Positions 1-40,962 of a stretch of 40,962 bases of DNA are shown here, piece by piece. This DNA comes from Halorhabdus amylolytica (GTDB lineage: Archaea > Halobacteriota > Halobacteria > Halobacteriales > Haloarculaceae). The position numbers and the translations under genes were made by a program. The stretch spans positions 303,112 through 344,073 of the forward strand of contig NZ_SPQG01000002.1 in assembly GCF_004944975.1 (NCBI RefSeq), given 5' to 3'. How positions within the stretch are numbered: the first letter of the stretch is position 1; each line of letters begins with the position of its first letter. The notes beneath the pieces are model-generated. The model worked only from the letters and a program-made list of their open reading frames with translations, was not told the DNA's origin and ran no database searches.

Positions 1-201
1 CCTCACGAGCGGAGTGAGGGAGGGCACAGAAGAGCTTGCTCTTCCGGCGTCTTGCCGAACGGGGTGAGGCAAGGCTCGAAAGACGAGTGAAATGAGTCTT
101 TCGGCGCATTTTGCGGCGAACAATCTGTGGCCGCAAATGCATTTTGAGGGTATTGAAGTAGAGAAGTCGCAGCCCCGGAACGGCCGAACACAGTGAGGCC
201 G
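1..201. repeat. Run of consecutive hairpins with near-constant 11-nt loops
   Basis: Six palindromes lie head to tail downstream of cbiE. The stems are 1-6/14-19 (CCTCAC), 29-35/38-44 (GAAGAGC), 51-56/68-73 (CTTGCC), 77-84/96-103 (CGAAAGAC), 111-117/130-136 (TTGCGGC, extended by GCAT/ATGC at 106-109/137-140) and 181-185/197-201 (CGGCC). Five carry related loops: GAGCGGAGTGA, GAACGGGGTGA, GAGTGAAATGA, GAACAATCTGTG and GAACACAGTGA. The stems differ completely in sequence yet remain paired. No convincing gene covers the region. It probably continues beyond the left edge. Function unknown; it could be a dispersed haloarchaeal palindromic repeat or a structured 3' region. Confidence 0.75.
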
Positions 202-273
202 CATTCCCAGAACGTCTCCCTCCGGTTCGATTTCCGAATGACGACCGCATCGTTCGGAGAGAATCTGTTCGAT

Positions 274-1029
274 TCAGGAACGACGGACGGCCAGCACCGA
301 GAGGTCCGAGAACGGGGTATCCTCCGGCCCCGATCCGCCGGCGTGTTCGGCCAGCGTGCCGAGCGAGCGGCGGGTGATCGTCTCGCCTTCGAGGGTGAGT
401 TCCTCCAGGACGAGAGTTTCGAGGTCGGGCGACGCCTCGGCGTTCAGCAACTCCGCCGCGATGTCACCGGGCATCATGTCGTACGGACGGGGAAGTACCA
501 GCAGGTGACGCTGGCCGACGGCCTCGCGCAGGCGATCGAGATCGGACTCGATCTCTCCGGACTTGTGGAGCGTGACGAAACAGGTCTCTTCGAGGGGCGT
601 CCGGGCCCGACTCGCCGCGACTTGCACCGCCGAGATCCCCGGCACCACCCGCACCGGCCGATCGATCGCGCGTTCGACCTTGCCGAGGAACTGGTAGCCC
701 GAGTGGTTCGGATCGCCCATCAGGACCGCGACGCCGGTCGCGCCATCCGCAACCTGGTCGCCGAACGTCGAGAGCGCCTCGGCCTCGTCCGCGTAACCAC
801 ACCGCAACAGTTCGGCGTCGGTGAGATCGGCGATGAAGTCCACGACCGTCGAGAAGCCGACGATCACGTCGGCCCTCGCGATCGCTTCGCGCGCTCGGTG
901 CGTGAGGAAGTCCGTATTTCCCGGCCCGATTCCGACGGCTTCGACCGGCGCCTCGACGTTTGAGTCCTCATGACTCGCGGCCGCAAAGACGGCCGGGTCC
1001 GGCCCGGAATCGAGATCGTGATCGCTCAT
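274..1029 (-). CDS. cbiE: Cobalt-precorrin-7 (C5)-methyltransferase
   Basis: This 251-residue protein belongs to the tetrapyrrole (uroporphyrin-III C/corrin) methylase family and is predicted to methylate C5 of the corrin ring using SAM. The SAM-site glycine motif VGIGPGNTDFLT is near residues 31-42, and the second conserved stretch VLMGDPNHSGYQFLGK is near residue 103. The first 30 residues are a haloarchaeal acidic extension. The start codon overlaps the cbiC stop (ATGA), so it is the last gene of cobN-cbiC-cbiE and is probably translationally coupled. CbiE is often fused to or adjacent to CbiT; here cbiT heads the other operon 12 kb away. The E subtype rests on family resemblance and context. 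Confidence 0.88.
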   Translation of the reverse strand: MSDHDLDSGPDPAVFAAASHEDSNVEAPVEAVGIGPGNTDFLTHRAREAIARADVIVGFSTVVDFIADLTDAELLRCGYADEAEALSTFGDQVADGATGVAVLMGDPNHSGYQFLGKVERAIDRPVRVVPGISAVQVAASRARTPLEETCFVTLHKSGEIESDLDRLREAVGQRHLLVLPRPYDMMPGDIAAELLNAEASPDLETLVLEELTLEGETITRRSLGTLAEHAGGSGPEDTPFSDLSVLAVRRS

Positions 1030-1697
1030 CCGTCGGTCCTCTCAGTCGTCGCTTCGTTCGCGACGTGGATCAGTTCGTTCGTCAGCGCCGCGGCGAGGCC
1101 GCTGCCGCCTCGCCGGCCGACGTTCGTGATTGTCGGGACATCTTGGCTGGTCCCGGCCTCCCGGAGCCGACGGCGGCTCTCGGCTGCCTTCACGAACCCG
1201 ACGGGTGTGGCGACGACGACCGCCGGGCGCGCCCCCGACTCGATGCACTCCGCGAGGGTCAGGGCGGCCGTGGGTGCGTTCCCGACGACGGCGATCGCGC
1301 CGTCGTAGATGTCGCGTTCGTCGAGCGCGAGGACTCCTGCACGGGTTCGCGTGATGCCTTCTTCGGCAGCGAGCTCGTCGCCTTCGCCCAGCGCGGTGCG
1401 TTTCTCGCAGTCGTGACCCCGGTCGGTGATGCCGTGCCGTGGCATCGTGACATCGGTAACGATCGGTTTGCCGTCCTCGACCGCTTCTGCCCCGCGACGG
1501 ACCGGATCGTCGCCGAACCGGAGCAGATACTGGAATTCCGGGTCGCCCGTCGCGTGGACAGCCTTCCGGCGTAGTCGATCCGCGAGCGAGTCGCCGGGTA
1601 CGAGGTCCGTCACGATGTCGAGGCTGGCCTCGGCAATCGTTGTGCCCTCCGCCGTCGTCTCCCCAAGGTTCGTGTACGGCCCGTCCTCGTCGCTCAT
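1026..1697 (-). CDS. cbiC: Cobalt-precorrin-8 methylmutase
   Basis: A 223-residue CbiC/CobH protein, which moves the C11 methyl group to C12 to give cobyrinate/hydrogenobyrinate. Family features include TDVTMPRHGIT around residue 80, VGNAPTAALTLAE, and the C-terminal VATPVGFVKAAESR and GRRGGSGLAAA stretches. The reading frame is open further upstream into cobN, but the ATG at 1697 overlaps the cobN stop as ATGA and gives the normal family length, so it was chosen. The gene sits between cobN and cbiE in one operon. Confidence 0.92.
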   Translation of the reverse strand: MSDEDGPYTNLGETTAEGTTIAEASLDIVTDLVPGDSLADRLRRKAVHATGDPEFQYLLRFGDDPVRRGAEAVEDGKPIVTDVTMPRHGITDRGHDCEKRTALGEGDELAAEEGITRTRAGVLALDERDIYDGAIAVVGNAPTAALTLAECIESGARPAVVVATPVGFVKAAESRRRLREAGTSQDVPTITNVGRRGGSGLAAALTNELIHVANEATTERTDG

Positions 1698-4600
1698 CGT
1701 CTTCCCTCCGGGCCGTCGGGAGCCGCTTCGAGTTCCCCGTCGACGGTCAATTGCACGTCTTTGAGTCGGTCGACGATTTCCCGGTCGGCGGTCCAGAGAT
1801 CGCGGTCGACGGCTTCGAGCAGTCGGTCGGTGATGTGTTCCAGCGCCCACGGGTTCTCCGCGAGGAACCACTCCCGTCGATCCTCGTCGAGGGCGTATTC
1901 TGCGGCGATCTCCTTCCAGAGCGTGTCACTAATCGCGTCCGTCGTCGCGGCCCAGCCGAGCGCGATTTCGACGGTCGTCGCGAGGTCGCCGGCGCCCTTG
2001 TAGTCGTGTGCTTGCATACTGTCGATCCAGTCTGGGTTGAGTACTCTCGTTCGCATCGTTCGTCGCAGTTTCTCCTCGTTGGTGTAGATCTTCGGTCGGC
2101 TCGGATCGCTCGCGTCGCCGACGTAGGAGACGGGTTCGACGCCTCGTCGGTCGGCCACGGCACGCTTGAATCCGCCGTGGAAGGCGTACCAGTCCGAGCT
2201 GTCGAACTCGTCCTGTTCGGCGGTATCCTCTAGTTTGACAGTCGCTTCGATCTTCGACAGTCGCGTCTCGAAGGCGTCTTTCGCCTCGGCAACGTCGCCA
2301 GCGTCGTCGACTGCATAGCCGCCCCAGGTCACGAAGACGTCGGCGAGGTCGGCACCGTCGTCCCACTCGCCGGTGGTGATCGCCTTGTTCGTCCCGGAGC
2401 CGTAGCCGCCCGGTCGCGTCGTGAAGACCCGGGGGAGCACCGTCTCCAGTTCGCCCTTGCCGCTTACCGACGTCGCACGCTCTTCGAGGTAGTGTTTCCG
2501 CACGAAATTACGGGCCGGCGGTTCATCCAGGGCTGCGACCGTCTCGACGGCCTCCTGGACGAGGCCGGCCACGCGGGGGAAGGCGTCCCGGAAGAGTCCG
2601 GAGATGCGCGTCGTCACGTCGATCCGCGGTCGACCGAGGGCCGCGAGTTCGATCGGCTCGACCCCTTCGACGCGGCCGGCCGTCGAGCGGGCTGGTTCGA
2701 CGCCGAGCAGCGCCAGGATCTGGGCGACGGTTTCCCCCCGGGTCCGGACGGTCGGGGTCCCCCAGGCGACGACGCCGATCTCCTCGGGATACGCTCCGGT
2801 CTCCTCGCGGTGGCGCTCGAGCACCCCCTCGGCGATCGACTGCCCGACGTCCCAGGCGGCTTTCGAGGGGACGCGCCGCGGATCGAGTGTGTAGAAGTTC
2901 CGCCCCGTCGGGAGCAGATCCGCCCCGCCGCGGGTCGGTGCGCCGCTCCCGCCGGGCGGTACGTATCCACCTTCAAGCGCGGCGACGGTGTTGGTCGTCT
3001 CTTGGCGTGCCGCCTCGACGCGCGCCAGGAGGTCCGTGGCGATGAATTCGAGGACGTCCTTCAGCTCCGAGACGGCCGTCGGCTCCGGCTCCGAACCGAT
3101 AACGGGAACGGTAGCCACGACCGATTCGATTTCACTCGCAGTGGCCTCGAAATCGCGGGCCGACAGTGCCCCGACGAGATCGACGCTCGTCTCGTAGACG
3201 CGCTCGGCGGCCGTCCCGTAGCACATGTCCAGGTCGGGATCGTACGTCTCGGGTTCCTCGATCATTCGCTCGGCGGGGACGCCCATTACCTCGGCGACGG
3301 CTTCCCGGAGACTCGGGGCACCGCTGTTCTCGAAGCGGGTGAGCGCGACGAGGTACTCTACGAGCCGGTCGCCCGTCGGCGGCTGGCCAAGCGTGTGCAG
3401 CCCCATCCGGATCTGGGTCGTGCTGACGTCGGTGAGATATCCGTGGAGCTGTACGACGAGATCCTCGGTGTCGACGGCGTCGATGTCCTCGATCCCCAGA
3501 TCGGGTCCCAGGTCCTTCGCCCGGACCCGTTCCCTGATCTGCGCTTCGAGGCTCGCCAGACCCGTCCCTGTCGCACCGTCGCGCGCCCGCTCGCGGTACT
3601 CCCGGACGACCCCCTCCAGTTCCGCGAGGTCGTCGTCCGTCCCCGCAGCGCGCATCGGCGGCGTCAGGTGATCGACGATCGTGGCGTACGAGCGGCGGGT
3701 GGCCTGGGTCCCCTCACCGGGGTTGTTGATGACGTAGGGGTAGACGTTCGGGATCGAATCGAGGAGACCGTCCGGGGCGCTGGCCCCGTCCAGCCCGACC
3801 GTCTTGCCCGGGAGCCACTCCAGACTGCCGTGCGTGCCGAGGTGGACGACCGCGTCCGCGTCGAGCCCCTCCGCGAGCCAGCGGTAGGCGGCGACGTACT
3901 CGTGGGGTGGCTGAAGTGCCGAGTCGTGATACACCCGCTCGGGGTCGACCTCGAATCCGCGTGGCGGCTGGACGGTGACGAGGACGTTCCCGAGGGCGAC
4001 CCCCGGGATCGCGATCGGCTCCGTGGGTGGGTCGCCCCACTCGTCGCAGACGGCGGCCTGCAAGTCCGGATGCAGGGCTTCGAACCACTCCCGGTAGGTC
4101 GCCGGATCGACCGTCTCGATCCCGTCGCTGTCGTCGGGATCGGTCCACCGTACGTCCGCCGTGAGCTGTCCGACCAACTCCTCGACGATCGCCCCGCCGT
4201 CGGCTGGCCGGTCGGTAATCCGGTAGCCTGCCGCGTCGAGATGATCCAGCAACCGATCGAGACTCGCCGGCGTGTCCAGCCCGAATGCGGTCCCGATCCC
4301 GTCATCCGAGGGGGGATAGTTGTGGAGGACGACGGCGATCCGTTTCTCGGCGGGTGGCGTCCGTCCGAGGCGTGCCCAGTTGGCGGTGAGTTCCGCGGCG
4401 TGTTCGACGCGACCCTCGATCGGTCGGTGGACGTGCGGGGCCGTCCCGTCGATGCCCTCGGGCTGGTCGGCCGGGTCGACGCGCTCTTTCCCGCTGATCG
4501 GGTGGGAGACGATCGTCCCGTCGAGTTCCGGGAGGGCGACCGACAGGGCGAGTTCGAACGGGGGGAGGCCGGCGTCGTCGGCCCGATAGGCCGCCCGGGG

Positions 4601-5452
4601 GCGCATCGTCGTCATCGCCTGGACGACGGGTACGTCCAGCGTTTCCAGGAACCCAACCGTGGGGTCGGCAGGTTCGGCGGCCGATCGCCCACGATCGGTC
4701 ATCGTCAGCGAGTACATGAACGTCGTCAGGATCGCGTCGACCCGTACGTCCGTTCCGTCGCTGCAGAAGTTCGTCGCGACCCAGGCAGCGTCCCGTCGAT
4801 CCGGGTCCGCGGCCCGCGGGGTGGTGAATACCGGGAACGCGTCGACCCCCTCGGCTTCGAGCGCTCGGACGAGCGCGTCGACGTAGCGGGTGTTCTCGGC
4901 GGTCCAGTGGCTCTCGTAGAACCATATCCCGACCGTCGGTCGGCCTGAATCGAACGTCTCGGCGAGCGTCTCGACGGTCGCCCCCGGATGGTCGGGATGA
5001 TACACCCCAGTCGAGGGGAGGGCGACGGGGTCGTCGTACGCCCGGGTTCCCTCGCCGAATTCCGACGCGAGATACCGACAGAGGTTCGCGACGTTGAGTA
5101 CGCCCCCCTGTTCAAGATAGCGCCGAACCCGGCGCTGGACGGCAGGCTCGACCGTCGAACCCTCGCCGCCGCTGCCGTCCGTTCCCGACCGGGCAACGAC
5201 GACGTCGACGCCTGCGCGACGCAACTGTTCGCGGACGGATTCGAGATCCGGGAGTCGTGATTCGGACCCGTGGAGCCAGCAGACGACCACGTCACAGCCT
5301 TCGAGTCGGTCGACGAACGCCTCGATTGCTGTCGGATCGTCCAGATCCGATCCCGAACGAACGAGGAGGTCGATCCCCGAGAGGCGTTCGGCGGCCGCCC
5401 GGATCGCGGCGACGGGCTGATCGGTCGCCGTGTAGAGTCCGATCGAACACAT
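1694..5452 (-). CDS. cobN: CobN-type cobaltochelatase large subunit
   Basis: This 1,252-residue protein matches the CobN/ChlH/BchH family, the porphyrin-binding subunit of ATP-dependent chelatases. The family motif HLGTHGSLEWLPGK is at residues 537-550, near INNPGEGTQATRR, and the C-terminal half has FVTWGGYAV and KIYTNEEKLRRTMRTRVLNP stretches. It is expected to insert cobalt late, into the hydrogenobyrinate-type ring, with the ChlI/ChlD protein encoded divergently 32 bp away supplying ATPase activity. Length is normal for CobN. The start is ATG just downstream of a TATA-like stretch in the shared promoter. A magnesium chelatase role is unlikely, given the B12 genes and no bacteriochlorophyll genes nearby. 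Confidence 0.93.
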   Translation of the reverse strand: MCSIGLYTATDQPVAAIRAAAERLSGIDLLVRSGSDLDDPTAIEAFVDRLEGCDVVVCWLHGSESRLPDLESVREQLRRAGVDVVVARSGTDGSGGEGSTVEPAVQRRVRRYLEQGGVLNVANLCRYLASEFGEGTRAYDDPVALPSTGVYHPDHPGATVETLAETFDSGRPTVGIWFYESHWTAENTRYVDALVRALEAEGVDAFPVFTTPRAADPDRRDAAWVATNFCSDGTDVRVDAILTTFMYSLTMTDRGRSAAEPADPTVGFLETLDVPVVQAMTTMRPRAAYRADDAGLPPFELALSVALPELDGTIVSHPISGKERVDPADQPEGIDGTAPHVHRPIEGRVEHAAELTANWARLGRTPPAEKRIAVVLHNYPPSDDGIGTAFGLDTPASLDRLLDHLDAAGYRITDRPADGGAIVEELVGQLTADVRWTDPDDSDGIETVDPATYREWFEALHPDLQAAVCDEWGDPPTEPIAIPGVALGNVLVTVQPPRGFEVDPERVYHDSALQPPHEYVAAYRWLAEGLDADAVVHLGTHGSLEWLPGKTVGLDGASAPDGLLDSIPNVYPYVINNPGEGTQATRRSYATIVDHLTPPMRAAGTDDDLAELEGVVREYRERARDGATGTGLASLEAQIRERVRAKDLGPDLGIEDIDAVDTEDLVVQLHGYLTDVSTTQIRMGLHTLGQPPTGDRLVEYLVALTRFENSGAPSLREAVAEVMGVPAERMIEEPETYDPDLDMCYGTAAERVYETSVDLVGALSARDFEATASEIESVVATVPVIGSEPEPTAVSELKDVLEFIATDLLARVEAARQETTNTVAALEGGYVPPGGSGAPTRGGADLLPTGRNFYTLDPRRVPSKAAWDVGQSIAEGVLERHREETGAYPEEIGVVAWGTPTVRTRGETVAQILALLGVEPARSTAGRVEGVEPIELAALGRPRIDVTTRISGLFRDAFPRVAGLVQEAVETVAALDEPPARNFVRKHYLEERATSVSGKGELETVLPRVFTTRPGGYGSGTNKAITTGEWDDGADLADVFVTWGGYAVDDAGDVAEAKDAFETRLSKIEATVKLEDTAEQDEFDSSDWYAFHGGFKRAVADRRGVEPVSYVGDASDPSRPKIYTNEEKLRRTMRTRVLNPDWIDSMQAHDYKGAGDLATTVEIALGWAATTDAISDTLWKEIAAEYALDEDRREWFLAENPWALEHITDRLLEAVDRDLWTADREIVDRLKDVQLTVDGELEAAPDGPEGRR

Positions 5453-5484
5453 CCTTATTATAGTACCATTGGATTACCACAAGT
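5453..5484. promoter_or_regulatory. Divergent promoter between cobN and the chelatase ATPase gene
   Basis: Only 32 bp separate the two start codons. An AT-rich TTATTATAG at 5456-5464 lies 21-29 bp upstream of the plus-strand ATG (5485), the spacing expected for a leaderless archaeal transcript. The quasi-palindrome TTGGATTACCACAA at 5469-5482 fills most of the remaining space and resembles TTGATGTAGTACAA in the cbiT promoter. No Shine-Dalgarno sequence fits either start. Because cobN needs its own TATA box on the other strand, its promoter must extend into the first codons of the ATPase gene. Confidence 0.6.
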
Positions 5485-7749
5485 ATGGTTGGATTTCGGT
5501 CCGCGGTCCCGTTCCCCGACATCGTCGGGCAGGAGCGCCTCAAGCGGGCGTTGCTCGCGGTGGCCGTCAACGACGCCCTCGACGGGCTGTTGATCCGGGG
5601 CGAGAAGGGGACCGCGAAGTCGACGGCAGTACGGGGACTGGTCGAGTTACTTCCCGACCAGCGGGCGATCGCGGACTGTCCTTACGGTTGTCCGCCGGAG
5701 GAGCCGGCCCGTCAGTGTAACTCCTGTCGGGGCCGAGAGGATCCGCCCGTCGAGACCCGTCCCGTCCCGCTGGTGACGGTCCCGCTGGGCGTGACTCGCG
5801 AGCGGCTCGTCGGCTCGTTGTCCCTCTCGGACGCACTTGACGGTGAATCGACGTTCGAGCCGGGGTTGCTCGCCCGGGCTAATCGAGGCGTATTGTACGT
5901 CGACGAGGTGAATCTCCTGGACGATCACCTGGTCGACGTGTTGCTGGATGCCGCCGCCAGCGGCGTCAATCGCGTCGAACGCGACGGGATGAGCGAGACG
6001 CACCCGGCCGAGTTCACCCTGATCGGTACGATGAACCCCGAGGAGGGGGATCTTCGTCCGCAACTCCGTGATCGATTCGCCATCCAGGTCGAGGTCACCG
6101 GGACGCGAGATGTCGAGGAACGAGTGGCGATCGTCGAATCGGCGCTCGGCCGTACCCGGGAACTCGATCCAGGGTCGGACGACGACGCGGAACTCGATCG
6201 GCTACGTCGGACGATCGGCGCCGCGCGAGACGACCTCGGGGACGTCACACTACCGCGTGAACTGGCTACGACCATCGTCGAGGTCTGTCTCGACGCCGGT
6301 GTGGACGGCCACCGAGGGGACATCGCCGCTGCTCGCACCGCCCGGACCTTTGCGACACTGGACGGCCGTCGAAACGTGACGGAAGGTGATGTCCGGGAAG
6401 CCCTCGGATACGCGCTCCCCCACCGACTGCGAAGTCGCCCCTTCGAGGAGACCGAACCCATCGAGGACCTGCTGGCGGAGCATTTCGACGAGTCCGACTC
6501 CGATCCCGGGGACAGTGCCGGGGACACGGATGAAATCGACCGGAAGGGGGAACGAGAGCCGTCTCGGGACGGGGACTCGGCCAACGACGCCGAATCGGAA
6601 GCGAGCGGGGCGGTCGACGGGACGGACACCCCCGGCGACGCAGGCGGCCACGGCCCCGCTCGGGATCACTCGACGGACACCGAGGACGGACGACCGGGAA
6701 CCGGTCGATCGGAAACGGAGCCTGCGACCGGGAGAGATCGATCCACCACCGATGCCGCGGAGACACCTGTCGAGACCGTTGGCGAGGAAGAACCACGATC
6801 CGGGGCGGACGATCGTTCCGGAAACGGCGAGCAGTCCAAGCCCACGGACGGCGAGCAATTGGGCCCGACGGACGACAATCAGTCTGACGAGACGACCGGC
6901 GATCGATCGGAAGATCCTGGCAGCGAGCGAACCGCCAGACCACCGTCGGGAGAACTCGACCGGGTGACGCCGGTCGAATCCAACGACATCCCTGGATTGA
7001 ACGTCGATGACGGAACGACAGCGGGAGCAACTGTCGGCGCCGGCCGCCTCGAAACTGACCCGGACATCGACGCGGTCGGGCCGCGCGTTCGCACGGAGCC
7101 CGCCGATGCGGCCGAATCCGTCGACGCGGCTGCGACGATCCGGGCGGGCGCAAAGCGTGGGCGGACGGACGTTCAGCGGCAGGATCTCCGGCAGTCGGTC
7201 AGAGCGGGCTCGGCGACGGCGCTGGTGGTCTTCGCTGTCGACGCGAGCGCGTCGATGCGGCCGGCGATGGAGGCTGCGAAAGGGACCGTCCTCGAACTGT
7301 TGAAAGAGAGTTACCGGGAGCGCGACGAGGTCGCGTTCGTCACCTTCGCGGGCGAGGAGGCGACCGTCCTCCTCCCGCCGACGGACAGCGTTTCGCTCGC
7401 GGCCCGTCACCTCAAGGAACTGCCGACCGGCGACCGGACGCCGCTCCCCGACGGGCTGGCAACGGCCCGCAGGGTGATCGACCGTGCCGATCCGGCCGCG
7501 AGCGTGGCCGTCGTCGTGACCGACGGACGTCCCAACGTCGCGGGCGGACGGCCGACGGCGGCGACCCGCACGGCCGCTTGCGACCTCGGTGAATCCGCCG
7601 ACGAGGTGCTGGTCGTCGACGCCAGTCAGCCCGACGACCGGGCAACGGTAACGGGGGATCTCGTCGAGGCCGCCGACGGCCGGACGATGGAACTTGAAGA
7701 CCTCTCCCCCGAGTCAGTACAGTCCGCGTCCCGATCCGCCAGGCAGTGA
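5485..7749 (+). CDS. Fused ChlI/ChlD-type chelatase AAA+ ATPase with vWA domain
   Basis: A 754-residue fusion of the I and D subunits of Mg/Co-chelatase. The N-terminal AAA+ module has Walker A GEKGTAKST (39-47), Walker B GVLYVDEVNLL (about 135-145) and the sensor stretch GTMNPEEGDLRPQLRDRF. Residues about 340-540 form an acidic, low-complexity linker. The C-terminal von Willebrand A domain has an intact MIDAS (DASAS, D586) and VVTDGRPN. A cysteine group, CPYGC (65, 69) and CNSC (78, 81), is inserted after Walker A. It probably powers cobalt insertion by CobN, which is encoded divergently next door. It ends 14 bp before the convergent cbiX stop. Such genes are often named chlID or bchD; here the role is taken from context. 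Confidence 0.9.
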   Translation: MVGFRSAVPFPDIVGQERLKRALLAVAVNDALDGLLIRGEKGTAKSTAVRGLVELLPDQRAIADCPYGCPPEEPARQCNSCRGREDPPVETRPVPLVTVPLGVTRERLVGSLSLSDALDGESTFEPGLLARANRGVLYVDEVNLLDDHLVDVLLDAAASGVNRVERDGMSETHPAEFTLIGTMNPEEGDLRPQLRDRFAIQVEVTGTRDVEERVAIVESALGRTRELDPGSDDDAELDRLRRTIGAARDDLGDVTLPRELATTIVEVCLDAGVDGHRGDIAAARTARTFATLDGRRNVTEGDVREALGYALPHRLRSRPFEETEPIEDLLAEHFDESDSDPGDSAGDTDEIDRKGEREPSRDGDSANDAESEASGAVDGTDTPGDAGGHGPARDHSTDTEDGRPGTGRSETEPATGRDRSTTDAAETPVETVGEEEPRSGADDRSGNGEQSKPTDGEQLGPTDDNQSDETTGDRSEDPGSERTARPPSGELDRVTPVESNDIPGLNVDDGTTAGATVGAGRLETDPDIDAVGPRVRTEPADAAESVDAAATIRAGAKRGRTDVQRQDLRQSVRAGSATALVVFAVDASASMRPAMEAAKGTVLELLKESYRERDEVAFVTFAGEEATVLLPPTDSVSLAARHLKELPTGDRTPLPDGLATARRVIDRADPAASVAVVVTDGRPNVAGGRPTAATRTAACDLGESADEVLVVDASQPDDRATVTGDLVEAADGRTMELEDLSPESVQSASRSARQ

Positions 7750-7763
7750 GCGGCGCACCTGGG

Positions 7764-8831
7764 TCATCCCGAGCGGGACTCGTCGTGCCCGTGGCCGTGT
7801 TCGTGCGTTTCTGTGCGCTCGTGATCGTGACCGTGCTCGTGTTCGGTTGTCTGTCCGTGATCGTGACTGCTGTCGTCAGTCTGTTCGTGAGTGTGGCCGT
7901 GTCCGTTGTCGTGGCCACTTGCCTCGCCGTGATCGTGACTGTGGTCGTGGGCGTCGCTGACGTGTGCCAGCGTGTGTTCGAGCGCGTCGACGAAGGCCGT
8001 TTCGCCGTCAACCACCGAGCCGTGTTCGGCGAACGAGACCTTGTGCGTACACGTGTCACAGGACATCGAGACGGTGCCGGTTCGCGCCTCCTGCACCCGG
8101 TATTCGAGCGCTCGGACGAGCCGTTCGTCGACACCTAAGACGTCCGTCGTGGCCGTTTCGATCCCCGGGTGTGCATCGTCGAAGTCCTCGACGTCCTCGC
8201 GGACGCGCTGGGTGAGGACGCCGTCGCCGAGCATGTACGGGACGACGATCGTCGCGTCGGGGTCGTGACGAGCGACCTCCCGGAGCGTCCGATCGAGTTG
8301 CGGTTCGGTGATCCCGACGAACGTCGGCTCGACCCGGCTGAAGGCTCTACCCTCCTGGACGAACCGGGCGAGCCGATAGGCGTCGGCGTTCGCGTTCGGG
8401 TCGCTGGATCCGCGACCGACGAAGACGACCGCCACGTCTTCGTCGTGTCGATCGGCATCGAGTTCGGCCTCGGCGGCCTCGATTCGATCGGCGACGATCT
8501 CGATCAACTCCGGGCGAACGCGCAGGCTCGATCCGTAAGAGAACGCCACGTCGGGGAATCGCTGTCTGGCGTACTGGACGACGAGTGGAACCTCGTTTTT
8601 GACGTGGCCGGCGGCGAACAGCGCGAGCGGGACGACGGTGATCGCTTCCGCGTCCGGCGCCAGTTCCGCGATCCGCTCGTGGACGTGTGGCTCGGCGAGT
8701 TCGATGAAGGCCGGTACCACCCGGTCGCCCAGTCGCGATTCGAGGGCGGCCGCGACCGCCCGTACCTGCTCGTTCGATTCGTTGCGTCGAGAGCCGTGTC
8801 CGGCGAGTACCACCGGCGTGTTCGTCGTCAT
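7764..8831 (-). CDS. cbiX: Sirohydrochlorin cobaltochelatase with His-rich tail
   Basis: A 355-residue long-form CbiX, the ATP-independent class II chelatase that puts cobalt into sirohydrochlorin. Two homologous halves are visible. The first has the active-site histidines H12 (AGHGSR) and H76 (AAGHVKNE). In the second half the GHG position reads GRG at 139-141, as in other two-domain forms where one half has lost the site. Residues 257-263 contain a CxxC (C258, C261). Residues 290-350 hold about 19 histidines, mostly as HDH, HGH and HEH, and probably bind or store metal. Last gene of the cbiT-to-cbiX operon, 6 bp after cbiH2. Confidence 0.93.
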   Translation of the reverse strand: MTTNTPVVLAGHGSRRNESNEQVRAVAAALESRLGDRVVPAFIELAEPHVHERIAELAPDAEAITVVPLALFAAGHVKNEVPLVVQYARQRFPDVAFSYGSSLRVRPELIEIVADRIEAAEAELDADRHDEDVAVVFVGRGSSDPNANADAYRLARFVQEGRAFSRVEPTFVGITEPQLDRTLREVARHDPDATIVVPYMLGDGVLTQRVREDVEDFDDAHPGIETATTDVLGVDERLVRALEYRVQEARTGTVSMSCDTCTHKVSFAEHGSVVDGETAFVDALEHTLAHVSDAHDHSHDHGEASGHDNGHGHTHEQTDDSSHDHGQTTEHEHGHDHERTETHEHGHGHDESRSG

Positions 8832-8837
8832 ACGTGC

Positions 8838-9674
8838 TCAATAGTCGTATTTCCGCTCGTAGCCTCTGGGGGTCACCAGCCGATCGCCCCAGACGCGCGT
8901 TTGTTCGGTCCCGACGATGACAGTCGTCGTCATGTCGAGGAGGTCCGATTCCCCGAGTTCCGGAAGCGTCTCCAGGTCGGTGACGTGCGTCCGCTCCTCG
9001 GCCCGCCCGGCCCCGCGGACGATGCCCACCGGCGTTTCGGGGTTCCGGTGAGTCGAGAGGATCTCACAGGCCAGCTGGAAGTTCCCGGCCCGGTTTGGAC
9101 TCCAGGGGTTGTAGAGGACGATGGCCATTCCCGTCGGGGCGACCGCCTCCAGTCGGGATTCGATTTCCGCCAGGGGCGTGAGGTGATCCGAGAGGCTGAT
9201 CGATACCGTGTCGGTGACCAGCGGCGCACCGAGCCGTGCCGCCGAGGACTGGGCAGCCGGGACGCCCGGGACGACCTCGAAGTCCATCTCGTCGGGATGG
9301 ATCCCCCTGGATTCGAGGACTTCGAGGACGAGACCGCCCAGCGCGTAGACGTTCGGGTCGCCGCTCCCGACGAGGGCGACTGACACCCCGTCGAGGGCCC
9401 GATCGACGGCGGTCTCCGTCCGAGAGACCTCTCTCCCCATCCCCGTCGCGTGGACCGCCTCGGCGTCCCGACGGAGCGACTCGGGAAGCAACTCGACGTA
9501 GGTCTCGTAGCCTACGATGTGATCGACCGATTCGAGCGTGTCCCTGGCCCGGATCGTCATTCCCGCATCGTGGCCCGGGCCGATCCCCACGGCCGCGAGG
9601 TATCCCCCGTCTGCGCCGTCGCTACGTTCGTCACCGTCGAAGGGACTGTCGTCGGGTGTCCGATCAGCCCCCAT
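8838..9674 (-). CDS. cbiH2: Cobalt-precorrin-3 C17-methyltransferase (CbiH/CobJ family), copy 2
   Basis: A 278-residue tetrapyrrole methylase with AVGIGPGHDAGMT near the N-terminus, VGYETYVELLP, VALVGSGDPNVYAL and ISLSDHLTPLAEIE, features typical of CobJ/CbiH, which methylates C17 and contracts the ring. The chosen ATG at 9674 has a GGAGGT Shine-Dalgarno sequence (9682-9687) with a 7-nt gap; an in-frame GTG at 9683 lies on that site. The gene overlaps the preceding cbiH paralogue by 11 bp. This copy looks closer to the canonical CobJ than its neighbour. Which paralogue performs ring contraction is not decided by sequence. Confidence 0.85.
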   Translation of the reverse strand: MGADRTPDDSPFDGDERSDGADGGYLAAVGIGPGHDAGMTIRARDTLESVDHIVGYETYVELLPESLRRDAEAVHATGMGREVSRTETAVDRALDGVSVALVGSGDPNVYALGGLVLEVLESRGIHPDEMDFEVVPGVPAAQSSAARLGAPLVTDTVSISLSDHLTPLAEIESRLEAVAPTGMAIVLYNPWSPNRAGNFQLACEILSTHRNPETPVGIVRGAGRAEERTHVTDLETLPELGESDLLDMTTTVIVGTEQTRVWGDRLVTPRGYERKYDY

Positions 9675-10575
9675 GCTCGCCACCTCCGTCGGAGAGCGGG
9701 GCGGAACCGTCCCGCGGCGTGACCAGAAACGGCCGGCCCCCGTTGGCGGGACGGAGGACCCGGGAGTCCTCAGTGCCGACGACGACGAGCGTGCCCGTCG
9801 TCACGACGTCGATTTCCTCGGGGAGCGCCGCCAGCGTCGTAACCGTGACCGTCTCGCCCGTCGGCGAGCGGCCGCGTTCACCCCGGGCCACGTCCTCGAG
9901 CACCGCAACCGGGACCGAACCTGATCGGTGAGTCTCGATCACGTCCAGCGCCGAGCCGAGCGATCGATTGACGTTGTACAGCGCGATCACGAACCCGGCC
10001 CCGGCGACAGCTTCGAGTTTCCGATCGATCGCCTCGCGGTCGCGTCGGGCCGTCGAGAGCGAGAGCGTACAGAAGTCGTTCGAGAGCGGCGCCCCGAGCA
10101 GTGCCGCACCGCCCAGCGCCGCGGTGACGCCGGGCAGGATCTCGATCGGGATCTCATCGTCAGCGTGGGTCTCGGCTAGCGTCACGAGCAGATCGGACTT
10201 GCCGTAGACCGCCGGGTCCCCGCCCGAGACGTGGACCACCGTCTCCCCGTCACGGACGCGATCGAATGTTGCCGCCGCCTGGCTCCGGCGGTCCCGCCGC
10301 GAGGAGTTGATCACGACCGGTTCACTGTCCGGCTGGTCCCCCTCTTCCGCGTGGTCGGTCTCGCCGCCGAGCAGTCCGTCGGCCCGCAGGAACCGCTGAT
10401 ACAGGGGTGCGGCGTAGACGGCGTCGGCCGCCCGGATCGCCTCGCGGGCGGCCCGGGTCAGATGCGCCGGTGACCCCGGTCCCATGCCGACGACGACGAG
10501 CTTGCCAGCCGACCCGTCGTCTGACTGCGACGGGTCGGGACGGGCGAGATGCTCGGCCCTCGGCCAGTCGGTCAT
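9664..10575 (-). CDS. cbiH: Precorrin methyltransferase of the CbiH/CobJ family, copy 1
   Basis: A 303-residue member of the same family as the next gene, with VVGMGPGSPAHLT (SAM loop), VVHVSGGDPAVYGKSDLL, ILPGVTAALGGAALLGAPLSNDF and IALYNVNR. It has a longer acidic loop (around residues 75-90) and diverges from its neighbour in most positions, so this is an old duplication, not a recent one. The ATG at 10575 overlaps the cbiG stop (ATGA); an upstream open extension into cbiG was rejected. Predicted cobalt-precorrin-3 C17-methyltransferase. A different methylation step is possible, given the missing cbiD. Confidence 0.82.
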   Translation of the reverse strand: MTDWPRAEHLARPDPSQSDDGSAGKLVVVGMGPGSPAHLTRAAREAIRAADAVYAAPLYQRFLRADGLLGGETDHAEEGDQPDSEPVVINSSRRDRRSQAAATFDRVRDGETVVHVSGGDPAVYGKSDLLVTLAETHADDEIPIEILPGVTAALGGAALLGAPLSNDFCTLSLSTARRDREAIDRKLEAVAGAGFVIALYNVNRSLGSALDVIETHRSGSVPVAVLEDVARGERGRSPTGETVTVTTLAALPEEIDVVTTGTLVVVGTEDSRVLRPANGGRPFLVTPRDGSAPLSDGGGEHGG

Positions 10576-11489
10576 CGTCCCACCGCCACCGTGACGCTGT
10601 CCTCGACGGTTCGTTTCTCGGCCAGCAACTCGTGGTTCCGTCCCCCCGCGATGGCGCTGGCCTCCGCGATTCCGGGCCAGTCGAGCAACTCCCGCGCCCG
10701 CGAGTCCGAGGGCCCCTCGAAGCGTTCGAGCGTTTCCCGTTCGAAGGCGACGACCCCGAGGTCCAGCGACGCTGCGGCCTCCCGCAGACCGGGTTCGTCC
10801 GATTTTAGCGTCCCCGTTGCGACGAACTCGACGTCTGACCGGTCCCGATCGGTCGCTTCGAGAGCGTCCAACCAGGCCTGCCGACAGGTTCCGGCGTCGG
10901 TCCCGGATCGACAGCCGGTCCCGATCACGATCTCGCCTGCGTCCGTCCGTCTGAGCACGGTCACGTCCCCATCGACGAGGACGGCCCGCGGCCCGTCGAG
11001 GCGCTCGACCGGCCCGAGGTCGCCGTCCCGAACGGCGAGGTTCGTCGCCACCGTCGAGTCGGGGGTCTCGATCGTGGCCCCGAGCGCCGCCGCACGGGCC
11101 TCGACGCCCTGCTTTCCGGCCGCGTCGGTCGCCGTCGTCACCGCCGGGACGGGGCCGGCGGACCCGATTTCCCTGGCCAGCCGGTTGGCCCCGTGATGGC
11201 CGCCCACGAGCGGGATCGCCCAGGTCCGTTCCGCGTCGACTGCCACGACCGCCGGATCGGTCCACTTCCCGTCGAGCAGCGGCGCGATCCGCCGGACGAC
11301 GATCCCACTCGCCATCAGCGCCACGATGCCATCGTAGTCCCAGACACGCTCGAAGACCCCGTCGCCGTACGGGTAGATCTCGACCGTCCGACAGTCGGTA
11401 TCGAGGGCCTCAGCGATCTGTTCGGCCGTCGATCTCCCGCGTTCGAACGAGATCACGGCGACGGAATCGACGCGTGCCTCGCTACTCAC
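10572..11489 (-). CDS. cbiG: Cobalt-precorrin-5A hydrolase
   Basis: A 305-residue CbiG, which opens the delta-lactone of cobalt-precorrin-5A and releases acetaldehyde, a step specific to the anaerobic (early cobalt) route. The N-terminal half carries DYDGIVALMASGIVVRR and AIPLVGGHHGANRLAREI; the C-terminal domain has IGTGCRSGTDA and FVATGTLKSDEPGL. The start overlaps the cbiF stop as ATGA and its own stop overlaps cbiH as ATGA, so it is the fourth gene of the operon. Confidence 0.92.
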   Translation of the reverse strand: MSSEARVDSVAVISFERGRSTAEQIAEALDTDCRTVEIYPYGDGVFERVWDYDGIVALMASGIVVRRIAPLLDGKWTDPAVVAVDAERTWAIPLVGGHHGANRLAREIGSAGPVPAVTTATDAAGKQGVEARAAALGATIETPDSTVATNLAVRDGDLGPVERLDGPRAVLVDGDVTVLRRTDAGEIVIGTGCRSGTDAGTCRQAWLDALEATDRDRSDVEFVATGTLKSDEPGLREAAASLDLGVVAFERETLERFEGPSDSRARELLDWPGIAEASAIAGGRNHELLAEKRTVEDSVTVAVGR

Positions 11490-12286
11490 GGTCGATCATC
11501 CTCCGTGGTCTCGTCCTCGTCAGCTGCCCAGCCATCGTAGAGGAACGATCGATCGTACTCGCCGCCGGTCACCGCCTCACCGACGATCACCAGCGCACTG
11601 GACTCGTAGCCGGCTGTTTCGACCTTTCCCGCGATGTCCGCGACCGTCCCCCGGAAGATATCCTCGTCCGGCCACGAGGCATGATAGACGACCGCCACGG
11701 GCGTCTCGGGATCCACGCCGCTTTCCAGTAACCGGTCCATCGTCGCCTCGATCGCGTGGGTTCCCAGGTAGATCGCCGTCGTCACGTCGCCCATCCCGAC
11801 GAACTCGCTGACGTGCTCGTCGGCGGCGTCGAGCGTTCGGCCCTGCGGGCGGGTGAACGCGACGTGATTTGCGACGCCAGCCAGCGTGAGCTGGGTCCCG
11901 AGCGTCGCGCTGGCAGCGAAGGCGGCAGTGACGCCGGGGATAACGTACGCCGGGACGCCGCGCTCAGCCAGCGCGTCGATCCCCTCGAGGGCCGCGCCGA
12001 ACACCGCGGGATCGCCGCTGTGGAGGCGGACGACGTCCTGGCCGGCCTCGTACGCACTCGCCATCTCCGACACCAGCGTCTCCAGGTCCGCTCCGGCACT
12101 ATCGAGGCGGTCGGCCCCGGGGGCATAGGTGTCGAGAACCTCGCTGTTGACCAGCGAGCCCGCGTGGACGACCAGATCGGCCCCCTCGAGTGCTTCCCGG
12201 CCGGCGACGGTCACGAGCTTCGGGTGGCCGGGCCCGGCGCCGACGAAGGGGATGGCGTCCGGTTCGGCCCAGGGGAGTCCGGTCAC
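11486..12286 (-). CDS. cbiF: Cobalt-precorrin-4 C11-methyltransferase
   Basis: A 266-residue CbiF/CobM methyltransferase. Visible features are the SAM loop FVGAGPGHPKLVTVAGRE at the N-terminus, VVHAGSLVNSEVLDTY (the CbiF-type substrate loop), VVRLHSGDPAVFGA, VIPGVTAAFAASATLG and TRPQGR, the last characteristic of CobM/CbiF. It starts with GTG at 12286, overlapping the cbiL stop (GTGA). The C-terminus is an acidic tail. It precedes cbiG, its usual partner in the pathway. Confidence 0.93.
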   Translation of the reverse strand: MTGLPWAEPDAIPFVGAGPGHPKLVTVAGREALEGADLVVHAGSLVNSEVLDTYAPGADRLDSAGADLETLVSEMASAYEAGQDVVRLHSGDPAVFGAALEGIDALAERGVPAYVIPGVTAAFAASATLGTQLTLAGVANHVAFTRPQGRTLDAADEHVSEFVGMGDVTTAIYLGTHAIEATMDRLLESGVDPETPVAVVYHASWPDEDIFRGTVADIAGKVETAGYESSALVIVGEAVTGGEYDRSFLYDGWAADEDETTEDDRP

Positions 12287-12930
12287 GGCGACCGCCCCCC
12301 ATCGGCGCGCTCCGCGTAGGCGACCGTGAAGTAGTCGCTGTCCGAAAGCGCATCCGGATCAGTCGTGACGGTGGCGTCGTCCATGAACAGCCGCCGGCCG
12401 TAGGTCGCCGTATATCCCGCTGCAGTCAGTTGTTCGTGGGCGTCGGCGACGTCGGTGACTTTCAACAGCAGTAACTGCTCCGGGTGGTTCGGTGGGATTC
12501 CGGCGGCGGCCTCACGCACAGTGAGCGAGCCTTCGTCGATCTTCACGTCGAGTGCCGTCGTGAACGCCGTGACGACGCTCACCCCGGGCACCGTCCGGAC
12601 CTCGACGGCCGGGTAGTCCGCGAGTGCACCGTCGAGGTGACCGAACGTAGCGTAGATCCGCGGGTCGCCGACTGTGGCGAAGGCGACGTCGTCCTCGCGG
12701 GCCACCTCGGCCACTCTCGCGGCCGCTTCTTCCCAGGCCGCCTCCAACACCGCCTGATCGTCTGTCATCGGAAACGTCAGACGTTCGATGTGATCCGCGT
12801 AGGGTTCGACGAGGCGTTCGGCAATATCGCCCGGGGTGAACACGATCGTCGCCCCCGCAACGACCTCCCGGCCCCGGACAGTCACCAGCGCGGGATCGCC
12901 GGGGCCGAGTCCGACGCCGTACAGCGTCAC
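12283..12930 (-). CDS. cbiL: Cobalt-factor II C20-methyltransferase
   Basis: A 215-residue CbiL/CobI protein predicted to methylate C20 of the sirohydrochlorin-derived intermediate. It begins almost directly with YGVGLGPGDPALVTVRGRE; the stretch FATVGDPRIYATFGHL and the late YGRRLFMD are typical of CbiL. It starts with GTG at 12930, which overlaps the cbiT stop as GTGA. Length is slightly short but complete. Confidence 0.92.
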   Translation of the reverse strand: MTLYGVGLGPGDPALVTVRGREVVAGATIVFTPGDIAERLVEPYADHIERLTFPMTDDQAVLEAAWEEAAARVAEVAREDDVAFATVGDPRIYATFGHLDGALADYPAVEVRTVPGVSVVTAFTTALDVKIDEGSLTVREAAAGIPPNHPEQLLLLKVTDVADAHEQLTAAGYTATYGRRLFMDDATVTTDPDALSDSDYFTVAYAERADGGRSP

Positions 12931-13481
12931 GACGCCCCCCGGTCGGGATGGCCGCTGATCACGTACACCGGTCGTGCCGGGTCGATCGCCGTCCCGCCGG
13001 CCAGCTGTTCCCCTCGGCCGATCGAGACGCGGCGCACTTCGGGATCGAACGCCCGGGACCGGAACCCCTCGATCGCCCGGACGGCCGTTTCGAGTCGTGC
13101 CGCGTTCAGGACCACGATTCGCGGGGCGGCCGTCGCTACCCAGTCCAACACAGTCTCGAGATTGCGCGTTCCGCCGACGAAGACGGCGTCCGCCGTCTCA
13201 GGGAGTCCGTCGGGGGCCGTCGCCCGGATGACAGACACCGAGGATTCACAGTCGTTAGCTGCCAGGTTCGTCCGGATCGCTTCGACACGTTCCTGATCAC
13301 GTTCGACGGCTGTCACCCGGTCGGCGCTCCGGGCGGCCGCGATCGACACCGCGCCGGTCCCGGCCCCGATGTCCACGACGTGATCGGCCGGCCGGAGATC
13401 GAGCGTCCAGACCACCAGCGCCCGCACCTCGGGTTTCGTCGGCCCCGGTGCGGTCGATGCCGGGAGTGAGATACGTCCCAT
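12927..13481 (-). CDS. cbiT: Cobalt-precorrin-6B C15-methyltransferase (decarboxylating)
   Basis: A 184-residue class I SAM methyltransferase of the CbiT type, which methylates C15 and decarboxylates the C12 acetate side chain. It shows the substrate-side PGPTKPEVRAL stretch (residues 13-23), motif I VVDIGAGTGAVSIA, and VFVGGTRNLETVL, which is typical of CbiT. The ATG at 13481 was chosen over an upstream TTG at 13514, because the TTG lies in the AT-rich promoter and the ATG gives a normal CbiT start. First gene of the seven-gene operon down to cbiX. Confidence 0.92.
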   Translation of the reverse strand: MGRISLPASTAPGPTKPEVRALVVWTLDLRPADHVVDIGAGTGAVSIAAARSADRVTAVERDQERVEAIRTNLAANDCESSVSVIRATAPDGLPETADAVFVGGTRNLETVLDWVATAAPRIVVLNAARLETAVRAIEGFRSRAFDPEVRRVSIGRGEQLAGGTAIDPARPVYVISGHPDRGAS

Positions 13482-13560
13482 TGTGGGTGGCCTGTGCCCC
13501 GCCGCTGAAAACAATATCGTTTGATGTAGTACAACTCAATCTTCCCGGAGAACGGCTACG
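13482..13560 (-). promoter_or_regulatory. Promoter of the cbiT operon
   Basis: Upstream of the cbiT ATG the minus strand reads CGATATTGTTTT (about 13508-13519), an AT-rich TATA-like block 27-38 bp from the start. Directly upstream of it is TTGATGTAGTACAA (plus strand, 13521-13534), matching the TTGnnnTAnnnCAA pattern also found between cobN and the chelatase ATPase gene. No Shine-Dalgarno sequence precedes the ATG. No cobalamin riboswitch-like structure was recognised. Confidence 0.5.
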
Positions 13561-13662
13561 ATCGTCTCCCACGTTCGTCACTGCGAGCAGGCACTATGCT
13601 GTAGGAGAGCGCAACGATACGGTTCGATCGCGTCCGGAAGAGCGCCGGGACGGGTGAGACCG

Positions 13663-14955
13663 CTACTCGCCCCGCAGTTCGGTCATGTGGTCGATCCGCG
13701 ACTGGACCAGCTCGGGTTTGCCGATGTCCCAGCGGACGCGAAGCCCGTCGGTGCCGGCACGCTCCAACGCCTCGGTCGCGATCGCCTCGGCATCAGAAAT
13801 GGAGTCGGCGACGCCGACAACCGCGAACGAGCGGGAGGTCGTCGTGTAGATCCCGTCCTCGCGCTCGTCGACGCTGGCGTAGAAGAGGCGGGCGTCCCCC
13901 GCGTTCTCGGGTGAAATCTGGACTTTCGCGCCGGATTCCGGATCGGTCGGGTAGCCATCGGGCACTGCGTACTTACAGACAGTCGCCTGCTCGGCGAAGC
14001 TGAGTTGGGGCAGCGACTCGTCGTCGCGGGCGGCCACGAGCACGTCCAGTAAATCCGTCTCCATGACGGGCAAGGTGTTCATGGCCTCGGGGTCGCCGAA
14101 GCGGGCGTTGAACTCCACGACCTTCACGCCGTCGGCGGTGAGCATGAACTGCCCGTAGAGGACGCCTTTGTACCCCTCAAGTGCGTCGACCGTCGCTTCG
14201 AGAATGTCCACCGCTTCCAGGTAGTCCTCGCGATCCATGAACGGCAGTTCGAGTTCCGCATCGCTGTAGGACCCCATGCCGCCGGTGTTGGGTCCTTTGT
14301 CGCCTTCGTAGGCACGCTTGTGGTCCTGAACGGCGGGTGTCACGCGACGGTCGCCGTTTGCGACGAGTGCCTGGACGGTGAACTCCTCGCCGACGAGCCG
14401 TTCCTCCAGAACGATCCGGTCGTACTCCGAGTCCCGGATGTATTCTTTGGCTTCCGCGGCGGTCACCTGATCGCCGATGACGCGCACGCCCTTGCCACCA
14501 GTGAGGCCGGCGGGTTTGACCGCCAGGTCGCCGTCGTACTCGTCGATGTACTCGCAGGCGGCCTCGCTGTCAGTGAATTCCGCGAAGTCCGGACAGCCCG
14601 GGATGTCGTGGCGGTCCATGAACCGCCGCTGGAACCCTTTGTCCGTCTCGATGCGGGCTTGCTCCTCGCGGGGGCCAAACGCATAGACGCCAGCCTCGTC
14701 CAGCGCGTCGGCGACACCTGCTTCGAGGGGGGCCTCCGGGCCGACGATCGCCAGCGAGGCATCAACCTCGTTTGCGTAGGTCGTCACGGCCTGCGGATTG
14801 GTCGCGTCCAGCGTCTCGAAGCCGTCGGCCAATCGGGCGATTCCGGGGTTGCGGTTGCCCGCGGCGGCGTACAGCGTACAGTCCGAATCGGCGAGCGCGC
14901 GGGCGATCGCGTGCTCCCGGCCGCCGCCCCCGATCAGCAGTACCGTCTCTGACAT
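13663..14955 (-). CDS. purD: Phosphoribosylamine-glycine ligase
   Basis: A 430-residue GAR synthetase, which joins glycine to phosphoribosylamine in purine synthesis. The N-terminus has VLLIGGGGREHAIARAL; the ATP-grasp core has VKPAGLTGGKGVRVI, HKRAYEGDKGPNTGGMGSYS and FNARFGDPEAMNTLP, all hallmark purD motifs. The frame stays open another 57 codons, but those residues are arginine-rich non-family sequence; the ATG at 14955 gives the family N-terminus. TTTACAC (minus strand, 14979-14985) sits about 24-30 bp upstream as a TATA box. It diverges from the YyaL-like gene across 100 bp. Confidence 0.96.
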   Translation of the reverse strand: MSETVLLIGGGGREHAIARALADSDCTLYAAAGNRNPGIARLADGFETLDATNPQAVTTYANEVDASLAIVGPEAPLEAGVADALDEAGVYAFGPREEQARIETDKGFQRRFMDRHDIPGCPDFAEFTDSEAACEYIDEYDGDLAVKPAGLTGGKGVRVIGDQVTAAEAKEYIRDSEYDRIVLEERLVGEEFTVQALVANGDRRVTPAVQDHKRAYEGDKGPNTGGMGSYSDAELELPFMDREDYLEAVDILEATVDALEGYKGVLYGQFMLTADGVKVVEFNARFGDPEAMNTLPVMETDLLDVLVAARDDESLPQLSFAEQATVCKYAVPDGYPTDPESGAKVQISPENAGDARLFYASVDEREDGIYTTTSRSFAVVGVADSISDAEAIATEALERAGTDGLRVRWDIGKPELVQSRIDHMTELRGE

Positions 14956-15055
14956 GGGAGAACACCCTCGCCAGGGGAGTGTAAAGGTTGCTTTTGGGCC
15001 TGCGAGTCTCGCCGCCGACGCCACGGGTAAACCCCTGGCGACTCGACGGGGTGCC
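14956..15055. promoter_or_regulatory. Divergent promoter region, purD and the YyaL-like gene
   Basis: This 100-bp spacer carries a TATA-like GTGTAAAGG (14979-14987) serving purD on the minus strand, and a weaker GGTAAACC (15026-15033) about 23-30 bp upstream of the plus-strand ATG at 15056. Both starts lack a Shine-Dalgarno sequence, consistent with leaderless mRNAs. Assignment is by spacing and base composition only. Confidence 0.45.
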
Positions 15056-17254
15056 ATGAGCGATCCGCTGGAACGCAACCGCCTCGACGCGGAGGGAAGT
15101 CCGTACCTCCGCCAGCACGCCGACAACCCCGTGAACTGGCAGCCATGGGACGACGACGCCCTCGACGCTGCCCAACGGGAGGACCGGCCGATCTTTCTCT
15201 CGATCGGCTATTCGTCGTGTCACTGGTGTCACGTCATGGAGGAGGAGAGTTTCTCGGACCCCGCGGTCGCCGAAACCCTCAACGAGCACTTCGTCCCGAT
15301 CAAGGTCGACCGCGAGGAACGCCCCGACGTCGATCGGATCTACCAGACGCTGGCCCAGCTCCTCGGCCAGCAGGGCGGTTGGCCGCTGTCGGTCTGGCTG
15401 ACACCCGATCGCCGCCCGTTCTACGTCGGGACGTACTTCCCGCCCGCACCACAGGGTGGCCGGCCCGGATTCGGACAGTTACTGGAAGATCTCAACGAGA
15501 CCTGGATGAACGATCGCGAGAACGTCGAGGAGCGAGCCGACCAGTGGGCCGATGCGATCGCCGGGCAACTGGAGGGGACGCCCGACTCTCCGGCCGAGAT
15601 CGAAGACGGCGCGGGCGGGGCACTTATCGAGTCCGCCGTGGAGTCCGCAGTTCGTCAGGCTGACCGCGAGCACGGCGGGTTCGGACGGGGCGGACCGAAG
15701 TTTCCCCAACCCGCCCGACTCCATCTGCTGTCGCGGGCCGATGCGCGCCTAGACGGATTCGTCGGCGATGCCGGAAGCGATGTCGATCTCGCAGGGATCG
15801 CTGGACAGGAACACGACAGCGGCGGGGATACCGATGTCGACGCCGAGGCATACCGCGCCGTCCTGACGGAGACGCTGGACGCGATGGCTTCTGGCGGGCT
15901 CTACGATCACGTCGGCGGTGGGTTCCACCGCTACGCGACCGATCGAGAGTGGACGGTCCCGCACTTCGAGAAGATGCTCTACGACAACGCCGAGATCCCG
16001 CGGGCGTTCATCGAGGGGTACCGCGTGACCGGAAACGAGCGTTATGCCCACGTCGTCCGGGAGACCTTCGAGTTCCTCGATCGCGAACTCGGCCATCCCG
16101 ACGGCGGGTTCTACAGCACGCTCGACGCCCGAAGCGAGGGCGAGGAAGGGACATTCTACGTCTGGACACCCGAACAGGTCCGGACGGCGGTCAACGACGA
16201 GACAACTGCCTGGCTCACCCTGGAACGATATGGGATCACCAAGGACGGTAACTTCGAGGACGGGAAGACGGTACTGACCATCAGTGCGGACTTCGAGAAA
16301 CTAGCGGCGACCTCTGGCTTGGACGACGCCGAGATCGATGAACATCTCGAGCGGGCACGAGAGCAACTGTTCGAGGTACGATCCGAACGACCCCGGCCGA
16401 GCAGGGACGAGAAGGTCCTGGCGGGCTGGAACGGCCTGGCGATCTCGGCGCTGGCGGAGGGATCACTCGCTCTCGACGCGGATCTGGCCGACCGCGCGCG
16501 AGAAGCCCTGGAATTCGTCCGGGAACACCTCTGGAACGCCGAGGCCGGTCTACTGAAGCGTCGCTACGCCGACGGGGACGTGCGGATCGACGGGTATCTG
16601 GAGGACTACGCCTTCCTCGCCCGCGGTGCGTTCGACTGTTACCAGGCGACGGGCGACCGCGAGCATCTCGCCTTCGCGCTGGATCTCGCCCGCGAAATCG
16701 AGGCACGCTTCTGGGACGAGGATGTCGGGACACTGTACTTCACGGAGGCTGGCGGGACCGATCTGCTCGCCCGGCCCCAGGAGGTGACCGATCGCTCGAC
16801 GCCGTCGAGTGCCGGCGTGGCGGTGGACGTGCTGTTGTCGCTATCGGCGTTCGTCCCCCACGATCGCTTCGAGTCGATCGCCCGGACCGTCCTCGCGACC
16901 CACCACGACGCGATCGCGGCGGACCCGCTCCAGCACGCCTCGCTGGTACTGGCCGCCGACCGGGCGGCCAACGGCGCGAGCGAACTGACGGTCTCTGCCG
17001 ACGTCATGCCCGAGACGTGGCGCGATCATATTGGAAAGACGTCTCTTCCGGCCCGTATCCTCGCCCGGCGACCGTCGACGGACGAAGGGCTTGAAGCGTG
17101 GCTCGAGACGCTGGAAGTCGAGTCCGCACCGCCGATATTCGCCGAGCGGGCAGCAAGAGACGGCAAACCGACGATCTACGCCTGTCGGGACTTCACCTGT
17201 TCGCGCCCGCTCGACGACGTCGAAGAAGCGCTTGCCTGGTTTGAGGAGGGATAG
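15056..17254 (+). CDS. Thioredoxin-fold DUF255 protein of the YyaL/SPATA20 family
   Basis: A 732-residue protein of the widespread YyaL/Spermatogenesis-associated-20 family. The N-terminal thioredoxin-like domain starts NRLDAEGSPYLRQHADNPVN and has YSSCHWCHVMEEESF with a CxxC (C55, C58), then QQGGWPLSVWLTPDRRPFY. The remainder is an alpha/alpha-barrel resembling glycoside hydrolases or epimerases, with GGLYDHVGGGFHRYATD, PHFEKMLYDNA and DEKVLAGWNGLAISAL. Molecular function is not established for the family. The ATG at 15056 begins the family sequence; the open frame extends upstream through purD's promoter and 5' end and was cut. The gene is complete. Confidence 0.92.
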   Translation: MSDPLERNRLDAEGSPYLRQHADNPVNWQPWDDDALDAAQREDRPIFLSIGYSSCHWCHVMEEESFSDPAVAETLNEHFVPIKVDREERPDVDRIYQTLAQLLGQQGGWPLSVWLTPDRRPFYVGTYFPPAPQGGRPGFGQLLEDLNETWMNDRENVEERADQWADAIAGQLEGTPDSPAEIEDGAGGALIESAVESAVRQADREHGGFGRGGPKFPQPARLHLLSRADARLDGFVGDAGSDVDLAGIAGQEHDSGGDTDVDAEAYRAVLTETLDAMASGGLYDHVGGGFHRYATDREWTVPHFEKMLYDNAEIPRAFIEGYRVTGNERYAHVVRETFEFLDRELGHPDGGFYSTLDARSEGEEGTFYVWTPEQVRTAVNDETTAWLTLERYGITKDGNFEDGKTVLTISADFEKLAATSGLDDAEIDEHLERAREQLFEVRSERPRPSRDEKVLAGWNGLAISALAEGSLALDADLADRAREALEFVREHLWNAEAGLLKRRYADGDVRIDGYLEDYAFLARGAFDCYQATGDREHLAFALDLAREIEARFWDEDVGTLYFTEAGGTDLLARPQEVTDRSTPSSAGVAVDVLLSLSAFVPHDRFESIARTVLATHHDAIAADPLQHASLVLAADRAANGASELTVSADVMPETWRDHIGKTSLPARILARRPSTDEGLEAWLETLEVESAPPIFAERAARDGKPTIYACRDFTCSRPLDDVEEALAWFEEG

Positions 17255-17288
17255 AGGTCGACGAGCCGTACAATCGCGCGGCTCCTGA

Positions 17289-17663
17289 TCAGACCGACGC
17301 TTCCGCGCTTTCGAGTCGCTTCGCAAGATAGACCGCGATCGGTTCGTTCTCTTCCTCGACGAAGCGGGCGAGTTCCTCGCCGTCGCGTTCGACGACGACC
17401 GTTGGGATGTACTCGATGTCGTATTCCGCGACGTCCGCGCCCTGTTTGTCCTGATCGACCGGATAGTGTTCGATCCGATCTGCGGGCACGTCGGCGGCGT
17501 CGAGTGCGGCGGCGAAGTCCGGGAGTTGTGACCGGCAGTCCCCACACCAGTCGCCACCCCAGATCTTGTAGGTCACGTCGTCGAACTGCCGGAGAGTCTC
17601 GACGGTGTCCTCGTGGGCCTCGGCGCTCCAGATCGGGTTGGGTTCCATCGTCTCGAGTGGCAT
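17289..17663 (-). CDS. Small thioredoxin-family protein
   Basis: A 124-residue cytoplasmic thioredoxin-fold protein with the active-site sequence WGGDWCGDCRSQLP (C40, C43) and the cis-proline segment YIPTVVV. CGDC instead of CGPC places it with the atypical haloarchaeal thioredoxin-like group. No signal peptide is visible. It is convergent with the YyaL-like gene (34-bp gap) and divergent from cysteine synthase. A second ATG five codons in is an alternative start. A disulfide reductase role is likely; the substrate is unknown. Confidence 0.85.
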   Translation of the reverse strand: MPLETMEPNPIWSAEAHEDTVETLRQFDDVTYKIWGGDWCGDCRSQLPDFAAALDAADVPADRIEHYPVDQDKQGADVAEYDIEYIPTVVVERDGEELARFVEEENEPIAVYLAKRLESAEASV

Positions 17664-17797
17664 GCGTCAGGATACGGTCCCTGCGGGTTTAACCGCGCCG
17701 CTCTCGGGAAGTACTGCGGGATCGGCGCTTCCTTCGACAGCGGCACGACCTGCCGGTGACCGCCGGGTGTTTACTTTCGGGCGGCGAACCGTGAGTA

Positions 17798-18709
17798 ATG
17801 GACGATAGCATTCTCGATACGATCGGGACGCCGCTGGTCGAGGTCGACTCGCCGCCGGGCGTCACGGTTGCCGCAAAAGTCGAGTCGTTCAACCCCGGCG
17901 GCTCCGCGAAGGATCGGCCCGCCCGCGGGATGATCGAGGCCGCCGAGCGCGAGGGTGACCTCGAATCCGGCGACCGGATCGTCGAACCGACCAGCGGGAA
18001 CACCGGCATCGGCATCTCCCTGGTCGCGGCCGCGAAGGGATACGACGTGACGATCGTCATGCCCGAGGACATGTCCGTCGAGCGCCGGCGACTCATGCAA
18101 GCGTACGGCGCGGACCTCGAACTCGTCGGCGGGGACATGAGCGACGCCCGCGATCGGGCCGACGAACTCCAAGCGGAACAAGGAATGGTTCAACTCCGGC
18201 AGTTCGAGAACCCCGCCAACCCACAGGCCCACTACGAGACCACGGGCGTCGAGATACTCGAACAGATTGGCGACCGGACGATCGATGCCTTCGTCGCCGG
18301 CGTCGGCACTGGTGGGACGATCAGCGGGACGGCCCGTCGTCTCCGCGAAACGTTTCCGGATCTGAACGTGATCGCCGTCGAGCCCGCCGACAACGCGGTC
18401 CTCTCGACCGGCGAGTCGGGATCTGACGACTTCCAGGGGATGGGACCGGGCTTCGTCAGCGAGAACCTCGATCGCGACGTGATCGACGAGGTCCGGACGA
18501 TCGAACTTGAGGATGCCGAGGCGGAGTGTCGTCGCCTGGCCCGCGAAGAGGGCCTACTCGTCGGCCAGTCCAGCGGCGCGATGGGTGTCGTCTCCCGCGA
18601 TGTCGCGACGGAACTGGCTGATCCCAGTGCTGCGGACCCACCTCTGGTCGTGACCGTCTTCTGGGACAGCGGCGAACGCTACCTCTCGACCGGGTTGTTC
18701 GACGGGTGA
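17798..18709 (+). CDS. Cysteine synthase (O-acetylserine sulfhydrylase family)
   Basis: A 303-residue fold-type II PLP enzyme. It has the lysine motif FNPGGSAKDRPA (K38 binds PLP), TSGNTGIGISL (65-75), the phosphate-binding GVGTGGTISGTARRL, and GQSSGAMG near the C-terminus. It most likely makes cysteine from O-acetylserine (or O-phosphoserine) and sulfide; CysK and CysM cannot be separated by eye. TTTACTTTC (17770-17778) about 20-28 bp upstream of the ATG is a probable TATA box. A monocistronic plus-strand gene between two thiol-related genes and a signalling gene. Confidence 0.93.
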   Translation: MDDSILDTIGTPLVEVDSPPGVTVAAKVESFNPGGSAKDRPARGMIEAAEREGDLESGDRIVEPTSGNTGIGISLVAAAKGYDVTIVMPEDMSVERRRLMQAYGADLELVGGDMSDARDRADELQAEQGMVQLRQFENPANPQAHYETTGVEILEQIGDRTIDAFVAGVGTGGTISGTARRLRETFPDLNVIAVEPADNAVLSTGESGSDDFQGMGPGFVSENLDRDVIDEVRTIELEDAEAECRRLAREEGLLVGQSSGAMGVVSRDVATELADPSAADPPLVVTVFWDSGERYLSTGLFDG

Positions 18710-18791
18710 ATCGACTGCAAACGCCGCTTTTTCTCCCACTGTAAATCGACGCTTACCGTTATGGTAGCGGCCGTCGTCCCCCCAGGCAGCG

Positions 18792-20372
18792 ATGGACTCT
18801 GTCTCCGTTCTCTGTGTCGACGACGATCCGGACCTGGTTGCACTGACTGCGACGAACCTTCGGCGGGTCGAGGATTCTCTCGACATCACGACGGTGACGG
18901 ACCCCCAGCGCGCGCTTGAGGAAGTATCGACATCGGCGGTCGATTGCGTCGTCAGCGACTACGAGATGCCGGGGATGGACGGACTGGACCTCCTCGAGGC
19001 CGTCAGGGAGGACCACCCTGACCTCCCGTTCATCCTGTTCACAGGGAAGGGAAGCGAGGAGGTCGCAAGCGAGGCGATCGCCCGTGGTGTGACCGATTAT
19101 CTCCAGAAAGGGACTGGCGAGAACCGCTACGACTTGTTGGCAAACCGGGTGACCAATGCCGTCGAGAAGTACCGGGCGGGCAAGCGAGCGGAGACGCTCG
19201 ATCGCATCCGTGGTATCCTCCGGGATGTCAACCGGTCGCTGGTCCGGGCCGAGGATCGCGAGGCGCTCGAACACCGCGTCTGTGAGATAGTTGCGACTGC
19301 CGACCCCTATCGACAGGCCTGCATCGTGACCCCCTCCGGTTCCGAGGCGTTCGACGTACGCGTCCGCGTGGGGGATGGGACCTTCGAGAGTGTCGGTGAA
19401 TACGCCTCGGATATGACAGTCGTCTGTCCCGTCGATTCAGCTCTTCAGAAGGGCGAAATCGAGACCGTGTCGATCGAGGGGGGAGCGCCCGAGACCGACC
19501 GCGAACGTGCATTGCTCGAACGAGGGTACGACGCGACCGCCGCCATCCCGATCTCCTATGACAGTCGGGATTACGGCGTCCTCTGTCTGTTTGCGGATGA
19601 GACCGACGCTTTCGACGCGGAGGAACGCGCACTGCTCGCGGAAATCGGCGAGGACCTCTCTCATGCCATCTACCGGGCGGAACTACACGACCGCCTCCGT
19701 CGGGACGAACGCATCATCTCGAACCTCCCGGTCGGCGTCTATCGTCACTCGCCGTTGCCCGATGGAACGTTGCTCTCGGTCAATCCGGAGCTGGTCGAGC
19801 TGTTCGATGCCGACGACGCCGAGGACCTCCTGGGCCGACCGTTCCGGGAGCTGTACGCCGATCCGGACGATCGTGAACAGTTCGTCGCGGCCCTGAAGCG
19901 CGACGGCGTCGTCCGCGGGATGGAGCTCGAACTTGAGACGCTCTCCGGCGAGCCGTTCCATGCCTCCGTGACGGGCATCATGACCGAAGAGGGAGACCAG
20001 CGGTATTTCGACGGCGTCGTCAGCGATGTGACCGATCGACATGACCGCGAGCGGACGCTCCGGCATTACGAGACGCTGTTCGAGATCGCTCCGATCGGCT
20101 TCTTCCGGACCACTGCGGCGGGAGACCCCCGTGACACCAACTCGCAGCTGGCCGATCTCCTGGCATACGAGTCGCCCGTGGCGGCGATCGCAGCGATCGA
20201 CGATCTGGCCGCGGAGCTGTACGCCGACCCCGGGCGTCCCAAGACGTTCCTCGATCGGTTGCTATCGATCGGGTCCATCTCGGGGTTCGAAATCGATGTC
20301 CGGGATCGGGAAAGTGAACGTCGCGGGCTCTCGATCGACGCCACGCGTCTCGAACGATCCGAAGACGACTGA
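18792..20372 (+). CDS. Receiver-GAF-PAS-PAS signalling protein without kinase domain
   Basis: A 526-residue cytoplasmic protein. Residues 1-120 are a response-regulator receiver domain with acidic pocket D10-D12, phospho-acceptor D56 (SDYEMPG), T84 and K106. Residues about 145-300 look like a GAF/bacterioopsin-activator-type sensor domain, about 305-420 a PAS domain (ISNLPVGVYRHS), and 425-515 a second, weaker PAS (YETLFEIAPIGFFRTT). The protein stops shortly after, with no HisKA, HATPase or HTH. It is either a phosphorylation-controlled sensor relay lacking its own output or a truncated histidine kinase. Sequence after the stop shows no obvious kinase remnant. Confidence 0.85.
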   Translation: MDSVSVLCVDDDPDLVALTATNLRRVEDSLDITTVTDPQRALEEVSTSAVDCVVSDYEMPGMDGLDLLEAVREDHPDLPFILFTGKGSEEVASEAIARGVTDYLQKGTGENRYDLLANRVTNAVEKYRAGKRAETLDRIRGILRDVNRSLVRAEDREALEHRVCEIVATADPYRQACIVTPSGSEAFDVRVRVGDGTFESVGEYASDMTVVCPVDSALQKGEIETVSIEGGAPETDRERALLERGYDATAAIPISYDSRDYGVLCLFADETDAFDAEERALLAEIGEDLSHAIYRAELHDRLRRDERIISNLPVGVYRHSPLPDGTLLSVNPELVELFDADDAEDLLGRPFRELYADPDDREQFVAALKRDGVVRGMELELETLSGEPFHASVTGIMTEEGDQRYFDGVVSDVTDRHDRERTLRHYETLFEIAPIGFFRTTAAGDPRDTNSQLADLLAYESPVAAIAAIDDLAAELYADPGRPKTFLDRLLSIGSISGFEIDVRDRESERRGLSIDATRLERSEDD

Positions 20373-20493
20373 TTCGACGTCGTCGGCTGGGCCCGCCAGA
20401 TCGCTCCTGCCGACAGCAACGGGTAGCATTCCGACGATGGCGCCGTTACAACATTCGAATTCTGTGGTATGCAGTCCTGCAGCAGACGGTCGT

Positions 20494-21123
20494 TCATCGA
20501 CCGAACGCCGCCTCAGTCACACGGACGACGACCGTCTCTCCGACGTCACGGAGGTCGTACTCCGGGATCGAACCGCCGGACCTCGTCACGTACATCGGCT
20601 CGACGAGTTTCGGCGGCGCTCCCCTGTGCCCGTGGGTTCGGCCGTCCTCGTCTTCCGATTTATCCATCCTCTCGTCCGGTGATCCATGACCGTTCTCATC
20701 GGACGGGATTCCGTCGTTTTCGTCCGACGATCCCGGTCCCGGTCCGTCGGACAGGCCATCGGCGGGTTCCTCGCCCGAACTGTCCCCTGCCGACTGGACG
20801 CCATAGACCTTCAGGTAGCGGCCGGACTCGGCGGGTGACACGCGGTCGTCCCGGATCGCGGTCGCAAGGTCCCGCGAGAGCCACTCGGACTCGCTGACGC
20901 TGGGTTCGCGGACCAGCGCGGCCTCGGCGTACCGGACGAGGTACCAGTTCAGGTCGTTCAGCAGGGCGACCGCCGCCCCGAGACTCACCGTTTCGAGGCC
21001 GATAGCGTTGTGAAACGGCTCTGTGAGGTCGTACGTCCGGAGCGCCTCGCGGGCGGTCTCGTGGGAGAGGAGCGTCTGTCTGAGCGCCACGTCGTCGGAT
21101 CCCAGGAGACAGACGCGCGTCAT
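20494..21123 (-). CDS. Conserved haloarchaeal protein (DUF5804-like)
   Basis: A 209-residue acidic protein resembling, from memory, the haloarchaeal DUF5804 family. A conserved N-terminal part (1-110) contains LLSHETAREALRTYDLTEPF and SLGAAVALLNDLNWYLVRYA. Residues about 112-165 are a low-complexity Ser/Asp/Glu/Gly insert, followed by a short conserved C-terminus (LVEPMYVTRSGGSIPEYDL). No catalytic motif or membrane segment is visible. Minus strand GGTTTTTGTTC (about 21150-21160) is a TATA candidate about 27-37 bp upstream. Function unknown. Confidence 0.75.
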   Translation of the reverse strand: MTRVCLLGSDDVALRQTLLSHETAREALRTYDLTEPFHNAIGLETVSLGAAVALLNDLNWYLVRYAEAALVREPSVSESEWLSRDLATAIRDDRVSPAESGRYLKVYGVQSAGDSSGEEPADGLSDGPGPGSSDENDGIPSDENGHGSPDERMDKSEDEDGRTHGHRGAPPKLVEPMYVTRSGGSIPEYDLRDVGETVVVRVTEAAFGR

Positions 21124-21208
21124 CTGTTTCGACTCGGAACGCCCGGAACAAAAACCGTTCCGTCCTCCTGCTGTCCGGTCCCGGCATCGTTGCCACCCAG
21201 TTCCGTCC

Positions 21209-22411
21209 TCACTCCGTCAGCGTCGGCGGATCGACGCGTTCGGGCTCGTTGGCCTCCCGTTCGGCCAGTTCGAGCAATCCGTCGGGTTCGGCTGCCCGGA
21301 CGGCCGCTGGATCGCCCCGCGTCTCCGGGCGGTCGGGTGCCACCTGGTCACATCCGGCCGGAACAGTCGAGTCGTCGTAAGTCCCCAGATCACGTGCCTG
21401 TTCGACGATGTCGGTCTTGTCCGTCGTGAGCAACGGTCGGTGGATCGGCAGCGAACTCGCGGCGTCGGTCACCGCCAGGTTGGCCGTCGTCTGACTCGAC
21501 TTCTGGCCGATGGACTCCCCGCTGACTATTCCGACCGCCCCTTCCTCGCGGGCGACGGTCTCCGCGGCTCGATACATGAACCGCCGCAGGGAAAGCATCC
21601 GGGTAGCGTCGGTCTCCGCAGCGAGTCCCTCGACGGCCTCGCTCCCGTCGATCACCCGGAGTCGAAGGTCGAAGTTCGGTGCACGAGTGGCCAGCCGACG
21701 GACAGTCGCCTCTGCCCGGGCCCGATGATCCGGTCCGCCGTACGCCCCCAGGTCGACGTACACCGGGAGGATCGGTGCGCCACGGGTCATCGCCTGCCAG
21801 GCCGCTACCGGCGAGTCGATCCCGCCGCTGAGTAACGCCACCAGCGGCTCCTGGCTGCCCAATGGGAGTCCGCCTGGTCCCGGGCGTTTCTCGAGGAAGA
21901 CGAACGCCTCGTCTGGACGCGCCTCGACGAAGACCGTGAACGCGGGATCGTCGAGGTCGACTTCCGGCGTCTCACCGCTTTCTTCGATCGCGTTCCAGAT
22001 CGTCGATCCCCCTTTCTCCTCGATGTCTCGGCTGGTGAAATCGTGGACGTCGTCGCCGCCCGCCCGCCTGGCCTGGACCGCGAAGGAGCCGCCGTCGTAC
22101 CTCACCCGCGCCGTCTCGCCGAGAGCGTCGGTGATCGCTGCCATCGTCGGCTCGACCGACCGAGCGGGACTCGCCGAGACGACGCCGGGGGCGTCCGTCG
22201 CCGCGGTGGTGGCCGCCTCGACGCTCTCCTCGGTCGTCCGGACGTACAGCCGGTTGCGCTCACAGCCAGTGTCCCCGGGAAGATCGCGATCGTCCAGGAG
22301 CGCGTTGAGGTTCTCCTGAAGCTGGAACTCCATCTTCATGCGCACCTGATCGCTCTTGACGCCCACCTCGCCGTGGCGGACGACGACCACGTCGGCTCCC
22401 GGAGGATGCAT
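21209..22411 (-). CDS. thiI: tRNA 4-thiouridine sulfurtransferase
   Basis: A 400-residue ThiI. It has an N-terminal ferredoxin-like/THUMP region (about 1-165), then the PP-loop ATPase motif LLSGGIDSPVA (SGGIDS at 195-200) and GESIGQKSSQT. There is no C-terminal rhodanese domain, as in most archaeal ThiI. A cysteine (C354, PAGCDQVAPDRPET) is preserved near the C-terminus. It adenylates U8 of tRNA for thiolation and may also serve thiazole synthesis. A TATA-like CTGTTTACTC (minus strand, about 22437-22446) precedes the ATG by about 26-35 bp. Confidence 0.92.
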   Translation of the reverse strand: MHPPGADVVVVRHGEVGVKSDQVRMKMEFQLQENLNALLDDRDLPGDTGCERNRLYVRTTEESVEAATTAATDAPGVVSASPARSVEPTMAAITDALGETARVRYDGGSFAVQARRAGGDDVHDFTSRDIEEKGGSTIWNAIEESGETPEVDLDDPAFTVFVEARPDEAFVFLEKRPGPGGLPLGSQEPLVALLSGGIDSPVAAWQAMTRGAPILPVYVDLGAYGGPDHRARAEATVRRLATRAPNFDLRLRVIDGSEAVEGLAAETDATRMLSLRRFMYRAAETVAREEGAVGIVSGESIGQKSSQTTANLAVTDAASSLPIHRPLLTTDKTDIVEQARDLGTYDDSTVPAGCDQVAPDRPETRGDPAAVRAAEPDGLLELAEREANEPERVDPPTLTE

Positions 22412-22491
22412 GACCGTCCGTACTCCGCGAGCGAGTAAACAGGCTTCGACAGCGATCGAGGGATCGTTCCGGCAGGGTGGTCGCCGACCTA

Positions 22492-23694
22492 TCAGAACGT
22501 CGTGAGTTCGCCGTCGATAACGCGCTCGGTGATACCGGTGATGTCCGCGAGTTCCTCGTCGATGATCGCCGTCACGTCGTCTTCGACGTCGCCGACGGCC
22601 ACGCCATCTTCCGTGATGATCGTCGCGTCGGCGACGTGGGGGTCGTCGATCGGCGATCCGATCTGGCTGAGCAGGCGAACCTGCAGCTGTTTGATCCCGT
22701 CGACCTCCGCGACGACCGAGTGAGCGATCTCCGTGCTGAGGAGGTTGTAGATCTTCCCGATATGGTTGACCGGGTTCTTCCCGCTGGTGGCCTCCATGCT
22801 CATCGGACGGTTCGGGGTGATGAGGCCGTTCGCACGGTTGCCCCGACCGACCGAGCCGTCGTCGCCCTGCTCCGCGCTGGTACCGGTCGTCGTGAGATAG
22901 ATCGCGCCCTCCTCGTAGTCGTCGGCCGTGTTCACGTGGATACTGACCTCGCGATCGGTGTACTCGGCGGCGAGATCGGCAACGTACTCCCGGACGCCCT
23001 CGACGGCGTCGCGGTACTCGTGGATGTCGGCGACGTGGGCGTCGACGGTCGCAGCGGCGACCGTCACGTCGATCTCGTCGCCTTCGCGTTTGCCCATGAC
23101 CTTGATGTCCTGGCCGATCTCCGGGTGTTCGTCCGTGTACTCGCCATTGAGTTTCCGTTCCGTGTTCAGGACGATATGTTCGGTCTCGGTCAGCGGCGCG
23201 TGCCCGACCCCGTAGGAAGTGTCGTTAGCCATCGGAACGGCCCCGTCCTCGCCGAAGACCTCCTGGAGATCGCCGCTCCCCTCGCCCAGGCGCACGTCGA
23301 CGATCACGTCCGAACCGACGTCCAGATGGGGGAATGCCTCATCCAGGTACTCGCGGGCGGCCCGCAGCGCGATCGTGTCAGTCGGGATGCGCTGGCCCTG
23401 GTAGTCCTTGGTCGCGCGTCCGACGAGCAGCAGGTAGATCGGCTCGATCACTTCGCCGCCCCCGAAGGCGGGAGCGGAAGTACCCGCGACGAGCTGGGTC
23501 TCGTCTGTGTTGTAGTGCAGTACCTTGCCGACCCGATCTAGATACGCCCGGGCCAGCGCCTGTGAAACGCGTTCAGCCACGCCGTCACAGATCGAGTCGG
23601 GGTGGCCGAGTCCCTTGCGCTCGACGATCTCGACTCGCTGATCCTCGACTGCTCGCCCGCTAGCCCGCGAGACGCGAATGTTCCGATCGGTCAT
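22492..23694 (-). CDS. metK: Archaeal-type S-adenosylmethionine synthetase
   Basis: A 400-residue methionine adenosyltransferase of the archaeal class (distinct from bacterial/eukaryal MetK), making SAM from ATP and methionine. Features: [31 protein letters not shown], a central [19 protein letters not shown], and [18 protein letters not shown]. Of the two in-frame starts, the ATG at 23694 is preferred: it has an AGGAG 5-6 nt upstream and gives the normal N-terminus. GTTATAG (minus strand, about 23728-23734) supplies a TATA box. SAM made here feeds the many methyltransferases of the B12 cluster, though no co-regulation is visible. Confidence 0.96.
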
Positions 23695-23756
23695 TGTCAC
23701 TCCTTGCCCGCCGCGGAGTCTATAACTTACGGAAACCTTCGACACCGAATCGATTA

Positions 23757-24299
23757 CTATGAAGCATCAAGCAGGAGGCCGAGATACGAAGTCCGGATGC
23801 TCTCGGCGGGATCCAGATTGAGGTCCGAAAGCCGCGACTGGAGCTTCTCCCGGGCGTCTTCGACGGCGTCCTCGCTTTCGACGTCCGTCTCGATCTCGAC
23901 GAACTCCCCGAGGTCGGTTACGTCGTCGAGTGTGACGGTGTACTCGCCCAATCTGTACCGGTGGCGTTCCTTCTCGACGGTGGCGACGGGTTCGAACCCG
24001 ATCCCGCGGAGGATCGCGTCGGCCGTCTCGCCGTCTTCGACTGTCGTCTCCGCCTCCTCTCGGGTCTTGGATTGGGCATCGATCTTCGGGCCTTTGTAAG
24101 TGATTTTCGCGGTCGTCTCGCCGTGACGGTGTTCCCGGCGGATCCGTAGCGCCTCGTCGGTCGCCGCGAAGTCCCGATGGGGGGCGTCGTAGTAGGTATC
24201 TACCTGTCGGATCGTTCCGAGTGGGTTCGCCCCCGCGTCGACGAGCGCTTCCCTGACAGTCGCGTGGTCGGCCCGGACTTTCAACTCGACCTCGAACAT
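23757..24299 (-). CDS. CYTH-domain protein (CyaB-like / triphosphatase family)
   Basis: A 180-residue protein of the CYTH superfamily. The signature ExExK is at the very N-terminus (E3, E5, K7), followed by TYYDAPHRDF, LRIRREH, KITYKGPK, RHRYRLGEYTVTLDDV and FVEIE, the alternating charged strands that build the triphosphate tunnel. Archaeal members are labelled class IV adenylate cyclase, but inorganic or thiamine triphosphatase activity is equally possible. The ATG at 24299 was chosen so that ExExK falls at the start as in the family; the longer in-frame start adds 9 residues. It diverges from the FKBP gene. Confidence 0.9.
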   Translation of the reverse strand: MFEVELKVRADHATVREALVDAGANPLGTIRQVDTYYDAPHRDFAATDEALRIRREHRHGETTAKITYKGPKIDAQSKTREEAETTVEDGETADAILRGIGFEPVATVEKERHRYRLGEYTVTLDDVTDLGEFVEIETDVESEDAVEDAREKLQSRLSDLNLDPAESIRTSYLGLLLDAS

Positions 24300-24439
24300 G
24301 GCCGGTGAGAGCGGTTGACGGGGCAAAAACGGCTCGAATCGGCGACGGAAGTGACTGTACTCAGGCTGTCTGGGCCCACCGTATTCACGGCGAGCCCCGA
24401 AACGTTGTCCTTAAGAGTGCAACGGGACTCTTTGCCGGT

Positions 24440-25411
24440 ATGAGCGACGATTCCGAGGCCGAGACGGCCGACGAGCAAGCGAGTCAGGACGACGCGACGG
24501 GTCTCCAGGACGGGGAGTTCGTCACGCTCGAATACACTGCCCGGACGGTCGAGGGCGGCGACCTCGTAGACACGACCAGCCAGGAGATCGCCGACGAAGA
24601 GGGCGTTGGCGAGGACCAGGAGTTCGAACCACGGACGATCGTCATCGGCGAGGGTCACATCTTCGAACCCGTCGAGGAAGATCTCATCGGCAAGGAAGTC
24701 GGTGACGAGGGCTCGGTCGTCGTTTCCGCCTCGGAGGCCTTCGGCGAGTACGACGACGAACAGGTTCGGACTATCAGCGCCGAGAAGATCCCCGAGGACG
24801 ACCGGTATCCCGGCGCGCACGTCGACATCGACGGCGAACACGGTCACGTCGAGACGATCATCGGCGGCCGCGCCCGCGTCGACTTCAACCATCCCCTGGC
24901 CGGCGAGGACGTCGAGTACGAGTACGAGATCCTCGATGTCGTCGACGACCGGGAGGCCAAAGCCCAGAGCCTGCTTGAGACCATGCTCGGCATGGAACTC
25001 GACGTCTGGTTCGAAACCGACGTCGAAGAAGAGGAAGAGATCGTCGAGGACGCTGACGACCTCGAAGAGGCTGCGGAAGGAGCGGACGAAGACGACGAGG
25101 ACGGGCCGGTCACCGAGACCGTCGAGGTCGAGAAGGACACGCTGTACATCGAAGCTACCCCGCAGTTGTCGATGAACCAGCAGTGGATGTTCCAGAAGCA
25201 ACAGATCGCCCAGCAGTTCGTCGACCTGCTCGGCGTCGATCGCGTTATCGTTCAGGAGACGCTCGGCGAGGGCGCCGGCATGATGGGCGGCATGGGCGGC
25301 ATGATGGGCGGCATGGGTGGTGCCGGCGGCGGCGACCTCGAGGAGGCCCTGGAGGACGCTGACGTCGACGCCGACGAACTGGCCGAGGAACTCGACGTCG
25401 ACGACGCGTAA
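24440..25411 (+). CDS. FKBP/SlyD-type peptidyl-prolyl isomerase with Gly-Met tail
   Basis: A 323-residue cytoplasmic prolyl isomerase-chaperone of the SlyD type. After an acidic N-terminus come LEYTARTVEGG, an insert-in-flap arrangement, IGEGHIFEPVEEDLIGKEVG, SEAFGEY and RVDFNHPLAGEDVEYEYEIL. A second half (about 185-270) is a haloarchaeal extension. Near residues 278-298 is a glycine-methionine repeat (GMMGGMG twice) followed by an acidic C-terminus. The ATG at 24440 lies about 24-31 bp after CCTTAAGA (24409-24416), a TATA box. The upstream open frame was discarded as non-family sequence. Confidence 0.9.
   Translation: MSDDSEAETADEQASQDDATGLQDGEFVTLEYTARTVEGGDLVDTTSQEIADEEGVGEDQEFEPRTIVIGEGHIFEPVEEDLIGKEVGDEGSVVVSASEAFGEYDDEQVRTISAEKIPEDDRYPGAHVDIDGEHGHVETIIGGRARVDFNHPLAGEDVEYEYEILDVVDDREAKAQSLLETMLGMELDVWFETDVEEEEEIVEDADDLEEAAEGADEDDEDGPVTETVEVEKDTLYIEATPQLSMNQQWMFQKQQIAQQFVDLLGVDRVIVQETLGEGAGMMGGMGGMMGGMGGAGGGDLEEALEDADVDADELAEELDVDDA
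25277..25318 (+). repeat. 21-bp tandem duplication coding for a GMMGGMG repeat
   Basis: Two adjacent 21-bp units (25277-25297 and 25298-25318) inside the FKBP gene differ only in the last base (GGC versus GGT). They encode GMMGGMG twice. Near-identity at the DNA level points to a recent duplication or conversion. Confidence 0.9.
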
Positions 25412-25544
25412 CGACGGTCACGACCGGGTCGACGTTTCTGTCGGGCCCGAAGGACCTCCGCTCTTCGTGCCTTGCCTGTCCCGCATACATCGTCAGACAT
25501 AGGTTACGCTTTTGTGCGGAACTCTACACCCTCTCAACGGACGA

Positions 25545-25817
25545 TCAGAACCGATCGAACAACGAGGACCCGGCGGCGGTCGGACGGGGTACTGTTTCCC
25601 CTTTGAGTTTCAATAGCGGCGATCTCTCCTCGCCCTGTCGATATTCGGCCACGACCGCGATCAGGTTCCCCTCGGCCTCCGCTCGGACACTACCCACTGC
25701 GAGACAGTCACTCTCCGGGTCTTCGGCAACCCAGAGCGGTTCATCGACGTTCGACGTCGTCGGCTCGCGGTGCTCGACCCAGGATCGTTCGAGTATCGCG
25801 TCGCTGTCGATCCCCAT
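25545..25817 (-). CDS. Small conserved-looking haloarchaeal protein, unknown function
   Basis: A 90-residue acidic protein I do not recognise. The centre is beta-strand-like (ESDCLAVGSVRAEAEGNLIAVVAEY), and the C-terminus SSLFDRF is basic-aromatic. It has one cysteine, no membrane segment and no signal. ACTAAAG (minus strand, about 25840-25846) lies about 23-30 bp upstream of the ATG, consistent with a leaderless transcript. It stands alone between two intergenic stretches, with the FKBP gene convergent at 133 bp. Confidence 0.65.
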   Translation of the reverse strand: MGIDSDAILERSWVEHREPTTSNVDEPLWVAEDPESDCLAVGSVRAEAEGNLIAVVAEYRQGEERSPLLKLKGETVPRPTAAGSSLFDRF

Positions 25818-25958
25818 ACGGTCTTCAGGGTGCCTGAGACTTTAGTTCTGTGCCCGTGACGGTCGGGAGCGATCGTCGCGTGTGCTCGATGACATCGCTG
25901 TTCACCTGCGCTAGTGCGTCCCGAACGGCGTACAGCCGATCGCAGCGCTCACCTGTCC

Positions 25959-26588
25959 TCAGGCGATGTCCCGGCTGGTGTCGATGCTGACCTCCTCGGC
26001 CAGATCGAGCTTGATGACGTCGGTGGGCGCACGGCCGCCGCGGAACTTGGGGATGGCCATGCGGTTCTCGATCTCGTCGCCGTTGATCGAAGTGTGGAGT
26101 TCGAAGACGACGTCGGCGAAGTGCTCGGTCGTGTCCCGCAACGGCGCCACCCCGCGTCCGTCGAGGCAGTGGAGCACAGCCAGGCTGCCGGTGTTGAAGA
26201 TGTGGTTCTGGAGGTCGTTCATGAAGCTCCGGAAGCGCGAGGGCGGTTCCTGTTCCTCGAGGACATCCAGGGGGTCGATGATGAGGTTCGACGTTTCCGG
26301 GAGTGCGCTCACGAGCTTGCCCGCGTTGTCCAGTGGCGCTTCCCCGGAGACGTGCCGGACGGTCGGCTGACCGGTCGCGGTCGGCGACTGGTCGAGACTG
26401 TCCTTGATGGCCTGTTCCGATCGGTCGAGTGAGAGATACAGCGTCCCCCGTGTCGCGGTCAACTCGTAGAGAAACAACTCCGCCTGGCTCGCGGGCGTCG
26501 CGTTCAGCACCACGATGCTGCCGGCCGGAATCCCCCCGTCCAGTTTCCGATCGAGAACGTCGATCCCGGTCCGGAGCCGATCGGCCAT
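25959..26588 (-). CDS. KaiC/RadA-like RecA-fold protein with degenerate P-loop
   Basis: A 209-residue protein of the KaiC-like/RAD55 group of RecA-superfamily ATPases seen in haloarchaeal signalling. It starts [24 protein letters not shown] as in KaiC domains, but where Walker A (GxxxxGKT) should follow it reads [11 protein letters not shown], with no lysine. The Walker B-like [10 protein letters not shown] (about 100-109) and LAVLHCLDG remain. ATP binding by the classical mode is therefore doubtful. The chosen ATG at 26588 follows TCTTTAATC (minus strand, 26618-26626), a TATA box 30-38 bp upstream. It is divergent from pyrB across 126 bp. Confidence 0.82.
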
Positions 26589-26691
26589 GTGTCGTGCTGT
26601 GACATGAACGCCCACGAGATTAAAGATTCCGGATTGACGATCGAGCGGAAAGTTCACTCGGTTGTGATTGGCGTCCCGGGAGATTCAAGAG

Positions 26692-26705
26692 CCCCGAGAG
26701 CGGGG
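26692..26705 (+). promoter_or_regulatory. Short GC hairpin just upstream of pyrB
   Basis: CCCCG (26692-26696), loop AGAG, CGGGG (26701-26705) forms a 5-bp hairpin ending 9 nt before the pyrB ATG, where a Shine-Dalgarno sequence would sit. No clear TATA box was found for pyrB; the best candidate is a weak GATTCAAGA about 25-33 bp upstream. If the transcript is leaderless, the hairpin acts only as DNA. Confidence 0.35.
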
Positions 26706-26714
26706 TTGGGATCG

Positions 26715-27632
26715 ATGCGTCACGACCACATCATCAGCGCAAAACAGCTCTCCCGGGGCGACATCGAGGAGGTGCTGGACCGCGCCGCCGAGATCGACGC
26801 CGACCCGGGGGCGTTCGGGGACCGACATCCCGGCGCGTTGCTCGGACTCCTGTTCTTCGAACCGAGCACGCGCACGAAGATGAGTTTCACGGCAGCGATC
26901 AAGCGTCTCGGGGGTGACGTGGTGGACATGGGTCCCGTCGAATACTCGAGTGTCGAGAAGGGCGAGAGCCTTGCCGACACCGTCCGTGTCGTCGAGGGGT
27001 ACGCAGACGCACTCGTCCTCCGCCATCCGAGCGAGGGCTCGGCGACGATGGCCAGTGAATTCATCGATGTCCCGTTGATCAACGGCGGGGATGGGGCCGG
27101 ACAGCACCCAACCCAGACGCTGCTGGATCTCTATACCGTCCGGGAGAACGCAGGGCTGGACGATCTGACGATCGGAATCATGGGCGACCTGAAGTACGGG
27201 CGGACGGTTCACTCGCTGGCTCACGCCCTCACCAACTTCGACGCCCGCCAGCACTTCATCAGTCCGGAAAGCCTCAAACTCCCGCGGAACGTCCGCTACG
27301 ATCTTCACGAGGAGGGCGCGACGATCCAGGAGCACACCGAACTCGAACCGATCCTCGACAGCCTCGACGTGTTGTACGTCACGCGCATCCAGCAGGAACG
27401 GTTCCCGGACGAGAACGAGTACCGCGAAGTGGCCGGTGAGTATCAGATCGACGCCGCCACGCTCGAACGGGCTGACGACGACCTGACTGTGTTGCATCCG
27501 CTCCCGCGCGTCGACGAGATCGGTCACGACGTCGACGGGACGAGTCACGCGAAGTTCTTCGAACAGGCTCACAATGGAGTGCCGGTACGAATGGCGCTGC
27601 TTGATCTCCTTCTGGAAGGTGAGACGGCATGA
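26715..27632 (+). CDS. pyrB: Aspartate carbamoyltransferase catalytic chain
   Basis: A 305-residue ATCase catalytic subunit, which makes N-carbamoyl-aspartate in pyrimidine synthesis. It has the carbamoyl-phosphate motif [12 protein letters not shown] (S51-T54), the mobile loop residues [35 protein letters not shown] and HPLPRVDEI. The ATG at 26715 begins the family N-terminus (MRHDHIISA); the open frame extends further upstream without homology. The last codon overlaps pyrI as ATGA, so both subunits are co-translated as the holoenzyme requires. Confidence 0.97.
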
Positions 27633-28087
27633 GTTCCGACGAACAACTCCGCGTCAGTAAGATCCCCGAGGGGACCGTCATCGATCACATTACGGGTGGC
27701 CAGGCGATGCATGTCCTCTCGATCCTGGGCATCGAAGGTGGGGACGGTGACACCGTCTCCATCGTGATGAACGCGCCGAGTGACCGCCTCGGAACCAAAG
27801 ACATCGTCAAGGTCGAGGACAGGGAGTTGAGCCAGGCCGAACTGGACGTCCTTTCGCTGATCGCGCCGGCGGCGACGATAAACATCATTCGGGAGTTCGA
27901 GGTCGTCGAGAAGAACCGGGTCAACCGTCCTGACGAGGTCGTCGGCGTCCTCTCGTGTCCGAACCGGAACTGCATCACGACCGCGGACGAACCCGTCGAG
28001 TCACGCTTCGACGTCCTCGAGGACGGCGTCCGCTGTCGGTATTGTGAGACGATCGTCCGGGACGATATCGCGAACCTGATAGACTGA
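27629..28087 (+). CDS. pyrI: Aspartate carbamoyltransferase regulatory chain
   Basis: A 152-residue regulatory subunit. The N-terminal allosteric domain has [20 protein letters not shown]; the C-terminal zinc domain has C110, C115, C136 and C139 (CPNRNC and CRYC), which join it to the catalytic trimer. Nucleotides bound at the N-domain tune PyrB activity. Start and pyrB stop overlap by 4 bp. Confidence 0.97.
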
Positions 28088-28120
28088 TCGGGGTTTCTAT
28101 CCTTCGTCCCGGAAACCAAG

Positions 28121-28155
28121 AAAGTTTTTATCGGCCAGGGGTGAACGTTCACTTG
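28121..28155 (+). promoter_or_regulatory. TATA box and 12-bp palindrome upstream of a microprotein
   Basis: TTTTTATC at 28125-28132 is a strong AT block in GC-rich surroundings, 24-31 bp before the ATG at 28156. Between box and start lies the perfect palindrome GTGAACGTTCAC (28141-28152). A repressor bound there would cover the expected transcription start, since the start codon should be at or next to +1. Which regulator would bind is unknown. Confidence 0.6.
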
Positions 28156-28233
28156 ATGTCGAAGAAGAAAATTCTGGTTGCTCTGTTGGTCGCCGCCCTC
28201 GTCGTGGTGGTCGCCAGGAAGGTCCGGCAGTAG
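28156..28233 (+). CDS. 25-residue single-pass membrane microprotein
   Basis: A 26-codon ORF (ATG to TAG) too short for routine gene calling. It begins MSKKK, continues with about 15 hydrophobic residues (I6 to A20: Ile, Leu, Val, Ala) and ends RKVRQ, which is a minimal transmembrane helix with positive charges on both sides. Support comes from a well-placed TATA box, the palindrome in the start region, and codon usage like the neighbours. It lies 68 bp after pyrI. Function unknown; small hydrophobic peptides often modulate larger membrane complexes, but nothing here says which. Confidence 0.6.
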   Translation: MSKKKILVALLVAALVVVVARKVRQ

Positions 28234-28369
28234 GGCCCGCGAATTCGCTGTACAGTGTCCGCGTGGCGCAGCGCGCGAACGGCCCACTCAGTTGGGGGGT
28301 CGGTCTGGGGTGTCGTCCCCGCTTTTCGACGGAAAGCGACGGCTCTCTCGGTCGAATCCGGCCGACTTC

Positions 28370-28927
28370 TTACTTCAGGTTGTGCGCAGACCACCGCGTC
28401 AGGATGTCCCGATCCCGCGTGTCCTTCGGGAGAGTGGAGAACCAGTCGGCGTCGGTGATCTCGGCGTCGGGATCTTCGACGGTCAACGTCGTCTCGTCCG
28501 CTTTGGCCTCGTAGATCGGGAGGACGCCCCACGTCTCGTACTCGTCGCTGTAGAACTCTACCCGTCCGAGCAACGCCAGTCCGCGATAGGTCGCTTCGAT
28601 GCCCGCTTCTTCCTGCAGTTCGCGCTCGGCGGTCTCCCGGAACGTCTCCTCGTTGCTGACCTCGCCCCCCGGGAGAACCCATTTGCCGACCGCCTCGTGA
28701 CGGACTAGCAGTAGTCGTTCGCCGTCGTGGACGACGGTGTGGGCGCCGTAGGGGAGGCCGTTCGATCGTATCCGGTCGGTAATCGTCTCGAAGCGGGGCC
28801 GAGAGACGTACCGGGTCCGGGTGAACTCCGTCGGACTCTCGGCATCCTCCTGGAGGCGATGGTAGGTCTGTTCGGCCGCCTGCTGGGCTTCCTCGGCGCG
28901 GTACCACAGGTTGTCGACAACGGTCAT
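28370..28927 (-). CDS. Nudix hydrolase
   Basis: A 185-residue protein with a full Nudix box at G88-I110: GGEVSNEETFRE followed by TAERELQEEAGI, fitting Gx5Ex7REUxEExGU. The Nudix domain starts near residue 60 (GAHTVVHDGERLLLVRHE). The N-terminal helical part (1-45) is a haloarchaeal addition. It hydrolyses a nucleoside diphosphate linked to X; the substrate cannot be read from sequence. The ATG at 28927 was preferred because residues upstream are arginine-rich and run toward the inverted-repeat element. It is convergent with the microprotein gene. Confidence 0.92.
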   Translation of the reverse strand: MTVVDNLWYRAEEAQQAAEQTYHRLQEDAESPTEFTRTRYVSRPRFETITDRIRSNGLPYGAHTVVHDGERLLLVRHEAVGKWVLPGGEVSNEETFRETAERELQEEAGIEATYRGLALLGRVEFYSDEYETWGVLPIYEAKADETTLTVEDPDAEITDADWFSTLPKDTRDRDILTRWSAHNLK

Positions 28928-29045
28928 CCGTCCGGATTCGGTCGGGCAAGCGTTCCGACGCGGTCCGGGCGACCGGTGTCGCTGGTTGAGGGGATCATGT
29001 CTCTCTGTTCGGCCGTCTTCGGCATAAGTCTTCGACACCCGAATC

Positions 29046-29126
29046 ATACGGATTGCTCTCACTGTTTACTACTACGACCGCCTGACTGGGGGCGGTCGAT
29101 GTGGAATGACTGAGAGCAATCCGTAT
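29046..29126. repeat. 81-bp nested inverted-repeat element (MITE-like)
   Basis: Perfect 16-bp arms ATACGGATTGCTCTCA (29046-29061) and its complement (29111-29126) enclose a second palindrome, CGACCGCC (29075-29082) and GGCGGTCG (29091-29098), with an 8-nt central loop. No ORF is inside and no clear target-site duplication was seen. The right arm ends 6 bp before the TATA box of the SH3-like gene. It could be a miniature transposable element, a structured RNA, or a regulator site. Confidence 0.75.
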
Positions 29127-29130
29127 CAGT

Positions 29131-29163
29131 CGTTTTTTAGTCGCCAGTCCAGTATCGGGACAC
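29131..29163 (+). promoter_or_regulatory. Promoter of the SH3-like / COG1325 / rnp3 gene string
   Basis: TTTTTTAG at 29133-29140 lies 24-31 bp before the ATG at 29164, typical of a leaderless archaeal promoter. The BRE position falls between the box and the end of the inverted-repeat element. Confidence 0.55.
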
Positions 29164-29394
29164 ATGGCATTCGAAGAAGACGATACGGTCACGCTTCACG
29201 ATGAGCACAGCGAGTACGACGGCGAGACGGGGACGGTCACCCAGGTCATGGAGACGATGTTCGGCGACGCGACCTATACTGTCGAGTTCGAAGACGGTCG
29301 CGAACAGGGCGTTCCCGAGGACTCTCTGGAAGCCACCGAGGGCGAGGATCTGGAGGACGAGCCGACAGACGAGGACGAAGAGAGCGACGCCTGA
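29164..29394 (+). CDS. Small SH3-like (KOW/DUF1918-type) protein
   Basis: A 76-residue acidic protein. Residues 1-55 form short beta strands with DTVTLHDEHSEYDGETGTVTQV and TYTVEFEDGREQGVPEDSL, the pattern of small SH3/KOW-like barrels; the rest is an acidic tail. It may bind nucleic acid or protein; no catalytic residues are seen. It ends 4 bp before the COG1325 gene, so both are probably one transcript, which hints at an RNA-related job. Confidence 0.75.
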   Translation: MAFEEDDTVTLHDEHSEYDGETGTVTQVMETMFGDATYTVEFEDGREQGVPEDSLEATEGEDLEDEPTDEDEESDA

Positions 29395-29398
29395 CCGG

Positions 29399-29830
29399 AT
29401 GTCTTCCGTACCGTTCCACTACGTCGACCTGCGGACATTCTGTTACGCCACCGAGGACGAGGCGCGCGTCGAGGCGGCACTCCGGACGTTCCTGCCCGAG
29501 GACGTGCCGATCGAGCGCGTCGAAACCGAGGGTCACCACGGTGATCGCATCCTGGTGCTGTCGACGCGACTGGAACGGGCCGACGAGGTCAGACACGTCC
29601 TCTCGCAAGTGGCGTCGCTCGAAGCGGACGAACGGGAGCGACTGCTCGACGAACTCGACGAACGGGTCGACGAGAACTGTTCGTTCTTCTTGACGCTCTC
29701 GAAACAAGCCGCCTTCGAAGGACGGGCCGAACGCGGCGACGGGATCACGCTTCGGGGCAAAGTCGAGGCCTATCCTGCCGAGAAGGAACTGGCGATCAAA
29801 CACGTCCGCGAGACACTTCAAGAACTGTGA
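29399..29830 (+). CDS. COG1325 RNA-binding protein, putative exosome-associated
   Basis: A 143-residue archaeal protein of COG1325, annotated as RNA-binding or predicted exosome subunit because of gene neighbourhood with RNase P and proteasome genes. It begins VPFHYVDLRTFCYATED and ends with TLRGKVEAYPAEKELAIKHV, both family-like. The ATG at 29399 follows the previous stop by 4 bp. The stop TGA shares its last A with the ATG of the next small ORF. The exosome link is inference from the family; direct binding is not shown here. Confidence 0.85.
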   Translation: MSSVPFHYVDLRTFCYATEDEARVEAALRTFLPEDVPIERVETEGHHGDRILVLSTRLERADEVRHVLSQVASLEADERERLLDELDERVDENCSFFLTLSKQAAFEGRAERGDGITLRGKVEAYPAEKELAIKHVRETLQEL

Positions 29831-29940
29831 TGGACGATTGGGAAGGCCAGGTGTACGCTGTGATGGGCGACTGTGAGGGGCAAGTGACTGCCGTGATGGG
29901 CGACTGTGTGATTCAGACGCACCTACGTGAGGATCGATGA
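29830..29940 (+). CDS. 36-residue ORF with duplicated 11-residue unit
   Basis: This ORF fits exactly between the COG1325 gene (TGATG overlap, 1 nt) and rnp3 (ATGA overlap). Residues 5-15 and 16-26 are EGQVYAVMGDC and EGQVTAVMGDC, a tandem 11-residue repeat differing by one residue; each ends in cysteine. The DNA copies (29842-29874 and 29875-29907) are similar but not identical. The precise overlaps at both ends suggest translation and coupling. I do not recognise the peptide. A chance ORF created by a duplication in a spacer is the alternative. Confidence 0.45.
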   Translation: MDDWEGQVYAVMGDCEGQVTAVMGDCVIQTHLREDR

Positions 29941-30644
29941 TGTACGCGGCCGTCCACACCCGGCCGGACGGTGACAGCACCGTCGCCAGGCTCGCTCTGA
30001 CGGCCGCCGAGTACGGTTTCGACGGCCTGGTGATCCGCAACCATGGTGACGCCCTCTCTGACTACGATCGGGGGGCGATCGCGGACACCTACGGGATCGA
30101 CGTCGTCGACGGCGTCGAGATCCGCGCTGACGATCCTTCCCGGGCGAGCGGGTTCGTCGGCAACCACCGGGACCGCCGGACGCTGGTAGCGGTTCACGGT
30201 GGTGATCCCGAGATGAACCGCTTCGCCGTCGAACAGCCGGCTGTCGACGTCCTCGCCCACCCGCTGGCTGGCGACGGCGACATCGATCACGTCACGATCA
30301 AGACGGCCGCCGAGAACGGCGTCCATCTGGAGTGGTCCCTCCGTGACGTTTTGCGGACCGACGGCGGGCAACGCGTCGAGGCACTCCGGAACCTCCGAAA
30401 ACTTCACGATCTCCTGTCGGAATACGACGCCCCCTACGTCGTCAGCGGTGATCCGAGCAGTCACCTCCAATTGCGCACACCTCGGGACCTACTGGCCGTC
30501 GGCGAGGCTCTCGACTACGCGACCGAATGGATCGAAACTGGACTCTCGGCGTGGGGAGATATCGCGTCACGGAACCGCGACCGGGCGAGCGACGCCTTCG
30601 TCGAACCGGGGGTCAGACGCGGTCGGGATACCGAGTCCGAGTAG
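29937..30644 (+). CDS. rnp3: Ribonuclease P protein component 3 (Rpp30 homologue)
   Basis: A 235-residue Rpp30-family TIM-barrel protein, a subunit of archaeal RNase P that trims the 5' end of pre-tRNA. Features: YAAVHTRPDGDSTVARLAL, GFDGLVIRNH, VDVLAHPL, VHLEWSLRDVL and YDAPYVVSGDPSSHLQLR. The start is ATGATG; the first ATG overlaps the small ORF, and the second (29940) is equally possible. The C-terminal 25 residues are variable. Its RNase P partner rnp2 is 1.65 kb downstream. Confidence 0.93.
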   Translation: MMYAAVHTRPDGDSTVARLALTAAEYGFDGLVIRNHGDALSDYDRGAIADTYGIDVVDGVEIRADDPSRASGFVGNHRDRRTLVAVHGGDPEMNRFAVEQPAVDVLAHPLAGDGDIDHVTIKTAAENGVHLEWSLRDVLRTDGGQRVEALRNLRKLHDLLSEYDAPYVVSGDPSSHLQLRTPRDLLAVGEALDYATEWIETGLSAWGDIASRNRDRASDAFVEPGVRRGRDTESE

Positions 30645-30650
30645 GTCCGA

Positions 30651-31544
30651 TCAGCGAAGGTCATCGACCAATTCGTCGGGTTCTCCCCGGTAGATCCGGT
30701 CGAGTACCATGCTGGCGTGCGATGCCAGCAGTTCGAGCAACTGTTCGTCCTCCGACGATAGCGTCCCCGCCCCCTCGCCGACTGCGATCAGCACGCCACT
30801 CGTCGACGCCGTGCTCTCCAGACGGATCGTGAGCACGGACGCGACCGGACCCGGGAGATTCCCTTCACGGACGGCGACGACGGCGTCGTCGTCGGCGGCG
30901 CGTCGAGCCAGCGATCGGAGCGTTCCGTCCTCGACGGTCGAGACGGTACTGCTCGCGACGTGTTCGCTCTCGACCCCGACCTCGACGAACGCCGTCTCGT
31001 CGTGATCGAGCAACGCTGAGAGCCCCTCGATACAGTAGGCGCCCACTTCCTCGACGGTGGCGGCCTGGGCCAGCGCCCGGCCGTAGTTGTTGAGATCTGC
31101 GGCTTTTCGCGCAAAGTCCGCCGTCCGATCGCGTTCGCGTTCTAGCTCACGCAGGTGGCGCTGGCCCTGTGCGTCGTAGAGACCGACGACCGTTCCCGCG
31201 ACGGCGCCGACGGTCACACTGTCGGCGGTGACGTAAGCGACTCGTCCGAGCGACCCCGTCGCGACGCGCTGGCTGAACAGTGTCAGTGCCGCCACTGCCG
31301 CCAGCAGGACGGTGCCACCGAGCGCCCAGGTGGCGATGCGGGGCAAGTCGGGTTCGAACGCCGGGTGGGTCGCCAGCCAGTAGCCCACGAACGAAAGCGA
31401 GAGTCCGAGCAGGGCGAACGGGACGCCGTCGACGGCGATCGCGACCGCGACGTCGGTTTGCTCGACGGCGTGGGTCACCTGAACGGCCGCAAGCACCGTC
31501 CCGACGAGTCCGAACGTCGTCCCGTAGAAGTGGCGTGACTCCAT
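30651..31544 (-). CDS. Four-helix membrane protein with C-terminal GAF domain
   Basis: A 297-residue putative membrane sensor. Residues about 7-145 contain about four hydrophobic helices (FGLVGTVLAAVQVTHAV; GVPFALLGLSLSFVGYWLA; WALGGTVLLAAVAALTLF; SVTVGAVAGTVVGLY), then a short helix linker (HLRELERERDRTADFARKAA) and a GAF-like domain (about 170-290). No kinase or HTH output. The ATG at 31544 begins the first helix region; a longer frame adds 41 proline/arginine-rich residues with no support. It sits on the opposite strand, 6 bp from rnp3, and splits the RNase P/proteasome gene row. Confidence 0.78.
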   Translation of the reverse strand: MESRHFYGTTFGLVGTVLAAVQVTHAVEQTDVAVAIAVDGVPFALLGLSLSFVGYWLATHPAFEPDLPRIATWALGGTVLLAAVAALTLFSQRVATGSLGRVAYVTADSVTVGAVAGTVVGLYDAQGQRHLRELERERDRTADFARKAADLNNYGRALAQAATVEEVGAYCIEGLSALLDHDETAFVEVGVESEHVASSTVSTVEDGTLRSLARRAADDDAVVAVREGNLPGPVASVLTIRLESTASTSGVLIAVGEGAGTLSSEDEQLLELLASHASMVLDRIYRGEPDELVDDLR

Positions 31545-31665
31545 GCGTGAGCCAACGGCGACCGACCCATTCAGCGTTCCGGTGGTCGCGGGTCTGCGTC
31601 GCACTGGTGGGGGTATCCAGGCCGTTCCCGTGTCGTTGATACCTCTCGGCGCGTAACGGGCCGAC

Positions 31666-32298
31666 ATGAAACGGTCACTCGATGATCACGCCGCCCGTTT
31701 CGATCAGGCGGCCGATTCCTACGACGAGGACGGATCGCCGGAGTATCGCGCGGCTGCCGCCCTCGTGATCGAGCACGCCGCGCCGGAACCCGACGACGTC
31801 GTGCTCGACCTCGGGACCGGCACGGGAGCGATCGCGCTCGCGCTGGCCGACGACGCCGGGGCGGTGATCGGCCGGGATATCAGCGAAGGCATGCTCGAAC
31901 AGGCCCGAGAGAAGGCCGCAGAACGCGGCCTCGAGTCCGTCACGTTCGATGAAGGGCGGTTCCGCGAGCCGAACGTCTCCGGGGATCGTTCCGTCGACGT
32001 GGTAGTCTCGAACTTCGCGATGCATCATCTCGACGACGATGCGAAGCGCGAGGCGATCGAGACGATCGCCGATCTCGAACCCCGCCGGTTCGTCCTCGGA
32101 GACGTGATGCTGTTCGGCGAGGCCGATCCCGAGGAACCGTTCTACTCGCCAGCAGTGGACGATCCGGCGACCGTCGGCGTTCTCGCCGACGCATTGACCG
32201 ACGTTGGCTTTGCCCTGACAGCCGTCGAACCCGTCCACGAACAGGTGGGCGTTCTCGTCGCCGAGCGATCGGAACCCACGGAGGACGAGCGCGCGTGA
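31666..32298 (+). CDS. Class I SAM-dependent methyltransferase
   Basis: A 210-residue methyltransferase with motif I VLDLGTGTGAIALAL (47-60), the acidic-loop residue D in IGRDISEGMLEQAREKA, and VVVSNFAMHHLDDD (motif IV region). It resembles UbiE/Tam-like small-molecule methyltransferases; the substrate is unknown. It overlaps rnp2 as GTGA. Genes of this type precede rnp2 and psmA in other haloarchaea, to my knowledge, so a role in RNA or protein modification is possible but not shown. Confidence 0.88.
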   Translation: MKRSLDDHAARFDQAADSYDEDGSPEYRAAAALVIEHAAPEPDDVVLDLGTGTGAIALALADDAGAVIGRDISEGMLEQAREKAAERGLESVTFDEGRFREPNVSGDRSVDVVVSNFAMHHLDDDAKREAIETIADLEPRRFVLGDVMLFGEADPEEPFYSPAVDDPATVGVLADALTDVGFALTAVEPVHEQVGVLVAERSEPTEDERA

Positions 32299-32774
32299 AA
32301 CCCCTTCCAAAACACGTCCGCCAGCGCTGGCGGTACCTCGCGGTCGGCATCGAGACCTGGCCAGATGTCACGATCGATCGGCGGGCCTTCCAGCGCCATC
32401 TCTGGTTTGCGGCCCAGAACCTGCTCGGCGATGTCGGTTCCGCGGCGACCGACCTGTCCGTGATGCAGTTCGGACATGATGAGGGAACGGGGTCGGCGAT
32501 CGTCCGAACGCGTCGGGGGTCCGTGAGCGATGCCCGGGCTGTGTTGACGTGTTTGAGCGAGGTCGACGGGAATCCGATCGGACTGCGGGTTCGGGGCGTC
32601 AGCGGCACCGTACGCGCCTGTGAGGAAAAGTATTTAGGAGGCCGGGGGGAAGCCACCGAGCACGGCAACGTCGCCTTCGAGGGCGCCGAGCGACCCGCAA
32701 TCAGCCGGGACAGCCACGTCGACGTGCGGGTCGAGACGGAGTTCGTCGGGGCGACGCAACGTGACATCTCGTAA
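32295..32774 (+). CDS. rnp2: Ribonuclease P protein component 2 (Pop5 homologue)
   Basis: A 159-residue Pop5-family subunit of RNase P that pairs with Rnp3 to support catalysis by the RNA subunit. It has KHVRQRWRYLAVGIETW at the N-terminus, a central AAQNLLGDVGSA and GLRVRGVSGTVRACEEKYLG near residue 100. It starts with GTG at 32295, overlapping the methyltransferase stop; psmA follows after 2 bp. Confidence 0.92.
   Translation: MKPLPKHVRQRWRYLAVGIETWPDVTIDRRAFQRHLWFAAQNLLGDVGSAATDLSVMQFGHDEGTGSAIVRTRRGSVSDARAVLTCLSEVDGNPIGLRVRGVSGTVRACEEKYLGGRGEATEHGNVAFEGAERPAISRDSHVDVRVETEFVGATQRDIS
32626..32638 (+). promoter_or_regulatory. Possible internal TATA box for psmA
   Basis: AAAAGTATTTAGG is an AT-rich island inside the rnp2 coding sequence, about 140 bp before the psmA ATG. 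A promoter here would give psmA its own transcript with a leader of roughly 115 nt. The codons (EKYLGG) could explain it without any promoter role. Confidence 0.3.
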
Positions 32775-32776
32775 CT

Positions 32777-33541
32777 ATGCAGGGACAATCCCAACAGCAG
32801 GCCTACGACCGCGGCATCACCATCTTCTCACCGGACGGCCGTCTCTATCAGGTCGAGTACGCCCGGGAGGCCGTCAAACGCGGGACGGCGAGCATCGGCG
32901 TCCGGACGGAAGGCGGCGTCGTCCTGGCGGTCGACAAACGGATCCGCTCGCCACTGATGGAACGATCTAGCGTCGAGAAGATCCACAAGGCCGACGATCA
33001 CATCGGCATTGCCTCGGCGGGCCACGTCGCGGACGCCCGCCAGCTCATCGACTTCGCCCGTCGGCAGGCTCAGATCAACCAACTCCGGTACGGTGAGGCC
33101 ATCGGCGTCGAGACGTTGACCAAGGAAGTCACCGATCACATCCAGCAGTACACCCAGATCGGCGGTGCCCGACCGTTCGGCGTCGCGCTCATCATCGCGG
33201 GCGTCAGCGACGGCCAGCCCCGCCTCTACGAGACCGATCCGTCGGGAACGCCCTACGAGTGGAAGGCGCTGGCCGTCGGTGCCGACCGGGGAGACATCCG
33301 TGAGTACCTCGAGGACCATTACGACGAGGGCCTGACTCTCCAAGAGGGCGTCGAACTCGCCCTCTCGGCACTGGCGTCGGTCAACGACGACGAACTCGCT
33401 CCGGTCGGGGTTGGCGTCGCCACCATCGGCGTCGACGACGCTCAGTTCCACGAACTCACTGACGACGAGAAAGAGTCTTATCTCGAGCAGCTCGACATCC
33501 TCGCCGCGCAAGACGAGGCCGACGACGAGAACGACGAGTAA
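32777..33541 (+). CDS. psmA: Proteasome subunit alpha
   Basis: A 254-residue archaeal 20S proteasome alpha subunit. The family N-terminus YDRGITIFSPDGRLYQVEYA forms the gating and ring-assembly segment; GTASIGVRTEGGVVLAVDKR and GGARPFGVALIIAGV follow. Alpha subunits lack the catalytic threonine, so a psmB must lie elsewhere. The start is 2 bp after rnp2. The C-terminus is a long acidic tail ending in DDENDE, with no HbYX motif, as expected for an alpha subunit. Confidence 0.96.
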   Translation: MQGQSQQQAYDRGITIFSPDGRLYQVEYAREAVKRGTASIGVRTEGGVVLAVDKRIRSPLMERSSVEKIHKADDHIGIASAGHVADARQLIDFARRQAQINQLRYGEAIGVETLTKEVTDHIQQYTQIGGARPFGVALIIAGVSDGQPRLYETDPSGTPYEWKALAVGADRGDIREYLEDHYDEGLTLQEGVELALSALASVNDDELAPVGVGVATIGVDDAQFHELTDDEKESYLEQLDILAAQDEADDENDE

Positions 33542-33576
33542 GCCTGGCGGAACGGCCTGCTCCAGGAATTGGCGGA

Positions 33577-35037
33577 TCAGTTCATCGAGGGACTGGCATC
33601 GACCGCGAGTGCGAGGTCGAAGCTCGGGTCGCCGGGTTCGTCGTCGGGGGTCAGGTAACCGATTGCGAACCCGGAGTAGACGGTCCCGCCCTCCAGGTCC
33701 AGGTCGAAGCTCGCGACGACGTCGCCGTCGTTGCCCTCGGTATCGCCACGGACCTCAAGCGTGTACCCGCCAGCGGGGACTGTGATGTATCCCGATTCGC
33801 CGTAGGTCACCCCGTCGAAGAGAACGTCGCCATTCGCCAGCGTCACGTCGACGGCCGGGGCGTCCGGCGAGGCGTGGACCAGTCGGACTTTCGCCATGTC
33901 CGACTCCGGGGTCGTGGTGTCGTCCTCGAGGATCAGGGGTTCGAAGTCCCGGTCAGCCATGTCCCCGACTTCGCCCGCCGCGGCGATCGTGTAGTCGGTG
34001 CCGGCCGTGACCGGCACGTCACCGGAGAAGACGGCGGTATTGGGGTCGTCTGCGGGCGTGATCTCGATCGCTCGTGAGCCCGCGGGCACCGCCATGTAAT
34101 CGCTGATGACACCGAACGAAACGTCTTCCAGGACGGCCGAGCCGTCGACGTAGACATCCACGTCGGGCGCGTTGGGCGAGAAGTGCGCGACTTTCACGCG
34201 CCCCTCCTCGGGTTCGGGTTCAGGCACCATCGCAGCCTCCCGGCCGCTCGACGTCGTCACCAGCAGGTTGAAGGGGACGTTCGCCGGAGCCTCCGACGGC
34301 ATCAGGTAGCCCGCCGCGAACGCCGTGTAGATCTCCCCGCCCGCGAGGTCGATGTCGAACTCGGCCACGACGTCGCCGTCGTTGCCCTCGGTGTCGCCGC
34401 GGATCTGGACTGTGTACTCGCCGGCATCGATGGTCACGGAGCCGAATTCGCCGAACGCAACGCCGTCGAACAGGGTAATATCCCCGCCGCCGGCGGTCAC
34501 GTCGACGGCTGGGGCGTCCGGCGAGGCGTGGACCACCTGAAGCCGGGCCTCGTCGTCAGCCACCTCCGAGGTGTCGTCTTCGAACACGAGCGGCTCGAAG
34601 GGCCGGTCGACGTCCTCGCCGAGTTCTCCCGTGGCGGCGACGGTGTAGTCGGTACCCGCCGCGACGGTCACTGGTCCGCTGAACACCTCCGTTCCGGGGT
34701 CCCCGGCCGCTGTGATCGTCACCGTGTGCTCCCCGGCGGCGACTGAGAGGTAGCCGCTGACTGCGCCGTACTCCACGTCTTCGAGGACGGCAGTGTCCTC
34801 GAGGTAGACGTCCACGTTAGGCGCGTTGGGTGACATGTGTGCGACCCTGAGGCGGCCCTCCGCTGCCTCCGTCTCTGTCGGAGTGACCGTCTCTGTCGGA
34901 GTGGCCGTCTCGGTGTTCATCGACCCGTCTTCTGTCGTCGTGTCCACCGAATCACCCGTACAGCCCGCGAGTCCGAGCGTGGTTGCCGCACCCATACTCA
35001 CCAGCAGCCGCCGTCGTGTCGGAGTACGATCCGTCAT
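33577..35037 (-). CDS. Secreted lipoprotein with four DUF4397 domains
   Basis: A 486-residue exported protein. The N-terminus has twin arginines (TRRRLLVSMG, residues 7-16) and the lipobox LAGC (C26), so it is probably a Tat-exported lipoprotein. A Thr/Glu-rich linker (about 35-58) leads to four beta-sandwich DUF4397 repeats arranged A-B-A-B: RVAHMSPNAPNVDVY and VKVAHFSPNAPDVDVY (type A), LQVVHASPDAPAVDVT and VRLVHASPDAPAVDVT (type B). The B units share TVQIRGDTEGNDGDVVA-like strands. Predicted cell-surface, probably adhesion or scaffolding; function not known. The ATG at 35037 begins the signal; GTTAAATAAC (minus strand, about 35061-35070) is the TATA box. Confidence 0.88.
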   Translation of the reverse strand: MTDRTPTRRRLLVSMGAATTLGLAGCTGDSVDTTTEDGSMNTETATPTETVTPTETEAAEGRLRVAHMSPNAPNVDVYLEDTAVLEDVEYGAVSGYLSVAAGEHTVTITAAGDPGTEVFSGPVTVAAGTDYTVAATGELGEDVDRPFEPLVFEDDTSEVADDEARLQVVHASPDAPAVDVTAGGGDITLFDGVAFGEFGSVTIDAGEYTVQIRGDTEGNDGDVVAEFDIDLAGGEIYTAFAAGYLMPSEAPANVPFNLLVTTSSGREAAMVPEPEPEEGRVKVAHFSPNAPDVDVYVDGSAVLEDVSFGVISDYMAVPAGSRAIEITPADDPNTAVFSGDVPVTAGTDYTIAAAGEVGDMADRDFEPLILEDDTTTPESDMAKVRLVHASPDAPAVDVTLANGDVLFDGVTYGESGYITVPAGGYTLEVRGDTEGNDGDVVASFDLDLEGGTVYSGFAIGYLTPDDEPGDPSFDLALAVDASPSMN

Positions 35038-35351
35038 AGGCGTGCCGACCTGCGATTGATAGTTATTTAACAATTTTCGCGATTTAGACTCAAATTCGGC
35101 GCGAATGTTCCGCAATTGCGTTCGAAAACCGTTTTCGTCGGTGCTGCAGTTGCGAGAGATTTGAGTCAGAACCACCACAATCCCTATTTCGCTGGTTCGG
35201 GTAGGGACACCAATGGGCCCTCAGTGGTCCCCGGTGGGTACTGTCTCGCCATTGACGACGGATGCCCCCGTTCAGGAGCGGCCGGTCCCGCGCCGAACAG
35301 CCACGTCGCGACCGGTTGTTTATATAATCCCGGCGGTAAACGATACTGGGT
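35038..35351. other. 314-bp divergent intergenic region
   Basis: Its left end holds the promoter of the DUF4397 lipoprotein (AT-rich stretch 35058-35090) and its right end the promoter of the winged-helix gene. Between them are short inverted repeats: TCCCTA/TAGGGA about 35180-35210, and an imperfect GGGACAC with GTGGTCCC about 35205-35231. Frames open through this region give arginine-rich shadows and were not accepted. No convincing RNA gene is seen. Confidence 0.5.
35319..35351 (+). promoter_or_regulatory. Promoter of the winged-helix gene
   Basis: TTTATATAATC around 35319-35329 (core TATATAAT 35321-35328) lies 24-31 bp before the ATG at 35352. It is the clearest consensus TATA box in the window and indicates a leaderless transcript. 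Confidence 0.7.
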
Positions 35352-35630
35352 ATGGAGGCGGTCCTCTGGCAGACACTTGCCGGGACGCGTGGTGGCCCCA
35401 ACAGGGCACGTATCCTCAGCGCGTTGGACGACCGGCCGCGAAACGCCAACCGCCTCGCCGACGACCTCGATCTCGCGTACAACACGATCCGTCACCACTT
35501 GGACGTCCTCGAGGACAACGATATCGTCACGAGTGCCGACGAGGACTACGGGACGGTCTACTTGCCGAGCGAACGGGCGCGAAAGCACTGGGACACGATC
35601 GAAGACATCATTTCGCAGCTAGAACAATGA
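35352..35630 (+). CDS. Winged-helix DNA-binding protein (ArsR-like)
   Basis: A 92-residue transcriptional regulator. Residues about 14-75 form a winged helix: RARILSALDDRPRNANRLADDL, then LAYNTIRHHLDVLEDNDIVTS (recognition helix) and the wing DEDYGTVYLPSE. No metal-binding cysteines, so not a metal sensor of the classic ArsR type. The C-terminal helix may dimerise. It is followed after 52 bp by a three-helix membrane protein with a good Shine-Dalgarno sequence. The pairing suggests a membrane sensor-regulator unit; this is inference. Confidence 0.86.
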   Translation: MEAVLWQTLAGTRGGPNRARILSALDDRPRNANRLADDLDLAYNTIRHHLDVLEDNDIVTSADEDYGTVYLPSERARKHWDTIEDIISQLEQ

Positions 35631-35682
35631 GACACTACCGGGCACGCGGTCGTATCACGCCGCGATGGGACGGAGGTGACCG

Positions 35683-35967
35683 ATGACGCTGATACTCGAC
35701 ATCGCGCGGCTGGCAGCCGTCGTCAACGTCGTGCTACTGGGCGTCCTGATCGTCGTCTGGGGGCGGTTGTACCGGGAGATCAGGTCAACGTTCACCCTCG
35801 GATCGATCGTCTTCGCCCTGTTCTTGCTCGCCGAGAACGCGATCGCCCTGTGGTACTACTTCAACCCGACGCCCGGGCTGCCACCGTTCGCCGTCGAGGT
35901 CATGATGGTCCTGCAGGTCCTCGAGGCACTCGCCATCGCGACGCTGCTTTACATCACCTGGCAGTGA
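35683..35967 (+). CDS. Small three-helix membrane protein
   Basis: A 94-residue integral membrane protein with three hydrophobic helices (AAVVNVVLLGVLIVVW; LGSIVFALFLLAENAIALWYYF; VMMVLQVLEALAIATLLYIT) and short charged loops (GRLYREIR). GGAGGTGA at 35672-35679 gives a strong Shine-Dalgarno sequence, unlike most leaderless genes nearby, which fits an internal operon gene. It probably works with the upstream winged-helix protein. I recognise no known family with certainty. Confidence 0.8.
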   Translation: MTLILDIARLAAVVNVVLLGVLIVVWGRLYREIRSTFTLGSIVFALFLLAENAIALWYYFNPTPGLPPFAVEVMMVLQVLEALAIATLLYITWQ

Positions 35968-36018
35968 GATCGTCGCCGTTCGGAAACACCTTTGTCCCGG
36001 GATCCTGTAGCTCCCGGT

Positions 36019-36744
36019 ATGATATCCCTTGACGAGGCAGTCACGGCCCGTCTGGAGTCACACGGTGAGCGCTTCGAGGTGCTGATCGATCCCGACGCGG
36101 CCCTGGCGATCAAGCGTGGCGACTTCGAGGGCGAACTCGAGGACGTCATCGCCGCCGAGGACGTCTTCGAGAACGCCTCCCGGGGGGATCGGCCGCCCGA
36201 GAACGCCCTCGAGGAGGTCTTCGGGACGACCGACTCTCTCGATATCATTCCCGACGTCGTCCGTGATGGGGAAATCCAGATCACCGCCGACCAGCGCCGC
36301 GAGATGCAACAGCGCAAGCACCGCGAACTCGTCCAGCGAATCACCCGGAACGCCGTCAACCCGCAGATGGACGACGCCCCACACCCCCCGGATCGGATCG
36401 AGTCCGCCCTCGAAGAAGCCGGCTTTCAGGTCGATCCGATGGAACCCGTCGAGAACCAGGTCGACGACGCCCTGGAAGCCTTACGGCCGGTGATTCCGAT
36501 CCGCTTCGACGAGGTGACCGTCGCGGTGCAACTCCCAGCAGAGCACGCGGGCAGTGGGCAGGCACAGATACGCGAGTTCGGCGACCTGGAACGCGAGGAA
36601 TGGCAGGCCGACGGCTCCTGGGTCGGCGTTGTGACGTTCCCGGCAGGCTTACAGAACGACTTCTACGAGCTTGCCAACGAAGCTTCGAGCGGCGAGGCCG
36701 AGACGCGTATCATCAAAGACGAGGACGACATCAAGACGCGGTAG
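36019..36744 (+). CDS. SBDS-family ribosome assembly factor SDO1
   Basis: A 241-residue archaeal homologue of SBDS/Sdo1, which in eukaryotes helps release the eIF6 anti-association factor from the large ribosomal subunit. Domain I has FEVLIDPDAALAIKRGD and VFENASRGDRPPENALEEVFGTTD, domain II QITADQRREMQQRKHRELVQRITRNAVNP, and domain III is a ferredoxin-like C-terminal part (about 160-240). The ATG at 36019 gives the usual N-terminus; an upstream TTG at 35992 was rejected. Confidence 0.94.
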   Translation: MISLDEAVTARLESHGERFEVLIDPDAALAIKRGDFEGELEDVIAAEDVFENASRGDRPPENALEEVFGTTDSLDIIPDVVRDGEIQITADQRREMQQRKHRELVQRITRNAVNPQMDDAPHPPDRIESALEEAGFQVDPMEPVENQVDDALEALRPVIPIRFDEVTVAVQLPAEHAGSGQAQIREFGDLEREEWQADGSWVGVVTFPAGLQNDFYELANEASSGEAETRIIKDEDDIKTR

Positions 36745-36756
36745 TGGCCGGACGCT

Positions 36757-36905
36757 ATCGAGACGCAGTAGACCCTGTCTGTCATCGAGACGCAGGGGGC
36801 GTCACGCGCTTGATGGCTGGTCCCGAACGTGTCGTGGCCCTTCTTTCCCGATCGGTAACGACTCGCACACCTCGTGGCCCGACTCTCCCGGTCGTTAACG
36901 ACTCG
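36757..36905 (+). repeat. Two families of short direct repeats in an intergenic spacer
   Basis: Between SDO1 and the next gene (239 bp), ATCGAGACGCAG occurs at 36757-36768 and 36784-36795. An imperfect 34-bp unit occurs at 36832-36865 and 36872-36905; both copies start TCGTGGCCC and end TAACGACTCG, with a variable middle, and are spaced 40 bp apart. CCCTG/CAGGG (36773-36777/36793-36797) can form a hairpin. No ORF explains them. Two copies are too few to call CRISPR. Confidence 0.65.
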
Positions 36906-36983
36906 TTTGATCATGACAATCGAACTTCGAACCGCTGAACGGTCCGGAGGATTGATTACGTGGCTCGTTGCTTTCCCGGCAAG

Positions 36984-37910
36984 ATGACGTCCACCTCGAT
37001 CCTCGATCGGTACCGGCGGCCGGAGTATACCGGCGAGAACAGGTGTCTGCCGTGTACCGCTGTCAACGCCGTGTTCGCCCTGTCGATCGGGATGAGCGTC
37101 TTCGTGGGGCTGATCATGCTCGGTCGATCGCCATGGGTCGCTTCCGGCGTCGAAGCCGTCGTCCTCATCGCGTGTGGCGTCCAGATCTGGCTCCGCGGGT
37201 ACCTGATCCCTGGGACGCCGACGCTCACGAAGCGGTATCTGCCACGGCGGGTGCTTCGCTGGTTCGGGAAGGATCCGACGTTCCAGGGCCGGGGAACGAT
37301 GCCGATCGAGGGGGCCTCCCGAAGTGATCGAACGGCGAGCGACGGCAGCAGCGGGAGCGCGGCGACGGTGCCGGAGGAATCGGAACTCGACGTCGAAGGG
37401 TTCCTCCTCGGGGTGGACGCGCTCCGGCCGGCCGGAGCCGGCGAGGATTTCGAAGTGGTCGAGAGCTTCGCCGAGAACTGGCGCCGGGAGATCGACGCCC
37501 TGGAAGAGGAATCACTCTCCGGGGCGGTCACCTCGGCCTTCCATGTCGACGGAGCGGTTTCCGTCCGGGAGACGTCCGAGGCGGTACAGGTCTACCGGGA
37601 CGATCGGCTGCTCGCCCAGTGGGAGTCCCGCCCGGCACTGGTCGCCGACCTGGCGGCCTGTCGCGTCCTCGCCGAACGCGACGACGCGTGGGGGGGCCTC
37701 TCGGCGGCCGAACGGAGTCGACTCGCCGGCGGTCTTCGGCTGTACCTCGATCGGTGCCCGGCGTGTGGGGGAGAGACAGCGTTCGACACCGAGACGACGA
37801 CGTCCTGCTGTCACGAGTACGAGGTTGCGACGGTTTCCTGTGAGGACTGTGGCACACGACTGTTCGAACTCCCGGTCGACGCTGTCCCCGAGACGGACGC
37901 CGCGGCATGA
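36984..37910 (+). CDS. Membrane protein with C-terminal zinc ribbon
   Basis: A 308-residue protein of unknown family. The N-terminus carries ENRCLPCTAVN (CxxC) followed by two hydrophobic helices (about 25-75: VFALSIGMSVFVGLIML and GVEAVVLIACGVQIWL). A cytoplasmic Ser/Glu-rich linker follows. The middle (about 120-235) has a weakly beta-stranded unit (AVSVRETSEAVQVYRDDRLLA). The C-terminal zinc ribbon has CPACGG and CEDCG pairs plus an extra CC. The ATG at 36984 was chosen over a GTG at 36960. Zinc-ribbon membrane proteins often assist assembly or quality control, but no role is shown. Confidence 0.75.
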   Translation: MTSTSILDRYRRPEYTGENRCLPCTAVNAVFALSIGMSVFVGLIMLGRSPWVASGVEAVVLIACGVQIWLRGYLIPGTPTLTKRYLPRRVLRWFGKDPTFQGRGTMPIEGASRSDRTASDGSSGSAATVPEESELDVEGFLLGVDALRPAGAGEDFEVVESFAENWRREIDALEEESLSGAVTSAFHVDGAVSVRETSEAVQVYRDDRLLAQWESRPALVADLAACRVLAERDDAWGGLSAAERSRLAGGLRLYLDRCPACGGETAFDTETTTSCCHEYEVATVSCEDCGTRLFELPVDAVPETDAAA

Positions 37911-37997
37911 ACCGGGCGTGGGGCCCCTCCCTCTGGTTCAGAAACACCGAAATGAAAACGCTCTTTGTTCACCCGATTGCCAGCTAGTGTTGCCAGC

Positions 37998-38900
37998 ATG
38001 TCAACTGATACAGACGCGACGGGACGATCCCTGGCGACCTATGGGATCGTCGTCGTCGCAGCCGTCCTGATTGGTACCGTCCTCGCGCCGTACGCGTGGG
38101 GTGTCCTCGCCGACGACGGGCCGTCCAACGCCGTGGCAGTCGTCGACATCAGCGGATCGATCACCACCGATTACGTCGATTCGCTCCGTGACACCCTGCG
38201 TGACGTGCGTTCGAACGAGTCGATCAAGGCCGTGGTTCTCCGGGTCGACAGTCCCGGCGGATCGGCGGCCGCCAGCGAGTCGCTTTACATGGCCGTCGAC
38301 AAGACCGCCCAAGAGATGCCCGTCGTCGCGACCGTCGACGGCGTGTCCGCCTCGGGATCGTACTACGGCATCGTCCCGAGTGACCGGATCTTCGTCAAGC
38401 CGGCATCGATGGTCGGGAGTGTCGGCGTCTACGCGACCGTCCCGACGACCATCCCCGACGGGTACGTTCGATCCGGCCCGGACAAGGGAACTCGCGGGAC
38501 GGTCGACGACGTCAGACACACAGTCGAACAGCTGAAACGCGCGTTCCTCGACACTGTTTACGCCCACCGTGGCGGGACGATCTCCCTCGATCGGGAACAA
38601 CTGGCTTACGGGAACGTCTACACCGGCACCGAGAGCGTCTCGAACGGACTGGCCGACGAGATCGGCAGTCGTGACAGCGCCATCGCCTCCGCCGCCGAAC
38701 AGGCCGGTCTAGACCAGTACGCGATCGTCGAACGTGAGACCCAGCAGACAGGTATCATCCTCCTCTCACAGTCGAACGGGACCACGACCGTTCGGACTCG
38801 GAACGATCCCTTCGGATACCGTGGTGTGGAGACGACCAACTACCTCATGCTGTGGGGGCAACCCGCGAACGCCAGCGGTCAGGAGGTGATCGGCCGATGA
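37998..38900 (+). CDS. sppA: Signal peptide peptidase SppA (S49 family)
   Basis: A 300-residue membrane-anchored S49 protease that degrades cleaved signal peptides. One N-terminal helix (about 13-35) anchors it. The catalytic Ser is S119 in VDGVSASGSYYG, and the general base Lys is probably K163 (GPDKGTRG), positioned like the SppA Ser-Lys dyad. RVDSPGGSAAASE precedes the site, and GSVGVYAT follows. The C-terminal residues (about 240-300) are a haloarchaeal addition. A TATA-like CTCTTTGTT is about 30 bp upstream. The stop overlaps the next gene as ATGA. Confidence 0.9.
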   Translation: MSTDTDATGRSLATYGIVVVAAVLIGTVLAPYAWGVLADDGPSNAVAVVDISGSITTDYVDSLRDTLRDVRSNESIKAVVLRVDSPGGSAAASESLYMAVDKTAQEMPVVATVDGVSASGSYYGIVPSDRIFVKPASMVGSVGVYATVPTTIPDGYVRSGPDKGTRGTVDDVRHTVEQLKRAFLDTVYAHRGGTISLDREQLAYGNVYTGTESVSNGLADEIGSRDSAIASAAEQAGLDQYAIVERETQQTGIILLSQSNGTTTVRTRNDPFGYRGVETTNYLMLWGQPANASGQEVIGR

Positions 38901-39961
38901 ACCGTCTCGGTCGCCACCTCGGCGTGTTCGTCGCCGTCCTGGTCGTGGTCCTGGCCGTCGCAGCAGTCGCTCCGGCACTGCTCGGTTCGTCCGGCGGGAC
39001 GAGCGTCTCCGGGCAGTCACCCGAGCAGTACCAGCCGTCGAACCTGCAATTCGAGCCCATCGAGGAGTCCGGATCGATCACCGTCGAGCGCCCGGCGGGG
39101 ACCAAGACAGTCGCGATCGATCTGGCACACTCCAACGACATCACCCGTGAAGACGTGACGCCACTCGTCTCGGCACTCGTCGACGCCGGTCACGAGGTCC
39201 GATTTGTCGGTGGCGAGACGAGTTCCCGGACGAGTGCGGATTCGGAATTCGGCACCACGCTCCAGGACGTTGACGCCTACGTCGTCGCTGCCCCGAGTAC
39301 GCCGTTCACGACCGAACAAGTCGACGCCGTCGAGGCCTACGCCGAGGCCGACGGTCGCGTCCTTGTGCTCGAGGACAAACCGAGTTCCGGAATTACCTCG
39401 ATGGCAGGTCTCGTCGTCAGCGTCGGCAGCAGTGGGGTCGAGAGTCAGGCCGATCACCTCGGGAGTCGGTTCGATGTCGCGTTCGGGACGAGCTATCTCT
39501 ACGATATGACAACTGACAACGCGAACTTCAAAGCCGTTACCGCTAACCCGGCCACCGAAAGCGGCCTGCTCGAGGGCGTCGAGGAGGTCGTCTTCCGGGA
39601 GGCCGTCCCGGTCCGTACCGGCGGGGACGCCGATGCGCTGTTGACCACGACGCCGTCGACTACACTCGAATCGACGCGTGAGAGCGGGGACTACACCGTG
39701 CTCGCTCGCAACGACAACGTCGTCGCAGTCGGCGACATGTCGTTCCTCTCACCGGACTCCTACCGGGAGGCCGACAACGAGGTTCTCATTGGGAATCTGG
39801 CGACGTTCCTCGTGAGTGGTGAGAAGGATCCGAACGCTCCATCGACCGGACCGTCCGGTGATCGGTCTCCGAGCGAGCGACCGGGTCCGACGACGCCCGA
39901 ACCCGGAGACAACGCCACGGAGCAACCGGCGAGCGAAACGCTACGGGCAGCTGCCACGTGA
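38897..39961 (+). CDS. Surface protein with DUF4350-like domain
   Basis: A 354-residue exported protein resembling DUF4350 proteins, which share a Rossmann-like glutamine amidotransferase fold. One N-terminal hydrophobic segment (about 8-30) is a signal or anchor. The central domain (about 65-310) has TVAIDLAHSNDITREDVTPL, GHEVRFVGGE, VDAYVVAAPS, VLVLEDKP and VVAVGDMSFLSPDS. A Pro/Thr/Glu-rich tail (about 315-354) suggests a stalk at the cell surface. Shine-Dalgarno GGAGGTGA (38882-38889) precedes the ATG, which overlaps the sppA stop. Coupling to SppA suggests a shared membrane task. Confidence 0.8.
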   Translation: MNRLGRHLGVFVAVLVVVLAVAAVAPALLGSSGGTSVSGQSPEQYQPSNLQFEPIEESGSITVERPAGTKTVAIDLAHSNDITREDVTPLVSALVDAGHEVRFVGGETSSRTSADSEFGTTLQDVDAYVVAAPSTPFTTEQVDAVEAYAEADGRVLVLEDKPSSGITSMAGLVVSVGSSGVESQADHLGSRFDVAFGTSYLYDMTTDNANFKAVTANPATESGLLEGVEEVVFREAVPVRTGGDADALLTTTPSTTLESTRESGDYTVLARNDNVVAVGDMSFLSPDSYREADNEVLIGNLATFLVSGEKDPNAPSTGPSGDRSPSERPGPTTPEPGDNATEQPASETLRAAAT

Positions 39962-40000
39962 CGCACCGACTGCGTGAGAAACTGTATCGTCTTCGACCGT

Positions 40001-40324
40001 CTACGCTTTTTTGAACGCGAGCAGGAAGCCGCCGGTGAACCCGGCACCGACGGGTAGCGTCGAGAGGATACTCATGACCCAGGAGTTGACCTGTGCGCCG
40101 CCTTCGCCGGCCGCGGCCGTCGCGTTGCCGGCAGCGCCACTGATGGCGTCCCAGTTGACGCTCAGGATACCGCGGGTCTCCAGGAACTTGAACAGCGCGA
40201 GTTCGAGCCCGATGATGATCGCGACGAGTTTCGCGATCTTCTTGGCCGCGAAGCCGATCACGGCACCGATGAGTGCGCCACCCCCCACTTCGAGGCCTAT
40301 CTGTGGCAGACTGAATTCAACCAT
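40001..40324 (-). CDS. FUN14 family membrane protein
   Basis: A 107-residue protein with the FUN14 pattern: LEVGGGALIGAVIGFAAKKIAKLVAIIIG (two Gly-rich hydrophobic helices, about 10-45), an amphipathic middle (residues 50-80, Ala/Gly-rich), and a final hydrophobic segment ending GFTGGFLLAFKKA. FUN14 proteins in eukaryotes sit in the outer mitochondrial membrane; the archaeal role is unknown. The ATG at 40324 gives the family start (MVEFSLPQIG); the 22 residues upstream were rejected. It ends 39 bp past the DUF4350 gene, convergent with it. Confidence 0.85.
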   Translation of the reverse strand: MVEFSLPQIGLEVGGGALIGAVIGFAAKKIAKLVAIIIGLELALFKFLETRGILSVNWDAISGAAGNATAAAGEGGAQVNSWVMSILSTLPVGAGFTGGFLLAFKKA

Positions 40325-40418
40325 ATCGGATCCGTCACGACCGGCGGTTAAGGCTTTTGTGGCGACCCGTCTACAGGTGCAACAGGCCAAGTGCCTCGGG
40401 GCTTGTCCCTGAGGTACT

Positions 40419-40962
40419 TCACCGGATCTCGTCTGTGTCCGTCTCCAGCAGTTCCTTGTATCGGTTGCGGATGGTGACCTCGGAGATGTTTGCCACCTCC
40501 GAGATGTCGCTCTGTGTGACCCGCTCGTTGCACAGCAATGCCGCCGCGTAGATCGCCGCCGCAGCGAGGCCGACGGGACTCTTCCCGCTCAGGACTCCCG
40601 CATCACGCGCTTTCGACAATAACTCCCGGGCCCGGTTGGTTACCTCCTCCGGGAGGTCGAGGTCGGAGGCGAAACGGGGCACGTAACTCGCGGGGTCGGC
40701 CGGCTTGATCTCTAAACTCAACTCCCGGACGATGTACCGATAGGTCCGCGTCAGTTCCATGCGCTTGACGCGGGAGACCCGCGTGAACTCGTCGAGGCTC
40801 CGGGGCACGCCAGCCTGTCGGGCGGCGGCGTATAGCGAGGCGGTGGCGACACCTTCGATGGAGCGGCCGGGGAGGAGGTCCTCGTCCAGCGCGCGGCGAT
40901 AGATGACACTCGCGGTCTCGCGGACGTTTTCGGGGAGGCCAAGGGCAGAGGCCATGCGGTCG
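40419..40962 (-). CDS. Transcription initiation factor TFB, C-terminal part (runs off the window)
   Basis: The C-terminal 181 residues of an archaeal TFB (TFIIB homologue), which recruits RNA polymerase to TBP-bound TATA boxes and reads the BRE. The first cyclin-like repeat is partly visible (SALGLPENVRETASVIYRRAL, then RSIEGVATASLYAAARQ), the second is complete (DLPEEVTNRARELLSKA, then KSPVGLAAAAIYAAALL), ending in SEVTIRNRYKELLE with the BRE-reading helix-turn-helix. The N-terminal zinc ribbon and B-finger are beyond 40,962. Haloarchaea carry several TFBs; which one this is cannot be told. Confidence 0.93.
   Translation of the reverse strand, partial: DRMASALGLPENVRETASVIYRRALDEDLLPGRSIEGVATASLYAAARQAGVPRSLDEFTRVSRVKRMELTRTYRYIVRELSLEIKPADPASYVPRFASDLDLPEEVTNRARELLSKARDAGVLSGKSPVGLAAAAIYAAALLCNERVTQSDISEVANISEVTIRNRYKELLETDTDEIR

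Follow-up and report, generated by a model that had tools for sequence, protein, structure and literature searches.

The six abutting hairpins at positions 1-201 of the window (the whole analysed stretch of DNA, 40,962 nt) form a non-random array. The best explanation of this array, which we hold with intermediate confidence, is a Halobacteria-wide family of extragenic hairpins similar to REP/BIME elements, in which the fold of one strand would be selected, mainly as single-stranded DNA (ssDNA), and whose cassettes would be spread by recombination. The hairpins have a consensus fold, compensatory changes, single-strand specificity, a preference for intergenic regions, gene 3' ends and the vicinity of tRNA genes, and a turnover of whole cassettes. 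The family apparently has no name so far.

Hairpin array between tRNA-Gly and cbiE

Five non-overlapping stems of at least 6 bp are observed in the array, compared to a mean of 0.42 in 1000 dinucleotide shuffles, none of which reached five. The folding z-score is -3.3 with DNA parameters and -2.9 with RNA parameters. The six successive palindromes reported by a preceding sequence-only reading are confirmed, five of them having the loop type described there, with the CTTG hairpin at 29-44 as the exception. The features of the array and its neighbour are listed below.

1-19, plus strand: hairpin 1, CCTCAC/GTGAGG with loop GAGCGGA; the alternative is core GAGCGGAGTGA with one A.G mismatch
29-44, plus strand: hairpin 2, GAAGAG-CTTG-CTCTTC, a member with a CTTG tetraloop and without the core
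49-75, plus strand: hairpin 3, stem GTCTTGCC/GGCAAGGC, core GAACGGGGTGA
77-103, plus strand: hairpin 4, stem CGAAAGAC/GTCTTTCG, core GAGTGAAATGA
106-140, plus strand: hairpin 5, GCATTTTGCGGC/GCCGCAAATGC around GAACAATCTGTG, with one bulged T in the stem
148-235, plus strand: decayed tRNA-linked unit, composed of an inverted T-arm (GGGTATTGAAG), AGTCGCAG, hairpin 6, AACGTCT and a T-arm copy (CGGTTCGATTTCC)
181-201, plus strand: hairpin 6, CGGCC-GAACACAGTGA-GGCCG
274-1029, minus strand: cbiE, cobalt-precorrin-7 C5-methyltransferase (NF004457, E 3.7e-114), the convergent neighbour of the array

Hairpin 5 comes first among the hairpins of a decayed tRNA-3'-end unit; the decayed status of the unit at 148-235 was established by direct comparison with the intact copy L012:17829-17990 and with other units.

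Positions 1-201 are the right-hand part of an array flanked on the left by a tRNA-Gly(TCC) gene, outside the window, and on the right by cbiE. The run does not begin after cbiE, as had been proposed, since this gene reads into the array from the right. The proposal that the array is cut by the window edge was correct: it extends to the left beyond a 75-N gap, up to the tRNA-Gly gene, and this assembly gap separates hairpin 1 from its left neighbours. Two 75-N runs are present inside the array (G000:C12:302580-302654 and 303037-303111), the first starting within the tRNA-Gly-like GCGCCGGT and the second stopping one base before window position 1. The gaps are thus likely explained by repeat collapse during assembly, and the array is incomplete. 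The host genome is Halorhabdus-like, as the closest named neighbour of its TyrS is that of Halorhabdus salina (93%).

Structure of the constant tip

The constant 11-12-nt loop of the sequence-only reading is indeed common to five hairpins of the array, but a folded 11-mer, GA-RC-GNA-GY-GA, describes it more accurately. Including the closing pair, the pattern is C-GA-R-C-GNA-G-Y-GA-G: the tandem G.A pairs are followed inwards by one R-Y and one C-G pair, and the tip ends in a GNA triloop. The tip census used no criteria other than GA(N7)GA and a stem no shorter than 6 bp, and yielded 125 distinct intergenic hairpins in the fetched haloarchaeal DNA. The closing pair is Py-Pu in 121/125 of them (C-G 104, T-A 17, G-C 4). 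Positions 3-9 of the tip are paired in 116/125 hairpins (G-C 59, A-T 43, C-G 13, T-A 1), as are positions 4-8 (also 116/125; C-G 109, T-A 6, G-C 1), and the triloop is GNA in 89/111. It follows from these pairings and the triloop that the "loop" is actually a folded tip. The strict form of the GNA mini-hairpin, with two G-C pairs, is found in about half of the hairpins, the R-Y pair being G-C in 59/125 and A-T in 43/125. Stem sequences vary freely both among copies and among orthologs, the tip alone being conserved. Each unit may be described as a tip that is constant and folds on itself (tandem sheared G.A, R-Y, C-G, GNA triloop), carried by a stem of free sequence.

In the second form of the hairpins, C-GNA-G caps an ordinary Watson-Crick stem. 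Both forms are characteristic of intergenic DNA: C-GNA-G accounts for 38.8% of intergenic triloop hairpins (n=309), compared to 6.4% of coding and 3.7% of random ones, and GA(N7)GA for 34.8% of intergenic hairpins with 11-nt loops (n=325), compared to 3.2% and 0.7%, respectively. M2 modules (see below) also accept triloops other than GNA. RNA-type tetraloops are not enriched in intergenic hairpins (GNRA 6.0% compared to 5.9% in random sequence, UNCG 2.5% compared to 3.6%). Among other loops, CTTG is overrepresented (4.0% of intergenic tetraloop hairpins, 0.1% of coding, 0.7% of random), and GNYA tetraloops are likewise enriched in intergenic hairpins (10% against 6%).

In DNA, loops of the GNA and GNNA types form extraordinarily stable mini-hairpins when combined with G-C pairs, d(GCGAAGC) having a Tm of 78 C (PMC4686876). 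The commonest core has GCGAAGC at its centre. The stability of the tip as DNA is taken from this literature, since the ViennaRNA DNA parameter set contains no bonus for GNA triloops.

Compensatory changes and exchange of modules

Modules were compared among seven Halorhabdus genomes using 4-kb loci. In module M2 of the tRNA-Gly leader, 8/8 pairs are kept over 10 distinct sequences, with five pairs changed on both sides and no wobble pairs. The core of hairpin 4, GAGTGAAATGA in the window, is replaced by GAGCGAAGCGA in H. salina and G145 (which are identical at this site) and in G140, and by GAATGAAGTGA in G089, and the counterpart in G346 has core GAACGGAGTGA and stem AAAAAC/GTTTTT; differences among species at this hairpin are stepwise, via G.T or T.G intermediates. 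The counterpart of hairpin 3 in H. salina is CCTGTC/GGCAGG with GAGCGGAGCGA.

Noncanonical pairs, when read on the core strand, are G.T in 17 cases and A.C in 4 (p 0.007). The constraint thus appears to act on one strand and not on a symmetric cruciform. Stem pairing may be maintained by selection on one folded strand.

Moreover, whole hairpin cassettes are gained, lost and exchanged among species, between short constant boundaries (e.g. CTCGG...CCGGTG and copies of tRNA 3' ends). The leader modules at tRNA-Gly are bounded by constant CCGGTG and CTCGG, and their sets in complete Halorhabdus genomes are M1; M3,M1; M3,M2,M1; M3,M2; M2,M3; and M2,M1. In G050 and G140, which have no downstream units, the tRNA 3' end is fused directly to what in G089 is the sequence beyond the array. 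The interpretation of stem covariation within the locus as structural selection is therefore supported at orthologous sites (M2 and hairpin 4), but not throughout: as whole modules also move, part of this covariation is cassette exchange and not point compensation.

Distribution and orientation

The 11-mer core has 173 copies in the window's own genome, compared to 69 for the reversed pattern. The core is neither at chance level nor lacking paired flanks genome-wide, the two properties by which, according to the sequence-only reading, it could be dismissed. In nearly all of the 194 Halobacteria genomes the core is about twofold above the control, the excess being weak or absent in some of them (e.g. 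G129, G014, G099, G152). In most genomes of a phylum-wide sample outside the order, the 13-mer core is near background. A mild excess of the 13-mer is seen in one non-haloarchaeal genus (37, 25 and 39 copies in G291, G312 and G332, control 15, 14 and 18). In viral contigs, the core variant CCGAACGAAGTGAGG is found in at least 120 stretches, compared to 63 for the reversed control, counted over all hosts and regardless of stems.

Most type A hairpins (137/153) are intergenic, genes being called by a simple codon-usage script and tRNAs by ARAGORN; coding regions contain many hairpins that are unrelated. Outside TyrS loci, 40 type A hairpins fall in 76 kb of convergent gaps and 15 in 122 kb of divergent ones (p 4e-7), the densities per kb being 0.53 for convergent, 0.22 for codirectional and 0.12 for divergent gaps (convergent to divergent about 4:1). 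Similarly, 35 hairpins are found in 45 kb adjacent to tRNA genes, compared to 63 in 344 kb elsewhere (0.78 and 0.18 per kb, a 4-5-fold difference, p 4e-10). The absolute densities are biased upward, since most of the fetched stretches were picked around core hits, while orientation and relative placement should be unaffected. Near tRNA genes, 34 type A hairpins are downstream and one is upstream. The units may survive where promoters are unharmed.

The orientation of the hairpins bears on the main alternative, an RNA element. On this account the hairpins are structured leaders and trailers of tRNAs and mRNAs, selected as RNA for 3'-end definition, processing, protection or protein binding, and the tandem G.A pairs could be a putative protein site, e.g. 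for L7Ae. We regard this as possible, though rather unlikely. Nearly all hairpins at the tRNA-Gly locus are in the sense orientation, downstream of a conserved promoter-like box and ahead of the tRNA. Type A hairpins in convergent gaps are closer to the end of the sense gene (median 97 compared to 179 nt; 26/40, p 0.011). The tolerance of G.T above A.C and the nested tandem-G.A fold predicted with RNA parameters also agree with an RNA. However, outside TyrS loci there is no overall strand bias (22 type A hairpins sense, 21 antisense), and 14/34 cores downstream of tRNAs are antisense. Also at odds with an RNA are the lack of enrichment of GNRA and UNCG, and the lack of a T-run 3' of type A hairpins, where the T fraction is 0.17 downstream and 0.19 upstream; an intrinsic poly-T (poly-U) terminator is ruled out, as this run is missing on the sense strand. 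In the Rfam search no family except tRNA scored above the gathering threshold, so a described Rfam RNA family was dismissed, and the 3-nt bulge of a kink-turn is missing. The preferred tips being of the type that is ultra-stable as DNA, and an overall orientation to transcription being absent, the strand probably folds mainly as ssDNA, during replication, repair or DNA transfer.

As to tRNA-Gly itself, the conserved box AAAGGAAACNCCCTTAA is located upstream of the hairpin leader (L086, L276-L282), which suggests that the hairpins and the tRNA may share a common transcript. In this putative transcript the 5' acceptor strand of tRNA-Gly could pair with the leader (CGGCGC-core-GCGCCGG).

Units linked to tRNA genes

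A second copy of the last 24 nt of the tRNA, within 500 nt downstream and with at most five mismatches, was found for 50/131 tRNA genes (about 38%), whereas the reversed-sequence control gave 0/131 and no copies were found upstream. This rate may be inflated, as the sample was drawn around cores and included orthologous tRNA-Gly loci; in evenly spaced stretches of G050 a copy is present at 2/7 tRNAs. Examples are L092:11859-12180, L218:10062-10230 and L210:6834. In most cases an inverted T-arm of the host tRNA, followed by a hairpin, lies between the tRNA end and the copy. These units of 60-220 nt occur at many different tRNAs, each with the 3' end of its own host tRNA. In particular, the inverted T-arm has on average 2.04 mismatches to its own host and 3.00 to other tRNAs (p < 5e-5), or 2.30 and 3.24, respectively, when only non-Gly tRNAs are considered (p < 5e-5). 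The unit has a fold of nested helices; it is 92.9% paired, 8 pairs are changed on both sides, and its covariation score was matched by none of 500 shuffles.

Such host-specific arms could also have a purely mutational origin. Mini-hairpins would then prime fold-back (template-switch) synthesis that copies the flank in inverted orientation, and repeated correction of this kind would keep the stems paired without any function. This explanation accounts for stems that are perfect around a constant hinge whatever their sequence, for the palindromes abutting in chains and for the match of inverted T-arms to the host tRNA, and C-GNA-G as well as C-GA-RC-GNA-GY-GA-G each represent a minimal fold capable of self-priming. 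Yet we consider it doubtful, since covariation of the R-Y and C-G pairs within the hinge and the G.T intermediates at orthologous sites look like selection. Moreover, the inverted (derived) T-arm is located 5' of the core and the original one 3' of it on the core strand, whereas simple fold-back copying would place the new arm 3' of the core; recombination at tRNA ends combined with selection for pairing therefore explains more of the data. Accordingly, the earlier idea of an arm copied to both sides of a mobile core was right in that whole cassettes are swapped and arms match the host tRNA, while the strand geometry of the T-arms is unlike that of simple fold-back.

A related reading, which we find similarly hard to favour, is that of self-renewing ssDNA hairpin cassettes at tRNA 3' ends, spreading from tRNA to tRNA without a known transposase. 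Each cassette would combine a copy of the host tRNA 3' end with an inverted T-arm, both placed around a GNA/tandem-G.A DNA hairpin that is ultra-stable, and would be renewed by hairpin-primed or protein-mediated copying. In the preferred reading, that of a REP/BIME-like family, the units may increase in number through recombination, or through template switching, at hairpins and tRNA-end repeats, and a host protein might recognise the folded tip.

Remnants of mobile elements are still less probable. Such remnants could stem from non-autonomous elements (PATE/IS200-IS605, REP-RAYT), whose palindromes are subterminal, or from integrations by tyrosine recombinases at tRNA 3' ends. The hairpins are dispersed, palindromic and intergenic, the units are flanked by copies of tRNA 3' ends that resemble attachment sites, with precise gain and loss between these copies, and haloarchaea do have PATEs (PMC3119063). 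Nevertheless, PF01797 (Y1) is absent from 61/194 Halobacteria genomes, including the core-rich G145 (173 cores compared to 69), G165 (251 compared to 96) and G041 (200 compared to 99), while G014, with 10 Y1 copies, is almost without core excess. Dependence on RAYT/Y1 is thus unsupported, the presence and absence of PF01797 being out of step with the core. In addition, stem sequences are unconserved, unlike transposon ends, and units at many tRNAs carry the 3' end of each host.

Finally, chance palindromes, of which GC-rich intergenic DNA might be expected to yield many, just as coding regions abound in unrelated hairpins, are extremely improbable, being refuted by the shuffle, reversed-pattern and coding controls.

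Comparison with known systems

The hairpins behave like REP/BIME elements but are outside the REP/RAYT family. REP/BIME elements of enterobacteria are short dispersed intergenic hairpins that avoid promoters, are enriched at gene 3' ends, cluster and are copied within genomes; in REPs the stem sequence is conserved, the head is GTAG and RAYT transposases are usually associated. The haloarchaeal hairpins are likewise extragenic, 3'-end-biased and multicopy. Unlike in REPs, their stems are free and the folded tip is constant, neither a GTAG-type head nor a conserved stem being found, and their presence is independent of Y1 transposases.

E. coli tyrT 178-bp repeats (RtT RNA) are arranged in tandem downstream of a tRNA gene, each with the tRNA 3' end, and represent one locus in enterobacteria. 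The haloarchaeal units also carry the tRNA 3' end downstream of the gene, but they occur at many tRNAs, with a hairpin and a host-specific inverted T-arm in between. Kink-turns and K-loops (L7Ae sites) have tandem sheared G.A pairs beside a stem, as does the haloarchaeal core. However, the standard 11-nt core has no 3-nt bulge, is paired internally up to the triloop and has no overall transcription-strand bias; a minority of 13-14-nt loops are candidate K-loops.

In PATE/IS605-type elements of haloarchaea, the palindromes near the termini are related in sequence and the boundaries of the element are defined (PMC3119063). The hairpins resemble them in being palindromic, haloarchaeal and present in transposase-free copies, but have only the tip and the fold in common, with no sequence-conserved terminal palindromes. 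The centre of the commonest core is exactly the DNA fold of d(GCGAAGC) mini-hairpins (PMC4686876); those are synthetic oligonucleotides, whereas here the fold, predicted from sequence, is a natural genomic motif set inside tandem G.A pairs at the end of a long stem.

The open-access literature yielded nothing direct on haloarchaeal REPs or tRNA-flanking repeats, an earlier description elsewhere being possible. Among the matches listed for core sequence strings in published texts, none concerned haloarchaeal repeats as far as titles and abstracts indicate.

Implications

For annotation, haloarchaeal tRNA flanks hold partial tRNA copies, which probably collapse in short-read assemblies, as at the window edge. 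The results also raise the testable question of whether ssDNA hairpins form in molar-salt cells and drive the copying of tRNA ends. If the preferred reading is true, archaea own a large family of extragenic repeats in which the fold is inherited rather than the sequence, and nature would make use of the GNA mini-hairpin that DNA chemistry has described.
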